This document shows positions 1 to 64,000 of a stretch of DNA of 64,000 nt, in pieces. Origin of the DNA: Facklamia languida CCUG 37842 (GTDB taxonomy: Bacteria; Bacillota; Bacilli; Lactobacillales; Aerococcaceae). Position 1 is the stretch's first letter; every line of letters starts with the position of its first letter. Under the pieces are notes generated by a model that was not told the DNA's origin, made no database searches, and saw only the letters and a program-made list of their open reading frames with translations. Location of the stretch: the NCBI RefSeq assembly GCF_000245795.1, contig NZ_JH601133.1:367288-431287 (forward strand), given 5' to 3'. The translations under genes and the position numbers were made by a program.

Positions 1-539
1 AGGAATCCATTCCTTGGACAGAATTAGTTCCTGCAGAACGCATTGAAGATAATTCGGATTCTGATCAAGAGCATGAAAATCCAAAAGACCCAGAACCGGA
101 AACTGAAAATTCTTTAAACTTTGCTCAAACGGAAATGTTAAAACTTATTAATGATTTCCGTCTCACAAATTATTCTCCAAAAATCACTTATAACCCGAAC
201 GTTCAGCCAGGTACTGATTTAAGATCTGAGGAAATCGCGAAACACTTTGCCCATGAAAGACCTAATGGTGATACATGGCTTACGGCATTTACGGAAGAAG
301 GATTAGGCTCAGCCTATGGTGAAAACATTGTCAAAATATCAAAGAATCAAATAAAAGGTGCCATTACAGAGCCAGAACATATGGAGGAACTTGTTAATAT
401 TTTCTTTATCGAGTGGAAGAATTCTCCTGGCCACAGAAGAAATATGTTAGATCCAAATTTCTCGGCAGTGACCTTCTCAATTTTTGCGGACGACACTTAT
501 TATTACGGTGTTCAAACCTTCACAGCTCAAAAACCATAA
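1..539 (+). CDS. CAP-domain (SCP-like) extracellular protein, 5'-truncated
   Basis: The reading frame is open from base 3, so the gene begins upstream of the window and only its C-terminal part is present. The first ~40 residues form an acidic Asp/Glu/Pro-rich linker. The following ~130 residues are a CAP (CYSTM/PR-1/SCP) domain: R-S-E-E-I then H-E-R-P-N-G, the G-E-N-I motif, and W-K-N-S-P-G-H-R-R-N-M-L near the end. The two CAP histidines fall in H-F-A-H and S-P-G-H-R. Bacterial CAP proteins are usually secreted or wall-associated and their function is poorly known. An intrinsic terminator follows the TAA stop. Confidence 0.85.
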   Translation, partial: ESIPWTELVPAERIEDNSDSDQEHENPKDPEPETENSLNFAQTEMLKLINDFRLTNYSPKITYNPNVQPGTDLRSEEIAKHFAHERPNGDTWLTAFTEEGLGSAYGENIVKISKNQIKGAITEPEHMEELVNIFFIEWKNSPGHRRNMLDPNFSAVTFSIFADDTYYYGVQTFTAQKP

Positions 540-585
540 ACTGAATCCGCACCCTTACTAGGATTCATCTGATCAACTAAAAGAA

Positions 586-622
586 AACAGCACCCAGTAT
601 AAATATCGGGTGCTGTTTTTTA
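586..622 (+). terminator. Intrinsic terminator after the CAP-domain gene
   Basis: Perfect 10-bp stem AACAGCACCC (586-595) / GGGTGCTGTT (608-617), followed by a T-run. It lies 46 bases after the CAP gene stop. Confidence 0.85.
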
Positions 623-675
623 AGTTCCATAATTTTTACGAGAGAGAGAACTGTTCACTCACCAGAATATAAGAC

Positions 676-712
676 AAAAAACCTTGCAAGCCTTTCGCCT
701 GCAAGGTTTTTT
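676..712 (-). terminator. Intrinsic terminator of the pdh operon
   Basis: The stem ACCTTGCA (681-688) pairs with TGCAAGGT (700-707). On the minus strand it is followed by a T-run, just beyond the pdhD stop at 720. The plus strand also carries T's, so it may act in both directions. Confidence 0.8.
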
Positions 713-719
713 GTAAGTC

Positions 720-2126
720 TTACATATGGATCGGTGAACCAAGCGCTGCTTCGGCAGCATCCATAGTTGCTTCTGCTAATGTTGGGTGAGCGTGAACAGT
801 TAACGCGATATCTTCAGCGTTCATTCCTGCTTCAATTGCTAGAACCACTTCTGCCATAACATCAGAAGCACTTGGACCTGCAATTTGAACACCAACTACT
901 ACATTATCTTCCTTAGTCGTCACTAAGCGGACAAATCCACTATATTGGTCAAGCGCAACTGCCCGACCGTTACCACCGTAAGGAAATTTCGTAACTTTAA
1001 CATCTAATCCAGCTTCCTTAGCTGAATCCTTAGTATGTCCTGCTGTTGCTAATTCAGGGTTGGTATAGCATACAGATGGCATCGCAACGTAGTCTACTTC
1101 ATCCTTTTCACCTGAAATTGCTGCTGCAGCCACTTTACCTTCATAAGAAGCTTTATGCGCAAGCATCGGTCCAGGTACAATATCTCCAATCGCAAAGACA
1201 TGTGGATTAGAAGTTCGACCTTGTTTATCGACCTTCACAAAGCCACGATCATCAAGATCGATACCCGCAAGTTCTAAGTTCACTTGGTCGGTATTTGGAC
1301 GACGTCCTACGGTTACCATTATGTAATCCGCTTCGACTGTTTTTTCTTCACCCTTATGTTCATATGTAACCACAACGCGGTCACCTTTGACTTCTGCACC
1401 CTTAGCCATTGCATTCGTCACAATTTCAGCACCATGGGCTTTGAAGTCCTTCTCAACCAACTTCGTCATATCCTTGTCAAATGAAGGAATGAATTGTTTA
1501 GAACCTTCCAGGATGGTTACCTTAGTACCGAAGTTCGCATAAACAGAGCCTAACTCAGATCCAATCACGCCACCACCAATAATTACTAACTCCTTAGGAA
1601 TTTCTGGTAGGTTTAGGCCACCTGTTGAATCGATAATCCGTTCACCGAAAGGAAAGCCTTTAATTTCAATTGGTCGTGAACCATTTGCCAAAATTGCATT
1701 CTTGAAGGTATAGGTTTGAGCATTATCTCCTGATACAACACGAATTGTATCACGATCAGAGAAGAAAGCTTCCCCTTCAATAATTTCAACTTTGTTTTTC
1801 TTTAAGAGCATTTCCACGCCTGAAGTCATCTTCTTAACAACTTGATTTTGTTTCCAGTCTTGGGTCTTACTCCAATCAACGGTCACATTCTCAGCTGAAA
1901 TACCGAAAATTTCAGGATGTTTTGTTTGGTGATAGACATGAGCCGCTTGGATCAATGCCTTAGAAGGGATACACCCTACGTTTAAACATACGCCACCAAA
2001 GTACTCTCTCTCCACAATCGCAACTTTTTGACCAAGTTGTGCTGCGCGAATCGCTGCAACATAACCTCCAGGACCTGCTCCAATAACGACTGTATCTAGT
2101 TCTGTTGCAAAATCTCCAACGACCAT
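720..2126 (-). CDS. pdhD: Dihydrolipoamide dehydrogenase (E3 of pyruvate dehydrogenase)
   Basis: The protein has 468 aa, the usual size. It is a flavoprotein that reoxidises the dihydrolipoyl groups of E2 and passes the electrons to NAD+. Visible motifs are the N-terminal FAD site [17 protein letters not shown], the redox-active disulfide in [14 protein letters not shown], the NAD site [11 protein letters not shown] at about residue 180, a second FAD motif GDI near 315, and the C-terminal H-A-H-P-T-L-A-E that supplies the His-Glu pair. It is the last gene of pdhABCD, 7 bp after pdhC. Its Shine-Dalgarno GGAAGGA lies inside the pdhC C-terminal codons, which suggests translational coupling. Confidence 0.97.
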
Positions 2127-2133
2127 TTGATCA

Positions 2134-3849
2134 CTATCCTTCCATTAATAATAGTTCTGGGTCTGCTAAGAAACGTTTCACCTCATTGAGGGCACGTTGT
2201 GCAGTTGCTCCATCTACAATTCGATGGTCAAAGCTTAGTGATAACTTACATACGCGGCCAACTGCTAATTCGCCTTCCTCATTCACAATTGGTTGTTGAA
2301 CGATTGATCCGAATCCTAAGATTGCAACTTCTGGGTGGTTAATAATTGGGCTAAACCATTTACCGCCCGCTGATCCAATATTTGAAATTGTAATGGTTCC
2401 CTCTGACATCTCAGACATTTGAAGTGAGCCGTCATGGGCCTTAGATGAAAGGTCAACAATCTCTTGTGCAATTTGGAACATGTTCTTAGTATTTGCATTC
2501 TTGATGTTTGGTACGTATAGACCTCGATCTGTATCTGTCGCAATACCTATATTATAGTAGTTCTTGTAAACAATTTCATTAGAAACATCATCAATTGATG
2601 CATTAATTACAGGATATTTCTTAGCAGCGGCAATCAATGCCTTCACAACATATGGTAAGAAGGTCAATTTAACATCTTGTTCAGCAGCCACTTCCTTGTA
2701 TTTCTTACGGTGTGCCCATAATTTAGACACTTCAACTTCATCATATAAGGTGACGTGAGGTGCTGTATGCTTAGAGTTAACCATTGCTTGAGCAATCGCT
2801 GTCCGTGTTCCAGACATAGCAACGCGTTCTTCACGCTCTGCTTGAGAAGAGGTGAATGGTTTCGCTGGAGCAGCTGGTTGAGAAGCTGGAGCAGCTGATT
2901 GTTCAACACCAGCGGCTTGCGCTTGTTCTTGACCTGCAGGTGCAGCTGGTTGTTGAGCTGCGGATTGACCCGCATTCGCTGCTGGGTTGAAGTTCTCAAC
3001 ATCTTCACGAGTAATGCGACCATTCTTACCAGATCCAGGAATACGAGTAATATCGAAGCCTTTATCACGGGCTAACTTACGAACGGATGGCATGGCTAAG
3101 ACACGACGATTCTTTGCTTCTTCATCGGATAAACCTTGGCTAACCTCAATAGATGTATCTTGTTTTTGTGACTCGCCACGTGGATCAGCTGGAACCTCTT
3201 CAGCTGGAGCTGCCGCATCATCATAAGCATTTGCATGCGCTTGAGCAGCTTCCGCATCACCGGCTTGACCATTATGATCAGGTGAATCAATTTCAACGAG
3301 AACATCACCTAATTGTGCGATTTGTCCTGCAGGAACATGGATTTTCTTAACAACACCAGAGACAGGTGAAGGTAATTCTTCGACTGACTTGTCGTTTTGA
3401 ACTTCTACAATTGTATTATCTTCTTCAATGGTGTCCCCTTCATTGACAGCCCAAGATACGATTTCACCTTCCATGATTCCTTCACCAAGTGCTGGAAGTT
3501 TGAATTGGAAGTATGCCGTTGAGCCGCTGGCTGCTGGTTGACTCGCTGCTGGTGCTGCTTCTGCTTCCTCAGCTTGAGCAGGCGCTGCTTCTTCAGAATT
3601 ATCTTCATGGCCTGGAGCATCGATTTCAACAAGAGGTTCACCTAGGTGAGCAACTGTTCCTTCTTGCACAAGAATCTTTGTAATTGTTCCGGCAACAGGA
3701 GAAGGTAATTCTTCAACTGATTTGTCATTTTGAACTTCTACAAGCGTTTGATCTTCTTCAATTGTATCCCCTTCTTTTACTGCCCAGGATACAATTTCAC
3801 CTTCCATAATCCCTTCACCAAGGGCGGGTAATTTAAATTGAAATGCCAT
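2134..3849 (-). CDS. pdhC: Dihydrolipoyllysine acetyltransferase (E2 of PDH), two lipoyl domains
   Basis: The 571-aa core subunit transfers acetyl groups from E1 to CoA. Domains in order: lipoyl domain 1 (1-80, lipoyl Lys43 in Q-N-D-K-S-V), an Ala/Glu/Pro linker, a nearly identical lipoyl domain 2 (113-190, Lys154), an Ala/Pro/Gln-rich linker, the peripheral subunit-binding domain (about 250-287, M-P-S-V-R-K-L-A), another Ala/Pro/Gln linker, and the catalytic acetyltransferase domain (about 340-571). The active-site motif S-F-D-H-R-I-V-D-G places His542 and Asp546. Two lipoyl domains are within the known range of one to three. A perfect 9-bp stem-loop separates the gene from pdhB. Confidence 0.97.
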
Positions 3850-3895
3850 TATTTATTCTCCTTTTTAATATGCTCAATTCATCCTTGCCAAAATG

Positions 3896-3919
3896 AAGGG
3901 CAAGTCGCTACTTGCCCTT
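3896..3919 (-). other. Intercistronic stem-loop between pdhB and pdhC
   Basis: The perfect 9-bp inverted repeat AAGGGCAAG / CTTGCCCTT has a 6-base loop and lies in the 84-bp pdhB-pdhC gap, where the other pdh junctions are only 2-7 bp. No strong T-run follows on the minus strand, so mRNA processing or partial attenuation is more likely than full termination. This is an inference. Confidence 0.5.
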
Positions 3920-3933
3920 AGTATTGGAATTGA

Positions 3934-4911
3934 CTAGAAATCTTCTAATTCTTTAACCTTAGCGACAATGTCTTCAGCATGTGGTAACCAGTCTTTTTCA
4001 GCCAAACCGAATGGGAAGATTGTATCAGGTGCTGCAACAAACCCAATTGGAGCTGTTAGAGATAGAATTGCACGTTCAGAAATTTCAGCAATCACTTTAT
4101 TTCCAACACCTGCTTGACGTTGTGCTTCTTGTACCATGACCACTTTGCCTGTCTTTTCAACAGATTTTACGATTGTTTCGATATCAAGTGGTTGAACCGT
4201 TCTTAAGTCTAAAACTTCAGCAGAAATACCATCTTTCGCTAGAGTTTCAGCCGCCTTAACGGATTCTTGAACCATTGCTCCGTATGCAATTAAGGTCACA
4301 TCTGTTCCTTCTTGAACAATCTTAGCCTTGCCAATTTCTACCGTATACTCCTCTTCCGGAACCTCTTCACGGAATGAACGGTAAAGTTTCATATGCTCTA
4401 AGAAGTAAACAGGGTCATTATCACGGATCGCTGAGATTAATAATCCCTTAGCATCATATGGGTTTGAAGGAATAACCACTTTCAAGCCAGGCGCTTGTGC
4501 TAATAAGCCTTCTAATGAATCCGCGTGTAATTCTGGTGTATGAACGCCACCGCCGAATGGTGCACGGAAAGTAATTGGTAAATTACGAGTTCCACCCATC
4601 CGATAACGTGTACGGGCAGCTTGACCTGCAACAGAATCCATAGCTTCAAATACGAAACCATTAAATTGAATTTCAGGGATTGGGCGGAAGCCTTCTAAGG
4701 CAAGACCAATTGCCATACCACTGATACCAGACTCAGCAAGAGGAGTATCCATCACTCGTTCTTCACCAAATTCTTCTTGAAGCCCTTCAGTTGCCCGGAA
4801 GACCCCACCGTTCTTACCAACGTCTTCACCGAAAACGAGTGTACGGTCATCATTACGTAATTCAGTGGCTAAGGCATCTGTAATTGCCTGAATCATTGTT
4901 AATTTAGCCAT
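3934..4911 (-). CDS. pdhB: Pyruvate dehydrogenase E1 component, beta subunit
   Basis: The protein has 325 aa, standard for the E1-beta of the heterotetrameric (alpha2beta2) thiamine-diphosphate enzyme. Recognisable segments are V-F-G-E-D-V-G near residue 27, the E-I-Q-F-N-G-F motif, the R-A-P-F-G-G-G region near 115, and the C-terminal transketolase domain with [11 protein letters not shown]. It starts 2 bp after the pdhA stop. Its Shine-Dalgarno AAGGAG overlaps the last pdhA codons, so the two E1 subunits are probably translationally coupled. Confidence 0.97.
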
Positions 4912-4913
4912 AA

Positions 4914-6023
<1,110 letters not shown>

Positions 6024-6072
6024 CTATTCACAGTCCTCTCTTGTTTATTGATTATTACACAGGATAAAAAAC

Positions 6073-6247
6073 TGTTATAACAACCTTACATGAATAAAAT
6101 AACATCAACCACCCCTGAATGCAAGCAAAACTGACTCACTTGCTTATAAGTAACAAAAAGGGAGACCTGCAGAAAAATGAGATCCAGAAGACGACCTGTT
6201 ATAACACAGATCTAAACTGTTATATTATTTTGTGAAATAATCAACGA
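6073..6247 (-). promoter_or_regulatory. Candidate regulatory region of pdhA: repeated TGTTATAACA palindromes
   Basis: The 10-bp palindrome TGTTATAACA occurs at 6073-6082 and again at 6197-6206. A third partial copy, CTGTTATATTA, is at 6217-6227. Next to it, TTGTGAAATAATCAACGA (6230-6247) has one perfect half of the Rex consensus TTGTGAA-N4-TTCACAA and a poor second half. The palindromes are seen directly; their use as operators is inference. I could not place a convincing -35/-10 pair for pdhA. Confidence 0.4.
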
Positions 6248-6262
6248 TCTATCAGAATATTC

Positions 6263-6291
6263 TTGACAAACTAGTCATAACATTATATGAT
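6263..6291 (+). promoter_or_regulatory. Sigma-A promoter of tRNA-Arg
   Basis: Consensus -35 TTGACA (6263-6268), a 17-bp spacer, and -10 TATGAT (6286-6291). The tRNA begins 15 bases after the -10. Confidence 0.85.
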
Positions 6292-6305
6292 GGTAAAGTT
6301 ATGAT

Positions 6306-6379
6306 GTGCCAGTAGCTCAGCTGGATAGAGCAACGGTCTTCTAAACCGTAGGTCGTAGGTTCGAATCCTACCTGGCATG
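6306..6379 (+). tRNA. tRNA-Arg (anticodon TCT)
   Basis: The 74-nt cloverleaf folds fully. The acceptor stem is GTGCCAG / CTGGCAT with discriminator G. The D-arm is GCTC...GAGC. The anticodon arm is ACGGT-CTTCTAA-ACCGT, giving anticodon TCT, which reads AGA. The variable loop is AGGTC and the T-arm is GTAGG-TTCGAAT-CCTAC. CCA is not encoded. It has its own promoter and terminator and is a single tRNA unit. Confidence 0.95.
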
Positions 6380-6380
6380 T

Positions 6381-6409
6381 AAAAAAGAGAGGGACCCCCT
6401 CTCTTTTTT
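6381..6409 (+). terminator. Terminator of tRNA-Arg
   Basis: The stem AGAGAGGG / CCCTCTCT is flanked by A6 and T6. It starts two bases after the tRNA and may also work on the minus strand. Confidence 0.85.
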
Positions 6410-6578
6410 GTGTGTTTGTTGTCAGCACCGTCTAGAAAAGGGCCCAATTGCTCACCAAATCGCAAGACAAATTCGTCGTGATCTTTAGACTCTAAAAACA
6501 GACTTGTGCATGAATAAACATAACTGTTCTTATTTAACAATTAACTGTTCCCAGGATCGTCTTATTCAGATTGGCCGC

Positions 6579-8111
6579 CTAGTGGGCTTCCTCCCGGTGG
6601 GGATTCGATCGATAGTAGCGCCTCGTTAAAGTCCTTAATTTGCTAGCTAATTGATTATCTAATTGGCCAGCCTTCAACCGCCATTGCCAGTTCTGACCTA
6701 AACAGCTGGGGCGATTCATCCTAGCTTGGTTATCAAGGTCTAATAAATCTTGCATGCAATAAATCGCCACTCGGCTAACCGATTGAGCAATTAAACGATT
6801 CATGGCTTGAGCCGGGCTCTCTGTGGGTGGCCGCATGGCATAGGCATCAAAAGCCGCTTGCTCTGAAGGAGAAAGTCCTAAGTATCTACCTAAGGCTGTC
6901 TCATTATCATGCGTTCCAACATAAGCGATTGTGTTCCAATGATAATGGTGAGGGAGATGGAGCGAATCTTGCCCATGGTCTAAACCGAATTGCAGAACCC
7001 TCATGCCAGGAAAGCCCGCCGAGTCACGCATAGCCTCCACTTCTTCCGTAATAACTCCCAGGTCTTCCGCAATAATTGGTAAATGCCCTAACCGCGATTT
7101 GAGCTGATTAAAGAAGTCCTGCCCAGGCCCCTTGACCCAGCTACCGGCAGCTGCCGTTTCGGACCCAGTTGGTATCGCCCAGTAGGCTTCAAAACCTCGA
7201 AAATGGTCTAACCGAATCAAGTCGTATAAGCGTAGGCTCGATTGAATACGGTGAACCCACCAATCATAATGATGGTTCGCATGATATTTCCAATCGTAAA
7301 GGGGGTTGCCCCAGTATTGTCCTTCAACTGAAAAGGCATCAGGAGGTGTCCCAGCTACCATTCGAGGCAACCCTTCCTCATCCACTTGAAAGTAGTCGCG
7401 TTGAGCCCACATCTCAACACTATCCTCGCTTACATAAATTGGTAGATCCCCAATAATTTGAATCCCTTTTTGATTGGCATATCTCTTTAACTTCTCCCAC
7501 TGTGAATAAAAGAAATACTGGATCACCTGATGATGTTCGATCTGATTTGCCAACTGCTGGCGGAAGGCCTCCAGGGCCTGCTCTTCCCGCTGTCTAATAG
7601 GACGGTCCCATTCTGTCCAGGCGCTCATACCATGGACCGCTTTGATAGCCATGAATTCTGCATAATCCTTCAGCCAGTCTGCTTCCCTTTCTACAAAAAG
7701 GTGATAATCCGTTAAGTCCCCTTCTTCTAGAAATCGCTTTGCCGCAAGGATCAGGAGTTTTAAGCGAGTCTGGTAGATTGACCCATAATCCACCTGGTCT
7801 GGTCTTTGACCAAAGTCAATCTCAGTCAGTTCCTCCGACAGGAGCAGGTCTTCTTGTACCAGATAATCAAGATCAATGAAATAGATGTTCCCCGCTGAGA
7901 CCGAAAAGGATTGATAGGGAGAATCGCCATAACTCGTTGTGGTTAAGGGTAAGATCTGCCAGTAGGTCTGTTCCGTCTCAACTAAAAAATCAACAAATTG
8001 ATAGGCAGACTGACCAAAAGAGCCAATCCCATACGGATTAGGCAAGGAAGAAATAGCCAGTAAGATGCCCGAACAACGTTCCGTACCCTCCATCTTTTTG
8101 CTTAAAACCAT
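6579..8111 (-). CDS. malQ: 4-alpha-glucanotransferase (amylomaltase)
   Basis: A GH77 enzyme that moves alpha-1,4-glucan segments between maltodextrins. Motifs: the N-terminal S-S-L-P-N-P-Y-G-I-G-S-F-G, the nucleophile region I-R-L-D-H-F-R-G-F, the acid/base region I-I-A-E-D-L-G-V, and G-T-H-D-N-E-T near the C-terminus. I chose the ATG at 8111 (510 aa) because GGTGAGGAG lies at proper distance; a GTG at 8123 overlapping the upstream stop would add four residues. It is the only maltodextrin gene in the window. It sits 8 bp after a degenerate regulator gene, so it may have been co-transcribed with it. Confidence 0.93.
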   Translation of the reverse strand: MVLSKKMEGTERCSGILLAISSLPNPYGIGSFGQSAYQFVDFLVETEQTYWQILPLTTTSYGDSPYQSFSVSAGNIYFIDLDYLVQEDLLLSEELTEIDFGQRPDQVDYGSIYQTRLKLLILAAKRFLEEGDLTDYHLFVEREADWLKDYAEFMAIKAVHGMSAWTEWDRPIRQREEQALEAFRQQLANQIEHHQVIQYFFYSQWEKLKRYANQKGIQIIGDLPIYVSEDSVEMWAQRDYFQVDEEGLPRMVAGTPPDAFSVEGQYWGNPLYDWKYHANHHYDWWVHRIQSSLRLYDLIRLDHFRGFEAYWAIPTGSETAAAGSWVKGPGQDFFNQLKSRLGHLPIIAEDLGVITEEVEAMRDSAGFPGMRVLQFGLDHGQDSLHLPHHYHWNTIAYVGTHDNETALGRYLGLSPSEQAAFDAYAMRPPTESPAQAMNRLIAQSVSRVAIYCMQDLLDLDNQARMNRPSCLGQNWQWRLKAGQLDNQLASKLRTLTRRYYRSNPHREEAH

Positions 8112-8119
8112 ATCAGATC

Positions 8120-8697
8120 TCACTCCTCACCTTCAGACCCCAATCGATTATGGGTCGAGTTTTTATCATATGTTTTTCCCAGAATAATTGTCAAAAAGTA
8201 ATCGGCTAACTCTGCTTCACTGAGCGCGTCCTCTTGGGTTAACCACCAAATTAAAAGGTTCATAAAGCTGGTCTCAAAGAAAGATTCCAGGAGATTCTCT
8301 GGAAAACCTTTAAAGTTTTGCCGAATTTGAGTAATCACTAAGGGGTATAAATATTGGGTCAGGTAATTAGAAAATTGTTGATTAAAATAATTATTATGAG
8401 AGAGCAGTAAGGTTTTAATCTTGTCTTTGTTCTGTTTAAAATGATAGAACAAGTGAGTGGTCATTTCACTTGGATCCACAGGCACTTGTCGCTCCACAAA
8501 GGTGTGTTCAAACAACTCTATGCAAACTTGCTCCAAGAGTTCTTCCTTAACAGCATAATGATCGTAAAAGGTAGATCGTCCAATATTGGCACGTTCAATA
8601 ATGTCTTTGACCGTGATTTTATCGAGTGTTTTTCACTTAATAATTCAATGAAGGCTTTATAAATACCTTATCGAGTTTTTTGTACGCGTTTATCCAT
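8120..8697 (-). pseudogene. TetR-family regulator, inactivated (SczA-like position)
   Basis: From ATG 8697 the frame reads M-D-K-R-V-Q-K-T-R and then meets TAA where CAA (Gln) would fit. It continues G-I-Y-K-A-F-I-E-L-L-S-E-K, shifts frame at an A-run near 8631-8637 (one A apparently lost), and goes on as T-L-D-K-I-T-V-K-D-I-I-E-R-A-N-I-G-R-S-T-F-Y. That is a typical TetR helix-turn-helix. The remaining C-terminal part is open to 8120. Repaired, the protein would be about 192 aa, normal for the family. A TTG at 8536 could give a 138-aa fragment without the DNA-binding domain. It is divergent from a truncated CDF transporter, as in pneumococcal sczA-czcD. Confidence 0.85.
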
Positions 8698-8706
8698 GAC
8701 TCCGGA

Positions 8707-8750
8707 CAAATTAGACATAATGCACCTTATCTTACATCCTGTCTAATTTG
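8707..8750. promoter_or_regulatory. Perfect 11-bp inverted repeat, probable operator of the TetR/CDF pair
   Basis: CAAATTAGACA (8707-8717) and TGTCTAATTTG (8740-8750) are exact reverse complements 22 bp apart. They lie in the divergent intergenic region. TetR regulators commonly bind such dyads between their own gene and a divergent target; binding here is inferred. Confidence 0.6.
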
Positions 8751-8754
8751 ATTA

Positions 8755-8782
8755 TTGCCCTCCATTCTAACTCTTCTATAAT
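8755..8782 (+). promoter_or_regulatory. Probable promoter of the CDF pseudogene
   Basis: -35-like TTGCCC (8755-8760), a 16-bp spacer, and consensus -10 TATAAT (8777-8782). It lies just downstream of the inverted repeat and upstream of a GGAGG ribosome site and GTG start. Confidence 0.5.
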
Positions 8783-8838
8783 AAAGATATCGAACACCTT
8801 GTTCAATAAATTCACCTTTAGTATAGGAGGTCTTTTTG

Positions 8839-9003
8839 GTGAAAGCAAGTCGTAATATGCTCATTGCTTTTAGCTAAAATTTAGTATTTGCTATCATTGA
8901 AGTTTTTGCTGGATTAGCTTTTCAATCTAGTGCCATCTTAGCGGATGCCGTCCATGACTTTGGCGATGCCATCGCAATTGGTTTCTCAACGCTTTTGGAG
9001 CTT
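8839..9003 (+). pseudogene. Cation diffusion facilitator (CzcD-like) N-terminal remnant
   Basis: GTG at 8839 follows an AGGAGG ribosome site. It encodes K-A-S-R-N-M-L-I-A-F, then an in-frame TAA, then N-L-V-F-A-I-I-E-V-F-A-G-L-A-F and S-S-A-I-L-A-D-A-V-H-D-F-G-D. That is the classic TM1-TM2 region of CDF metal/proton antiporters, including the H-x-x-x-D metal-site motif. Similarity stops after about 55 codons, at about 9003; the remaining ~80% of the gene is missing. The context (divergent TetR gene and a dyad between them) suggests a former zinc or cobalt efflux module. Confidence 0.8.
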
Positions 9004-9142
9004 GTTTCATTAGATGATCGATCAAGCTTCCATCAATAGGTGAACCGATGATGACCAGTTAAATCGTAAACAGCCTGTAAGAGGGCTCCAGTTTAAGGTC
9101 CACAGCTAAGAAAGCTAAAATATGTTTTTTCAGAAATCGCAT
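9001..9142 (-). pseudogene. Possible ABC-exporter N-terminal remnant (antisense, frameshifted)
   Basis: On the minus strand, ATG 9142 gives M-R-F-L-K-K-H-I-L-A-F-L-A-V. Frame changes then give G-A-L-L-Q-A-V-Y-D-L-T and L-V-I-I-G-S-P-I-D-G-S-L-I-D. The pattern resembles the first transmembrane segment and the P-x-I-I-G-x-x-I-D motif of ABC exporter permeases. It needs at least two frameshifts, and the rest of the gene is absent. This is weak, pattern-based recognition. Confidence 0.3.
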
Positions 9143-9171
9143 GCCTTATATTTAACGAGTATACTTGTCAA

Positions 9172-9179
9172 AATAAAGG
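9172..9179. repeat. Target-site duplication, left copy (AATAAAGG)
   Basis: The 8-bp direct repeat AATAAAGG immediately precedes the IS. It is identical to the bases right after the IS, and 8 bp is the size typical of ISL3-family insertion. Confidence 0.9.
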
Positions 9180-9192
9180 GGTTCTATAATTT

Positions 9193-9235
9193 ATAGGGTT
9201 GATGGAAGAAAAAATCTTCCGTCAACCCTATTTTT
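9193..9235 (+). terminator. Hairpin with T-run inside the IS left end
   Basis: A 16-bp stem (9193-9208 with 9216-9231, one G-T pair), a 7-base loop, and a run of T's. One arm contains the terminal inverted-repeat core ATAGGGTTGATGG. It would stop transcription entering from outside and so shield the transposase gene. Seen in the sequence; the function is inferred. Confidence 0.6.
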
Positions 9236-9302
9236 AAATACACAAAAACACAGAAGTCCGATATATTTAAAGTGCTAACAAAAAACAGAAAGGACCCTGT
9301 GC

Positions 9303-10601
9303 ATGACTAATGATATAAGAAAACTCCTCAATATTAAAGACCCAAATATCCATTTCTCCCCAGATTCTGTTCAAGAACAAAACAATAAGCTCTATATCCA
9401 CTGTTCACTCACCTATCCTGTTCATACCTGTCCAAACTGTCACCACGAAGGTTGTGTCGTTAAGAATGGTTCCCGTACTTCTAAAATCACCTACCTCGAA
9501 TCCGCTGGACAAGCGAGTTATCTCATCCTCAATAAACAACGATTCCTCTGTAAACAATGTCACCATTCATTCACTGCACAGACACAACTTGTGGAGAAAA
9601 ACTGCTCCATCTCAAGAGCCACCAAACAAAAGATTGCTAGCTTAGCCACCAAAACCTATTCAGAAAAGTCGATCGCCGATCAAACGTATGTTTCAATTCA
9701 TACAGTCCGTCGGGTCGTGGATACATTCTCTTCCGCAGTCCGTAAAAGGCCAACGACACTCCCCAAACATCTTTGTTTTGATGAATTTAAGTCCACACGA
9801 ACGGTGAACGGGGCCATGAGCTTTATCTTCTGTGATGCCACCGACCACCAAGTCATTGATGTCGTAGAGGATCGACGATTAAGATACTTGAAGGCCTACT
9901 TTTACCGTTATAGTCGCAAAGAACGAAAAAAGGTCCAAACCATTTGTATCGATATGTACACTCCCTACATCGAATTGATCCGTCAACTCTTTCCTAATGC
10001 CGCCATTATTATTGATCGCTTCCACATCGTTCAAGCCCTTAATCGTGAATTAAATCGGTATCGTATCCAATGGATGAATCAGGTCAAATACCACGATAGA
10101 CGGCTCTATAATAAGCTGAAGCGGTATTGGAAACTGTTCTTAAAGAAGGAGACAGACCTTGACCACACACACTACAGCCGGTTTACCCTCTTTGATTCTT
10201 TAACGAATACTGGTCATATCGTCGATTATCTCTTAGATCAAAATCAAGTCTTTAAAGAATCGTATCGGATGGTTCAAAACCTTCGTTATGCCCTAGAAAA
10301 GTCTGATTACGATCAGTTTATGATGACGCTACATCAAGCACCTAACCAACATCTCGCGCCTGGATTAAGAAGGGTTTTAAGAACCTTTAAGAAATTCCAG
10401 CCTTATATTTCCAACACCTTTGACCATCCAACCATTACCAATGGCCCAATCGAAGGGATTAACAATAAAATTAAAGTCCTTAAACGCAATGCCTATGGCT
10501 ACCGTAAGGATACCCATTTCAAGAACCGCATTCTTTTAATATCGCGACTGTATGTGTCAGGAAGAAAAGAAAAAGAGACCAAGCAACAACTTGTTGCTTA
10601 G
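9303..10601 (+). CDS. ISL3-family transposase
   Basis: The protein has 432 aa, full length for ISL3 transposases. An N-terminal zinc-finger region (C-P-N-C near 46-49 and a second C-K-Q-C near 84-87) is followed by a helix-turn-helix (I-A-D-Q-T-Y-V-S-I-H-T-V-R-R) and the DDE catalytic domain. Likely acidic residues are D in C-F-D-E-F, D in C-I-D-M-Y-T-P-Y or I-I-D-R-F-H, and E in N-G-P-I-E-G-I-N-N. The C-terminus K-E-T-K-Q-Q-L-V-A is encoded by a small inverted repeat. It is the only gene of the element, and the frame is undamaged. Confidence 0.95.
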   Translation: MTNDIRKLLNIKDPNIHFSPDSVQEQNNKLYIHCSLTYPVHTCPNCHHEGCVVKNGSRTSKITYLESAGQASYLILNKQRFLCKQCHHSFTAQTQLVEKNCSISRATKQKIASLATKTYSEKSIADQTYVSIHTVRRVVDTFSSAVRKRPTTLPKHLCFDEFKSTRTVNGAMSFIFCDATDHQVIDVVEDRRLRYLKAYFYRYSRKERKKVQTICIDMYTPYIELIRQLFPNAAIIIDRFHIVQALNRELNRYRIQWMNQVKYHDRRLYNKLKRYWKLFLKKETDLDHTHYSRFTLFDSLTNTGHIVDYLLDQNQVFKESYRMVQNLRYALEKSDYDQFMMTLHQAPNQHLAPGLRRVLRTFKKFQPYISNTFDHPTITNGPIEGINNKIKVLKRNAYGYRKDTHFKNRILLISRLYVSGRKEKETKQQLVA

Positions 10602-10640
10602 TCTACTTTCAATACCATCAACCCTATTTGACAAAGAGCC

Positions 10641-10648
10641 AATAAAGG
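10641..10648. repeat. Target-site duplication, right copy (AATAAAGG)
   Basis: AATAAAGG follows the IS right end directly and matches the left copy base for base. It runs straight into a terminator hairpin, so the IS inserted at the foot of that hairpin. Confidence 0.9.
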
Positions 10649-10684
10649 AGACCAAACAACAATCAATTGTTTGGTCTCTTTTTA
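10648..10684 (+). terminator. Strong intrinsic terminator next to the IS
   Basis: Perfect 12-bp stem GAGACCAAACAA (10648-10659) / TTGTTTGGTCTC (10667-10678) with a 7-base loop and T5. It predates the IS, since the target duplication abuts it, and probably served whatever gene occupied the decayed locus. Confidence 0.8.
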
Positions 10685-10743
10685 GAGTCATGAGCCCTAT
10701 ATGTCATAGAGTCTCTTTATTCAGTTCATTTTGCCTGACATTA

Positions 10744-12834
10744 CTAACGATTCACTGCACGATAGATTTGGTTGGCTAGATTTCCGATAGCGGAATCTGA
10801 CCAAGCCCGCGTCAGAATGGTCAGATAGAATGGCTTTTGTCCTTCTACATAACCAGCTGCATTGTGGAATCCACCATAGTCCCCAGTCTTTTGATGGGTT
10901 TTGACTGGAATTGCATCAATTCGAGTCCCATCCGATTGAGTATGAGTTAATAACTGCTTAACGGTTGGGTCTTTCTGCTGCCAAATATGCTTCACTAACT
11001 TAGTAAACTCGCGCGCACTGATATTACGGTCATAGCTTGAATCCCCATAAGCTTCTTGAGTAAACCGGTTAAGATCGGCACGGTTACGATAACCCACATG
11101 ATGTAAGAGCAGGTCCGCTGCCAAATTATCTGAAATACTGGTTACTTTCTCTACCAGGTAACGGACGGAGTAAGTCTTATTCCAGTAACCTGGTTGAAAA
11201 CGGATATCGCCTGAACCACCTGTTCCATAGAAGTAAGATTCTGGATGCTGGTGTGCAGCATTAGTATAAGGGAAACGAGTATCCCAACTGATGATTCCTT
11301 TTTCAATCTGGTCTTGAACATAGCCTAAGAGCACTAGTTTGGTTGAAGAAGCTCCATAGAAGGCTTGTGAGTCTGCATTCCAAGAAGCTGTTCGAGAATC
11401 ACCATTCACAGCACTTTCAAAGAAAACTGAGAGGTTGGCATTTTGATACTGGTTCAAGACATTCTGCACCGCTTCATGAACCCCACTTAGGTTAGCATCT
11501 GATCCATCTCTAGGTGGTGTTTCTGGTCTTGGTGTGTGACCAGAATCCTCACCCTTACCATTACTTACCAAGAGTCGGTCTCCTGGATGAATCATATTAG
11601 AGGTCATGCGGTTCCATGCCTTAATTTGATTTATGGTCACACCAAACTGATTGGCAATCTTCCATAAGGAGTCGCCAGGCTTAACCCTATAGTAAGTCGT
11701 TGGTTGTGGGGAAGGCGTTGGCTGAGGTGCTTCTTCTTCTGGTTTCTCTTCAGGCTTAGGTCTTTCAGGACGAGTTGAACCATCTGTCGTCCCTTTGGCT
11801 ACAATCAGCCGATTACCTGCATATATATAATTTGATGTCAAATTATTCCATGCCTTTAGCTGAGCAACTGAAATATGATGATCATTGGCAATCTTCCATA
11901 AATAATCACCAGACTGAACAGTATAGTATTTAGTTGCTTGTTCTCGAGGCTGCGCGGGACTAGGTATTGGTTGGTTAACCGATTCGTCCTTATCCTCTGG
12001 TTGTGGTGTTGGCGTTGGTTGAACAGGTTGGCTAGGCTGAGCAGGTGCCTCTGACTTCCCAACACGCAGTTTGTTCCCTGGATGAATCATATTTGAAGTG
12101 AGGCCATTTAACCGTTTCAATTCATTGATGGTGAGGCCATACTTGTTCGAAATCAGCCACAGAGAGTCACCAGGCTTAACTGTATAATAGACTGTCTGCG
12201 TACGATTTGAAGGATTAGATGGGGTCTCCGTAAGTCTTGGTTGAGCGGGTCTTTCAGACGGATTAGCAGGTCGGCTGGGTTGTAGTCTGGTTGCTGATTG
12301 CGCCTCTTTTACCACTTTCAAGCGGTCACCGGGGTGGATCATATTGGAACGGAGTCCATTCACTTGCTTGAGTTGTGTAATAGTCATTCCATGGTGGTTC
12401 GCAATCGCCCATAAAGAGTCACCAGGGCGAACAGTATAGGTCCCTTGAGTCATAGGTCTAGGTGTCGTAGACTCTACACTTGGTTGACTACTCGTTGAAG
12501 GCGTCTCATTCGAAGGCGCCTCAGTAGATGGCGTCTCTGAAGGCTGTGATGCTGGAGGATTTGTCTCAGGTCTGGTCGGAGTGACGGATGGTTCTTGACT
12601 GGGGTTTGTCACAACTAACTGTTGCCCTGAGTAGAGGTAATTCGTTGTTAATTGATTCCAGTCAATAATATTTTTTACTGTTATTCCATACTTACTAGCA
12701 ATTAAAGCTAGGTACTCTCCGTGCTCAACTGTATGGGGCTTCGTTTGAGCTGATATTGATGGATTCACCGTCGCAACCACCGCCACCGAGGCGATTAATG
12801 CGGATGAAGATAGAAGAAGATCTCTTACTTTCAT
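10744..12834 (-). CDS. Secreted protein with five LysM repeats and a serine beta-lactamase/PBP-type domain
   Basis: The protein has 696 aa. A signal peptide (about 1-30, ending S-I-S-A-Q) is followed by five LysM peptidoglycan-binding repeats at about 34-76, 132-175, 216-259, 303-346 and 381-424, separated by Pro/Thr/Ser/Glu-rich linkers. The C-terminal domain (about 450-696) has the three penicillin-recognising motifs: S-S-T-K (Ser496, Lys499), S-D-N (568-570) and K-T-G (649-651). It is therefore a wall-bound class A beta-lactamase-like or DD-peptidase-like serine hydrolase. Whether it hydrolyses beta-lactams or acts on peptidoglycan cannot be told from the sequence. The ribosome site AGGAAGG fits the ATG. 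Confidence 0.9.
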   Translation of the reverse strand: MKVRDLLLSSSALIASVAVVATVNPSISAQTKPHTVEHGEYLALIASKYGITVKNIIDWNQLTTNYLYSGQQLVVTNPSQEPSVTPTRPETNPPASQPSETPSTEAPSNETPSTSSQPSVESTTPRPMTQGTYTVRPGDSLWAIANHHGMTITQLKQVNGLRSNMIHPGDRLKVVKEAQSATRLQPSRPANPSERPAQPRLTETPSNPSNRTQTVYYTVKPGDSLWLISNKYGLTINELKRLNGLTSNMIHPGNKLRVGKSEAPAQPSQPVQPTPTPQPEDKDESVNQPIPSPAQPREQATKYYTVQSGDYLWKIANDHHISVAQLKAWNNLTSNYIYAGNRLIVAKGTTDGSTRPERPKPEEKPEEEAPQPTPSPQPTTYYRVKPGDSLWKIANQFGVTINQIKAWNRMTSNMIHPGDRLLVSNGKGEDSGHTPRPETPPRDGSDANLSGVHEAVQNVLNQYQNANLSVFFESAVNGDSRTASWNADSQAFYGASSTKLVLLGYVQDQIEKGIISWDTRFPYTNAAHQHPESYFYGTGGSGDIRFQPGYWNKTYSVRYLVEKVTSISDNLAADLLLHHVGYRNRADLNRFTQEAYGDSSYDRNISAREFTKLVKHIWQQKDPTVKQLLTHTQSDGTRIDAIPVKTHQKTGDYGGFHNAAGYVEGQKPFYLTILTRAWSDSAIGNLANQIYRAVNR

Positions 12835-12912
12835 ACTCTTACCTTCCTAAATAGATTATTTGTAATTAAATCTTAACATAAACTCAATTATTATGAAAGA
12901 TATATGAAATGT

Positions 12913-12945
12913 CCTTTTATCCTTCATCTCTTAACGGATAAAAGG
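12913..12945. repeat. Perfect 10-bp inverted repeat upstream of the LysM protein gene
   Basis: CCTTTTATCC (12913-12922) and GGATAAAAGG (12936-12945) are exact reverse complements with a 13-base loop. No T-run follows on either strand, so it is not a simple terminator. It lies about 80 bp upstream of the LysM gene start. Confidence 0.55.
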
Positions 12946-13011
12946 GAGAAGAACGATAGGCGCATAATTGATGAAGTATCCTATAACACAGACCAGTCAA
13001 ATTCTTAGTTA

Positions 13012-13110
13012 AAAGGTTCTCCTCCACTGATAGCCAATTCTAGCCCGTCTGTTTTAGAACCTTTAAAGATCCTTTGATACACAAAAACGAAGTATTAAAA
13101 CATCAGACGG
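13012..13110. repeat. Overlapping inverted repeats in the divergent LysM/marR intergenic region
   Basis: AAAGGTTCT (13012-13020) pairs perfectly with AGAACCTTT (13056-13064). CCGTCTG-TTTTA (13045-13056) pairs with TAAAA-CAT-CAGACGG (13096-13110) apart from a small bulge. The two helices share a boundary at 13056, so both cannot fully form as a simple nested fold. The 368-bp stretch 12835-13202 has no gene; apart from these dyads and the marR promoter I see nothing else in it. Confidence 0.45.
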
Positions 13111-13145
13111 ATGGTTGGAGAGTAAGGAATATTAAAAAATCCTTA

Positions 13146-13173
13146 TTGACATCTTCTAAAATGCGATTAAAAT
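13146..13173 (+). promoter_or_regulatory. Promoter of the marR-ABC exporter operon
   Basis: Consensus -35 TTGACA (13146-13151), a 16-bp spacer, and -10 TAAAAT (13168-13173), about 40 bp before the marR start. Confidence 0.7.
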
Positions 13174-13211
13174 AGTTCACATGATAACTAATCGGAAGAG
13201 AGGTGCCCTTT

Positions 13212-13670
13212 TTGCATACTGATTTTAGAAAGCTTGTTCATGAAATTGAAATTTTAGCTCATCAATTAGCTCGCCAATACGACTTCGAACACCTGGATGG
13301 CCCTCAAGGAACAACCCTACAATTTCTAAGTGACCACGACCAAAAAAACATCTATCAAAAAGACATTGAAGAATTCCATCAAATATCAAAATCAGCAGCC
13401 AGTCATTTAGTCAAACGGATGGAGAAAAACCATTTCATCCAAACATCCACACTTCCTGAAGATAAACGTCATAAGATCATTCAACTAACAGATTTGGGCT
13501 ATGAAAAATCGGTCATGATGGATCAATTCTTTACTCTTCTCAAAGACTTAATCTTTGCCGATATCCCCCAATATGACCTGGATCACTTTGATCGTACGCT
13601 ACAGTTGATTGAACAAAATATTATCAATGCTAATCAAACGCTTGAGTCAGAGGAGGAAATAAATGATTAA
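13212..13670 (+). CDS. MarR-family transcriptional regulator
   Basis: About 152 aa, a normal MarR length. The winged helix-turn-helix is seen as F-H-Q-I-S-K-S-A-A-S-H-L-V-K-R-M-E-K recognition helices, followed by the wing P-E-D-K-R-H-K-I-I-Q-L-T-D-L-G. I chose the TTG at 13212 because AGAGAGG lies 8 bases upstream; a GTG at 13203 sits on top of that site but would add three residues. It overlaps the first exporter gene by 8 bp. It probably represses its own operon and responds to an exporter substrate. Confidence 0.88.
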   Translation: MHTDFRKLVHEIEILAHQLARQYDFEHLDGPQGTTLQFLSDHDQKNIYQKDIEEFHQISKSAASHLVKRMEKNHFIQTSTLPEDKRHKIIQLTDLGYEKSVMMDQFFTLLKDLIFADIPQYDLDHFDRTLQLIEQNIINANQTLESEEEIND

Positions 13671-15429
13671 ATTATTCAAACGACTATCTCTTAAAGAATG
13701 GGTCATGATTCTGTTAGCGATTCTGCTGATTGCTGCTAGCGTCTGGATTGAACTCTCTATTCCAGACCACATGGCTGATATTACCAAAGCCTTGCAGCAC
13801 CCGCAGGTTCAACTCAGTGATATTTATGCACCTGGTAAAGGGATGATTTTGCTCTCCTTATTGAGTTTCTTCTTATCCATGATCGTGGTCTTCTTATCTA
13901 GCCAGATTGCTGCAAGCTTTTCTTCACGCTTAAGAAAAACTGTTTTTCACACTGTCATGAACTTTGACACCACTGAAATTAAGCACTTCTCTGTTCCGAG
14001 CCTTTTAACCCGAACAACGAATGATATTGTCCAAATACAAATGTTCATCGCAGTCGGTTTACAAGTGGTTGTACGTGGCCCTTTAATGGCCACGATCGCC
14101 ATGACCAAAATTGCTGGTAAAAATCAACAATGGTTAACCATCACCTTAATCGCGGTTCTCATTATGCTAACAACTTTGGGTACCCTACTTTTCTTAGTCT
14201 TTCCCAAGCAGCGCCAAGTTCAAACAACCACCGACCGCTTGAATCAAGTCATGCGTGAATCTCTGACGGGAATGCGGGTCATTCGCGCTTATAATGCTCA
14301 AGCTTATCAAACAAGCAAATTTGAACAAGCCAACGATGACTTAACCGGTTTAAATCTTTTTATTTTCAGGGCGATGGGTCTCATGCAGCCTGTCATGATG
14401 CTCGTCTCCAGCGGATTGACCCTTGCGGTCTATTGGGTGGGTGCCTATTTAATCTCGGCTGCCCTCTTCCAAGAAAAAATCCTTCTCTTCTCAGACATGG
14501 TCATCTTCTCATCCTATGCCATGCAGGTCGTCATTGGCTTTATGATGATGACCGTCATCTTCATGATCCTCCCCCGTACAATTGTCTCTGCTAATCGAAT
14601 TAATGAAGTGGTCGATACGCGTCAGACAATGCACTATCCCACTGATCAACAATCCATCCAAGCGACAAGTCAGGGTGAACTTATTGTAGATCAGGTGTCC
14701 TTCCAATATCCTGGCGCTAGTCAACCTATTCTTCATGATATTTCCTTTAAAGCTTCAAGAGGACAAACAATTGCTTTTATCGGAGCAACAGGTTCAGGAA
14801 AATCAACCCTGATTAACCTGATTCCTCGTCTTTATGATGCAACTACCGGACGCATCCTCTTGAATGGCCACCCCATTCAAGAATATAGTCGCCAAGCCTT
14901 AAATAACTTGATTGGTTATATTCCTCAGACCGCTATCCTCTTTAAGGGCACCATTGCTTCGAATATTGATTTTGGGGAATCAAGTCAAAGTCCCTTAACA
15001 ACTGATCAGATCTGGGAGGCTATCCAAATTGCCCAAGCCGAAGAATTCGTGGCAAGTCGTGAGGACCAACTAGAAAGTCGCGTATCTCAAGCCGGTAAGA
15101 ATTATTCGGGCGGTCAAAAACAACGTATAGCCATTGCTCGTGCACTCGCTAGAAAGCCTGAATTTCTAATCTTCGATGATTCTTTCTCAGCCCTTGATTA
15201 TAAGACTGACCGTCTCCTCAGACAGGTATTACAAGAAAAAACAAGTCAAACAACGAAACTCATTGTGGCGCAACGCATTTCAACCATCATGGAGGCTGAT
15301 TTAATTCTGGTTCTAGACCAAGGACGAGTCGTTGGCCAAGGCACCCATAAGGAGTTGCTGGCCCATAATAAAGTCTATCAAGAAATTGCTTATTCACAAC
15401 TTAACGAGGAGGAGTTAGCCCATGAATAA
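13663..15429 (+). CDS. ABC exporter half-transporter with degenerate ATPase site (EfrA/LmrC-like)
   Basis: The protein has 588 aa. A six-helix exporter membrane domain (about 1-320) is followed by a nucleotide-binding domain. Walker A is G-A-T-G-S-G-K-S-T (374-382), the signature is Y-S-G-G-Q (481-485), and Walker B ends F-D-D (504-506) with Asp in place of the catalytic Glu. The switch His is replaced by Gln in I-V-A-Q-R-I-S-T. These two changes mark the non-catalytic partner of heterodimeric multidrug exporters such as LmrCD, BmrCD and TM287/288. It overlaps the second half-transporter gene by 8 bp. Confidence 0.92.
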   Translation: MIKLFKRLSLKEWVMILLAILLIAASVWIELSIPDHMADITKALQHPQVQLSDIYAPGKGMILLSLLSFFLSMIVVFLSSQIAASFSSRLRKTVFHTVMNFDTTEIKHFSVPSLLTRTTNDIVQIQMFIAVGLQVVVRGPLMATIAMTKIAGKNQQWLTITLIAVLIMLTTLGTLLFLVFPKQRQVQTTTDRLNQVMRESLTGMRVIRAYNAQAYQTSKFEQANDDLTGLNLFIFRAMGLMQPVMMLVSSGLTLAVYWVGAYLISAALFQEKILLFSDMVIFSSYAMQVVIGFMMMTVIFMILPRTIVSANRINEVVDTRQTMHYPTDQQSIQATSQGELIVDQVSFQYPGASQPILHDISFKASRGQTIAFIGATGSGKSTLINLIPRLYDATTGRILLNGHPIQEYSRQALNNLIGYIPQTAILFKGTIASNIDFGESSQSPLTTDQIWEAIQIAQAEEFVASREDQLESRVSQAGKNYSGGQKQRIAIARALARKPEFLIFDDSFSALDYKTDRLLRQVLQEKTSQTTKLIVAQRISTIMEADLILVLDQGRVVGQGTHKELLAHNKVYQEIAYSQLNEEELAHE

Positions 15430-17161
15430 AAAGAAAATAAGCCTCAATCACTTTACTAAAGGCTACCGTCTCCTCTTTGTTTTAGCCACTATCTTCTCTA
15501 TTATTGGATCTTATATATCGGTCATTGGACCAGACCGAATTCGTAAGATGACGGACCTGATTGCCCAAGGCATTGTGGGATCCATGCAGATCGACCGTAT
15601 CGGTGAAATTGCCCTGCGACTCGCGCTCCTTTATTTAGTTGGGGCATTTGTCAATTATGTCGCTTCTTTTATTATGGCGACTCTTTCACAACGCATCACC
15701 CAAAAATTAAGGACCGCTATGGAAGACAAAATCCATCAGATGCCCCTTGCCTACTTTGACAGTCATTCACAAGGGGATACCCTCTCACGCGTGACGAATG
15801 ACTTAGATTCTTTAGGCCAATCCCTCAATCAAAGCCTTTCAACCCTAGTATCAGCTGCTACTTTATTAATTGGCTCATTGGTTATGATGTTTAGAACGGA
15901 TACTACTCTCACCTGGGTTTCGATCGCAACCGTTTCAATTGGTTTTGTCTTGATGATGCTTTTAATGAATAAATCTCGTTCTTTCTTTAAGAGGCAACAA
16001 GATCAGCTGGCTGAAATTAATGGGCATATTGAAGAGATGTATACTGGACATCAAGTTGTCCTAACTTATAATGCCGTTGACAAGGCCAAGGCTACCTTTG
16101 ATGAAATTAATGACCGCCTACAGTCCAGTATATGGCGGGCCCGGTTCTTTTCAGGCATCGCCATGCCGATGATGGTTTTTATTAGTAATTTTGGTTATGT
16201 CCTGGTTTGTATCGTGGGAGCTTCTTTAGTCATTAAGGGACAAATTACCATGGGGGTGATCGTTGCCTTTATGATGTATATCCGGATGTTTAGTCAACCC
16301 ATTCAACAGTTAGCTCAAGCAGGCCAAGCCTTGGCTCAAGCAAGAGCTGCCATTGGCCGCGTCTTTGACTTCTTAAATGAGGAAGAATTGACGGATGAAT
16401 CGGCTAAAGGCCAACAAATTGACCAAGTGACGGGTTATGTCGATTTTAAAGATGTTACCTTTGGCTATGAACCCAACCAGGCCATTATTCATCACTTCTC
16501 AGCCAGCGCCAAACCCGGTCAAAAGATTGCCATAGTTGGCCCAACGGGTGCAGGTAAAACGACCCTCGTCAATCTATTAATGCGGTTTTATGAGATCGAC
16601 CAAGGCGTCATTGAAATTGATGGCGTCGACCTACAGGCAATGAAACGTTCTGAAATCCATGACCACTTCGCTATGGTCTTACAAGATACCTGGTTATTCG
16701 AAGGAAGTATTCGAGATAACCTGATTTTTAACCGCCAATCAGTCAGTGATCAAGAGCTGATCATGGCCTGTCAAGCAGTCGGAATGGACCACTTTATTAA
16801 CACGCTACCGGATGGCTATGATACGGTCTTAGATGATTCGATTAGCCTGTCCGTCGGTCAAAAACAACTCTTGACAATTGCCCGTGCCCTGATCAAAGAT
16901 GCTCCCTTGTTAATTCTTGATGAAGCAACTTCCTCCGTTGATACAAGAACCGAAGAACAAATTCAACTTGCCATGGACAAGCTAATGAAGGGGCGTACTT
17001 CCTTTGTGATTGCTCACCGTCTTTCAACTATCCGTAATGCAGATCTTATTCTGGTCATGAAGGATGGAAATATCATTGAACAGGGTCATCACCAAGAATT
17101 AATGCAGGCGAATGGATTTTATGCTGACTTATATAATAGTCAATTTGAGCCGACTTCCTAA
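15422..17161 (+). CDS. ABC exporter half-transporter, catalytic partner (EfrB/LmrD-like)
   Basis: The protein has 579 aa with an N-terminal six-helix membrane domain and a C-terminal ATPase domain. Walker A is G-P-T-G-A-G-K-T-T, Walker B is L-I-L-D-E-A-T-S-S-V-D with the catalytic Glu, and the H-loop is intact (V-I-A-H-R-L-S-T). The signature is altered to L-S-V-G-Q. Its degenerate signature faces the degenerate Walker B of the partner, so one composite ATP site is silent and one is active. This is exactly the arrangement of heterodimeric drug exporters. Its substrate is unknown. Confidence 0.92.
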   Translation: MNKKKISLNHFTKGYRLLFVLATIFSIIGSYISVIGPDRIRKMTDLIAQGIVGSMQIDRIGEIALRLALLYLVGAFVNYVASFIMATLSQRITQKLRTAMEDKIHQMPLAYFDSHSQGDTLSRVTNDLDSLGQSLNQSLSTLVSAATLLIGSLVMMFRTDTTLTWVSIATVSIGFVLMMLLMNKSRSFFKRQQDQLAEINGHIEEMYTGHQVVLTYNAVDKAKATFDEINDRLQSSIWRARFFSGIAMPMMVFISNFGYVLVCIVGASLVIKGQITMGVIVAFMMYIRMFSQPIQQLAQAGQALAQARAAIGRVFDFLNEEELTDESAKGQQIDQVTGYVDFKDVTFGYEPNQAIIHHFSASAKPGQKIAIVGPTGAGKTTLVNLLMRFYEIDQGVIEIDGVDLQAMKRSEIHDHFAMVLQDTWLFEGSIRDNLIFNRQSVSDQELIMACQAVGMDHFINTLPDGYDTVLDDSISLSVGQKQLLTIARALIKDAPLLILDEATSSVDTRTEEQIQLAMDKLMKGRTSFVIAHRLSTIRNADLILVMKDGNIIEQGHHQELMQANGFYADLYNSQFEPTS

Positions 17162-17207
17162 GTTCTATTCATTCACTGTTCCTCACGGTGAGGTCATCCA
17201 GTCAAGC

Positions 17208-17240
17208 AAAAAAAACGAAGTCTTGCCACTTCGTTTTTTT
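17208..17240. terminator. Bidirectional terminator between the ABC exporter operon and efp
   Basis: The stem ACGAAG (17215-17220) / CTTCGT (17229-17234) is flanked by A7 and T7. It lies between the convergent exporter operon and efp and can serve both. Confidence 0.85.
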
Positions 17241-17246
17241 GTTTAG

Positions 17247-17810
17247 TTATTTATTTGCACGTCCCTTATATGAACCATCAGCTGTCCCGATCTCTAAGAG
17301 TTCCCCTTGTTCAATAAAATCAGGAACGTTGACAACCAATCCCGTTTGCATGGTAGCTGGCTTACCTGATCCTGTAACAGTTGCGCCCTTGATTGAGGGT
17401 TGAGTCTCAGCCACTTCGAGCACGACCGTTCCTGGCAACTCCACACCAATCACTTCAGAACCGAAGAATTGGATCTTGCAATGCATATTATCCAATAAGT
17501 ATAAAAGTTCATTCTCAATGGACTCAACAGGTAGTTCATACTGCTCATAGGTCTCTAAGTCCATAAAGACCGCCATTCCATCCATCTTGTAGAGGTATTG
17601 AACTTCCTTGGTTTCAAGGTAAGCACGTTCATACTTATCATCGGGACGTAAGGTTGTATCATAAGTTGCTCCTGTTCGAACATTGCGTAACTTCATACGC
17701 ATGACAGTATTTCCTTTACCAGGCTTATGGTGACTCGCTTCTAGAACACGAATTAAATCATTGCCATCAACGTAAGTCATGCCTGCTCTTAAATCTGCTG
17801 CAGATATCAT
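17247..17810 (-). CDS. efp: Elongation factor P
   Basis: The protein has 187 aa, the usual length, with three OB-like domains. It relieves ribosome stalling at polyproline stretches. The domain I loop reads H-H-K-P-G-K-G-N, placing the lysine that is modified in Bacillus at Lys32. The start ATG follows TTAGGAGAAG. It lies alone with an extended -10 promoter upstream. In many Firmicutes efp adjoins the Xaa-Pro peptidase gene of the nusB cluster; here it is about 12 kb away from it. Confidence 0.96.
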
Positions 17811-17847
17811 CTTATCTTCTCCTAACTAAAAATAAAATTCTATTCGC

Positions 17848-17856
17848 ATTATAGCA
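17848..17856 (-). promoter_or_regulatory. Extended -10 promoter of efp
   Basis: The minus strand reads TGCTATAAT, an extended -10 (TGn-TATAAT), about 40 bp before the efp start. No good -35 is visible, as is usual for extended -10 promoters. Confidence 0.6.
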
Positions 17857-17880
17857 TAGATAGACAGCGACTAAAAACAA

Positions 17881-18717
17881 TTATTGGCTAGAAGATAAGC
17901 CATTCAATACATGCTCGAAATGAATTCCATAATTGATCGGGTCTGAGTCTGACAATGTCGCTTGAATAGCTTGATAAACGAAAGTAACTGATTGGTCGAG
18001 CACCGCTTGAGCTGACAAAATCTTCTCCTGCATGCACTCGCCAACAAAGACCGAAGCAAAGACATCTCCTGTTCCGCTAAACATCTGATCCACATAAGGA
18101 GCAAAAGACTGGTAGACCTTTTGGTCCTGACCAAGCATGACAGCTCCAATTTCTTGACCACGGTGAATTCCAGTCACAATGGCATTCTTGGTCCCCATTG
18201 CCTGCAAAGACTCTAGCAAACTTTTAATAGCGAGAGGAGATGGATCATCATGTGAAAAGTCCTGTCCAGTTAGAAGACAGGCTTCAGTATAGTTGGGTAG
18301 CAAATAATCGCTAATTGCAATCAGGTCACTCTGAGCCTCAACATAAGAGGCATCAAAGCCAGCATAAAACTCACCTTGATCGGCAAAGACTGGGTCCACA
18401 AAAAGAAGCCCCTGGTCCTTGAGTAGATAGGGCAAGGCCTCTATCAACAAGTCAATATGGGAAGCATTCCCCAAATAACCCGTATAGACCGCATCAAATT
18501 GGAGCCCTAATTTTTTCCAATGGGCAATGGTCGCTCGCATATGTTGAGACAGGTCTGTCATGACATAGCCTGGAAAATCGGGTCCCGTATGAGTTGATAA
18601 AATAGCGGTTGGAAGAATGGAAGCCGTGAGCTTAAAATGACTAATAATGGGCAAAGCAACTGTTGTTGAGCACTTACCAAAACACGAAATATCCTGGACA
18701 ACAAGTATATTTTTCAT
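17881..18717 (-). CDS. Pyridoxal/pyridoxamine kinase (ribokinase family)
   Basis: The protein has 278 aa, typical of PdxK/PdxY. It phosphorylates B6 vitamers to the 5'-phosphates. Evidence: N-terminal V-Q-D-I-S-C-F-G-K-C-S, the L-S-T-H-T-G segment that binds the pyridoxal ring, Y-T-G-Y-L-G, D-P-V-F-A-D-Q-G, L-P-N-Y-T-E-A and the anion-hole/catalytic F-S-G-T-G-D motif with the general-base Asp. It lies 10 bp after def. PdxK and PdxY cannot be told apart here, so no symbol is given. Confidence 0.9.
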   Translation of the reverse strand: MKNILVVQDISCFGKCSTTVALPIISHFKLTASILPTAILSTHTGPDFPGYVMTDLSQHMRATIAHWKKLGLQFDAVYTGYLGNASHIDLLIEALPYLLKDQGLLFVDPVFADQGEFYAGFDASYVEAQSDLIAISDYLLPNYTEACLLTGQDFSHDDPSPLAIKSLLESLQAMGTKNAIVTGIHRGQEIGAVMLGQDQKVYQSFAPYVDQMFSGTGDVFASVFVGECMQEKILSAQAVLDQSVTFVYQAIQATLSDSDPINYGIHFEHVLNGLSSSQ

Positions 18718-18727
18718 TGAACAACCC

Positions 18728-19294
18728 CTATATCAATGTGGTTTGATCATCATGGCGCCAAGGAGCTGACGCATCAATATGATCATAGAACATAATTCCA
18801 TGTAAATGGTCAATCTCATGTTGAGCGACGATAGCCTTATAATCTTTCCACTTCACTTCATGGTGATTGCCCTCTAAATCTTGATATTGAAGGGTAATTC
18901 TTTGCGGACGAGGGACCAAGCCCTCCACTTCACGATTAACCGATAAGCAGCCCTCACCATCACTCAAGGCAACCTTTTTGACAGAATGACGGGTAATTTT
19001 AGGATTGACCAAAACCTCACACACTTCTGTTCCGAGCTTTTGACCTTCTTCATCATATTGGTATAAAAGCATGGCAAAGAGCTGCTTATTCACATTAATC
19101 TGGGGTGCGGCTAAACCAACACCTGCTCTTAGGCCATACCGACTAGCGACTTCCTCATCCTGGCTATTGATTAAAAACTGCAGCATCTCCTTGGCTACTT
19201 CTTTTAATTCCTCATCCATGGGGAAAGTCACCGGCTCTGCCTTCAAACGCAAAGCAGGATGCCCTTCTTCAACAATATCTTTCATCGTTAACAT
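18728..19294 (-). CDS. def: Peptide deformylase
   Basis: The protein has 188 aa, consistent with the type 2 deformylases of Gram-positive bacteria. It removes the formyl group from nascent proteins. All three motifs are present: G-V-G-L-A-A-P-Q-I, E-G-C-L-S-V and H-E-I-D-H-L. The metal is bound by the Cys of motif 2 and both His of motif 3. It is followed 10 bp later by the pyridoxal kinase gene and lies 12 bp after hflX. Confidence 0.96.
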   Translation of the reverse strand: MLTMKDIVEEGHPALRLKAEPVTFPMDEELKEVAKEMLQFLINSQDEEVASRYGLRAGVGLAAPQINVNKQLFAMLLYQYDEEGQKLGTEVCEVLVNPKITRHSVKKVALSDGEGCLSVNREVEGLVPRPQRITLQYQDLEGNHHEVKWKDYKAIVAQHEIDHLHGIMFYDHIDASAPWRHDDQTTLI

Positions 19295-19306
19295 CTATGG
19301 TTCCTC

Positions 19307-20539
19307 CTAATCTACAATAAAAAGCTTGCGGAAGCCACTCACTTGATAATAGTTCTCCTCTTCATTGAATTCAAGCGAAGTGACTAGGGTTCTTTGCTGA
19401 TAGATCGCAATGCGATCAGCATCCTCTGGTCGAATTCTAACGGAGTACTCTTCCGCTTCCTCAAGGCACATTCGCCAAATTGCCTCCTTTAACCTTTCCA
19501 TATCCTGATCATTCTTAGCTGAAATAAGAACGTTTGGACTGATTGTTGGATTAAATGGCTGATTCAAGCAGTCTGACTTATTATAAACAGTCAGAATCGG
19601 AAGGTGGTCAACTTCTAAATCCCTTAAAATCCTTAGAACTGTCTCTTCATGCATGGTATGTGCAGGATTAGAAGCATCCACCACATGTAAAAGCAAGTCT
19701 AAATAGCGAATCTCCTCCAAGGTCGACTTGAAGGCTTCAATTAACTCGGTCGGCAACTCTTCAATAAAACCAACAGTGTCCGTTAGGGTAAAGACGGGAT
19801 GGCCATTAATTGAGAACTGACGGGTCAAGGGATCAAGGGTCGCAAAGAGTTGGTCTTGTACATAGGTGTCAGTTCCCGTCAATTGGTGCATGATGGTTGA
19901 CTTGCCAGCATTGGTATACCCCACTAAACCAATATTAAATTCACGGCTTCTCTGTCTTTTCGACCGAGTACGTTCACGATGGTTCGCTACATCATCTAAA
20001 GACCGCTTAATATGGGTAATCTGAGAACGGATATGACGTCGGTCACTTTCCAATTGGGTCTCACCAGGACCCCGGGTGCCAATACCGCCCCCTAAACGCG
20101 AGAGCATCTTCCCTTGGCCTGTGATTCTCGGTAACAGATATTCATATTGGGCCAGTGATACTTGAAGCTGTCCTTCCATACTCTTGGCCCTTAAGGCAAA
20201 AATATCTAAAATCAGTTGCACGCGATCAATCACTCGCACTTGTAGAACAGTCTCAATCGAACGATTCATACTTGGCGATAAAGGATTAAAGAAAATCACG
20301 AGGTCAATCCTATGATGATCAAGTGCCAATTTGATCTCTTCGAGCTTACCCGGACCGACAGCATAACGATGGTCTAAATGAGGTAGTTTCTGTCTGACTT
20401 GACAGACCACTTTACCCTGAGCCGTCTGAGCGAGGTCAACCATTTCTTGCATCATTTCTTCAAATTGATCTTCTTCATAGCGGTCTGTTTGGACACCAAC
20501 GATCATAACACGTTCGACTCCCGCATCTACTTCAATCAT
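19307..20539 (-). CDS. hflX: Ribosome-associated GTPase HflX
   Basis: About 410 aa from the ATG at 20539, which has AAAGGTGA at good distance; a GTG at 20554 inside miaA would add five residues. The N-terminal HflX domain contains G-P-G-K-L-E-E-I, the linker carries G-P-G-E-T-Q-L-E-S-D-R-R, and the G domain has G-Y-T-N-A-G-K-S-T, D-T-V-G-F-I and N-K-S-D. HflX splits stalled or stress-hibernating ribosomes. It is 4 bp downstream of miaA, the same adjacency seen in many bacteria. Confidence 0.95.
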   Translation of the reverse strand: MIEVDAGVERVMIVGVQTDRYEEDQFEEMMQEMVDLAQTAQGKVVCQVRQKLPHLDHRYAVGPGKLEEIKLALDHHRIDLVIFFNPLSPSMNRSIETVLQVRVIDRVQLILDIFALRAKSMEGQLQVSLAQYEYLLPRITGQGKMLSRLGGGIGTRGPGETQLESDRRHIRSQITHIKRSLDDVANHRERTRSKRQRSREFNIGLVGYTNAGKSTIMHQLTGTDTYVQDQLFATLDPLTRQFSINGHPVFTLTDTVGFIEELPTELIEAFKSTLEEIRYLDLLLHVVDASNPAHTMHEETVLRILRDLEVDHLPILTVYNKSDCLNQPFNPTISPNVLISAKNDQDMERLKEAIWRMCLEEAEEYSVRIRPEDADRIAIYQQRTLVTSLEFNEEENYYQVSGFRKLFIVD

Positions 20540-20543
20540 GCAA

Positions 20544-21494
20544 TCACCTTTCACTCTTAACTAAGAAATCTTCAACAACCTGCTTTGCGACTTCCTCATA
20601 TTGAGGGTCACTTGCATCCAACCAATAGGGATTTTTCATCCGATTTCTAAACCAGGTCAGTTGTCGCTTAGCATAGTGGCGAGAATGTTTCTGGATGGCC
20701 TCCACCACCTCTTGACGGTTAATATGACCAGCAAAGTAAGGTAGCCATTCTTTATAGCCGATCGCCTTTAAACAAGGTAGATCTCTACCATTCTCCAATT
20801 GAAGTAGACGCGCGACTTCCTCTTCTAGCCCTTGGTCAACCATGGTGAGAACCCGCTGGTTAATCCGATCATACAGGTCTTGGCGCGGCCGATTAACAAC
20901 TAATAATAATTCATTAAAACGCGAATTCTGATCTTGATGACCGCTTTGGTCGGAGAATTTTTTCCCGGTATGGTGAATCACTTCTAAGGCTCGGATAATT
21001 CGCCGTTCATTTTGGATAGGGATTTTCTGACCAGCCTCAGGGTCCAATACCTGCAGGTCCTGCCATAAGCGAGAGGCTCCTTCATGTTGAAGTCTTTCTT
21101 GTAGAAACTGACGATAGCCGGGATCAAAACTCTCCTGCCCTCCAAATTCCATCTGGTAAAGGACGCCCTCTAGATAAAGGCCCGTTCCCCCTACCAGAAT
21201 CGGTAAATGGCCCGTTTGATAAATTTGACGAATCAATTGACAAGCGACTTCTTGAAAGGTCTTTGCATCATAAGTCTCCTCAGGCTTAATTACATCTAAG
21301 AGATGATGGGGAACGCCTTGCATCTCTTCAGACGTAATCTTCCCACTGCCAATATCAAGACCTTGATAGACTTGAATTGAATCTGCGTTGATAACCTGGC
21401 CCCTAAATTGTTTAGCCAATTGAATAGATAGATCTGTCTTCCCAACACCTGTTGGCCCTGCAATAACAATTAGAGGGATCTCTTGGTCCTTCAT
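20544..21494 (-). CDS. miaA: tRNA dimethylallyltransferase
   Basis: The protein has 316 aa. It transfers dimethylallyl from DMAPP to A37 of tRNAs reading UNN codons. The P-loop is G-P-T-G-V-G-K-T, followed by N-A-D-S-I-Q-V-Y with the catalytic Asp, then G-G-T-G-L-Y and the Q-N-E-R-R-I-I-R-A-L-E-V motif. It ends 4 bp before hflX and begins 9 bp after recN. Confidence 0.96.
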   Translation of the reverse strand: MKDQEIPLIVIAGPTGVGKTDLSIQLAKQFRGQVINADSIQVYQGLDIGSGKITSEEMQGVPHHLLDVIKPEETYDAKTFQEVACQLIRQIYQTGHLPILVGGTGLYLEGVLYQMEFGGQESFDPGYRQFLQERLQHEGASRLWQDLQVLDPEAGQKIPIQNERRIIRALEVIHHTGKKFSDQSGHQDQNSRFNELLLVVNRPRQDLYDRINQRVLTMVDQGLEEEVARLLQLENGRDLPCLKAIGYKEWLPYFAGHINRQEVVEAIQKHSRHYAKRQLTWFRNRMKNPYWLDASDPQYEEVAKQVVEDFLVKSER

Positions 21495-21503
21495 ACATTC
21501 TCC

Positions 21504-23225
21504 TTACTGTATTCTTTCGATCAGTTCTCTAGCTAAATCGAGAGAGGATTGACTGACGTCGGCTCCTGACATCATCCGAGCAATTTGACAAGTCCTTTCT
21601 TCCTCCGTCAAAGGCCTGACTTGAGTGAAGGTTCGCCCATCCTTAATTCCTTTACTGATCAATAGTTGATGATTAGCAGCCGCTGCTACTTGAGGAAGAT
21701 GGGTAATACATAAGACTTGAGCGCCTTGACCAATCTGGGCCAACTTCAGGGCAATTGCGGTCGCAACACGTCCTGATACCCCAGTATCGATCTCATCAAA
21801 GACTAAAGTCTGAGCAGCCTGGTGTCTGGAGAAGATCGTCTTCAAGGCCAACATTAACCGGGAAAGTTCTCCTCCACTTGCTACCTTAACCAAGCGTTTA
21901 CTCGCTTCACCTAAATTCGTTTGCACATAAAATTCGACCTGGTCCAGCCCCTTAGCTTCTAATTTAACAAATTCTCGGTTGAACATCACTTGCCTAATAG
22001 CTTGGTCCACATTGACCCGAGTAAAATGTACTTCAAATTTGCTATTGGACATATAGAGCTCTTGAAGTTGGTGTTCAATCTCTACTTGTAAGTGATTGGC
22101 TTGGTCTTGACGGATCTGGCTTAACTGGTCCGCTAAGTCATAACACTTGTCATAAGCCTTAACAAATTCGGCTTGAACCTTTGCTAGATAGGCCTCGCGA
22201 TGCTTGATCTGATAAATTTCTTCACTAATCTTTACTTGATAATCTAATAGTTCTTCGACCGTCATCGCATACTTGTGCTTCATCTGCTCAATTTGACTCA
22301 ATCGCATTTCCAAGTCATCAATCTCTCGTTCATCTAGGTCAACCTCTTGATCACTTAAAGCGATTGTCCCTGCTAATTCCTTTAAATCTATCTGGAGACT
22401 TTCTAGAGATCGCGCTAAAGTTTGATAGTCCGCATCGATGGTAGATAATTGGTGTAATAGTTGGACCGCTTGATCCAGTTGACTATCCACACTCTGGTCT
22501 TGGTCCGTCAAGAGCAGATTAATAGCCTGGATCGTCTGATGCGTTTCTTGAGCATGTTGTAACTTTTTACTTTGAATAAGCAATTCCTGGTCTTCTCCAG
22601 GTTGGAGAGCCAGCTGTTCCAGCTCTTGATACTGAAATTCAAGAAAGCTTAAACGTTGAGCCTGTTCGCGTTCGTCTTGCTGACTTTCGAGCAATTGACT
22701 TCTCAATTGGTTATATTCTTGATAAGCCTCAGTATAGGCTCGCTGCTTTACTGCTAAGTTCGACATGGCATAATGGTCCAGTAAGTCTAGATGCTTGGAT
22801 GAATCCAATAAGTCTTGATGGTCGTTCTGGCCGTGAATATCCACTAAATACTTGCCAATCCCCTTGAGCATGGAGACATTAGCAAGTTGGCCATTAAGCA
22901 TGATCGTATTTTTCCCAGAAGCTTGAAATTCCCGTTGGATCAATAGATATTCCTCATCCTCCTCAATCGTAATCCCGATTTGATGAAGTTGGTCGCGTAA
23001 TTTAGATTGATCATCCAGGCTAAACATGGCCTTCAAGTTGAAGCGATCCGCTCCTTCCCGAATAAAATCACCCGATGCACGTCCACCACAAATAATGCTT
23101 AAGGCATCAATAATAATTGATTTTCCAGCGCCTGTCTCACCTGATAAGACTGTCATCTGGTCCTGGAAATCAATGGTCACTTGATCGATAATGGCAAAAT
23201 TTTCAATTTGTAAGCTGACCAGCAT
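21504..23225 (-). CDS. recN: DNA repair ATPase RecN
   Basis: The protein has 573 aa. It is an SMC-like ATPase acting early in double-strand-break repair. The N-terminal half-head has Walker A G-E-T-G-A-G-K-S. A long Gln/Glu/Leu-rich coiled coil follows (about 155-390). The C-terminal half has the signature L-S-R-L-M-L-A and Walker B F-D-E-I-D-T-G-V-S-G. It is located between tlyA and miaA. argR, which commonly separates tlyA from recN in Firmicutes, is absent here. Confidence 0.96.
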   Translation of the reverse strand: MLVSLQIENFAIIDQVTIDFQDQMTVLSGETGAGKSIIIDALSIICGGRASGDFIREGADRFNLKAMFSLDDQSKLRDQLHQIGITIEEDEEYLLIQREFQASGKNTIMLNGQLANVSMLKGIGKYLVDIHGQNDHQDLLDSSKHLDLLDHYAMSNLAVKQRAYTEAYQEYNQLRSQLLESQQDEREQAQRLSFLEFQYQELEQLALQPGEDQELLIQSKKLQHAQETHQTIQAINLLLTDQDQSVDSQLDQAVQLLHQLSTIDADYQTLARSLESLQIDLKELAGTIALSDQEVDLDEREIDDLEMRLSQIEQMKHKYAMTVEELLDYQVKISEEIYQIKHREAYLAKVQAEFVKAYDKCYDLADQLSQIRQDQANHLQVEIEHQLQELYMSNSKFEVHFTRVNVDQAIRQVMFNREFVKLEAKGLDQVEFYVQTNLGEASKRLVKVASGGELSRLMLALKTIFSRHQAAQTLVFDEIDTGVSGRVATAIALKLAQIGQGAQVLCITHLPQVAAAANHQLLISKGIKDGRTFTQVRPLTEEERTCQIARMMSGADVSQSSLDLARELIERIQ

Positions 23226-23243
23226 CTTTTCACTTCCTTTATC

Positions 23244-24056
23244 TTAAGCGAGTGATTCGTGACTCTCTTTAACGATCCTTTCCACAAGGGTCTGATCATA
23301 ATCTGTATTCGGAGTCTGACTATTTCGCAAATGAACTAAATACTCAATGTTCCCTTCACCCCCAGTGATAGGTGAATAAGTCAGGTCCACAATCTGATAG
23401 CCCATCTGACTTGTAAACGTTAGCACCTCATTCACCACTTCGAGATGGACTTGAGGATCCTTGATAATTCCATTCTTACCTATTCGCTCTGGCCCCGCTT
23501 CAAACTGCGGCTTGATCAAGGCTACAACCGACCCCATCGGCTTTAAGATGTCTTTAAGAGGGGGTAAGATCAAGGATAAAGAGATAAAGGAAACATCAAT
23601 ACTGGCAATTGTTGGCTGCCCTTGAGTAAAATCTTCCGGTCTAGAATAACGAAAGTTTTGTCGCTCCATCACAACGACTCGCGGATCTTGCCTTAATGAA
23701 TAAGCTAACTGATTGTAGCCCACATCCAAAGCATAGGACATCTTGGCACCCTGCTGTAAGGCAACATCGGTAAAGCCACCCGTTGAAGCCCCTATATCCA
23801 AAAGAATCTGATCCGTTAAATCAATTCCAAACACTTGTAAAGCCTTCTCCAACTTTAACCCCCCACGAGAAACATAAGGGAATGGCTTGCCTTTCAAGTA
23901 CAGTTCACGGTCAATTGGGATTTTCTCGCCTGGCTTGTCATAGCGCTGATGATTCTGGTCATAGATCTGTCCCGCCATCACCAAACGGCGAGCTTGTTCG
24001 CGCGATGAAACGATCCCGGCTTGCACCACTAGTTTATCTACACGTTCTTTCTTCAT
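23244..24056 (-). CDS. tlyA: TlyA-family rRNA (cytidine-2'-O)-methyltransferase
   Basis: The protein has 270 aa. An N-terminal S4 RNA-binding domain (about 1-60, R-V-D-K-L-V-V-Q-A-G) precedes an FtsJ-like SAM domain. The SAM-binding motif is L-D-I-G-A-S-T-G-G-F-T-D near residue 87, and the catalytic-type K is in A-L-I-K-P-Q-F-E-A-G. Members are often labelled hemolysin A or YqxC. The enzyme class is clear; the exact rRNA target is not shown by the sequence. It follows ispA by 9 bp. Confidence 0.92.
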   Translation of the reverse strand: MKKERVDKLVVQAGIVSSREQARRLVMAGQIYDQNHQRYDKPGEKIPIDRELYLKGKPFPYVSRGGLKLEKALQVFGIDLTDQILLDIGASTGGFTDVALQQGAKMSYALDVGYNQLAYSLRQDPRVVVMERQNFRYSRPEDFTQGQPTIASIDVSFISLSLILPPLKDILKPMGSVVALIKPQFEAGPERIGKNGIIKDPQVHLEVVNEVLTFTSQMGYQIVDLTYSPITGGEGNIEYLVHLRNSQTPNTDYDQTLVERIVKESHESLA

Positions 24057-24065
24057 AATTCCCCT

Positions 24066-24944
24066 TTATTCAATTGAAATGGCACCAAGAAATTGCTCCA
24101 ATCCAGAAAAATTTAAACCCGTCTGATGATTGAGTGCTTGAATACAAGACGCTGCAAGATGAAGTTCATGCTTTAGTTGATCTTTCGACTCCTGAACTCC
24201 TAAGAGACTGGGATAAGTCGACTTATGATTGGCTTCATCAGACTTTAACAAACTGTCCGGATCGCTCTCTATAGCTAGGATGTCTTTCAAATCATTATGA
24301 ATTTGATAGGCTGTCCCAAAGTGATGGCCAAATTGACTCAAAAGATCGATAGCTTTCTCATTTATCTTGCCAATTCTACCGCCCGCCTTAACAGCAAAAA
24401 TAAAGAGATAGCCCGTCTTCATCAAATGCGTCTGCTTAAGATGGTCTATACTGACTGACTGATCTTGATGACTCACATCGTCAAGTTGACCTGCCACCAT
24501 GCCTGTTGACCCTGCTGCATAAACGAGATCGGCAATGAGTTGGGTTTTTAAGGCTGGGTCAAGCTGTCTATCTTGAGCAATTAAGCCAAAAGCATCCGTC
24601 AATAGGGCATCACCCGCAAGAATCGCCGTTGCCTCATTAAACTTAACATGAGAAGTCGGTTGACCACGACGCAAATCATCATTGTCCATAGCAGGCAAAT
24701 CATCATGGATTAAAGAATAGGTATGAATAAACTCTAAGGCAATAGCGGTTGCCAATCCTTTATCAATTAATCTTGGATCAATCGCCTCTAGGATGGTAAG
24801 AAGCATCAAGGGGCGTAATCGTTTGCCTCCACTATTCAAGGAATAGACCATTGGCTTTAAAAGTTCTAAAGGAGTTTGAACCGCTAGTAAATATTGTCGC
24901 AACGCCTCTTCGAAAATGCGGCGTAAATCACTCGCACGCATCAT
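24066..24944 (-). CDS. ispA: Short-chain polyprenyl (farnesyl) diphosphate synthase
   Basis: The protein has 292 aa. It condenses IPP with allylic diphosphates for undecaprenyl and quinone precursors. The first Asp-rich motif D-D-L-P-A-M-D-N-D-D is intact and G-G-K-R-L-R-P binds diphosphate. The second Asp-rich motif reads H-N-D-L-K-D where D-D-x-x-D is expected, so its first Asp is Asn. The start overlaps the xseB stop by 4 bp (ATGA). xseA-xseB-ispA-tlyA is the standard Firmicute order. Confidence 0.93.
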   Translation of the reverse strand: MMRASDLRRIFEEALRQYLLAVQTPLELLKPMVYSLNSGGKRLRPLMLLTILEAIDPRLIDKGLATAIALEFIHTYSLIHDDLPAMDNDDLRRGQPTSHVKFNEATAILAGDALLTDAFGLIAQDRQLDPALKTQLIADLVYAAGSTGMVAGQLDDVSHQDQSVSIDHLKQTHLMKTGYLFIFAVKAGGRIGKINEKAIDLLSQFGHHFGTAYQIHNDLKDILAIESDPDSLLKSDEANHKSTYPSLLGVQESKDQLKHELHLAASCIQALNHQTGLNFSGLEQFLGAISIE

Positions 24945-25186
24945 GACAAGGGCTCCTCATCTAATTTCTTCAAACCAGACTCTGTCATCACTTTGGTGAC
25001 CATTTCTTCAGCTTGATCGAGTTCCTTCTGGCAATATTGGCTCAATTCAATTCCCTTTTTAAACATTTTGATGGACTGGTCGAGAGGTAAGCTCCCCCGT
25101 TCCAATTGCTGGACAATCTCTTCAAGCTGAGACATTGCAGATTCAAAAGATTCTTTCTCAACCGTGTTCAATTCTTCTTTAGTCAT
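24941..25186 (-). CDS. xseB: Exodeoxyribonuclease VII small subunit
   Basis: The protein has 81 aa, the typical size. It shows the conserved F-E-x-A-x-x-x-L-E-x-I-V-x-x-L-E and G-x-L-x-L-x-x-S pattern (F-E-S-A-M-S-Q-L-E-E-I-V-Q-Q-L-E-R-G-S-L-P-L-D-Q-S with I-K-M-F-K-K-G). Several copies bind the long helical arm of XseA. It overlaps xseA by one base and ispA by four. Confidence 0.95.
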   Translation of the reverse strand: MTKEELNTVEKESFESAMSQLEEIVQQLERGSLPLDQSIKMFKKGIELSQYCQKELDQAEEMVTKVMTESGLKKLDEEPLS

Positions 25187-26568
25187 TAGATTTCCTCCTT
25201 ATGATCCACTGCTGTTACTTTTGCCTGTAACCTGCCCGAGGCTAATTGAATGGCTAACTGGTCACCTAGTTCAATCGACTGGCTAGAGGTGATAATCTGA
25301 TCCTCATGTTCAATGATAGCATAACCCCGTTGCATCACTTTCAATGGACTAAAAGCATCCAATAAAGCAACTTCTCTAACTAACTGAGTTTTATGTCGAT
25401 CTATTTGCTGAGTCGTCAGCCGGAGAACTTGTCGCGTTTGGCTCATCAACCGATCTTGCATGAGGGTCAGCTGCCGCTCAGGATGGTAGGTCATTAAAAC
25501 CTGGTGAATCGACTTGAGGGCTTGCTGCTTGTTCGTGAGGTCATATTGTGACAGCATCCTCAATTTCTCTCCTAGACTGCTTAATTGAATCTGCTTATTC
25601 TCGTAAATCCGCTGAGGATCCGTCAAGACATAGGCTCTCTGCGACCGGGTTAATTGATCGCGAAACTGACTTAAACGCTGGTGCAAGGCCAGCAATAAAC
25701 CTTCCTTCAACTGATTCAGTCTCAATAGAACTTCCCTTAAAACAGGTACCGCTAATTCAGCAGCTGCTGTCGGGGTGGGAGCCCTTAAATCCGCCACTAA
25801 ATCAGCCAGTGACGTATCCGTTTCATGCCCAATCGATGAAATTACTGGAATTGAACACGAAATAATCGCTTCAGCGACAGCTTCCTCGTTAAAGCACCAT
25901 AAATCTTCAATCGATCCCCCACCTCGAGCTAAAATGACCCCATCTAAGTGGTCACGGTCTTGGTGGACTTGTTTAAAAGCTGAAACGATCTCCTGAACGG
26001 CTTCATTTCCTTGAACCCGGGTTGGATAGACAATTAACTCGACAATCGGGTAACGACGTCTGATCGTGGTTATTATGTCTCGAATCACGGACCCATTTGG
26101 ACTCGTAATAATGGCTAATCGCTTGGGAAAGGGATGTAATGGTTTTTTGGGTAGGTCTAGTAAACCCGCTTCTTTCATTTTTTTCTTCAGTTGTTCAAAC
26201 GCCAGATACAAGGCCCCCATGCCATCTGGCTCAATCGATTGAACATAGAGTTGGTAGCGACCCCCATTCTCGTAGACGCCTACTCGAGCAGTCACATAGA
26301 CTTTCATGCCTTCTTCCAGGGTAAATTTCACTTTCTGAAATTGTGAACGAAACATAATGGCATTAATGACTATGTCACCTTCTTTTAGGGCAAAGTATTG
26401 ATGACCATTTGGACGAAAACGGTAATTCGAAATCTCACCCACTACACGAACCACTTGTAAATAGGGGTCCCGCTCAAACTTCTGTTTGATGTATTGAGAA
26501 AGTGCACTGACTGTTAAATAATCCTTCATGCTGGCTTGTTCGATCTTAACCGCCCCCCTTTTCATCAT
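25186..26568 (-). CDS. xseA: Exodeoxyribonuclease VII large subunit
   Basis: The longest form has 460 aa. It degrades single-stranded DNA. An N-terminal OB fold (about 15-110, G-E-I-S-N-Y), the catalytic domain with G-G-G-S-I-E-D-L-W-C-F-N and I-G-H-E-T-D-T-S-L-A-D-L-V-A-D, and a coiled-coil C-terminal part are visible. The start is uncertain. Family alignment suggests Met14 (26529), but no ribosome site precedes it; the upstream ATG pair at 26568/26565 has only a weak TAGGT. It is the first gene of xseA-xseB-ispA-tlyA-recN-miaA-hflX. Confidence 0.93.
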   Translation of the reverse strand: MMKRGAVKIEQASMKDYLTVSALSQYIKQKFERDPYLQVVRVVGEISNYRFRPNGHQYFALKEGDIVINAIMFRSQFQKVKFTLEEGMKVYVTARVGVYENGGRYQLYVQSIEPDGMGALYLAFEQLKKKMKEAGLLDLPKKPLHPFPKRLAIITSPNGSVIRDIITTIRRRYPIVELIVYPTRVQGNEAVQEIVSAFKQVHQDRDHLDGVILARGGGSIEDLWCFNEEAVAEAIISCSIPVISSIGHETDTSLADLVADLRAPTPTAAAELAVPVLREVLLRLNQLKEGLLLALHQRLSQFRDQLTRSQRAYVLTDPQRIYENKQIQLSSLGEKLRMLSQYDLTNKQQALKSIHQVLMTYHPERQLTLMQDRLMSQTRQVLRLTTQQIDRHKTQLVREVALLDAFSPLKVMQRGYAIIEHEDQIITSSQSIELGDQLAIQLASGRLQAKVTAVDHKEEI

Positions 26569-26663
26569 TACCTATCATTTTAGCATAATTCCGGATCCTA
26601 CACTATTACCGGCTAGATAAAAAGAGACTTTGACAATATTCTTAAGATAGACCGGCACAAAAA

Positions 26664-26807
26664 AGACACCAAATGTCGAATCACTGGGAAGCCTCTCCTC
26701 CAATCTCGCTTATCAAACGAGGATTGCGTACTAAACTAATCGAGTCAATCATAAGGATACTCCTTAGCTTGGGGATTTAACTTCCTGTCATTTAACATTC
26801 GGTGTCT
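26664..26807 (-). other. Nested inverted-repeat element, possible structured RNA
   Basis: The intergenic stretch 26569-26910 has no gene. Inside it, 26664-26677 pairs with 26794-26807 (12 of 14 bases). Then GGAAG (26687-26691) pairs with CTTCC (26781-26785). Two inner hairpins form at 26701-26726 (CAATCTCG / CGAG-G-ATTG) and 26752-26766 (TAAGGA-TAC-TCCTTA). On the minus strand the outer stem is followed by six T's, as an intrinsic terminator would be. It matches no RNA family I recognise. It could be a small RNA, a leader of xseA, or a small mobile-repeat relic. Confidence 0.4.
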
Positions 26808-26910
26808 GGTTCTTTCCCGACTTCTACGACTCTCTGAGCCATTCATACGAAAAACACCTTATTTGTGTGATGCTAACAGTCACACGCTCTCTTAAATGTA
26901 CTGGACCCTT

Positions 26911-28674
26911 TTATTGGGCAGCTTCCTCTACTGGCGGCTCAACCGTTCCTTCGATCGGTCCTAAAGACCTTCTCTCTTGTGAATGGTCTTGAACCGGAGT
27001 CTCGGAGGCTGGCAATTGAGGTGCTTCCTCTGGCTGAGGATCCACACCTTCCTCTTCTACGGATTCTACGGAAGTCTCAGGGGAAGTCTCAAGGCTTGTT
27101 TGCTCACTCTCTTCTCCTGAAGTGGTGGTCTCCACAGGCTGGTATCCTGGTAGCATATAAGCCGGATCAATCGCTTGGCCTTGATAAAGATTTTCTACTC
27201 CAACACCATAGACAGCAGAAAAATCGTAGGCCATTGCGATTGGAGCAGTTGTGGCTGTAACCTCATCCCATCGACTCAATACGCCAGCTTCAAGGTCATA
27301 TTGATAATGACCCAGAACAGTGTTCTTAAGCGGTGAATCTTCAGAAATAGTGAAAGAAATGATCTTGCCTTCTTGCGTGAAATCGCTATAAGTATAAACT
27401 TCAGGAGCAAACCCAGTCGCATTCGCTGTTAATTGAATCAACTCCGCTAGATTGGTATCAGAGGAGCGAGCTGCTTGTGCCGCGTTCAATTTAGCCAACC
27501 ACTGGTCTTTAATTGGGGCAAGTTCAAGACCTTGGGCTTGAGCCTCTTGTCTTAATTGGTCCTCAAAAGTCGCTGTATATTGATACATCAGGTGTCTTAA
27601 CTCATTGAGGGCTGTGCGAGAGGCCTCACTTAGTTCTGGTTGCATCTTTTCAACAATGAAGGTGTGTGCATAAATGGCGTCAACCCGTTCACCGGCTGCT
27701 ACAGATTGGTCAAACGCCTGGTATAAGGCTGGGATAATTGGATGATATTGACTCTCATCACTAAAATCTGCTTTCTGGCGATTTTGAATCTCTTCAACAG
27801 TCATCTGGCTTTCTTCGTTAGCCAGAATCGATGACCAGTCCGCGTTGAATGATTGGTCCAGCTGTTCCAAGGTATCCTTGTCTTTGGCGGCTTCTGTCTG
27901 AGAAAACTCAACAGCATATTGTTCCAACTCTTGTTTGGTTTCATTGCTAATGGTGACATTTCCGTCCCCATTGATGGTGACTTGATTAATTACTTGATTA
28001 ACAATTTCGGTTGAATTAATTTCTTGATTATGTTGGGCCTGGTTAGCAACTTCTTTCTTGATTTCAGCCACAATCTTGTTGACTTGTTCATCACTTAATC
28101 CTGACTCTTCTTTAACTGTATTCACTACTGTAATCTCATTTTGAGCAACTTGGACATCTTTTTGGTTGACGGAGACACCTTGCTTTTCTAGGAGCGCGTA
28201 AAGGCCGGTTAAGGCTCCTTCTCCGGTCACAGGAGTAATGGTCGCAATCTTAATGATTGCATTCTTGGCACCTGCTGTAATCGCTGCATTTTGATAAGTG
28301 GTCGAACTCACCTGGGTAATATTTTGCGGTGTGACAATATGAATTTGAACCCCACTACCTTCTGGTTGAGGTTGAATATAGGCACTTGAGTAGACTTCAA
28401 CCGAGCGATCAACCTCAAAATTTAAATAGCGGTTAATGAGATCACCATCTACATAAAGGGTATTCTGCGGCGCCACATCAGAGGCCCCAAGCAGTTGAAT
28501 AGTCTCTTGAACTTGTTGCTGATTCAATGAGACCCCTAAAGCCAACATTGGCTGTCTTTGAACCTGCCCTGTCTGTTGGACGGCTAAGACGGACTCTGAC
28601 AGAGGTGAAAAACTTACTGGAACCAGCGATAAAGCGGCCAATAATACCATTAATTTTTTTTGTTTTCTTATCAT
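26911..28674 (-). CDS. Secreted DUF1002-domain protein (YpuA-like)
   Basis: 587 aa from the ATG at 28674, which has AAGGAG at good distance; a TTG one codon earlier is also possible. A signal peptide (about 1-33) is followed by a DUF1002 domain (about 40-290), recognisable from N-T-L-Y-V-D-G-D-L-I-N, V-Y-S-S-A-Y-I, V-T-P-Q-N-I-T-Q and Q-Y-xx-A-I-T-A-G-A features. The middle is helical and Gln/Glu-rich. The last ~70 residues are Pro/Glu/Ser/Thr-rich and look wall-spanning, but no LPXTG anchor is present. The function of DUF1002 proteins is unknown. The gene sits where folD is usually found between nusB and xseA. Confidence 0.8.
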   Translation of the reverse strand: MIRKQKKLMVLLAALSLVPVSFSPLSESVLAVQQTGQVQRQPMLALGVSLNQQQVQETIQLLGASDVAPQNTLYVDGDLINRYLNFEVDRSVEVYSSAYIQPQPEGSGVQIHIVTPQNITQVSSTTYQNAAITAGAKNAIIKIATITPVTGEGALTGLYALLEKQGVSVNQKDVQVAQNEITVVNTVKEESGLSDEQVNKIVAEIKKEVANQAQHNQEINSTEIVNQVINQVTINGDGNVTISNETKQELEQYAVEFSQTEAAKDKDTLEQLDQSFNADWSSILANEESQMTVEEIQNRQKADFSDESQYHPIIPALYQAFDQSVAAGERVDAIYAHTFIVEKMQPELSEASRTALNELRHLMYQYTATFEDQLRQEAQAQGLELAPIKDQWLAKLNAAQAARSSDTNLAELIQLTANATGFAPEVYTYSDFTQEGKIISFTISEDSPLKNTVLGHYQYDLEAGVLSRWDEVTATTAPIAMAYDFSAVYGVGVENLYQGQAIDPAYMLPGYQPVETTTSGEESEQTSLETSPETSVESVEEEGVDPQPEEAPQLPASETPVQDHSQERRSLGPIEGTVEPPVEEAAQ

Positions 28675-28718
28675 CAATATTCGCTCCTTATTCCCTAGAA
28701 GGGTCTATTTCTCTTTAT

Positions 28719-28724
28719 ATTATA
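28719..28724 (-). promoter_or_regulatory. -10 element upstream of the DUF1002 gene
   Basis: The minus strand reads TATAAT 45 bp before the DUF1002 start. A convincing -35 is not visible. It suggests the gene has its own promoter, in agreement with the terminator that follows nusB. Confidence 0.4.
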
Positions 28725-28778
28725 GCTAAAGTCTCACAAATTTTATAGTTTCTTTAGAATCATTCCATGATTCTATCT

Positions 28779-28830
28779 AAAAAAGAACCAGAAAAGAAAC
28801 AGATTTTTCACAGTTTCTCATCTAGTTCTA
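28779..28830 (-). terminator. Terminator after nusB
   Basis: On the minus strand, AGAAC (28825-28829) pairs with GTTCT (28784-28788) and GAAAC pairs with GTTTC inside it. A run of six T's follows. It closes the rpoY-rnjA-pep-asp23-nusB unit before the DUF1002 gene. Confidence 0.6.
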
Positions 28831-28834
28831 AAAA

Positions 28835-29281
28835 CTATTCATCTTGGACTTGGTCTAAATATTGTGCCAAAACACCTGAAATAAATTTACGTGATTTATC
28901 ATCACTAAAGGTCTTACTTAACTCAATCGCTTCATTTACTTTGACCTTAGCAGGAACTTCTTCCTCATCAACATAAACCAACTCATAGAAAGCTAAACGC
29001 AAGATCGTTAAATCAATACTTGCGATTCGCTCGAGCGCCCAGTCTTCTGTTAAATAGTCGCTAATTAATGCGTCCAAGGCTTCTTTATTTTCGACGACTC
29101 CCTTTACTAAACGCTGGAGGTAAGGATCAACCGAGCCTTGAAAGCCTGCTTCCGGATCATCTCCAGCTTCCAAAGCAAAAGCAATCGCCGCTTCACTTTC
29201 AAATGTTTCTTGGGCATTAATAAGTTGATAAAGACTTTGTACTGCCTTTTCTCGGACAGCGCGCCGGCTCAACTTGGGCAT
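28835..29281 (-). CDS. nusB: Transcription antitermination factor NusB
   Basis: The protein has 148 aa. It is an all-helical RNA-binding protein that, with NusE (S10), promotes rRNA antitermination. Recognisable features: R-R-A-V-R-E-K-A-V-Q-S-L-Y-Q at the N-terminus, D-Y-L-x-x-D-W-x-L-E-R-I-x-x-I-D-L-T-I-L-R-L-A, and N-E-A-I-E-L-S-K-T-F-S-D-D-K-S-x-K-F-I-S-G-V-L. It follows the Asp23-like gene by 1 bp, as yqhY-nusB does in Bacillus. Confidence 0.97.
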   Translation of the reverse strand: MPKLSRRAVREKAVQSLYQLINAQETFESEAAIAFALEAGDDPEAGFQGSVDPYLQRLVKGVVENKEALDALISDYLTEDWALERIASIDLTILRLAFYELVYVDEEEVPAKVKVNEAIELSKTFSDDKSRKFISGVLAQYLDQVQDE

Positions 29282-29282
29282 T

Positions 29283-29717
29283 TTATTCCCCCGTTTCTAT
29301 TGCATTCTCTTTAGGCAATTGCAAAAAGGCGGGGTCGCGATCTCCCTGATGGTCTGTTTCGATCGACAAGACATGAACATTCACTTCACCTACGACAATA
29401 TCTGTCATGTAGAGGATTTGTTCTTTGATTCGTTCTTGAACATCGAGCGCCACCTCAGGCACGCTATAGCCATAGCGGATCTTTATACTCACATCAATCA
29501 CAAACTGCTGATTTTCTTGATGAATCTTAGCGTTGACCCCATTTCCTTCCATACGGAAGAACTTCCCAGCCTCTGATTTTAGGGCTTGGCTGATCACACC
29601 TGGGATTTCAGAAGCAGCCTCAGCTGCAATATTTTCTAAGACACCCGTTGTAATATTAATTTCTCCAAACACAGCGTCTGTTTGAGAATCAAAAGCCACA
29701 GATTGATTCTTGGTCAT
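29283..29717 (-). CDS. Asp23/Gls24-family protein (YqhY-like)
   Basis: The protein has 144 aa. The family domain is seen as I-T-T-G-V-L-E-N-I-A-A, A-S-E-I-P-G-V, V-D-V-S-I-K-I-R-Y-G-Y-S-V-P-E-V and V-N-V-H-V. YqhY-type members are cytosolic or membrane-associated proteins linked to fatty-acid synthesis or envelope homeostasis, with no known enzymatic activity. The position next to nusB matches yqhY. accB and accC, its usual partners in Bacillus, are absent here. Confidence 0.9.
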   Translation of the reverse strand: MTKNQSVAFDSQTDAVFGEINITTGVLENIAAEAASEIPGVISQALKSEAGKFFRMEGNGVNAKIHQENQQFVIDVSIKIRYGYSVPEVALDVQERIKEQILYMTDIVVGEVNVHVLSIETDHQGDRDPAFLQLPKENAIETGE

Positions 29718-29730
29718 GTCATCTTCCCCC

Positions 29731-30792
29731 TTAAATGATAATCAATTCTTTAGGACTACGGTTGGTCGATTCGACACGATCTTTTTGAATAATCAGGTCA
29801 TCCTCAATCCGAACCCCGCCTATACCTGGTAGGTAAATACCAGGTTCATCCGTAATAACCATATTTTCAACCATCACCGCATCCGAACGGTGTGAAACTG
29901 CTGGTTGTTCATGTACATCTAGACCCAGACCATGTCCTGTTGAATGGCCGAAGTATTCACCGTAACCCTTTTGGGTAATATAATCACGAGCCAAGGCGTC
30001 AACTTCTTTACCGGTCATTCCTGCCTTCGTTTGGTCAATCACTCGAAGATGTGCATCAAGAACAATCTGATAAATTTCAGCCAACTTATCGGAGATGCTT
30101 CCAACAGCAATGGTCCGTGTCATGTCAGATGAATAACCTTTGTAATAACAACCAAAATCTAAAGTAATAATATCGCCTAGCTCAATTAGCTTATCACTTG
30201 CTACCCCATGAGGCATAGCTGAACGGACACCGGAAGCAATGATCGTATCAAAGGACATAGCGGATGCACCTTTTCCCTTAAGGAAGGCTTCCAATTCATT
30301 GGCAATCTGAATCTCAGAAAGACCTGGCTTGATGAAGCCTAGAATATGGTCAAAGGCCTGGTCCGTAATTTCACATGCCGCTTTGATGATAGCTAATTCA
30401 TCAGCATCCTTAACCTGACGAAGCTCTTCAACCAAACCTTGGGTTGGTTTAATAAGGGAGGATAAGGTCTCTTGGGCTGCATGGTACTGAGTAACCGTCA
30501 TCTGATCTGATTCAATACCCAGTTTTTTGATATTCTGCTCACTTAAAATCCCTTGAACTTCTGGATAAAGCCCTTGACGATAGATACGCACCTCGAGGTC
30601 CTTCACCTGTTCACCCGCTTGGGTTGTGTAACGAAAATCTGTCATAAAATAGGCTGCATCTTCCGTCACTAACACTGCTCCAGCAGATCCAGTAAAGCCT
30701 GATAGATAGCGGACATTCTTCAAATCTGTCACCAACAATGCATCTAAATCTAGTTTTTTAAGCTTTTGCCGTACGCGATCTAATCGTTCCAT
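29731..30792 (-). CDS. Xaa-Pro aminopeptidase (M24B family)
   Basis: The protein has 353 aa. An N-terminal creatinase-like domain precedes the pita-bread metallopeptidase domain. Metal ligands are visible in D-F-G-C-Y-Y-K-G-Y-S-S-D-M-T-R-T (two Asp), G-H-G-L-G-L-D-V-H-E (His), T-D-E-P-G-I-Y (Glu) and V-R-I-E-D-D (Glu). It cleaves the N-terminal residue before proline. It ends 13 bp before the Asp23-like gene and follows rnjA by 3 bp. In Bacillus the equivalent position is yqhT, next to efp. Confidence 0.93.
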   Translation of the reverse strand: MERLDRVRQKLKKLDLDALLVTDLKNVRYLSGFTGSAGAVLVTEDAAYFMTDFRYTTQAGEQVKDLEVRIYRQGLYPEVQGILSEQNIKKLGIESDQMTVTQYHAAQETLSSLIKPTQGLVEELRQVKDADELAIIKAACEITDQAFDHILGFIKPGLSEIQIANELEAFLKGKGASAMSFDTIIASGVRSAMPHGVASDKLIELGDIITLDFGCYYKGYSSDMTRTIAVGSISDKLAEIYQIVLDAHLRVIDQTKAGMTGKEVDALARDYITQKGYGEYFGHSTGHGLGLDVHEQPAVSHRSDAVMVENMVITDEPGIYLPGIGGVRIEDDLIIQKDRVESTNRSPKELIII

Positions 30793-30795
30793 CCT

Positions 30796-32523
30796 TTACC
30801 CCTTCTTTTCTTTTGATTTAGCTTGACGCTTGCGAACACCTTTATGAATATCTAACAAGATTGGCATCACCATCGGTTGCCTTTGAGTCTTCTTAAAGAT
30901 AACCGGTGGTAGTTCAGAAAATAGGAGGTCACGGATCATCTTTTCATTCACGTGATTTCCATTCTGATTCAATCCTCTATTAATAATCGCTCGGGCCTGG
31001 TTTTGGATTTCGTTAATCAATTCTCCTGATTCACGCATATAGATAAAGCCGCGGGACATGATATCTGGACCTGCAATGATTTGTTTTGCTTCATAATCAA
31101 TAGTTGCTGTCACAATGACAAGACCTTCTTCCGATAAGGCCCTACGGTCTCTCAGTACGATATTGCCAATATCTCCAATTCCATTCCCATCAACATAGAC
31201 ATCTTGGGCAGGAAAATGACCTGCGATCCTTGCAGAATCTTCTGTCATAGCAAGAACATCGCCGTTAGATAGGACAAAGCAATTTTCTTTAGGAATACCT
31301 GTCATTTGTGCGAGTTCTGCTTGAATACTCAGCATCCGATATTCCCCATGGACAGGCATGAAATATTTAGGCTTCATTAACCGGTGCATCAGTAATTGTT
31401 CTTGTTGACCCCCGTGACCAGAGGCATGGATATTATTGACCTTACCATGGATCACCTTTGCACCCTGTTCGCTCAATTGATTAATTACGCGATTGACACT
31501 CATCGTATTACCAGGGATAGGTGAAGATGAAAAGATGACCGTATCGTCTGGTTGTAACGTAATTTGACGATGAGTTCCATTGGCAATCCGACTTAAGGCT
31601 GCCATTGGCTCTCCTTGAGAACCTGTACAGAGTATGATGATTTCATTGGCAGGATAACGGTCAATATCGCGTGCATCTATGAAAATGTCTTCGCCCCGCT
31701 CATCAATATAACCTAACTCACGTCCAACTTTAATCGAAGCTTCCATCGAGCGCCCAAAAACAGCAATTTTGCGGTTGGTCTCTCGAGCCGTCGTGACAAC
31801 TTGCTGTAAACGTGAGACGTTGGAAGCAAAGGTTGCAAAAATGACACGCCCTTCTTCCCTTTGGATAATATTTCGAATGGACCGCCCTACAAGCTTTTCC
31901 GAATTGGTGAAAGCTGGGATTTCAGAATTTGTCGAATCCCCCATTAGGAGTAAGACTCCCTCTTCACCAATCTTCGCCATCTTATGTAAGTCTGCCGGTT
32001 TACCAACAGGGGTAAAGTCAAACTTATAATCCCCTGTAAACACGATATTGCCAGGCGGCGTCTTGACGACAATTCCGTATGCTTCTGGAATTGAATGAGC
32101 CGTCAAGTAGAAGCTAACGGTCGTCTTACGAAAGCGAATCACACTGTCTTCATCGATCTCGTGAATTTCTGTATCACGCAAAAGCCCACGTTCTTGTAAC
32201 TTATTGCGAATCAAGGCAGAGGCTAATTTACTGGCATAGATTGGGACATTGATCTGTTGGAGAAGGAAAGGAATCCCCCCAATGTGGTCCTCGTGACCAT
32301 GAGAGATCACAAGCGCCTTCACCTTGTGCCGATTTTGTAGGAGATACTGGTAATCTTGAATCACATAGTCAATCCCTAATAATTCATCTTCAGGAAACAT
32401 CACACCTGAATCAAGAATAATGATCTCATCTTGAAATTGGACACCATACATATTCTTTCCAATTTCATTGAGGCCTCCTAGAGCAAAGACTCCAACTTCA
32501 TTGTTCTTAATGGATACTGTCAT
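30796..32523 (-). CDS. rnjA: Ribonuclease J1
   Basis: The protein has 575 aa. It is a metallo-beta-lactamase/beta-CASP RNase with 5'-3' exonuclease and endonuclease activity, central to mRNA decay in Firmicutes. The metal site is S-H-G-H-E-D-H-I-G-G near residue 74, with F-T-G-D-Y-K-F-D and the beta-CASP motifs (G-S-Q-G-E-P and H-A-S-G-H-G). It follows rpoY by 1 bp, the conserved rpoY-rnjA pair. The RNase J1 rather than J2 assignment rests on that pairing and on length. Confidence 0.95.
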   Translation of the reverse strand: MTVSIKNNEVGVFALGGLNEIGKNMYGVQFQDEIIILDSGVMFPEDELLGIDYVIQDYQYLLQNRHKVKALVISHGHEDHIGGIPFLLQQINVPIYASKLASALIRNKLQERGLLRDTEIHEIDEDSVIRFRKTTVSFYLTAHSIPEAYGIVVKTPPGNIVFTGDYKFDFTPVGKPADLHKMAKIGEEGVLLLMGDSTNSEIPAFTNSEKLVGRSIRNIIQREEGRVIFATFASNVSRLQQVVTTARETNRKIAVFGRSMEASIKVGRELGYIDERGEDIFIDARDIDRYPANEIIILCTGSQGEPMAALSRIANGTHRQITLQPDDTVIFSSSPIPGNTMSVNRVINQLSEQGAKVIHGKVNNIHASGHGGQQEQLLMHRLMKPKYFMPVHGEYRMLSIQAELAQMTGIPKENCFVLSNGDVLAMTEDSARIAGHFPAQDVYVDGNGIGDIGNIVLRDRRALSEEGLVIVTATIDYEAKQIIAGPDIMSRGFIYMRESGELINEIQNQARAIINRGLNQNGNHVNEKMIRDLLFSELPPVIFKKTQRQPMVMPILLDIHKGVRKRQAKSKEKKG

Positions 32524-32524
32524 T

Positions 32525-32740
32525 TTAAAATTCCACCAACTTGAAATCAGGATTGGTTTCTTTTTCGTAGGCTAAATGCGCTTCATTTAACTCTTGAACG
32601 AATTCAATATTGTATGGTGTATTCTCACTGATTCGTTCGATCGCATCGACCTTATCTTCTGCTTCAATATACAAAGAATACGTTCTTTCACGTTGTGGAA
32701 CTTGATCCTTACTTTCTTGATACATCACTTTAAATATCAT
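32525..32740 (-). CDS. rpoY: RNA polymerase epsilon subunit
   Basis: The protein has 71 aa, the exact family length (DUF1447/YkzG). It binds RNA polymerase and resembles phage Gp2. The pattern M-I-F-K-V-x-Y-Q-E-S-K at the N-terminus, R-E-x-T-x-S-L-Y-I-E-A and N-I-E-F-V-Q-E-L near the C-terminus is diagnostic. It starts with ATG after AAGGAG and is coupled to rnjA. It is divergent from comGA, 182 bp apart. That gap shows a small GAGTG-TCGTC-CACTC hairpin in the rpoY leader and nothing else clear. Confidence 0.95.
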
Positions 32741-32922
32741 GAATATAAAACTCCTTTATTATTTAATAACTGTTGTGAGAGTGGACGACACTCGCTGTCA
32801 ACTTATTCTATCATAATTTAATTTTCAAGTATAGCACGGCATGGGGAAGGACCAGAGTCAATAGCGCTTTATCGAGAGTGAGCGTGTATTTATCTACAGA
32901 CTAGTCAAAAAGGTGAAAAATC

Positions 32923-34002
32923 ATGATTGAAGAAGCAAGTCAAGCTCTAATTGCTCAAGCTTTTAACCAACAAGCATCCGATATCCACTTCATCCCTCAT
33001 CAGAATACCTATCAAGTCTATCTGCGTATCAATGGGCAGCTATCACTCTGGGGAGAACGACCGCTTGAGTGGGGGCGTCGAGTGATTGCTCACTTAAAAT
33101 TCCTAGCCAATCTAGATGTTGGCGAAAGACGTCAACCCCAGTCAGGGGCTTGTGAGGTCACGATTAATCAAGGAGGTGGTTCCACTGCGCAAAAAGTTGA
33201 ATTGAGACTATCCACAATTACAGATGTCCACTTAAATGAATCACTGGTCATTCGTTTAATATTTGGCAAGCTGCACCAAGCCAAGATCATTCAGACCTAC
33301 TTTCCACAAGATCTATTAATCTTAAGACGTTTGGTCCGACGCAAAAGTGGGCTCGTTTTAATCGCAGGGCCCGTCGGTTCTGGCAAGACAACCACTATTT
33401 ACCAATTACTCAGGGAAAGAATTGATCAAGAAGTCTTACAAGTGATCACCATGGAAGACCCGGTCGAGATTAAAGAGCCTCGATTTCTCCAAACGCAAGT
33501 CAATGAGAAGGCCAATATCTCTTATGACCTCCTCATCAAATCTGCCTTGCGCCACCATCCAGATGTCCTTTTCATAGGAGAAATCCGTGATGAAGAAACG
33601 GCTCGAATGACAATACGAGGGGCCTTAACAGGGCACTTAATGATTGCTACCCTTCACGCCAAGGACACTTTGGGTGTTCTTGGCCGTTTGCAGGAGCTAA
33701 ACATCAGCCAACACCAACTCAGCCAAACCTTAATTGGCATCATCTCGCAGCGCTTGGTCCCCCGTCACTGTCCTCAATGTCAACAATCCTCTCTTTCCCA
33801 ATGCCCTCATCTATCAAAACACTACAAACAAGCAGTACTTTTTGAGATCCTCACAGGGTCTCCTCTCAAAAAAGCTTTGATTGGTCTTTCAGATAACCTC
33901 GACCTCTCAGAATCAATCCCCCCCTTAAATAAACGCCTAAGGAAGGTATGGGCCTATGGATATATCGGTACACAAACCTATCACCACTTTGAGATTATTT
34001 AA
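32923..34002 (+). CDS. comGA: Competence pseudopilus assembly ATPase ComGA
   Basis: The protein has 359 aa. It is a GspE/PilB-family traffic ATPase that powers assembly of the DNA-uptake pseudopilus. Walker A is G-P-V-G-S-G-K-T-T (149-157), the Asp box is T-M-E-D-P-V-E, Walker B is D-V-L-F-I-G-E-I-R-D-E-E-T-A, and the His box is A-T-L-H-A-K-D-T. A C-terminal C-P-Q-C...C cluster may bind zinc. The ribosome site AAAGGTG precedes the ATG. It is the first gene of comGA-GG; I could not find a clear competence-sigma box upstream. Confidence 0.95.
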   Translation: MIEEASQALIAQAFNQQASDIHFIPHQNTYQVYLRINGQLSLWGERPLEWGRRVIAHLKFLANLDVGERRQPQSGACEVTINQGGGSTAQKVELRLSTITDVHLNESLVIRLIFGKLHQAKIIQTYFPQDLLILRRLVRRKSGLVLIAGPVGSGKTTTIYQLLRERIDQEVLQVITMEDPVEIKEPRFLQTQVNEKANISYDLLIKSALRHHPDVLFIGEIRDEETARMTIRGALTGHLMIATLHAKDTLGVLGRLQELNISQHQLSQTLIGIISQRLVPRHCPQCQQSSLSQCPHLSKHYKQAVLFEILTGSPLKKALIGLSDNLDLSESIPPLNKRLRKVWAYGYIGTQTYHHFEII

Positions 34003-35026
34003 GAAAGACCCCTTAAAGCTTAAAGCTAAAGAGCGGCAATATTTTATCCATACGCTGGCTGAGCTCTTAAATCAGGGCTTTTCAATCAACCAAAGTCTAA
34101 GCTTTTTTAAAATTTTACTACCCAAAAGAGAGCAGGTAATCGACTACCTCCTCAATGAATTAAAGAAAGGTAACCGCTTTGAAGAAGCCTTAAAACCTCT
34201 AGGTTTTTCTAATAAAGTCATCTCTCAGATGTTTTTTGCCCAGAAACAAGGCCGCTTTAATGCATGCTTGATGGAAATCGCTAGCTATTTAAAGTTAATG
34301 ACAGATTATCAACATAAGTTAGTTAAAGCCCTTTTATACCCGGTTTTTTTAGTGATATTTTTAGTGGGGCTTCTATTTGGACTTCGAAAATTTATGCTCC
34401 CACAAATCCTAACTTTCATTTCCGAAGAGGCCCTAAATAATCAACCCCTTGCCCGTTGGTTAATCATCGCGTTTACCTACCTACCGCAACTTACCATCAC
34501 CGGCATGGCACTGGTTATTCTAATCTATCTCGCATGTGATATTTTCTTGCATAAAAAAACACTGATTGAACGGTTACAATTATTAGCCCGACTGCCGGTC
34601 ATTCGCAAGTACATCCGAAGCTTTTGTTCTTACCGGTTAGCTGAAGAATTTGGTTATTTCTTCGAGAGTGGATTTTCCATCCAACAAATTTTAGCCCTTC
34701 TCGCCGCTTACCCAATCGACCCTTTGTTAAGTCACTTAGCAAGCCTCTTGGAAGAAAATTTCCTAAAAGGGATCTCACTTACTGACAGCCTAAAGGAACT
34801 GGATATTTTTACGGATGAATTTCCCATGATGGTCTACCAAGGAGAAATCACCAGTCAAACAGGGGCAAAATGCCGGCTCTATGCACAAAAAGTCTTTGCA
34901 GATACCCTAGAAGACCTTAACAACAAAATCAACCTAATCCAACCTCTGCTCTTTATCCTAATTGCTATTGTCATCATCGCCATGTATTTATTACTGATGT
35001 TACCTATGCTAACAATCGAAATTTAA
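33956..35026 (+). CDS. comGB: Competence pseudopilus membrane protein ComGB
   Basis: The protein has 356 aa. It is a GspF/PilC-type inner-membrane platform protein. It shows the two repeated GspF domains (about 25-145 and 225-345) and three membrane segments near residues 122-140, 175-195 and 325-350. The F-I-H-T-L-A-E-L-L-N-Q-G-F-S-I start of domain 1 is typical. The start at 33956 overlaps comGA by 47 bp, with AAGG upstream, so the two are probably coupled. Confidence 0.92.
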   Translation: MDISVHKPITTLRLFKKDPLKLKAKERQYFIHTLAELLNQGFSINQSLSFFKILLPKREQVIDYLLNELKKGNRFEEALKPLGFSNKVISQMFFAQKQGRFNACLMEIASYLKLMTDYQHKLVKALLYPVFLVIFLVGLLFGLRKFMLPQILTFISEEALNNQPLARWLIIAFTYLPQLTITGMALVILIYLACDIFLHKKTLIERLQLLARLPVIRKYIRSFCSYRLAEEFGYFFESGFSIQQILALLAAYPIDPLLSHLASLLEENFLKGISLTDSLKELDIFTDEFPMMVYQGEITSQTGAKCRLYAQKVFADTLEDLNNKINLIQPLLFILIAIVIIAMYLLLMLPMLTIEI

Positions 35027-35037
35027 GGAGGATTTCT

Positions 35038-35382
35038 ATGAAAAATAAGCTTAAGCAATTAAAAGAAGCCATTAAAGGCAGCCGATTTAAGGAGGCCTTC
35101 ACCATGATCGAAATGTTAATTGTTCTAGGGATTGTAGCCCTATTAATGGTCATTATTATCCCTAATATATCCGGACAAAAGCAGCGAATTGACAAGCAGG
35201 CAAACGAAAATATTACAGAGATTGTTTCTACTCAAGCCAATGCCTATTACTTGGTCGAGGGAAGCGGGCAAGCTGTGACACTTGAAATCCTTGTTGCTGA
35301 GGGATATCTAACTGAAAAGCAGGCAAAGGAAGCGGAAACTCGAATCGGAGACCAACTTCCTAGCTTATTAGCTAATCCCTAA
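35038..35382 (+). CDS. comGC: Major competence pseudopilin ComGC
   Basis: The protein has 114 aa. The class III signal reads K-E-A-F-T-M-I-E-M-L-I-V-L, with prepilin-peptidase cleavage expected between Ala and Phe and Glu at +5. A hydrophobic N-terminal helix follows (to about residue 45). The leader is about 19-20 residues. ComGC is the main pseudopilus subunit. A strong AAGGAGG ribosome site precedes the ATG. Confidence 0.95.
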   Translation: MKNKLKQLKEAIKGSRFKEAFTMIEMLIVLGIVALLMVIIIPNISGQKQRIDKQANENITEIVSTQANAYYLVEGSGQAVTLEILVAEGYLTEKQAKEAETRIGDQLPSLLANP

Positions 35383-35813
35383 TGGCTAGTTACAAAAAAG
35401 CCTTCACCTTGTTTGAAATGCTGATCGTCTTGACGATCCTCTCGATTATTCTATTGACTTTACAAGTCGTGCCGCCCCAGAGATTGGCTCTTTCTTATCA
35501 AATGAAGATCTTCAAAGATCAACTCAAAACGCAAATCTATCTCACGCAAGAATATTCTATGCTCCATCAGACGCCTTACTATGTCCGATTTATGCCAGGT
35601 TCAACCATCTATATTGTGAATGGACATACTGGGCAAATCGATGACCAGGTTGAATGTCCTGAAGACTGGTCCATCATCAACCAGGTAACCTTCACCTATT
35701 TGCCAAGTGGTCGAACAGATCATTTCGAGACTGTTTACTTTCATCATAGAGATGGTGACGAGATGGCCCTGGTATTTCAATTAGGGAGTGGTCAATTTGT
35801 ATTCAAATCATAA
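35382..35813 (+). CDS. comGD: Minor competence pseudopilin ComGD
   Basis: The protein has 143 aa. The short leader M-A-S-Y-K-K-A is followed by F-T-L-F-E-M-L-I-V-L-T-I-L, a type IV prepilin signal with Glu at +5. The body has a short globular domain with a C-terminal Q-L-G-S-G-Q-F segment. Start and comGC stop overlap by one base (TAATG). Confidence 0.88.
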   Translation: MASYKKAFTLFEMLIVLTILSIILLTLQVVPPQRLALSYQMKIFKDQLKTQIYLTQEYSMLHQTPYYVRFMPGSTIYIVNGHTGQIDDQVECPEDWSIINQVTFTYLPSGRTDHFETVYFHHRDGDEMALVFQLGSGQFVFKS

Positions 35814-36132
35814 AAAAGCCTTCACCATGATCGAATCGCTGGTAGGCCTTTGCCTGATTGGCTGGATGATGAGCTTCTATCTCCCTGCTTTCAACCTAGC
35901 ACTCGGGCACCGTTCAATTCTTAAGGAAGAAAATCAAAAATGGCATAATTTTGTACAATTGATCCAGATCCTCCATGATCCTATGATTTCAGATGAAACA
36001 ATGCTAGAAAGTCCTAACCTCTTTGATCTTTCGATCGTCAGTTTGGATCACTCCTCCACAGGCTGGTCTGCTACTTTTAAGGAAGGAGAGGTTTATGAAA
36101 TTCAACTACAAGCCATTGAGCCGGAAAACTAA
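35797..36132 (+). CDS. comGE: Minor competence pseudopilin ComGE
   Basis: About 111 aa. The prepilin signal is H-K-K-A-F-T-M-I-E-S-L-V-G-L. I prefer the TTG start at 35797, since AGGGAG lies 8 bases upstream; a GTG at 35788 would add three residues. It overlaps comGD by 17 bp. The remainder has no recognisable motif, which is usual for ComGE. The assignment rests on the pseudopilin signal and position. Confidence 0.8.
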   Translation: MYSNHKKAFTMIESLVGLCLIGWMMSFYLPAFNLALGHRSILKEENQKWHNFVQLIQILHDPMISDETMLESPNLFDLSIVSLDHSSTGWSATFKEGEVYEIQLQAIEPEN

Positions 36133-36574
36133 CAAGCAAGGTGGGTTTACATTAATGGAAACCCTCCTTGCTCTCTTGATCCTGTCACTCATTCTCCAAA
36201 GTTTAATGACATGTCTATCTCATTTTAGAAGGATTGACCAAGAAATCCGCAGTGACTTAGACTTAGAATGGCAACACTTTTGCTTGATATTCGATCAAGA
36301 ACTTCAGCACTTCACCATTCAGGATTGGTCGACATCCCAAATTGAGCTGACTGATTCTCAAGTTCCCCATAATCATACACGGATCATCTTGAACAAGCAG
36401 AAAATATATAAGACCCCCGGTCATCAGCCATATCTGTACCAAGTCAGAAGTTGGAGGATCACACGATTAGGTTCCTGCTTGAATATTCAAGTCGAATTCA
36501 CCAACCAACAAGTTTATCGCCATCTCTTTAAGGTCCATTTTATTGACGAGGAAATCTCTCATGAAGCAGCATAA
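36095..36574 (+). CDS. comGF: Minor competence pseudopilin ComGF
   Basis: 159 aa from ATG 36095, preceded by AAGGAGAGG; the frame stays open upstream to 36023, but without a good ribosome site. The N-terminus has K-Q-G-G-F-T-L-M-E-T-L-L-A-L-L-I-L, a canonical pseudopilin signal with cleavage after Gly. The C-terminal half is like ComGF (Q-x-Y-x-Y-Q-V-R-x-W pattern). It overlaps comGE by 38 bp and comGG by 14 bp. Confidence 0.85.
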   Translation: MKFNYKPLSRKTNKQGGFTLMETLLALLILSLILQSLMTCLSHFRRIDQEIRSDLDLEWQHFCLIFDQELQHFTIQDWSTSQIELTDSQVPHNHTRIILNKQKIYKTPGHQPYLYQVRSWRITRLGSCLNIQVEFTNQQVYRHLFKVHFIDEEISHEAA

Positions 36575-37322
36575 AAATGGTATGGTCCTCTTAATGGTAT
36601 TAGTTTTTATGGTTATAAGCCAACTCATCTTCATGGGAATCCTTCATCTCAATCGAATCAATAGTTTGCGTTATCTTACACTCACACAGTTCTACCAATC
36701 CCAAGCAGAAGAAATCCTTGTCCGACAACAGATAGACCCTATCATCAAAGAGCAAAACAATCAGCAGTTATTAAAGGAACTCGACACCAACTTTGCCAAT
36801 GTCATAAAAGCTGGAATGACATTTAAACGCTATTCCGCTTCTAGCCTTCCTTTATCAGACAATCAGCTCATCCAGGGTTGGCTTGAAGTGACATTAACAA
36901 CAGGTCAAACTGGTATCCTACTTTATACTTGCCGGCTCTATCTCCCACCTGAACTAGCCCCTCTTATCGACCCACTTCCCCCTTCATTTGCGGGTTACTT
37001 GGATCCACAAGGGCTTCCTCCCCTGGAAGAAAATTCAGTCCATAATGATTTGGAACAGTTTAAACAACAAGTCTTACTCGATTCCTATGAATTGGCAGAT
37101 CGCTTTTATTTCTCACGGCAATTTTCTTTTCAGCCGCTCCCCCCTCCCTCCTTGACTTTCCTATTCAATACAGGGGAGGTCCAGCTTGAACCTCATCATC
37201 AAGGATACAAGCTCTATTTTTTCAGTCAAGATGAAAGGTTAATCCGCACCGTTTCAAAAGATCTGCCTTATTATCCTTATGTCATCAAGATGCACGGCGA
37301 ACTCTATCAGAAAAAATCATAA
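36561..37322 (+). CDS. comGG: ComGG-position competence protein
   Basis: 253 aa from ATG 36561 (AGGAA upstream; a TTG at 36543 is also open). A hydrophobic N-terminal segment, N-G-M-V-L-L-M-V-L-V-F-M-V-I, follows a short basic leader but lacks the Phe-x-x-x-Glu of true prepilins, as ComGG proteins often do. At 253 aa it is about twice the Bacillus ComGG length (roughly 120-130 aa). The C-terminal 100 residues, Pro-rich around 140-160, match nothing I recognise. The name rests mainly on position as the last comG gene. Confidence 0.7.
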   Translation: MKQHKNGMVLLMVLVFMVISQLIFMGILHLNRINSLRYLTLTQFYQSQAEEILVRQQIDPIIKEQNNQQLLKELDTNFANVIKAGMTFKRYSASSLPLSDNQLIQGWLEVTLTTGQTGILLYTCRLYLPPELAPLIDPLPPSFAGYLDPQGLPPLEENSVHNDLEQFKQQVLLDSYELADRFYFSRQFSFQPLPPPSLTFLFNTGEVQLEPHHQGYKLYFFSQDERLIRTVSKDLPYYPYVIKMHGELYQKKS

Positions 37323-37323
37323 A

Positions 37324-37384
37324 AGCGCAACAGATCCTCTGGTATCCTCGAAGAAAGGGCCAAGGGATCTATTGCGCTATTTTA
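37324..37384. terminator. Large bidirectional terminator between comGG and smpB
   Basis: AGCGCAA (37324-37330) and AGATCC (37332-37337) pair with GGATCT (37365-37370) and TTGCGCT (37372-37378). T's follow on the plus strand and AAAA precedes the stem for the minus strand. It separates the convergent comG and smpB units. Confidence 0.75.
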
Positions 37385-37388
37385 ACCT

Positions 37389-37853
37389 TTAACGATTCTT
37401 CAAAGCACGTTCAATATCACGCTTAGCCTGCTGTTCTTTCAGAGATTGGCGCTTATCATAATGGTGCTTCCCTTTAGCTAAGCCAATTAATAATTTAGCT
37501 CGCCCACGAACCAAATAGACTTTCAAGGGGACAACGGTCATCCCTTGCTGCTGGCTGGCCTTGGATAATTCCCGAATTTCCTTGGCATGTAGCAAGAGCT
37601 TGCGCTCCCTAAGGGGGTCATGGTTGAATAAATTCCCATGATCATAGGGACTAATATGAGCATTCTTTAGCCAAGCTTCCCCTTGGTTAAAGGAAATAAA
37701 GCCATCTTGAATATTCATCTTACCTGCTCGAATCGACTTGATTTCAGTTCCAGTCAAGACAAGACCTGCTTCATATGTTTCGATAATAGTATAGTCGTGG
37801 CGCGCTTTACGATTCTGAGCCAATGGTTTATCTGTTGTTTGTTTTTTAGCCAT
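37389..37853 (-). CDS. smpB: SsrA-binding protein SmpB
   Basis: The protein has 154 aa. It binds tmRNA and delivers it to stalled ribosomes for trans-translation. Signature segments are [28 protein letters not shown], and the basic C-terminal tail G-K-H-H-Y-D-K-R that reaches the mRNA channel. It is encoded after rnr, the usual rnr-smpB pairing. tmRNA itself is not in this window. Confidence 0.97.
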
Positions 37854-37913
37854 TGAGACTCCTTTCTAATCAGGAGCTTTTCTCAGATGAGTTGCGAGAC
37901 TGCCTGATTCAAT

Positions 37914-40271
37914 TTATTTTCTTTTATTCCTTTTAATTTTAAATTGACGGTTAGCCGACTGCTTTTGTCTGCCTCTTTTTTTAGGTTGATGCGTTCTAGA
38001 AGAAAAATCTTTTCGTCTTTGACCTCGTTTGGTTGAACGCACCTTTCTTCCTTTTGGCTTTTCTTTTTTAGGAGCGACTTGAAGAAGACGCTCATCAACC
38101 TTAACAGGCTCTGCCTCGATCAAGGCAAAGTCAATTTCACGTTCTTCAACATTGACTCCCAGAACTTCAATCTTCACCTGCTGTCCAATCCGATAGACTT
38201 TTCCAGTTCGTTCTCCTATCAGCAAGAGATGATGTGGGTTAAATTGGTAGTAGTCATCCGTCAAAGTTTTCAGATTAATAAGACCTTCAACGGTATTTGG
38301 CAAGGATACAAAAATACCAAAAGAGGTAATTGAAGAGATGGTTCCCCAGAAAGTCTCGCCCACCTTATCCACCATATACTCGGCTTTCTTCAAAGCATCC
38401 GTTTCTCTTTCAGCATCCACTGCACGTCTTTCCATCTTTGATGAATGATCCGCAATTCCAGGTAGGTTTCCTTCCAGAGCTAATACTTCCTTATGGCTTG
38501 GAGCTTTTTGGAGATACTTAGAAAGAAGACGGTGGACAATTAAATCAGGATAACGGCGTATAGGCGAAGTGAAGTGTGTATAATCCTCACTCGCTAAACC
38601 GAAGTGACCTGCAGGTTCTTCAGAATATTTTGCCTGCTGCATAGACCTCAACATCATCGTGGAGACGACTTGTTCAAATTCCGTGCCCTTGACTTGTTTG
38701 AGGGCAGCTTGTAGCTGCTTGGGTTCAATCTTAGCTGTATCGCCTCTTAGAATAATGCCAAATGAAGTAATAAAATCAGCAAAGCGATCCATCTTCGCTT
38801 CATCAGGTTGTTCATGAATCCGGTAGAGGAAGGGGTAATTCTTTTGTAGAACATGAGCCGCTACCGTTTCATTCGCAATTAGCATGAAGGACTCAATTAA
38901 GCGCTCACCTGTATAGCGTTGGCGCAAGATAATGTCTTGGGGGTGTCCTTCTTCATCAACCACTATCTTGGCTTCAGGTGCATCAAAGTCTAATGCCCCT
39001 CTTTGCTTGCGCATTTGCAAGAGAATCTGATGGAGCTCTGCCATTTCATCGAGCATCTCAACAATCTCTTCGTATTCTTTTCTCAAAGCTAAATCGCCAT
39101 CTAAGATCGCATTAACATCCCGATAAGTCATCCGATAAGCAGATTGAATCACACTCTTAAAGAGACGATAATTCGTGACTTTACCTTGTTTGTTAATCGT
39201 CATTTGACAGGTCAGAGTTAAGCGGTCCTCATGCGGGTGTAAAGAGCAAATTCCATTTGACAAACGCTGCGGTAACATTGGAACCACACGGTCCGTTAAA
39301 TAAACAGACGTTCCCCGTTCGTAAGCTTCACGATCGATCGGAGAGCCTTCAGTTACATAATGAGAGACATCCGCAATGTGTACGCCTAATTGATACTCGT
39401 TGTCAGAAACTTTCTGCAGAGAGATCGCATCATCTAAGTCCTTAGCATCTGCCCCATCAATCGTGATGATCAATTGGTCCCTCAGGTCATCTCTTCCTTG
39501 GAGGTCTTGCGGATCAATAGTTTGTTCAACTGCTTCCGCTGCTTCGACGACATTTTCTGGAAATTCATGCGGAATACCAAATTGATAGAGAATAGCAAGA
39601 ATATCAATACCTGGCGCATCTCGGTGACCAATTTCTTTAGATACAATTCCGATCATTTCATCGGGATGATTTTTATTCGGATATTCTGTGATCTTGACGA
39701 TACAAATAGTGTGATCAGCTGGATGAATCCCATCAGGCCGAACTAAAACCTTAACAGCATCTGAAAATTCACCTTGCGGTTTAATATAACCTAGGTACTG
39801 GTATTCAGCTCTTTCATCTTGGTTATAGGCAAAGAATTCTCCCACTAATTGACTGGCTTTACGGTCAATGATCTCGACAATTTCAGCCTCAGATCCTTTC
39901 CCAGTGGTTGGATCAATCGCTTTAATCACCTTAGCCAGGACGGTATCACCATCCATAGCACCCGCATTCTTTCCTCTGGGGACAAAAAGATCAGGTTGAT
40001 CCTCACCCACGCTCAAGAAGCCAAAGCCTTTATCATTTGCCCGGTAAACCCCTTTAATCGAGCCAGCTTGTGAAACAGGCCGAAACTTACCGGCGGGTGT
40101 CAGTTGGATTTCACCAACTCTTTCTAAGAAGGCTAAGGCCTTGATTAACTTCTTGTAATTCTTAGTCCCTTTATAATTCAAACGTTGGGCTATCTGGTCG
40201 ACTTTATACTCTGCTTGCGGATCTTCTTGTAGAAAATCTAAAACTCTTTGTTCTAGCTTAGATAGACTCAC
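37914..40271 (-). CDS. rnr: Ribonuclease R
   Basis: The protein has 785 aa. It is a 3'-5' exoribonuclease of the RNB family. An N-terminal winged-helix segment (about 1-65) and cold-shock domains precede the catalytic domain with I-D-G-A-D-A-K-D-L-D-D-A-I, whose Asp residues bind magnesium. F-T-S-P-I-R-R-Y-P-D-L and an S1 domain (about 630-715, W-G-T-I-S-S-I-T-S-F-G-I-F-V) follow. The last ~60 residues are a Lys/Arg-rich tail thought to aid structured-RNA or ribosome binding. It is flanked by smpB and the esterase gene. Confidence 0.97.
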   Translation of the reverse strand: MSLSKLEQRVLDFLQEDPQAEYKVDQIAQRLNYKGTKNYKKLIKALAFLERVGEIQLTPAGKFRPVSQAGSIKGVYRANDKGFGFLSVGEDQPDLFVPRGKNAGAMDGDTVLAKVIKAIDPTTGKGSEAEIVEIIDRKASQLVGEFFAYNQDERAEYQYLGYIKPQGEFSDAVKVLVRPDGIHPADHTICIVKITEYPNKNHPDEMIGIVSKEIGHRDAPGIDILAILYQFGIPHEFPENVVEAAEAVEQTIDPQDLQGRDDLRDQLIITIDGADAKDLDDAISLQKVSDNEYQLGVHIADVSHYVTEGSPIDREAYERGTSVYLTDRVVPMLPQRLSNGICSLHPHEDRLTLTCQMTINKQGKVTNYRLFKSVIQSAYRMTYRDVNAILDGDLALRKEYEEIVEMLDEMAELHQILLQMRKQRGALDFDAPEAKIVVDEEGHPQDIILRQRYTGERLIESFMLIANETVAAHVLQKNYPFLYRIHEQPDEAKMDRFADFITSFGIILRGDTAKIEPKQLQAALKQVKGTEFEQVVSTMMLRSMQQAKYSEEPAGHFGLASEDYTHFTSPIRRYPDLIVHRLLSKYLQKAPSHKEVLALEGNLPGIADHSSKMERRAVDAERETDALKKAEYMVDKVGETFWGTISSITSFGIFVSLPNTVEGLINLKTLTDDYYQFNPHHLLLIGERTGKVYRIGQQVKIEVLGVNVEEREIDFALIEAEPVKVDERLLQVAPKKEKPKGRKVRSTKRGQRRKDFSSRTHQPKKRGRQKQSANRQFKIKRNKRK

Positions 40272-40292
40272 AACTATTAGCTCCTTTCAGCT

Positions 40293-41057
40293 CTAATAAG
40301 GATGGGTAACTTGCTTTACAAAATTCAAAACAGACTGGTCAAAGGCTTGGCGGTCTCGATTTGTTGGAATCGTATGCGTATTCTCTGGAAAATAATGAAA
40401 ATCAATTCGTGCGTTGACTAGATGGTCTTGCAGACGATAAGCATCTTGGGGATCGATCAATTCATCCGCTCCTGATTGAGCAATATAGAATGGTACTGTG
40501 ACCTGGTCCAGCCGGCTGGTCACATCTTCCTTGATCGCTTCAATCTCTTTCATCTGTTCCAAATGCCCTGCTAATATCTGTCCTGAGTCCTCTTTAAATT
40601 GATCACTTTCATGCCGCAACCGCGCCAACACCTTACCTAAGTGCATGAAGGATTCTTGTAAATCAAGGGGGCGGTCTGTCACGACTGGCGCATTAAAGAC
40701 ACCCCCAGCTACTCCTTGGTAATCAGGATGGGCCATAATATCCGTTGCCATCAAGCCCCCCATTGATAGACCAAAAACAAGCACTTGCTGATAAGCTTGG
40801 CTAACCAGCCAGTCATAAGCTTGGTGCGCTTCTTCTCGCCAAATCAGAGGAGAATAGTCCAAAATCGTCTTGATATCAGGCGTGTCATGGCCACTAAACA
40901 AGGGGGCTAGGATCGTATATCCTTGACGATTAAGCTGACGAGCTAATAGGTTGACGTCACGCGTTGTCCCAGTATAGGCATGAAGTAATAGGATGGCAAC
41001 ATGATCATCCTGGCCTTCTAAATAGAGCGCCTTGTTGAAGGGCGGTTTCTTATTCAT
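40293..41057 (-). CDS. Alpha/beta hydrolase, carboxylesterase Est-type
   Basis: 254 aa from the ATG at 41057, which has TTGAGGAGTG just upstream; a longer GTG form to 41084 would span that site. The catalytic triad is visible: nucleophile in G-L-S-M-G-G, Asp in G-A-D-E-L-I-D-P, His in N-T-H-T-I-P. L-L-L-H-A-Y-T-G provides the oxyanion hole. The position between secG and rnr is conserved in Lactobacillales and Bacillus (yvaK/est). The natural substrate is unknown; related enzymes cleave short-chain esters or monoacylglycerols. Confidence 0.88.
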   Translation of the reverse strand: MNKKPPFNKALYLEGQDDHVAILLLHAYTGTTRDVNLLARQLNRQGYTILAPLFSGHDTPDIKTILDYSPLIWREEAHQAYDWLVSQAYQQVLVFGLSMGGLMATDIMAHPDYQGVAGGVFNAPVVTDRPLDLQESFMHLGKVLARLRHESDQFKEDSGQILAGHLEQMKEIEAIKEDVTSRLDQVTVPFYIAQSGADELIDPQDAYRLQDHLVNARIDFHYFPENTHTIPTNRDRQAFDQSVLNFVKQVTHPY

Positions 41058-41136
41058 GGTATCACTCCTCAATATCACAGTCACTATGGTTATTGTAGCT
41101 TATTCTTACAATGATTTCGACCCTTCCGCCTAGAAC

Positions 41137-41178
41137 AAAAAAACGCACCCTCGACTAAACGCTGTCAAGTAGTACGTT
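41137..41178 (-). terminator. Terminator after secG
   Basis: On the minus strand, AACGTAC (41172-41178) pairs with GTGCGTT (41142-41148), and CTTGAC pairs with GTCGAG inside it. Seven T's follow. It suggests secG is partly transcribed as a single gene before the esterase gene. Confidence 0.7.
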
Positions 41179-41191
41179 CTCTGCTTACAGA

Positions 41192-41425
41192 TTATTTAGC
41201 TGATAAGAAAGCGAGTGCTAAGGTAATGACAAAAAATAAGATGCCTAAAATGGTTGTTGCCTTGATCAAGAAAGCTTCAAATCCTCGCGCTTTCTGCTTA
41301 ACAGAACCATCATCTCCACCACCCGTTAAGGTAGAAGCAGCATTACTCTTGGATGGCTGCATAATCACAAAAAGAATCATTAATATACATACAATTACTA
41401 AGGCCACAATTAAAGCATTATACAT
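41192..41425 (-). CDS. secG: Protein translocase subunit SecG
   Basis: 77 aa from the ATG at 41425, preceded by AAGGAGG; longer upstream in-frame sequence lacks a ribosome site. Two membrane helices (about 3-22 and 52-73) flank a short Gly/Ser/Asp loop with S-T-L-T-G-G-G, the classic SecG layout. It is the accessory subunit of the SecYEG channel. It is first in the secG-est-rnr-smpB arrangement. Confidence 0.95.
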   Translation of the reverse strand: MYNALIVALVIVCILMILFVIMQPSKSNAASTLTGGGDDGSVKQKARGFEAFLIKATTILGILFFVITLALAFLSAK

Positions 41426-41467
41426 GGATTCAATTTCCTCCTTATTCCTTATTCGATGACCTTTTAA

Positions 41468-41476
41468 ATTATAGCA
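41468..41476 (-). promoter_or_regulatory. Extended -10 promoter of secG
   Basis: The minus strand reads TGCTATAAT (extended -10), 42 bp before the secG start. The -35 is weak (TTCCAA). Confidence 0.55.
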
Positions 41477-41520
41477 TAAACAGGGGGTCTTTTGGAATGA
41501 TGAAGTCAAACTTTACCTAG

Positions 41521-42648
41521 CTAATTCTGGACTTGATTAGCTTTTCTGGCTTGTGATAATTGACGAAGTTCTTCCTTGGTTCGACGTGCACGCTTCTCAC
41601 GTCGCTGGCGCTCATATTGCGAGCGCAGCTGGCCACAAGCCGCTTCAATTTCTTTACCATGCTCGCGCCGCACCACACAATTGACTCCATTCTGCATTAA
41701 AAGGTCATAAAAACGCGCGATATTTTCTTCACTTGAGCGTTCGAAAGGGTTCTCAGCCACTGGATTATATGGAATAAGGTTCACATAGGCGAGTTTAAGC
41801 ATTGGTCGCAAAAGTTTGGCCAATTCTATGGCATGTTCTGGTCGGTCATTAACCCCATCAATCATAATATATTCAAAGGTTACACGCCGATTTGTCAAGT
41901 GAATATACTCATAAATAGCTTCAAATAACTCTTCAATCGGGTATTGGCGATTGATTTTCATAATTGAAGACCGTGTCTCATTATTTGGCGCATGCAAGGA
42001 AACCGCTAAGTTGACTTGGATATTTTCACGCGCAAATTGGCGGATTTTAGGCGCTAGGCCAGAAGTCGATACCGTAATATGCCGTGCGCCGATCGCCATC
42101 CCTTTATCCGAATTCACGATCCGAATGAACTGCAAGACATTATCATAGTTATCAAATGGTTCCCCAATCCCCATGACCACGATATGGGATACCTTCTCAC
42201 CCTTTGCTTGTTGGTTGAGGTAACGCTGAATAAACATAATTTGGGCAACAATTTCACCCGCTTCTAGGTCTCGAACCTTGGGTATCAAGCCAGAGGCACA
42301 AAATTTACATCCAATATTGCATCCAATCTGTGTCGTAACACACACGGATATCCCATAGTGATGGTACATTAGCACGGTTTCAATCATAGAATGGTCTTGT
42401 AATTCAAAAAGGAATTTTGTCGTTTGGTCTTGAGCCTTTTGAATGATCTGGGTCCGCAAAGGTGAAAATATGAATTCCTGCTTAAGTTGATCGAGAATGG
42501 TCTTTGGAATATTTGTCATTTCATCATAGGAAGCCACATGATGACGATAGAGCCATTGCCAAATTTGATCGGCCCGATAAGGTTTTTCTCCCTTATCCTC
42601 TAACCAATCCTGCATCTCATCCAAACTTAAACTGTAGATCGATTTCAT
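41521..42648 (-). CDS. rlmN: Dual-specificity 23S rRNA/tRNA adenine-C2 methyltransferase
   Basis: 375 aa from ATG 42648 (AAGGGA upstream; a GTG at 42666 overlies that site). It is a radical-SAM enzyme methylating A2503 of 23S rRNA and A37 of tRNAs. The iron-sulfur motif C-N-I-G-C-K-F-C is present, as are G-I-G-E-P, S-T-S-G, and the C-terminal C-G-Q-L-R with the cysteine used in the covalent intermediate. [13 protein letters not shown] is diagnostic. Confidence 0.96.
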
Positions 42649-42759
42649 TCTTTCAGATCCCTTCACTTGTTTTCCATGTTCAGTTTAGCACAAAGTAAGC
42701 TAACTGTCTTTATCATTTCAAATTAATCCTGTCTTCAGCCATAAAATCTGTTGGTTCAC

Positions 42760-42789
42760 TTGCCATTTACCCTTTAAAAGCGTTAAAAT
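42760..42789 (+). promoter_or_regulatory. Probable promoter of mnmH
   Basis: -35 TTGCCA (42760-42765), an 18-bp spacer, and -10 TAAAAT (42784-42789), about 40 bp before the mnmH start. The 179-bp gap to rlmN contains nothing else I can name. Confidence 0.5.
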
Positions 42790-42827
42790 AGCACATATTA
42801 ATAAAACTAATAAATCAGGTGTTCAAT

Positions 42828-43847
42828 GTGGAAAGTGTTATTACCTTCGAAACAGCTCGTCAACTCGACCGCCCCTGCTTCATCGATGTGAGAAGCCCAA
42901 GAGAATTTGAAACAGGTCACATCTATCAAGCCATTAACTTACCAGTCATGGATAATTTGACCCATGAAGCGGTCGGCACTTTATATAAAAAGGTTAGCCC
43001 TCAAGCAGCCAAGGCACGTGCTATTCGTTATATGAGTGACCAGTTGCCGCTATATTTCAATCGAGTGCAACGATTAATGGCCGACTACCAACTCGTCTTT
43101 TATTGTAAGTCGGGAGGCTTTCGTTCTTCATCAATTTTTGGCCTATTAACGGGTTTAGGTGAACCTGTCTACCAACTTAAAGGGGGGTATAAGGCCTACC
43201 GAAACTATTCAAACAATACCTTGTCAACCATAGCCAGTCAATTTGATTTTGTCTGCTTGAATGGACTTACTGGAACGGGAAAGACTGAAATTCTCCACCA
43301 ACTCAAACAAAGGGGCCAACAAGTCTTAGACCTGGAAGCGATCGCCTGTCATCGGGGATCGCACTTCGGTCATGTTGGCCTTCCCGCCCAACCTAGCCAA
43401 AAGAACTATGAAGCTCATTTGCTGCACATCCTTCAATCATTCGATCAAAAGTTAGTCTTTCTTGAAGGCGAAAGTGCCAGTATTGGCAAAGTCCATACTC
43501 CACTTCCCCTACTTGAAGCCTACCAATCTTCTCCTCACCAAGTCTTTATCGAGTCTTCTCTCTCATTGCGGATCCATCGTATCCAGTCAGAATACTTAAA
43601 ACCTGATCAACCTCATCAGATCGAGGACTTGATCCAGACCTTAGAAAGTATGGACAAAATGAACCCAGACCGACGTCAACAGGCAATCAATAAATTAAAA
43701 GAAGGGGATTCAGCGAGTGTGATTGAAGACCTCATGGTCCACTACTATGATCCGCACTACCATATCACCAAGAAACAGTTTGAATTATCACTTGATAATA
43801 GTGACTCTACGCGAGCAGCCCAAGAGCTCATCCGTTTCTATTCATAA
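42828..43847 (+). CDS. mnmH: tRNA 2-selenouridine/geranyl-2-thiouridine synthase
   Basis: About 339 aa; the GTG at 42828 has AGGTG six bases upstream, and a GTG at 42819 would add three residues. The N-terminal rhodanese domain (about 1-125) has I-D-V-R-S-P-R-E-F and the catalytic Cys in F-Y-C-K-S-G-G-F-R-S-S. The C-terminal domain has the P-loop L-T-G-T-G-K-T and G-S-x-F-G-H-V-G-L. The enzyme replaces sulfur by selenium in wobble 2-thiouridine of tRNA and can geranylate it. It needs SelD for selenophosphate, and selD is not in this window. It is also called SelU/YbbB. Confidence 0.93.
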   Translation: MESVITFETARQLDRPCFIDVRSPREFETGHIYQAINLPVMDNLTHEAVGTLYKKVSPQAAKARAIRYMSDQLPLYFNRVQRLMADYQLVFYCKSGGFRSSSIFGLLTGLGEPVYQLKGGYKAYRNYSNNTLSTIASQFDFVCLNGLTGTGKTEILHQLKQRGQQVLDLEAIACHRGSHFGHVGLPAQPSQKNYEAHLLHILQSFDQKLVFLEGESASIGKVHTPLPLLEAYQSSPHQVFIESSLSLRIHRIQSEYLKPDQPHQIEDLIQTLESMDKMNPDRRQQAINKLKEGDSASVIEDLMVHYYDPHYHITKKQFELSLDNSDSTRAAQELIRFYS

Positions 43848-43850
43848 CTA

Positions 43851-43881
43851 AAGCCCCAAGCTTTTGCTCGGGGCTTTTCAT
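43851..43881. terminator. Bidirectional terminator between mnmH and metQ-like
   Basis: Stem AAGCCCC (43851-43857) / GGGGCTT (43870-43876) with a 12-base loop and T's on the plus strand, between convergent genes. Confidence 0.75.
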
Positions 43882-43901
43882 CTATATTTTCACTACTCAG
43901 A

Positions 43902-44765
43902 TTATTCTTCAGCGCTTTCTTCAGTCGTTTCTGAATCAGCTGGTTCTTCGGTCGCATTTGAATCAAAAGAAGGTTTCAAATGTCCTTTTTCTGATAATTC
44001 ATCAACAAATGCACGAACCTTGTCTGAGTTAAAGGCTTTAATCAATGCTTTAGTTGCTTCGCTATCCTTGTTACCTTCACGTACCACCACTTGAATGGCA
44101 AAGCGATCTTCAGGGTCTTCTTCCAAGAAGAGGGCATCCGCTGGCGTCAAGTCTAATTTCGCGATATATGTTGGATAAGAGAAGACAAGTTCAACTCCAT
44201 CTTCATAGGCAGCTGGTGTATTTCCAACTTCAAGCGTGGTAAATTTTAATTGGTGAGGATTCTCTACAATATCATCCACTGTAGGGAATAAGCCGATATC
44301 TTCTGGAAGCTCAATTAAACCATAATGTGCTAGGATCAAGAGAGCACGCGCTTCATTTGTTGGGTCAGATGGAATCGCTACTTCTGCACCTTCTTCAATG
44401 TCGTCAATTGACTTATAAACGGGTGAATAGAAGCCAACAACCGCATTATAAATGGGTTGAATCGCAACCAAGTCAGCCTCTTTTTCTTTGTTAAACATTT
44501 CCATAAAAGGCATGTGTTGAGCAAAGCTTGCATAAGCTTCATCATTGAAGACCGCTTCGTTATATTGGACATTGTCTGTTACTTCAACTAATTCAATTGT
44601 GTAGGGCTCTTCAATTGCTTCTGCAGCTAATTCAACAATATCCGTCATAGGTGGGACTTGAGATGCCACCTTCAAGACAGTCTCTTCTTGGGCATATGTA
44701 ACACTTGTTAATGCAGATAATCCAAAAGCAGCAACTAATCCTGTAACCAATAATTTCTTAAGCAT
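43902..44765 (-). CDS. MetQ/NlpA-family substrate-binding protein without lipobox
   Basis: 287 aa from ATG 44765 with AAAGGAG upstream. It belongs to the NlpA family: L-K-V-A, the M-P-F-M-E-M-F-N-K-E region, A-I-P-S-D-P-T-N-E-A-R-A-L, and V-V-V-R-E-G-N-K-D-S at the end of the fold. The signal peptide (about 1-25) ends S-V-T-Y-A-Q, a signal-peptidase I type site. No cysteine occurs in the protein, so it cannot be a standard lipoprotein, unlike typical Gram-positive MetQ. An acidic tail rich in Glu/Thr closes it. It is last in the metN-metP-metQ operon. Methionine as the ligand is assumed from the family only. Confidence 0.88.
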   Translation of the reverse strand: MLKKLLVTGLVAAFGLSALTSVTYAQEETVLKVASQVPPMTDIVELAAEAIEEPYTIELVEVTDNVQYNEAVFNDEAYASFAQHMPFMEMFNKEKEADLVAIQPIYNAVVGFYSPVYKSIDDIEEGAEVAIPSDPTNEARALLILAHYGLIELPEDIGLFPTVDDIVENPHQLKFTTLEVGNTPAAYEDGVELVFSYPTYIAKLDLTPADALFLEEDPEDRFAIQVVVREGNKDSEATKALIKAFNSDKVRAFVDELSEKGHLKPSFDSNATEEPADSETTEESAEE

Positions 44766-44779
44766 ATAATTCTCCTTTT

Positions 44780-45472
44780 TTATCTTCGATCTAACTGGCG
44801 GGCCCACTTCATCCCCGCCCATTGCAAGACTTGGACCAATACAATAATAATTATGATCGCGACATACATGATCTCATTCTCATACCGCTGATAGCCATAT
44901 CGAATCGCAAAATCCCCAATGCCACCACCGCCAACAACCCCCATAATTGTCGAATAGGACAAAAAAGAGATAAAAGCAGTCGTAAAACCAACTAACAGGG
45001 AGGATCTCGCCTCAACGTAAAGAAATTTAAAGATCAATTGAAATAGGTTTGCCCCCAATGCATCAGCTAATTCAACGACGCCCTTGGGCACATCAAATAA
45101 TGATTGTTCGACAAATCTAGCATACAAGGCCACAGCAATCACCATCATAGGAAAAGAGGCAGCAATAGGATCACCCGTTGCTCGTCCATAGACCTGCCTA
45201 ATCAGCGGTTGCATAGCAACAACCAGTAATAAGAAGGGAAAGGACCGAACAACATTCACAATCAAGTTCAAGAGTTGATGCAACCACCGACTGGATGGTG
45301 TATGCCCCAGCCGTTGTCCCTTCGACGTAAGAAACAAGAGCGTTCCTAGCGGCAGTCCCACTAGTAATGCAGCTAGCGTTGCAAATCCTAGCATAATCCC
45401 TGTTTCTCCTAAACTCGCCCATAATTTAGGCCAGTAGTCTAGAATCTTTTCAATCACTTCATTCCACTCCAC
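44780..45472 (-). CDS. metP: Methionine-type ABC transporter permease
   Basis: The protein has 230 aa, the family size (MetI/MetP). It has five or so membrane segments. The coupling-helix motif is E-L-A-D-A-L-G-A-N-L-F-Q-L, the equivalent of the E-A-A-x-x-x-G permease loop. The C-terminal part has M-G-V-V-G-G-G-G-I-G-D-F-A-I-R-Y-G-Y. It overlaps metN by 1 bp and precedes the binding-protein gene by 14 bp. The methionine assignment is by family. Confidence 0.92.
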   Translation of the reverse strand: MEWNEVIEKILDYWPKLWASLGETGIMLGFATLAALLVGLPLGTLLFLTSKGQRLGHTPSSRWLHQLLNLIVNVVRSFPFLLLVVAMQPLIRQVYGRATGDPIAASFPMMVIAVALYARFVEQSLFDVPKGVVELADALGANLFQLIFKFLYVEARSSLLVGFTTAFISFLSYSTIMGVVGGGGIGDFAIRYGYQRYENEIMYVAIIIIIVLVQVLQWAGMKWARQLDRR

Positions 45473-46203
45473 TACGCCAATACCTCCAAGACCTTATCAT
45501 GATAAGTGCCTTCAAAACTTTTTGCTTGAGCTGAATGGTTATCCACGATATCGACCAAGCGTCCTGCTTCAATTAAGGCAACACGTTGACACAATTGTTG
45601 AACAACATCCAGTTCATGCGTAACTACTACGATCGTCATATTGAACTTTTGATGGGCAGCTCTTAAGAGATTGACCACTTCAGACGTCATGACCATGTCT
45701 AAGGCTGAAGTCGGCTCATCACACAAAAGAATTTCTGGTTTAGTTATCAAGGCGCGCGCAATCCCAACTCTTTGCTTTTGTCCACCAGACAACTGACTGG
45801 GATACTGGTGACGTTGATTTTCTAAGCCCACAAATTTCAAGACACTCTCTAAGGATAAGCTATCTTCGTAAGCATGCAATGACAGTGGGAGCAAGATGTT
45901 CTCAGCAACCGTCTTATTATTTAAGAGATTAAACTGCTGAAAAACCATTGAGATTTTCTTTCGCTTTAAGCGTAAAGCCTCTTTACTTGAAGCAGTTAGA
46001 TCTTCTCCATCGATCAACACACTTCCTGTCGTTGGCTTTTCGAGCAGGTTAATAAACCGTAATAAGGTCGATTTGCCTGCGCCACTCTCACCCACTATTC
46101 CAAAAATTTCATTGGATTGGATACTTAAAGATACCCCGTCGACAGCTCGTATCTTGTGATTATTTATGTGATACTCCTTAGCGACATCAACAAGTTCGAT
46201 CAT
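45472..46203 (-). CDS. metN: Methionine-type ABC transporter ATPase, short form
   Basis: The protein has 243 aa. Walker A is G-E-S-G-A-G-K-S-T, the signature L-S-G-G-Q-K-Q-R, Walker B I-L-L-C-D-E-P-T-S-A-L-D, and the switch His lies in V-T-H-E-L-D. N-H-K-I-R-A-V-D-G-V near the start is typical of MetN. Typical MetN proteins have about 340 aa with a C-terminal NIL/C2 domain that senses internal methionine; here the protein ends right after the ATPase core. So either trans-inhibition is lost or the substrate differs. It is first in the operon. Confidence 0.88.
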   Translation of the reverse strand: MIELVDVAKEYHINNHKIRAVDGVSLSIQSNEIFGIVGESGAGKSTLLRFINLLEKPTTGSVLIDGEDLTASSKEALRLKRKKISMVFQQFNLLNNKTVAENILLPLSLHAYEDSLSLESVLKFVGLENQRHQYPSQLSGGQKQRVGIARALITKPEILLCDEPTSALDMVMTSEVVNLLRAAHQKFNMTIVVVTHELDVVQQLCQRVALIEAGRLVDIVDNHSAQAKSFEGTYHDKVLEVLA

Positions 46204-46239
46204 TTATTCACCTTCCTTTCCTAAATATTCCCCGCCAAC

Positions 46240-46268
46240 ATGATAGCAGACTTTGACTATTTAGTAAA
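46240..46268 (-). promoter_or_regulatory. Probable promoter of the metN operon
   Basis: On the minus strand: -35 TTTACT, a 17-bp spacer, and -10 TATCAT, about 35 bp before metN. Directly upstream of the -35 lies an inverted repeat TCTGGAA (46270-46276) / TTCCAGA (46301-46307) that could be an operator. No S-box, T-box or SMK box is visible. Confidence 0.4.
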
Positions 46269-46345
46269 TTCTGGAAGTAATCCTTTTCCTTTTCTTTCAA
46301 TTCCAGACCCTTCTTCGGCAAGAAGTGTACTCTGCGATTATCTGT

Positions 46346-46375
46346 TGACAAGATTTTCACCTTTTTCGTATTAAA
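46346..46375 (+). promoter_or_regulatory. Promoter of the EamA transporter gene
   Basis: Consensus -35 TTGACA (46346-46351), an 18-bp spacer, and -10 TATTAA (46370-46375). It is divergent from the metN promoter. Confidence 0.55.
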
Positions 46376-46431
46376 ATGTAGTTTATCTTTATTAATTTTA
46401 TTGTTACACTACATCCCGAGGTGATTTATTT

Positions 46432-47373
46432 TTGAAAGAACAAACAAAACCAAAACAACCAACTCGGCACACACTTTTAGCCAAATTGGCTTTACTCATT
46501 GTTGCTTTTCTTTGGGGCAGTTCGCTCACCGTCGTCAAGGATGTTTCAGCAGTTTTTAATCCCCTACTGATTCTCGCCTTACGCTTTTCCATAGCAGGGC
46601 TAATTCTAGTGGCCATCTTCTGGCGCAAGGTTAAAAACGCGACAAAAGCGGATTGGATCAACGGAATCAAAATTGGTATTTGCTTATTTGCAGCCTATAC
46701 CAGTCAAACGCTGGGAGTTACCTATACCGATCCAGGACGGTCCGCCTTCTTATCCGCCTCCTACTGCGTCATCGTTCCCTTCCTTGCCTGGTGGTTAATA
46801 AGCAAAAAACCAGACAAGTTCAATCTCATTGCGGCACTCTTAGTGATTGTCGGCATTTATTTTGTTTCAATGGCTGGTAATTCCGTCTTTGAGGCTGGTA
46901 AAGATGCCGTTATTGGTGATGGATTGGCCCTAGTTAGTGGCTTCCTTTTTGCCCTACACATTGTCGCGATCACTAAATATTCTGATGGAAGAGATCCGAT
47001 CTTGATGACCATTGTTCAATTTATTGTCGCAGCCCTTTTATCCTGGCCAGCAACCTTCTTATTTGAGAATAACCAAGGCCTTGAATTGACGCGACCCGCT
47101 GTTCTCGAAATGCTATACCTAGCTGTTTTATGTACTACTCTTGCAATCCTCTTGCAAAATCTCGGTCAACGCTATACCAATGAATCAACAGCTGCCATTA
47201 TTCTGACCTTGGAATCCGTGTTTGGAATTATTATTCCTGTCCTTTTAGGCATCGAGCAATTAACCAAATATACTTTAATTGGCTTTAGCCTGATTTTCCT
47301 TGCAATCATCATTTCGGAGACAAAACTCAGCTTCCTACTGGACAAAGAGACTTCCTCAACGACCCAGCCATGA
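46432..47373 (+). CDS. EamA/DMT-family transporter
   Basis: 313 aa with about ten hydrophobic segments arranged as two EamA repeats (roughly 15-145 and 165-300). The first repeat shows F-L-W-G-S-S-L-T-V-V-K, the second G-F-L-F-A-L-H-I-V-A and P-V-L-L-G-I-E-Q-L-T, typical of drug/metabolite exporters of the RhaT/YdcZ type. It starts with TTG after GAGGTGA. The substrate is not predictable. Confidence 0.85.
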   Translation: MKEQTKPKQPTRHTLLAKLALLIVAFLWGSSLTVVKDVSAVFNPLLILALRFSIAGLILVAIFWRKVKNATKADWINGIKIGICLFAAYTSQTLGVTYTDPGRSAFLSASYCVIVPFLAWWLISKKPDKFNLIAALLVIVGIYFVSMAGNSVFEAGKDAVIGDGLALVSGFLFALHIVAITKYSDGRDPILMTIVQFIVAALLSWPATFLFENNQGLELTRPAVLEMLYLAVLCTTLAILLQNLGQRYTNESTAAIILTLESVFGIIIPVLLGIEQLTKYTLIGFSLIFLAIIISETKLSFLLDKETSSTTQP

Positions 47374-47381
47374 TTTAAAAT

Positions 47382-47414
47382 AAAAAGCGAGTAGCTTGAC
47401 GCTACTCGCTTTTT
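47382..47414. terminator. Bidirectional terminator shared by the EamA gene and the eno operon
   Basis: A perfect 14-bp stem (47382-47395 with 47401-47414), a 5-base loop, A5 on one side and T5-6 on the other, located between convergent genes. Confidence 0.9.
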
Positions 47415-47482
47415 TGCTTGCACAGAACTTGATTGGCTCAACTTGATGCGCTTCTCATAGCGATCCAACAAGGTCTATTTGT

Positions 47483-48808
<1,326 letters not shown>

Positions 48809-48864
48809 TTATCGAAACAAGACTGCTTCAGCTTCATTGTATGCATTCATCACTTAAAATTCAA

Positions 48865-50418
48865 TTAATCACTCAACTCATGGTTTGCTTTCACAATCAA
48901 GGACTGGCCTGTCATTTCAGCTGGTTGTGGAAGATGAAGCAGATCCAGCATAGTTGGCGCAATATCACAAAGTTGGCCATCTTCTCTTAACTGGATGCCA
49001 GCTTGAGTTACAATGACCGGCACTGGGACAGTTGTATGCGCTGTATGGGGTTTGCCTTCCTCAGTCGTCATCGTCTCAGCATTCCCATGATCCGCAAAGA
49101 TAATTGCCTTTCCTCCCTTAGCTAGTATGGCATCGACAACTAGTCCCAAGTTCTCATCTACTGCCTCAATCGCTCTAATCGTCGGTTGTAATTGCCCTGA
49201 ATGCCCCACCATATCAGGATTAGCAAAGTTCAAGATTATCGCATCATACTGGTCCTCTTGGATGGATTGATGAAGGGCCTGACCAACTTCATACGCGGAC
49301 ATCTCTGGCTTGAGATCATAAGTGGCCACTTTGGGTGATGGGATGAGAATACGGTCTTCACCTGGAAACTCTTCATTACTTCCCCCATTCATGAAGAAAG
49401 TCACATGGGGATATTTCTCGGTCTCAGCAATACGTAACTGCTTAAGCCCTGCCTTGGATAGGACTTCCCCGAGAACATTCTTAAGCTGAATAGGGGGAAA
49501 AGCCACATCCGCCTTCATTCCGTCTTGATAATGTGTCATGGTTACCAACTTCAGATTTTGCAAACCGGATCCCCGATCAAAATAGGGCCAATCCTCTTGG
49601 GTTAAGGCATTGGATAATTGAATCGCCCGATCAGGTCTAAAGTTAAAGAAAATCACCGCATCCTTGTCAGAAATAGCTGCTGTTGGATGCCCCTCAGAGC
49701 CAATGACCGAGGGCACAATAAACTCATCGGTCACACCCTGCAGATAACTTTGCTCAACCGCCTGATAGGCACTTTCAAAATACTTACCTTGACCCTTTAC
49801 TAAAGCATCATAGGCTAATTGAAGGCGTTCCCACCGCTTATCTCGGTCCATGGCATAATAGCGACCTGAAACTGTAGCGATCTCACCCAGCCCGACCTTC
49901 GTTAAATGACTCTCGATTTGTTCGATATAGGAGAGACCTGCCTTCGGGTCAACATCACGACCATCCATAAAAGCATGGATATATAATTTTTGAATCCCTT
50001 TTGCTTTAGCCAAGTCAACTAATGCCATCAAGTGATGGATATGGCTATGAACTCCCCCATCCGACAATAAGCCCATCAGGTGAAGATTAGACCCCTCGGT
50101 CTTCACATGGTCAAAAGCCCGATTAAAAGCCGCATTCGATTGAAATTCCCCCGTCTTAATGGCTTGATCAATACGAGTTAAACTCTGATAGACAACTCGA
50201 CCAGCTCCAATATTAGTGTGACCTACCTCTGAATTTCCCATTTGACCCTCCGGTAAGCCAACTGCTAATCCTGAGGCTTTGAGACAGGCATGGGGGAAAG
50301 TATTGTAATAGCGGTCAAAGTTTGGCTTATGTGCTTGAGCCACCGCATTTCCTTCAACATGATGCTCGCGCCAGCCAAAACCATCTAAAATTATAATGGC
50401 AACTGGAGATTTGGTCAT
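48865..50418 (-). CDS. gpmI: 2,3-bisphosphoglycerate-independent phosphoglycerate mutase
   Basis: The protein has 517 aa. It interconverts 3- and 2-phosphoglycerate through a phosphoserine and two Mn ions. I-L-D-G-F-G at the N-terminus and Q-M-G-N-S-E-V-G-H with the active-site Ser are present, as are the metal-binding [12 protein letters not shown] and F-A-D-H-G-N-A-E motifs. It overlaps tpiA by one base. The cofactor-independent type is the one found in Bacillus operons. Confidence 0.97.
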
Positions 50419-51176
50419 TACTTACTCGCCTCCAATAAGTCTAAAAAAGATTGAACCTCTAAACTTGCGCCTCCGACAAGGGCACCATCCACATCAGGTG
50501 CTTGAAGATATTCCCCAATGTTCGCAGGCTTAACCGAACCACCGTAAAGTATGTGCACTTTGTTGGCCACTTCTTCACTAAATTCTTGTGCGATGACTTG
50601 ACGTATCGCCTGACACATCCGCTGAGCATCCTCTTGTGTGGCGGATTGCCCAGTTCCAATCGCCCAGATGGGTTCATAAGCAATCATCAAATTCTGTACT
50701 TGATCTAGGGTTAACCCTTTGATGGCAGCTTTTATCTGGTCTGCTACAAATGAGCTGGCTTGGCCGGCCTGATAGGTCTCCAGGCTTTCACCACAACAGA
50801 TAATTGGGACCATCCCGTTCGCAAAAATTGCTTGGGCTTTCTGGTTAATTTCTTGATCGGATTCATGGAAATATTGACGACGCTCCGAATGTCCAATGAT
50901 GACATGACTGACGCCAATGCTTGCTAGAGCACTTGGACTATTCTCTCCTGTATAAGCACCTTTGTTTTCCCAAAAGCAATTCTGTGCGGCTAATTGGATG
51001 GGTGTATCTTCTAAGGCTTCGCTTAAGGTCGTCAAATAGACAGCCGGTGCGCCAATGATCGCAACATGTGAATCATCGACTGGCAATGAGTCTGGTAACC
51101 CTTCTATAAAAGAATAAACTTCCTCAATCTGCTTGTTCATCTTCCAATTTCCAGCAATAATTTTTTTCCGTGACAT
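50418..51176 (-). CDS. tpiA: Triosephosphate isomerase
   Basis: The protein has 252 aa. It interconverts DHAP and glyceraldehyde-3-phosphate. The N-W-K-M-N segment (Lys13 type), H-S-E-R-R with the electrophilic His, [11 protein letters not shown] with the catalytic Glu, and Y-G-G-S-V-K are present. It lies 18 bp after pgk. Confidence 0.98.
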
Positions 51177-51194
51177 TGTCTTCTCCCTTCATCA

Positions 51195-52391
51195 TTAAAG
51201 GTCATCTATTGCAACTAAACCAGGCAATTCGCTTCCCTCCAGATAAGTCAGTGAAGCCCCGCCTCCAGTTGAAATATGTGTGAATTGATCTTCGAAACCT
51301 AACTGGCTAACAGCAGCTGCTGAATCACCGCCCCCAACAATCGTAGTCGCATCTTGCAACTGAGCAATTGCACGACAGAGACCAACTGTCCCCTTAGCAA
51401 AATTCGCCATCTCAAACACGCCCATTGGGCCATTCCAAACCACCGTCGCTGCGTCCTGTAAAGTTTCGGTAAACAGCTCAATTGATTTTGGTCCAATATC
51501 CATCCCCATCTCTTCCGCTGGAATTTGATTAGAGGGTACTACATGATGGTCTGCTTCATTTGAGAATTCTTTAGCGACCACTGTGTCCACTGGTAAGACC
51601 AACTTATCTCCTGCTTGCTCTAAGATTTCCTTGGCAATGGCTAAGCGGTCGTCTTCACAAATTGATTGTCCTATTTCCCATCCTTTGGCCTTGAAGAATG
51701 TATAGGCCATACCCCCACCGATAATAATCTTATCGGCCTTCTGGATAAGGTTCTCAATCACTTTGATTTTATCAGAGACTTTGGCGCCTCCTAGAATCGC
51801 GACAAAGGGACGCTTGGGTTGGTCAACCGCTTCACCCAAGAATTGAACCTCCTTTTCCATCAAGAAGCCAATAGCGGATTCTAAATGCTGGGCAATCCCT
51901 ACATTTGAAGCGTGAGCACGATGGGCTGTTCCAAAAGCATCATTAACAAACAAATCCCCCAGAGAGGCCCAATATTTGCCTAATTCCTCGTCATTCTTCG
52001 ATTCTTTCTTACCATCTAAGTCTTCAAAGCGGGTATTTTGCACTAAGACAACTTCCCCTTCTTTAAGTGATTGGATCGCTGATTCTAACTCACTACCACG
52101 AGTTTGTGGGCAAAAAGTAACCTCTTGATCCAATAACTCTGCTAATCTTTTGGCAACTGGTTGGAGATCACGGTCAGGGTTTTCGATATCTTCTGCTTGT
52201 TTGATCTTTCCGAGGTGAGAAAATAAGACGACCTTCGCTTGATGATCAATCAGATATTGAATCGTTTCTAAAGCAGCCACAATTCGCTTATCATCCGTTA
52301 TTCGGCCGGATTGCATGGGAACATTAAAATCAACCCTCACCAAAACGGTATTTCCCTTTACTGAAAGATCTTTAATGGTTTTTTTTGTCAT
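51195..52391 (-). CDS. pgk: Phosphoglycerate kinase
   Basis: The protein has 398 aa. It makes ATP from 1,3-bisphosphoglycerate. V-R-V-D-F-N-V-P at the N-terminus, [26 protein letters not shown] and the C-terminal G-G-G-D-S-A-A-A signature are present. A terminator-like hairpin separates it from gap (see 52409-52439). Confidence 0.98.
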
Positions 52392-52408
52392 TTAAATTCC
52401 TCCCTTAC

Positions 52409-52439
52409 AAAAAGCGGAGAAGCGCGAAAGCTTCCCCGC
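52409..52439 (-). terminator. Intercistronic terminator between gap and pgk
   Basis: On the minus strand, GCGGGGAAGC (52430-52439) pairs with GCTTCTCCGC (52414-52423) apart from one G-T, with a 6-base loop. Five T's follow. It sits in the 64-bp gap of the glycolytic operon, so part of the transcripts probably stop after gap. Confidence 0.75.
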
Positions 52440-52455
52440 CAGTCTGGCTTTTAAA

Positions 52456-53454
52456 TTAGTTTAAATCTACAAAATATTCTAAAGTTGAGATCATATTCGC
52501 TGTGAAACCATACTCATTATCATACCATGCCGCGGTTAGGACAATTTGGTCATCCCCTTCGCCCATAACCTTCGTTAGGGTTGCATCAAAAACAGAACCT
52601 GCTGGATAACCGATGATATCAGCTGATACAACTTCATCTTCTTCATAAACAAAAGCATCCGAAGCATGTTTCTTCATCGCAGCATTAATCTCTTCACTCG
52701 TTACTTCTTTATCTAAGACCGCATATAACTCTGTCAGCGAACCCGTAATAGTTGGTACTCTAAGAGCAGCCCCATCAATCTTTCCATCTAATTCAGGGAT
52801 TACTTTACCGATCGCCTTAGCTGCTCCAGTAGAAGCTGGAATAATTGAGAAGGCACCCGCACGATTCTTACGTCCTCCTGGAGAATCTTGGAGTTTTTGT
52901 GTTGCTGTATAAGCGTGAACGGTTACCATTTGGCCAGATTTTAAGCCAAACTCATCATTTAAAACTTTGACCATTGGTGCTAAACAGTTTGTCGTACAAG
53001 AGGCAGCAGAGACAATCACATCATCCGCCGAAAGTTCCTGGTGGTTCACTCCATATACGATCGTTTTGGTGACTTGATCTTTAGCGGGAGCTGAAATTAA
53101 GACCCGCTTTGCGCCTGCATCAATATGTGCTTGGGCTTTTTCAGCTGAATTATAAAAGCCTGTACACTCTAAGACAAATTCAACACCTAATTGATCCCAA
53201 GGTAATTTAGATGCGTCCTTTTCTTCGAATGCTTTGATTTCTTTGCCATCAACCACTAATACATCGCCCTTAGCTTCCACTGAATATGGGAAACGTCCTT
53301 GAGCTGAATCATACTTTAATAGATAGGCTAAATCTTCATTATCTGTCAAGTCATTAATAGCCACAACCTCTAAATCGGATCCCTTTTCTAAAATCCGGCG
53401 AAGTGCTAACCGTCCAATCCGACCAAACCCATTAATTGCAATCTTAGTTGACAT
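52456..53454 (-). CDS. gap: Glyceraldehyde-3-phosphate dehydrogenase, glycolytic
   Basis: 332 aa from the ATG at 53454, with AAGGGGGA upstream; a TTG lies one codon earlier. The N-terminal NAD motif is I-N-G-F-G-R-I-G-R, the catalytic S-A-S-C-T-T-N-C holds the active Cys, and H-A-Y-T is present. Asn-Asp (I-N-D-L-T) after the second strand suggests NAD preference. It lies between cggR and pgk and is the glycolytic GapA type. Confidence 0.97.
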
Positions 53455-53467
53455 CAATTTTTCCCCC

Positions 53468-54523
53468 TTAGGATTTATTATTTAATTGGGTTTCCCCATT
53501 TAAAACTTGATAAGCGAGGCTTTTTTCGCAGATGAGAATCACCTGCTCTTTCTCTTGTTTTAACAATTGGAAGAAGCCTCGGGTAGCAAGTGCTTTATGA
53601 CCACCCGCTACTATGGTTAATATTAACGGAAAACGCTGTAAATCTTCAAGCTGGACGCCTATTCTTGGTAAAGAAAAAATCACTTCACCGTCCCGATTGT
53701 AAAAAGTGCCAAAGGCTTCCCCCACAACCTGCTTTTGCGTGATCAAATCCTGCTCTTCAGAACTCAATTGCCGCCTACCCGCCATCACCTGAGCTGAGCC
53801 TACACTTAGTAAGATGGCTTGTGCTTGACGACTGCGAGTCAAGACTTCTTGAATAGATGGGTCTTGCTGAACTTCCTGATAGGCTGTTTGGGACATTGAA
53901 TCAGGCAGATAGAGGGGTAAATAAGTCCCCTTCGTTGCTTGCGCCATCAAACCTGCAACTGTATTAGATTGAATATGAAAGGTCCCTGACACGCCTCCAC
54001 GACACGAGACAAAGGTCACAGGCCGTGCCCGTGTCAAATCAGGTGTCAAATACTGAGCAAGATTAGCAAGTGTCGTACCTCCTGTCACAGCCACATCAAT
54101 CGGTCCACTTGTTTCTTCCGCCAAAAGAGTCTGGACTTGAAGCGCAAGCGCTTGGAAGGTGTCTAATGAATCAGAGGAAGCTTGATCAACCAGGTAGCAT
54201 CTTTTTAATCCCAGCTCTTCTTCGAGTGCCCGTTCCATCGCTCTTCTTTGGTCCGAACTGACCCCAGGGTCTGACACCAGTCTTTCAAGGACAAGCCGTC
54301 CTTCTTCTTGCAACTCAATTCCTAGCCGCGTCACATCGATCAAGGCTTGGTCTCGCAAGACAGCTAATTGAGTACGTAAAGACCGTTCACTCATTTGAAC
54401 CTCTTGGGCAAGAAGCTTGCGCCCTATAGGGGAAGATTGTTGACTCAAGAGATCCAATATTCTGAGTCTGACCGCCATTAAACCTTTTAATTCTGGGACA
54501 AGTCTTAATAAAGTCTCCTCCAT
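53468..54523 (-). CDS. cggR: Central glycolytic genes repressor CggR
   Basis: 351 aa from ATG 54523, preceded by GAGGAGGTG; the frame remains open upstream to 54610 without support. An N-terminal winged helix (about 20-80, [13 protein letters not shown]) is followed by a SorC/DeoR-type sugar-phosphate-binding domain with [15 protein letters not shown] and V-A-G-G-H-K-A-L-A. CggR represses the gap operon and is released by fructose-1,6-bisphosphate. Position upstream of gap confirms it. Confidence 0.95.
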
Positions 54524-54539
54524 AGTCTGCACCTCCTCA

Positions 54540-54560
54540 GACGGTCCATAAACGACCATC
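54540..54560 (-). promoter_or_regulatory. Candidate CggR operator
   Basis: GGTC (54543-54546) and GACC (54554-54557) form a short dyad with a 7-base spacer. It lies between the cggR -10 and the ribosome site. Operators near the cggR start are known in Bacillus; that this short dyad is the site is inference. Confidence 0.3.
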
Positions 54561-54592
54561 AACTTCAGTGGAAAAATGCCTTTCACAATCTC

Positions 54593-54620
54593 ATTATACC
54601 CTTCACGCAAAAAACTGCAA
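54593..54620 (-). promoter_or_regulatory. Promoter of the cggR-gap-pgk-tpiA-gpmI-eno operon
   Basis: On the minus strand: -35 TTGCAG (54615-54620), a 16-bp spacer, and consensus -10 TATAAT (54593-54598), about 70 bp before cggR. Confidence 0.65.
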
Positions 54621-54703
54621 GGAATAAGAATTCGTTCAGTTGGGCGTTAATCGACCACCAATTGACTTGAAGAGTCCACTCTGTCCAATAATATCCAGGT
54701 CAT

Positions 54704-54730
54704 AGAAAAAGAGCAGGATACCCTGCTCTT
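54704..54730 (-). terminator. Terminator of clpP
   Basis: AGAGCAGG / CCTGCTCT stem (54710-54717 with 54722-54729) with a 4-base loop, followed on the minus strand by T5. It lies 8 bases after the clpP stop. Confidence 0.85.
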
Positions 54731-54736
54731 TAACAC

Positions 54737-55345
54737 TTATTTCGTTTTTTTATCGGATTGAGCCTTGCGATTCTCCATCACTTCGTCAACCAAACCATAT
54801 TCTTTTGCCTGATCAGCACTCATAAAATTATCACGATCAGTATCACGGTTAATCACATCTAAAGGTTGCCCTGTTGCTTCACTCAAAATTTGGTTGAGTC
54901 GTTCACGGGTCTTAAGGATATGGCGAGCCGCAATCTCAATCTCAGTCGCTTGGCCTTGAGCACCACCTAAAGGCTGATGAATCATGACTTCCGCATTTGG
55001 AAGTGCAAACCGTTTTCCCTTGGTCCCTGCAGCTAATAGAACAGAAGCCATTGAAGCAGCCATTCCGATCACGATCGTTTGGACATCCGCCTTAATAAAA
55101 TTCATGGTATCAAAAATCGCAAGTCCTGCTGTAACACTACCTCCAGGAGAATTAATATATAGATAGATATCCTTATCTGGATCTTGGGCATCTAAAAATA
55201 ACAGTTGGGCAATTACAGAGTTGGCCATATTATCATCGACTGGACCAGACAACATCACAATTCGGTCCTTTAAAAGACGTGAATAAATATCATAGGCACG
55301 TTCCCCTCTGGATGTTTGTTCAATCACTGTTGGAACTAAATTCAT
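54737..55345 (-). CDS. clpP: ATP-dependent Clp protease proteolytic subunit
   Basis: The protein has 202 aa. It is the serine-protease core used with ClpX/ClpC/ClpE. The catalytic Ser lies in G-M-A-A-S-M-A-S, the His in M-I-H-Q-P-L-G-G, and the Asp in the R-D-N-F-M-S segment. The start ATG follows AGGAGG. It is monocistronic, with a consensus promoter overlapped by a CtsR box. Confidence 0.98.
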
Positions 55346-55386
55346 TATATCTCCTCCTAGTCATTTCAAGAAATCTGCACGCGTTC

Positions 55387-55415
55387 AGTATACCTCATAG
55401 GTCAAGAAAGGTCAA
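55387..55415 (-). promoter_or_regulatory. Promoter of clpP
   Basis: On the minus strand: -35 TTGACC (55410-55415), a 17-bp spacer, and -10 TATACT (55387-55392). The -35 lies inside the CtsR repeat. Confidence 0.8.
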
Positions 55416-55416
55416 G
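55400..55416 (+). promoter_or_regulatory. CtsR operator
   Basis: The direct heptad repeat GGTCAAG-AAA-GGTCAAG matches the CtsR consensus (A/G)GTCAAA-NAN-(A/G)GTCAAA with only the last base of each heptad changed. It covers the clpP -35, the expected repressor position. CtsR itself is not in this window. Confidence 0.85.
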
Positions 55417-55484
55417 AAAAGTAGCTGTTCAATCCATCTAGCTTGATCGACTTTTTATGACAAGCCTGTGGAATCCCATCAAAT

Positions 55485-55516
55485 CAAAAAAGCTAAGGAC
55501 GAATTGTCACTTAGCT
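55485..55516 (-). terminator. Terminator after rpmF
   Basis: Minus-strand AGCTAAG (55510-55516) pairs with CTTAGCT (55491-55497), with an inner GAC/GTC, followed by a T-run. Confidence 0.75.
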
Positions 55517-55556
55517 CTGGAATTTGCTGAGATAGCTGATTATCTTATTGATTCAA

Positions 55557-55739
55557 TTAGTCGGCTGACTTGCTGGTAACTTCTTTACCATCATAATAAC
55601 CGCAAGCTGAACACACTCGGTGGCTTAATTTTAATTCGCCACATTCAGGACACGCATTCATACCTGGGACATTTAATTTAAAATGTGTACGACGTTTTCT
55701 TTTAACTGATTTAGATGTTCTTCTCTTTGGAACTGCCAT
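55557..55739 (-). CDS. rpmF: 50S ribosomal protein L32
   Basis: The protein has 60 aa. It starts [11 protein letters not shown] and has a zinc ribbon C-P-E-C (33-36) and C-S-A-C, so it is the zinc-binding form. It follows the DUF177 gene by 27 bp, the almost universal yceD-rpmF pairing. Confidence 0.98.
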
Positions 55740-55766
55740 CTTCTACACCTCCTGAAATATCAATGA

Positions 55767-56321
55767 CTAATTCTGGTCATCTGATTTTATTTTTAACGTT
55801 TTTAAGGCTGCAAACCGAGGATCCTCTTCCTCTTTCTTGGCTGCTTGCTGCATCTTATAAGACTCCTCACTTATAACTTTCCAGTCTTGACCAGAAGGTA
55901 AATCCTGGTCCTCTTCATCCTCCCCAATGACCCTAACCGGGAGATTTAAGACGAGGTTATCTACAACTGAATCAGCAAGGTCAATCTGATCGTCCTCAAG
56001 TCCGATCGTCACCTCTTCATAATCCTGAGCATTCGTATCATGTGCTTGATCGACGTAGCGTTCTTTGACTTTTACCGTCAAAGGAACTACCACAGGTTTA
56101 AGACTCCGGGTTGAAGGTAAGGTTACCTTCGTAGTCATCTCATAATGAAGAATGATTGCCCCATCTTGCAAAAGGAAATAGCCATCTGCTTGAACCTTTT
56201 CTAAATGAAGTATATCCGTCTTTCTTCGATTCATCCGTCCCGTAATATCAATCTCTTCACTAAAAGAAAGAAGATCGCCACCACGGCATGCTTCATAAAT
56301 CTTTTGAACGGTCCATTTCAT
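55767..56321 (-). CDS. YceD/DUF177-family protein
   Basis: 184 aa from ATG 56321, preceded by GAGGTGAT; upstream in-frame sequence has no ribosome site. The DUF177 pattern is G-x-x-x-x-x-E-x-I-D-I-T, V-x-A-x-G-x-x-x-L-x-D-G and, near the C-terminus, E-E-E-D-P-R-F-A-A-L-K-T-L. The canonical cysteines of some members are missing. The family is linked to 23S rRNA processing in plants and bacteria. It is always next to rpmF. Confidence 0.88.
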   Translation of the reverse strand: MKWTVQKIYEACRGGDLLSFSEEIDITGRMNRRKTDILHLEKVQADGYFLLQDGAIILHYEMTTKVTLPSTRSLKPVVVPLTVKVKERYVDQAHDTNAQDYEEVTIGLEDDQIDLADSVVDNLVLNLPVRVIGEDEEDQDLPSGQDWKVISEESYKMQQAAKKEEEDPRFAALKTLKIKSDDQN

Positions 56322-56446
56322 TACTATCACCTCTAAAACGACAAAAATTATTATACTTAAGAAACAATTACTTGTCAATATCTCTTTCCCTTCAAAGAGG
56401 GTGTTCAAGAGCCATCAAATTCAAAAATAACCTCGATCCCACTTTA

Positions 56447-57655
56447 TTAAAAGGGGCGGTGGATAGGGTGACGTGCGATGATCTGGTCTTCCAATTGATG
56501 ATTAAGATTCACTTGGTAGACACGGTCCGCTCGCAACATCAGACGATAAGCAGGTTCTATTACTTTAGAAAGATTACTGAACAATTTAATTCTTTCAGAT
56601 TGGAACCCCGTTAGAAAGCTTCGCCCTTGTTGGTTAAAAGCCAGAATTCGGATGGGAGAGGTCGCTTGTCTCAACTGTAGATAGTCCTGCCATTCCTCTT
56701 TAGTTAAGTGTAACAAAATCTGAAGAAGTTTTCTTTGAATGGCTAATCGTGTCCAGCGTGGCGAAACTAAGGATTGAACCAAGTCTTGCCAGGAATTGGA
56801 TTCAAGGGCTTTTTGGTAGATGACTCTCTCAAACCCTTCATCGACCGACTGTATGGTTCTTAAATGACCCGGACCAGATGAAAGAATTGCGTAACGTAAG
56901 AGGGGAAAATAATCGGACCAGGTAACCTGTGGTTGAGTGGATAGTTTATGCCAACTCGCCAGGGGTAGATTTTGTCTTAAAGCTTGCGCATCTGCTGGCA
57001 AGCTGCGAATTTGACTAGCAGATAGGATAGCTTCGGGCACAAAACCCTTTGGAAGATCCAAGGCCTGAGCAAGTTGATCTGGATCTTGGCAGCGTCTAAT
57101 TGCAAGTGGTTGAACCCCACTTCCCTGCAAGTGCTTGAGATATTGAATCGCTAAAATATGGTTACTTAAATGAGGATCAAAGTTAAATTCCCTATCCTCA
57201 CCTTCGAGTGCTTGATCCATTATTAGCTGGTGCGCTTTACTATAGGAGAACCCTTCCTTAATGAAGCCTGAAATCTTTGCATCAATAAGCGGTTGATGGT
57301 TCACCACAAAGTCATGGTAGTCCAGCAAATCTTGTAATCCAGCAGATTCAGTTCCAAAGACTAAATGATCCACACCTAAAGCCTTAACCACTTCCATTGC
57401 ATAGAAGGCAAAATAATCAGCTGCTTGTAGACTGGCTTCCAAAGGCAACTCTAGTACTAAGTCTGCCCCGTGTCCAAGAGCTAATTCCGCTCGCTGCCAC
57501 TTATCAAGAATAGCAAATTCACCACGTTGAACAATATTGCCGCTCATTAGGACCACGATACAATCGGCTCCAGTCTGACGACGTGCCTCCTTGAGTTGAT
57601 AGGCATGGCCAAAATGGAACGGATTATATTCTGCAACAATGGCAGTTGTCTTCAT
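56447..57655 (-). CDS. tmcAL: tRNA(Met) cytidine acetate ligase
   Basis: The protein has 402 aa, the YlbM family. It makes N4-acetylcytidine at position 34 of elongator tRNA-Met from acetate and ATP. The nucleotidyltransferase core begins V-A-E-Y-N-P-F-H-F-G-H, then V-L-M-S-G-N-I-V-Q-R-G-E, and later L-S-A-S-Q-I-R-S-L (an S/T-x-x-I-R motif). It has its own promoter. In Bacillus it also neighbours the yceD-rpmF pair. Confidence 0.94.
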   Translation of the reverse strand: MKTTAIVAEYNPFHFGHAYQLKEARRQTGADCIVVLMSGNIVQRGEFAILDKWQRAELALGHGADLVLELPLEASLQAADYFAFYAMEVVKALGVDHLVFGTESAGLQDLLDYHDFVVNHQPLIDAKISGFIKEGFSYSKAHQLIMDQALEGEDREFNFDPHLSNHILAIQYLKHLQGSGVQPLAIRRCQDPDQLAQALDLPKGFVPEAILSASQIRSLPADAQALRQNLPLASWHKLSTQPQVTWSDYFPLLRYAILSSGPGHLRTIQSVDEGFERVIYQKALESNSWQDLVQSLVSPRWTRLAIQRKLLQILLHLTKEEWQDYLQLRQATSPIRILAFNQQGRSFLTGFQSERIKLFSNLSKVIEPAYRLMLRADRVYQVNLNHQLEDQIIARHPIHRPF

Positions 57656-57728
57656 GAGACCCCTCCTACTCTTGATCTAGCTAGCTTACTGAGATGTCTC
57701 TCCATCAACCAGCTATTATCTTCTCTAA

Positions 57729-57757
57729 ATTATAGTGGATCCCTGACAACTTGTAAA
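57729..57757 (-). promoter_or_regulatory. Promoter of tmcAL
   Basis: On the minus strand: -35 TTTACA (57752-57757), a 17-bp spacer, and -10 TATAAT (57729-57734), about 75 bp before the ATG. Confidence 0.7.
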
Positions 57758-57844
57758 TTTTATCCTAAATTCAAAAAATTAATAGTATTCATCCATACTC
57801 TTTGCTTGAGTTTGTGCCTGGATGTTTCTCGGGCTACATTCAGC

Positions 57845-57894
57845 ATAAAAAACCAGTCGTTTACTAGCACCTATTGGCAACTAAACGACTGGTT
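57845..57894 (-). terminator. Terminator of ohyA
   Basis: A perfect 13-bp stem AACCAGTCGTTTA (57851-57863) / TAAACGACTGGTT (57882-57894), followed on the minus strand by six T's. Confidence 0.85.
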
Positions 57895-57933
57895 CAAGGG
57901 GTTAGGTGATCTAATCGCTAATGGATACACCCG

Positions 57934-59730
57934 TTAGATTAAGTGATACTCTTTTAGCATTCTTTCAATTTCAGTTCCTCTTATTTTATTTTCAATGACC
58001 GCTCCAAATCCAAATGGAAGATCAAGTTTAAGTTTTTCACCATCTTGAAGTGCGCTGGCAGCAGCTAACATGTAGCGAACATCATAACTTGAGGCAAAAA
58101 CCTCTGGAACTTTTTTCTCTACGCCGGTCAAAACATAGACCGCTTCCATGGCACAGCGTCCAGAATATTCAGTCGTAAAGACTGTATCACGCCCAGGGTT
58201 ATCGAGCGTTTCAACAAATTGACCCAGAAAGGCAAAGTTTACTGCATTTTTAGGAACAACATAGGGGCGATCCCCAAAGCTTCTTGGCATAAATTGAGAA
58301 GTGATATAAGGCATATAAACAGGAATCGTAGAAGTCTCTTGAGCTAAACGGTCAAATTCATGCTCAGGGACTCCAATGTGGTATAACCATTCCTTAGCAA
58401 TTTCTTCACCTGTACATTTTTTCATTGGTTTTTTTATGAAGTTCCCATCAACATCTGTAAAAAAGCCATAGACCCATACTGCTATTTGGTCCTCTGGTTG
58501 ACCCATATATTGACCTTGCCGGTTAATGGTCCAGCTCATGAGCCAGTTCGAATCAACAGCTGTCACAATGCCACCCGTCACAACTTTTCCTGTATAAGGG
58601 CTGCGTTGGGTAATTTTTTCAATGTAGGATGCTATTTCCTGACTCTTGACCGTGATAGTAGCAGATTCCCAATTGGTCTTGTCAATAGTTGAAGTAAAGA
58701 CCTCTGGCTTACCAAAATCAGGTGATTTTTTTGCTATGTTTTTCCACAATTTGAAGCTTTCGGAAGAGTCGATTGCAAGATCAGGAGCGGTAAAATTATC
58801 ACCGTAAGAAGAGGCTTCAACTAGGGAACCGGTTGTCACAAAAACTAAATCATTTTCTGACAAGCTAATCGATTTATCGGCACCTGTTTGTGTATCGGTA
58901 GCCACAATCTTAGTAGCAAGCTTTTTATTATCACTTATTTCAAATTCGAGGTCTTCAACCTGGCAATTATATTCGGTTTGGACCCCTTGCTTTCTTAACC
59001 AATCAATCATTGGTGTGACAATCGATTCATACTGATCATACCGGGTAAATTGTAAGGCAGATAAGTCAGGTAATCCTCCCACATGATGAATAAAACGATT
59101 AACATATAGTTTAAATTCTAAGGCTGAGTGCCAATCCTCAAAAGCAAACATGGTCTTATAGAAGATCCAAAAATCACTCGCTAGGAATTCTTTTGAAAAA
59201 ATTTCTTCAACGGCAACATTCTGTAAATCCATATCAGGTGTTAAGACTAGGTGAATAATTTCTTTAATGACATCTTGAGACAGATTAAATTTCCCATTAT
59301 CATAGCGCTCACCCTTCTTATGTGTAATTCGGCAATTACTAAAGTTTGGGTCATCAAGATTTGTATAATAGAAGTAATCTAAGATAGACATCTCAGGGTC
59401 TTCTCTTGAAGGAATCACACTAAATAAATCCCATAAAACTTCAAAATGATGGCCCATTTCACGACCGCCGCGGGCTACATAATTGATTTCAGAGAGAAGG
59501 CGTCCGTCAAGTGCTCCCCCAGCGATGTCTTCTTTTTCTAAAAAGGTAATCTTAGAGGGATGCATATGTGCATCTTTAATCAGGAAACCAGCTGTCGCGA
59601 GGCCTGCAATTCCAGTCCCGACAATGTAGGCCTGCTTGTCATCAATACCTTTAGGCTTGCGTGAATGAACTAAACGATCATAGTCCCCATTACCGAGCTT
59701 AAGTCGCTCATCAAACGTTTTAATTTCCAT
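57934..59730 (-). CDS. ohyA: Oleate hydratase (FAD-dependent fatty acid double-bond hydratase)
   Basis: 598 aa from ATG 59730, with AAAGGAGG upstream; an upstream in-frame extension to 59784 is unlikely. It hydrates unsaturated fatty acids such as oleate to 10-hydroxy acids, which detoxifies them. The FAD fold has I-V-G-T-G-I-A-G-L-A near residue 36 and F-L-E-K-E-D-I-A-G-G-A. The catalytic-type Glu is in R-G-G-R-E-M (Glu91). The family is also known as MCRA or 67-kDa myosin-cross-reactive antigen. A TetR gene lies directly upstream on the same strand and probably controls it. Confidence 0.95.
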   Translation of the reverse strand: MEIKTFDERLKLGNGDYDRLVHSRKPKGIDDKQAYIVGTGIAGLATAGFLIKDAHMHPSKITFLEKEDIAGGALDGRLLSEINYVARGGREMGHHFEVLWDLFSVIPSREDPEMSILDYFYYTNLDDPNFSNCRITHKKGERYDNGKFNLSQDVIKEIIHLVLTPDMDLQNVAVEEIFSKEFLASDFWIFYKTMFAFEDWHSALEFKLYVNRFIHHVGGLPDLSALQFTRYDQYESIVTPMIDWLRKQGVQTEYNCQVEDLEFEISDNKKLATKIVATDTQTGADKSISLSENDLVFVTTGSLVEASSYGDNFTAPDLAIDSSESFKLWKNIAKKSPDFGKPEVFTSTIDKTNWESATITVKSQEIASYIEKITQRSPYTGKVVTGGIVTAVDSNWLMSWTINRQGQYMGQPEDQIAVWVYGFFTDVDGNFIKKPMKKCTGEEIAKEWLYHIGVPEHEFDRLAQETSTIPVYMPYITSQFMPRSFGDRPYVVPKNAVNFAFLGQFVETLDNPGRDTVFTTEYSGRCAMEAVYVLTGVEKKVPEVFASSYDVRYMLAAASALQDGEKLKLDLPFGFGAVIENKIRGTEIERMLKEYHLI

Positions 59731-59844
59731 AACATTTCCTCCTTTATGATTTGTCTTGATTGTAACGACTCTCTTGATTTTCAACCATATATAATACGTG
59801 GCAATTATCCTAAACTCTGCTAACTTTATTCCACTGTAATAGTT

Positions 59845-59855
59845 TTGGGCAATTT
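59845..59855. promoter_or_regulatory. Motif shared with the tetR upstream region (TTGGGCAATTT)
   Basis: TTGGGCAATTT at 59845-59855 is the exact reverse complement of AAATTGCCCAA at 60565-60575. The first copy is about 115 bp upstream of ohyA and the second about 75 bp upstream of the tetR gene. A common TetR operator is possible. The first copy also borders the tetR terminator, so chance cannot be excluded. Confidence 0.35.
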
Positions 59856-59898
59856 AAAAAGAGTGCCCAAAAACCTTTCTACAGGTTTCTTAGCACTC
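59856..59898 (-). terminator. Terminator after the ohyA-linked tetR gene
   Basis: Minus-strand GAGTGC (59893-59898) pairs with GCACTC (59861-59866), with AAACC/GGTTT inside, followed by T5. It separates the tetR gene from ohyA. Confidence 0.7.
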
Positions 59899-59921
59899 GT
59901 AAAAATAGTGATCATCATACC

Positions 59922-60491
59922 TTAATCTAATCTTTGACTGATCCGCAAGGAACGTTCAATATTCCCATCAAATAGAGTTCCAATTCGATTAATCACTTGT
60001 TCGGGTGACTCGACCATCCCTTCTTGAATCCATTTATCTAGAAGACCCACTAAAGCAGCTCGATAAAAGTCCGTAATCAGGCGTTTATCCTCTTCTTTAG
60101 CGTCAATCTGCTTAACTAGACACTCATTTTCAACATATTTACTCATCACTGATTCACAAATCGTATAGAGGTAGTTATCCGTATCCTGCTTGTCAATTGA
60201 GCGGAACAAATTTTGTGCCGCTTTCTTGTTGCTCATCAGGAAGGAGGCAGCGTGCATCAAGCTCTCTTCCCAGGAAGCAGTAGCATTAAAGGCTCTATCG
60301 ACTCTATCAAGCTCTTCTTTTAGAATCTCTTTCACTAACATATAAATATCCTCGTAATGATAATAGAAAGTATTTCGGCTGATTTCACACCGCTGCGTCA
60401 GCATCGCGATGGTAATCTTATTGAAGGCTTGCTCTTCTAAGAGCTTCAAGAATTCTTCCTGAATTAATTCCTTAGTATATTGTTTAACCAT
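59922..60491 (-). CDS. TetR/AcrR-family regulator, probably of ohyA
   Basis: 189 aa from ATG 60491, preceded by GAGGGGG; the frame upstream to 60575 is not needed. The N-terminal helix-turn-helix contains I-T-I-A-M-L-T-Q-R-C-E-I-S-R-N-T-F-Y-Y-H-Y. The C-terminal domain (F-Y-R-A-A-L-V-G-L-L-D-K-W-I-Q-E-G) is of the TetR_C_8/DhaS type common in Lactobacillales. It lies 190 bp upstream of ohyA on the same strand, so control of oleate hydratase in response to fatty acids is a reasonable inference. Confidence 0.88.
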   Translation of the reverse strand: MVKQYTKELIQEEFLKLLEEQAFNKITIAMLTQRCEISRNTFYYHYEDIYMLVKEILKEELDRVDRAFNATASWEESLMHAASFLMSNKKAAQNLFRSIDKQDTDNYLYTICESVMSKYVENECLVKQIDAKEEDKRLITDFYRAALVGLLDKWIQEGMVESPEQVINRIGTLFDGNIERSLRISQRLD

Positions 60492-60564
60492 GGAACCCCC
60501 TCGATTGATTTCCTTCATGATAGGTGGGTAAATCAATTTCACACTCTTTAACAACAACGATTTA

Positions 60565-60575
60565 AAATTGCCCAA
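60565..60575. promoter_or_regulatory. Motif AAATTGCCCAA upstream of the tetR gene
   Basis: The second copy of the motif, in the intergenic region between rsfS and the tetR gene. It overlaps the likely tetR promoter zone. Confidence 0.35.
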
Positions 60576-60589
60576 TCATTATCAAGCCC

Positions 60590-60952
60590 TTACTGCGGTG
60601 CAATCCATTCTGAAATGTCCACCAGCGGCGCTTCAACCCAAATCTTCTCCAGATTATAGTGCACTCTTTCTTCATGATGGAAGACATGGACAACGACATC
60701 ATAGGCATCTAATAGAATCCATTTCCCCCCGTCTTTTCCTTCAATACCTTTGATAGCGATACCAGCCTCTTGACACTTTTCACGAATTTCTTCAATGATC
60801 GCCTGCAATTGGCGGTCATTCTTGGCGTGCATGATAACAAAATACTCTGCAAGCGGGGTTAAACGGCTGACATCTAATGCCAAAATATCCTGCCCCATAC
60901 GGTCATCTGCGGCTTTAACAATTATGGATAATTTATCTTTTGCTGTCGTCAT
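60590..60952 (-). CDS. rsfS: Ribosome silencing factor RsfS
   Basis: The protein has 120 aa. It binds L14 of the large subunit and blocks subunit joining in starvation. The DUF143 pattern A-x-D-D-R-M-x-x-D-I-L-A-L-D-V-S and the C-terminal D-A-Y-D-V-V-V-H-V-F-H, Y-N-L-E-x-I-W, A-P-L-V-D-I-S segments are diagnostic. It ends the yqeG-yqeH-yhbY-nadD-yqeK-rsfS cluster. Confidence 0.96.
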   Translation of the reverse strand: MTTAKDKLSIIVKAADDRMGQDILALDVSRLTPLAEYFVIMHAKNDRQLQAIIEEIREKCQEAGIAIKGIEGKDGGKWILLDAYDVVVHVFHHEERVHYNLEKIWVEAPLVDISEWIAPQ

Positions 60953-60960
60953 AATACCTC

Positions 60961-61578
60961 CTATAGGCTTTGTCCTAAATTAATTCTTTCGGTCCAGTGA
61001 TTATAAATTAGAATTTGTAAGGGATAGATATACATCTGCTTCTTCATCAGGTGTTTAATGGATGTGCGCTGTTTGCGGTAACACGCTCGGTCTAGATCTT
61101 GATAAGCGAGTTTGCGCATCTTATCAATTCCCTTAAAATCGCGCGAGGGTTCAATGTAGTCTGCTAAATATAAAATCTTTGCAACATCTGACATTTGGTA
61201 CCAGCCAGTCGTATGGAAGGCAATCGCATCAAGTAGATGACTGGAATGGACCTGCATTTGTGTGCGCGCAATTTCCGCAGCAGCTGGACCATGCCAAATG
61301 CCCTCATTAGCTGTTGATAAGTCATCTGCTGGATAGTAACATTCAGCCAACCGCAGCATTTCTGCTGGATCCATCTCTTTAGCATAATCGTGCAGCAAAC
61401 AGACAATCGATACTTCCTCTAGATCAACCTTGTAAAGTTGAGCTAATTCAATGCCTGTCGCCTCAACCGCTAAGACATGGCTAAATCGCTTAGCTGATAG
61501 TCTTCGCTCAAGTTGATCAATTAAATCTTGACGCTTGAGGGCAATCAAGTCTTGCTTATAGTGAATGGCTTCTCGCAT
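60961..61578 (-). CDS. yqeK: HD-domain phosphohydrolase YqeK (symmetric Ap4A hydrolase)
   Basis: The protein has 205 aa. The HD superfamily motifs are R-F-S-H-V-L-A-V, L-L-H-D-Y-A-K (the HD pair), W-H-G-P-A-A-A and D-A-I-A-F-H-T-T-G. YqeK cleaves diadenosine tetraphosphate to two ADP in Firmicutes. It follows nadD by 2 bp and precedes rsfS by 8 bp, the standard order. Confidence 0.94.
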   Translation of the reverse strand: MREAIHYKQDLIALKRQDLIDQLERRLSAKRFSHVLAVEATGIELAQLYKVDLEEVSIVCLLHDYAKEMDPAEMLRLAECYYPADDLSTANEGIWHGPAAAEIARTQMQVHSSHLLDAIAFHTTGWYQMSDVAKILYLADYIEPSRDFKGIDKMRKLAYQDLDRACYRKQRTSIKHLMKKQMYIYPLQILIYNHWTERINLGQSL

Positions 61579-61580
61579 GC

Positions 61581-62264
61581 TTATCCCTCCGTCTGAGCTG
61601 AATATAAATGATGGTGATAGATATAAGACTCCACTTCAAGCGGGACTTGATAACGAATCGACTGATCCAAATAGACTCTCAACCGGATCTCAGTAGAGGA
61701 TAGATCAACTAGAGGACTGTCTACCCAAATAATGGGATATTGATGCCGATAAGGAGAGGTACCTGGCCTTTGTATACCCACAAATTGGACCAAGTTAACT
61801 AAGTCTTGGATCCCTTTCCAGCTGGGTAAGTCGTTAGCAGAATCGCCTCCAATGATAAAATAAAAATCCGCTTCAGGATACTCTTTAACAAAATATCGCA
61901 TCGTATCGACAGTATAATTCTTCCCACCACGATTCACTTCATAAGCTTGTAATTTGAAGCGTGAGTTATTACGAATCGCTAATTGCACCATTTGCAAGCG
62001 ATGTTGAGCAGCAATGGTCATCTTTCCGGGTGCATGGGGAGGTTTTGCGGTCGGCATAAACCAGACCTCATCCAGATCTAATTGACTACCAACTTGTTCT
62101 GCCATCATCAAGTGCCCCAGATGAGGGGGATTAAAGGTCCCACCTAAGATTCCAATCCGTCGCCGTCCTGATTGATGGAGATCCTGTTGCATCCTAGTGA
62201 GGTCTAACTGTTCACATGCCTGCTCGAGTGACTGAAGCGTGAGCTGAGAAATACTAGGCCGCAT
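61581..62264 (-). CDS. nadD: Nicotinate-nucleotide adenylyltransferase
   Basis: The protein has 227 aa. It makes deamido-NAD from NaMN and ATP. The core starts at about residue 36 with I-G-I-L-G-G-T-F-N-P-P-H-L-G-H-L, followed by P-P-H-A-P and, near the C-terminus, S-S-T-E-I-R. The N-terminal ~35 residues precede the family core. The start is supported by AAAGGAAG, so the extension is likely real. Confidence 0.95.
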   Translation of the reverse strand: MRPSISQLTLQSLEQACEQLDLTRMQQDLHQSGRRRIGILGGTFNPPHLGHLMMAEQVGSQLDLDEVWFMPTAKPPHAPGKMTIAAQHRLQMVQLAIRNNSRFKLQAYEVNRGGKNYTVDTMRYFVKEYPEADFYFIIGGDSANDLPSWKGIQDLVNLVQFVGIQRPGTSPYRHQYPIIWVDSPLVDLSSTEIRLRVYLDQSIRYQVPLEVESYIYHHHLYSAQTEG

Positions 62265-62276
62265 ATATCTTCCTTT

Positions 62277-62594
62277 CTAGCTCAGTTCCTGAATATCTAA
62301 GCTTAATTTTTGATTTTTGCTTTCTTGAGACGGACGGTAAAGAATGGCTGTGTTTCCAATTGTTTGAACGACGACAGCTTGCAAAACCTCACTGAGCTGT
62401 TGGGCTACTTCCTTGATTTCTTCGTCCGAATTCTGCAATACATTAAATTTTACCAGTTCGCGTTTATTTAAAGCCGCTTCAACCTGTTGAATAAAAACTT
62501 CTGTCAATCCTAACTTTCCAATTTGAAATATCGCCTTCTCCTTCTGGGCGTACTTTCTTAAATACTTCATTTGTTGCTTATTCAATTCGATCAT
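62277..62594 (-). CDS. yhbY: YhbY-family RNA-binding protein (CRM domain)
   Basis: The protein has 105 aa. It is a single CRM domain with L-N-K-Q-Q-M-K-Y-L-R, I-G-K-L-G-L-T and L-V-K-F-N-V-L (the G-x-x-G position reads I-G-K-L-G). It is associated with pre-50S ribosomes in other bacteria. It sits between yqeH and nadD. Confidence 0.94.
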   Translation of the reverse strand: MIELNKQQMKYLRKYAQKEKAIFQIGKLGLTEVFIQQVEAALNKRELVKFNVLQNSDEEIKEVAQQLSEVLQAVVVQTIGNTAILYRPSQESKNQKLSLDIQELS

Positions 62595-62614
62595 AAAGAC
62601 TCCTTATCTTAATC

Positions 62615-63736
62615 TTAAATCAATGCTTGACGAATACTAAAGTGGATGCCCTTAGGAATCCAAACTTTTAGCTGAACCTTTTGATTCACACAGATCCAGC
62701 CTAATCCAGAAATTGCTAAATCTTGGTTTGGCTCTAAGAATACAGTATGAGCAATCATTTCTGGGAACTCAACTAGCTGGTCAGTATAAGGGGGAGATAA
62801 GAGGTCTCCTTGATGCTTACTAAGGAAGTCACTAGCACCCGCTAGCTTGCTTCTATGAAGGTAGAGATCATTTGAGGCATAACAGGTGAAGGAAGTCTTA
62901 TCACCAGCAAGAAAGTCAATTTGAGCAAGTCCTGCTAAGAAAAGCGTTTGTTCAGGGTTTAGTTGAAAGGTCTTCGGTTTAATCCGCTTGCTTGGCAGGA
63001 TATTTTTGACCCCTCTTCGATCTAAATAATGAGCCAATTGGTGGGACTGAATGATTCCAGGGGTATCAATAATGGCGGTCTGGTCCGTCACAGGGATAAC
63101 AATCTTGTCTAGGGTTGTCCCCGGATGATTAGAGGTCGTGATGACACCTTGTTCGCCACCAAAATGGCGAATTAACTGATTCATAAGGGTCGATTTGCCA
63201 ACATTAGTAACCCCGACTAAGTAGACATTCTTGGTCTTAAGGGCGGTTTTGATTAAGTCAAAAAGAGGGTGGAGAGTCGATTCTTTGTGGGCTGATAGCA
63301 AAAGAATCTCACTGGCAATTAAACCATTCTCTCGTAAACACTCTTTCAACCAATGTTTAACCCGGTTCGCCTTAACAGATTTGGGAAGTAGGTCCATCTT
63401 ATTTGCTACGACGACAAAGGGTTGTTTACCAATAATCCGTGAAAAACCACTGATGAGGCTTCCCTCAACGTCAAAAATGTCGACAACTTTTACCACTAGA
63501 GCCTCTTCATCAGCAAGGCTAGAAAGGTGGTCTCGAAAGACTTCTTCTGAGACTTCTACCGGATGTAATTCATTGTAATGGCGCAATCGGAAACAACGTT
63601 GACAGTAAAAACCGTCTTCTTCTATTCCTTTCTTAAAAGCGGATTCAGGTAAATAGCCAGCTCGATCGGGATCCTCCCATTGAATCATCGCTCCACAACC
63701 GATACATTGGTAATTCCATTCCTGGTCATTAGTCAA
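62615..63736 (-). CDS. yqeH: Ribosome-biogenesis GTPase YqeH
   Basis: About 373 aa from a TTG at 63736, which lies next to GGGGGG and overlaps yqeG by 8 bp; a TTG at 63766 would add ten residues. An N-terminal zinc finger (C-I-G-C-G ... C-Q-R-C) precedes a circularly permuted GTPase domain: N-K-M-D (G4), S-A-H-K (G5), G-V-T-N-V-G-K-S-T (G1), then D-T-P-G-I (G3). It is required for 30S assembly in Bacillus. aroE, which lies after yqeH in Bacillus, is absent. Confidence 0.95.
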   Translation of the reverse strand: MTNDQEWNYQCIGCGAMIQWEDPDRAGYLPESAFKKGIEEDGFYCQRCFRLRHYNELHPVEVSEEVFRDHLSSLADEEALVVKVVDIFDVEGSLISGFSRIIGKQPFVVVANKMDLLPKSVKANRVKHWLKECLRENGLIASEILLLSAHKESTLHPLFDLIKTALKTKNVYLVGVTNVGKSTLMNQLIRHFGGEQGVITTSNHPGTTLDKIVIPVTDQTAIIDTPGIIQSHQLAHYLDRRGVKNILPSKRIKPKTFQLNPEQTLFLAGLAQIDFLAGDKTSFTCYASNDLYLHRSKLAGASDFLSKHQGDLLSPPYTDQLVEFPEMIAHTVFLEPNQDLAISGLGWICVNQKVQLKVWIPKGIHFSIRQALI

Positions 63737-64000
63737 GTTGGTCCCCCCAATCTTCATGACGATCAATCCCGATAGATGCTAAAGCAATCTTTTCCAAGAA
63801 ACGGTTCAGACCTGTATAAATGTTATCGTTATCTACCAGCGGCTTCACCAGGATAACCTTCAGACCCAAACGATTCGCTCCGATCACATCTGTCATCACT
63901 TGATCCCCAATCACTGCAATGTTTTCTTTTGGCAAGTCTAACTTCTTCATCGCCTGCTTAAAGTTTCTTGAAAGTGGCTTATAAGCCCTTCCCTGATAGG
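63729..64000 (-). CDS. yqeG: YqeG-family HAD phosphatase, truncated by window end
   Basis: The C-terminal ~89 residues are present. The frame is open to the window edge and reads Y-K-P-L-S-R-N-F-K-Q-A, then V-I-G-D-Q-V-M-T-D-V-I-G-A-N-R-L-G, the HAD IIIA motif of YqeG. It is the first gene of the ribosome/NAD cluster. The N-terminal catalytic Asp lies outside the window. Confidence 0.9.
   Translation of the reverse strand, partial: YQGRAYKPLSRNFKQAMKKLDLPKENIAVIGDQVMTDVIGANRLGLKVILVKPLVDNDNIYTGLNRFLEKIALASIGIDRHEDWGDQLD

Follow-up and report, generated by a model that had tools for sequence, protein, structure and literature searches.

In streptococci, SczA has been described as a zinc-responsive activator and CzcD as a zinc exporter (PMC8265624, PMC4513243). 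The stretch of DNA analysed here (64,000 nucleotides from Facklamia languida CCUG 37842, hereafter the window) contains a locus that resembles the Streptococcus SczA–CzcD loci (S. pneumoniae, S. pyogenes and S. agalactiae) in several respects: a TetR-family gene and a CDF gene are arranged divergently with 142 bp between their starts, a GAACA-N3-TGTTC sequence precedes czcD, and the CDF sequence carries the HxxxD motif of zinc-type CDF proteins. Unlike those loci, both of its genes are broken, its TetR protein is 37–47% identical to the intact relatives and falls outside the streptococcal clade, and its host belongs to another family of the same order. We conclude, with a probability of roughly 0.9, that this locus is the defunct remnant of an sczA–czcD module, an ordinary pseudogene pair of a known kind.

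The sczA-like pseudogene occupies positions 8120–8697 on the minus strand. Read from the ATG at 8697 it begins MDKRVQKTR*GIYKAF..., with a TAA as codon 10 (8670–8668); the frame then changes at a run of five A residues (8629–8633), and the downstream frame, which holds the C-terminal part, is open as far as 8120. An earlier note on this DNA had described a stop at codon 10 and the loss of one base in an A-run, and both lesions are present. The same note derived the stop from a CAA codon, but this has no support in the 38 intact relatives, which carry K, R, A or E at that position and never Q.

The 138-amino-acid open part of the pseudogene matches the Pfam family TetR_C_8 (41.7 bits). In a maximum-likelihood tree the window protein joins 38 SczA-type proteins with support of 100/98, apart from other TetR proteins, and it retains 40 of the 44 columns that are invariant among those 38; we therefore place it within the SczA clade. 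It sits there on a long branch outside the streptococcal sequences, with its exact position unsure. This placement and its low identity to the intact proteins make it possible that the regulator responded to a slightly different inducer or acted with a different partner. NCBIfam holds no name for SczA; its best model, both for the window protein and for intact SczA-type proteins, is DhaS, far below the cut-off. The closest solved structure to one streptococcal-type SczA protein, 3kkc, is labelled simply ‘TetR family Transcriptional regulator’. A second deep SczA-like branch from the same genus as the strong matches described below (L143 and L144; G203:C34:45287-45880 and G209:C6:58679-59230) has no adjoining CDF gene.

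The czcD-type gene survives as a 5' remnant on the plus strand, running for about 55 codons from a GTG at 8839 to approximately 9003, with a weak continuation possible to about 9030. As had been reported, an in-frame TAA follows the first 12 codons (codon 13, 8875–8877) and matching ends near codon 55: the remnant aligns to positions 2–51 of the 198 in the Pfam Cation_efflux profile (PF01545), scoring 33–34 bits, above the family cut-off. It is 55–61% identical to czcD genes that are divergent from SczA-type TetR genes, and an HDFGD sequence (the HxxxD motif) can still be read, which together identify it as a divergent zinc-type CDF gene, although the sequence is too short to fix the metal. 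Roughly four fifths of its length (about 240 codons) has been lost, and no later part of the gene was found beyond the remnant, nearby, or on the far side of a neighboring insertion sequence. Because of the nonsense codons, the frameshift and this truncation, neither gene can work, and the locus is a remnant rather than a working member of its class.

With the window TetR protein we searched 395 genomes from the order and 399 from the class. All strong matches (at least 118 bits) fell within one genus of another family, which we infer to be Streptococcus, given how common it is in the order, the size of its genomes and the presence of this gene pair. A divergent CDF gene lies beside the TetR gene in 28 of the 29 such loci that were retrieved from this genus, with start-to-start distances of 122–300 bp, and many of these distances equal that in the window. 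A scan of genome contigs with the window protein returned two distant Clostridia only, and no close SczA was found in other genomes of the host family, this genome being the sole case. The proposal that the locus has the sczA–czcD arrangement with both halves broken is thus borne out by the pairing in the other genus, the grouping in the tree, and the lesions in both genes.

The intergenic region contains two dyads, neither of which is assigned a strand. The first, on which attention had previously been drawn as an intact operator-like element, is an inverted repeat spanning 8707–8750 (CAAATTAGACA/TGTCTAATTTG), with perfect 11-bp arms at 8707–8717 and 8740–8750 and a 22-bp spacer. The repeat is indeed perfect and preserved, and 11-bp dyads with a spacing of up to 40 bp are rare by chance (0.8 expected per 64 kb), but it is not the site common to intact pairs: no counterpart was seen among 34 distinct intact promoters. 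Given the missing counterpart and the long spacer, we rejected it as the SczA operator. Its left arm lies near the position of CAAATTGTTCA in many relatives, and could on that basis be a diverged upstream site.

The second dyad, GAACA-CCT-TGTTC at 8792–8804, corresponds to a site that most intact sczA–czcD promoters carry. The shared dyad GAACANNNTGTTC is found in 26 of the 34 distinct intact promoters, with the other eight lacking an exact copy; GAACA-N3-TGTTC lies 30–66 bp before czcD in 19 promoters, most commonly at 45 bp. The window contains a single exact copy of GAACA-N3-TGTTC, 47 bp before the czcD start, against an expectation of 0.07 per 64 kb for a motif derived from the promoters of the relatives once the match of the pair was established.

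By analogy with streptococci, the intact pair would have functioned as a zinc-export switch: a zinc-sensing SczA would have bound sites like GAACA-N3-TGTTC between the divergent genes, with the dyad at 8792–8804 as its probable operator, and would have switched on the zinc-exporting CDF transporter CzcD. In the decayed state the regulator is disabled by a nonsense codon and a frameshift, and the exporter by a nonsense codon and the loss of most of its length. On this reading the switch, which among the genomes sampled is known elsewhere from a single genus, was once present in a bacterium of a different family and later discarded, and the locus is an outlying record of sczA–czcD.

An alternative that we regard as unlikely is that the TetR protein regulated some other transporter and that the CDF fragment arrived separately. 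The next closest TetR relatives from the host family (35–37% identity) adjoin an EamA transporter gene rather than a CDF gene, and one of the 29 streptococcal-type TetR loci has no adjoining CDF gene. A change of partner within the SczA-like regulator clade may indeed have occurred, since two SczA-like TetR genes (L026 and L027; G070 and G065) are divergent from an EamA-type transporter gene. However, many intact pairs have exactly the divergent spacing of the window, and the dyad common to both stands at essentially the same distance from czcD as it usually does in them; both facts speak against this alternative.

We also considered whether the dead module was killed by an insertion sequence that cut czcD, which we find improbable. 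A 1461-bp ISL3-family element (9180–10640, plus strand; transposase at 9303–10601) starts some 180 bp beyond the last recognizable CDF codon. Its transposase matches DDE_Tnp_ISL3 (PF01610) at 191.9 bits, and the element is flanked by a perfect 8-bp direct repeat, AATAAAGG, at 9172–9179 and 10641–10648, a target duplication in keeping with that family. Further copies are present in the genome, two of full length among the six that were retrieved. The perfect repeats indicate a simple insertion that was not itself responsible for the loss of the remaining czcD sequence, and the far side of the element contains no CDF sequence; the insertion lies outside recognizable czcD sequence. An insertion sequence has been associated with a czcD gene before, in a hyper-resistant S. 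agalactiae strain with IS1381 in the 5' part of czcD (PMC10251203), but in the window the element lies outside the recognizable gene, the truncation of which has another cause.

The intervening sequence of roughly 170 bp (9004–9171, no strand assigned) has no second copy in the genome. A fragment of an ABC exporter on its minus strand (9014–9141), suggested by eye, was dropped, as it found no support in Pfam or in the genome itself, nor in 76 genomes of the family, 147 genomes of the genus with the strong TetR matches, or plasmids. Beyond the element, positions 10744–12834 on the minus strand encode a protein with five LysM domains and a beta-lactamase-like domain (PF13354).

We consider it very improbable that the module belonged to a deep SczA branch outside Streptococcus that has otherwise escaped sampling, with the dyad at 8792–8804 kept for another regulator that drives nearby transcription. 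It is scarcely credible that the module is intact and that errors of sequencing or assembly account for the lesions: one of them alters a single base in a homopolymer, which is a common kind of error, but there are in addition two nonsense codons in two genes, and the missing CDF codons are absent from a genome assembled as a single contig of 1,717,767 bases and 99% complete.

The dead sczA–czcD module had been suggested to represent a recent loss, to be checked against the malQ region of close relatives. We compared the malQ regions of four genus-mates that carry malQ, and none of the four has a TetR/CDF pair beside it; one (L098) shares the malQ and pyruvate dehydrogenase gene neighborhood with the window. 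These comparisons therefore do not show that an ancestral pair was lost from beside malQ; a module that was acquired and then decayed would fit equally well, as would one kept in a single lineage. A search for CDF genes found no czcD-type one in three of the four genus-mates and an unpaired one in the fourth (L100). Near that unpaired gene lies what appears by eye to be an Erm-like rRNA methyltransferase gene (L100:7138-7872, G002). A plasmid origin was also considered and set aside: no plasmid DNA matched the region or the insertion sequence, and plasmid protein matches were distant (below 60% identity).

The earlier note had further raised the possibilities that the strain has lost zinc and cobalt efflux, in line with a low-metal niche, or that it carries another copy elsewhere. 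A search of the rest of the genome found no second czcD, which disposes of the latter. The former is unsupported because two other exporters are intact, and the locus alone gives no ground for calling the strain zinc-sensitive. A gene for an ArsR/SmtB-type regulator, located at 1,089 kb, is followed by an intact one for a P1B-type ATPase (cadmium/zinc class, 614 amino acids) that carries a CPC motif and through which zinc export may persist. The sole other CDF gene of the genome, at 746 kb, belongs to the same CDF family as the czcD remnant and is of the MntE/FieF type; in contrast to the remnant it is intact and has no link to a TetR gene. Its best specific NCBIfam score is to MntE, below the curated cut-off. 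NxxxD and DxxxD motifs are also present, which we take to be those of manganese exporters; together these features suggest that it handles manganese.
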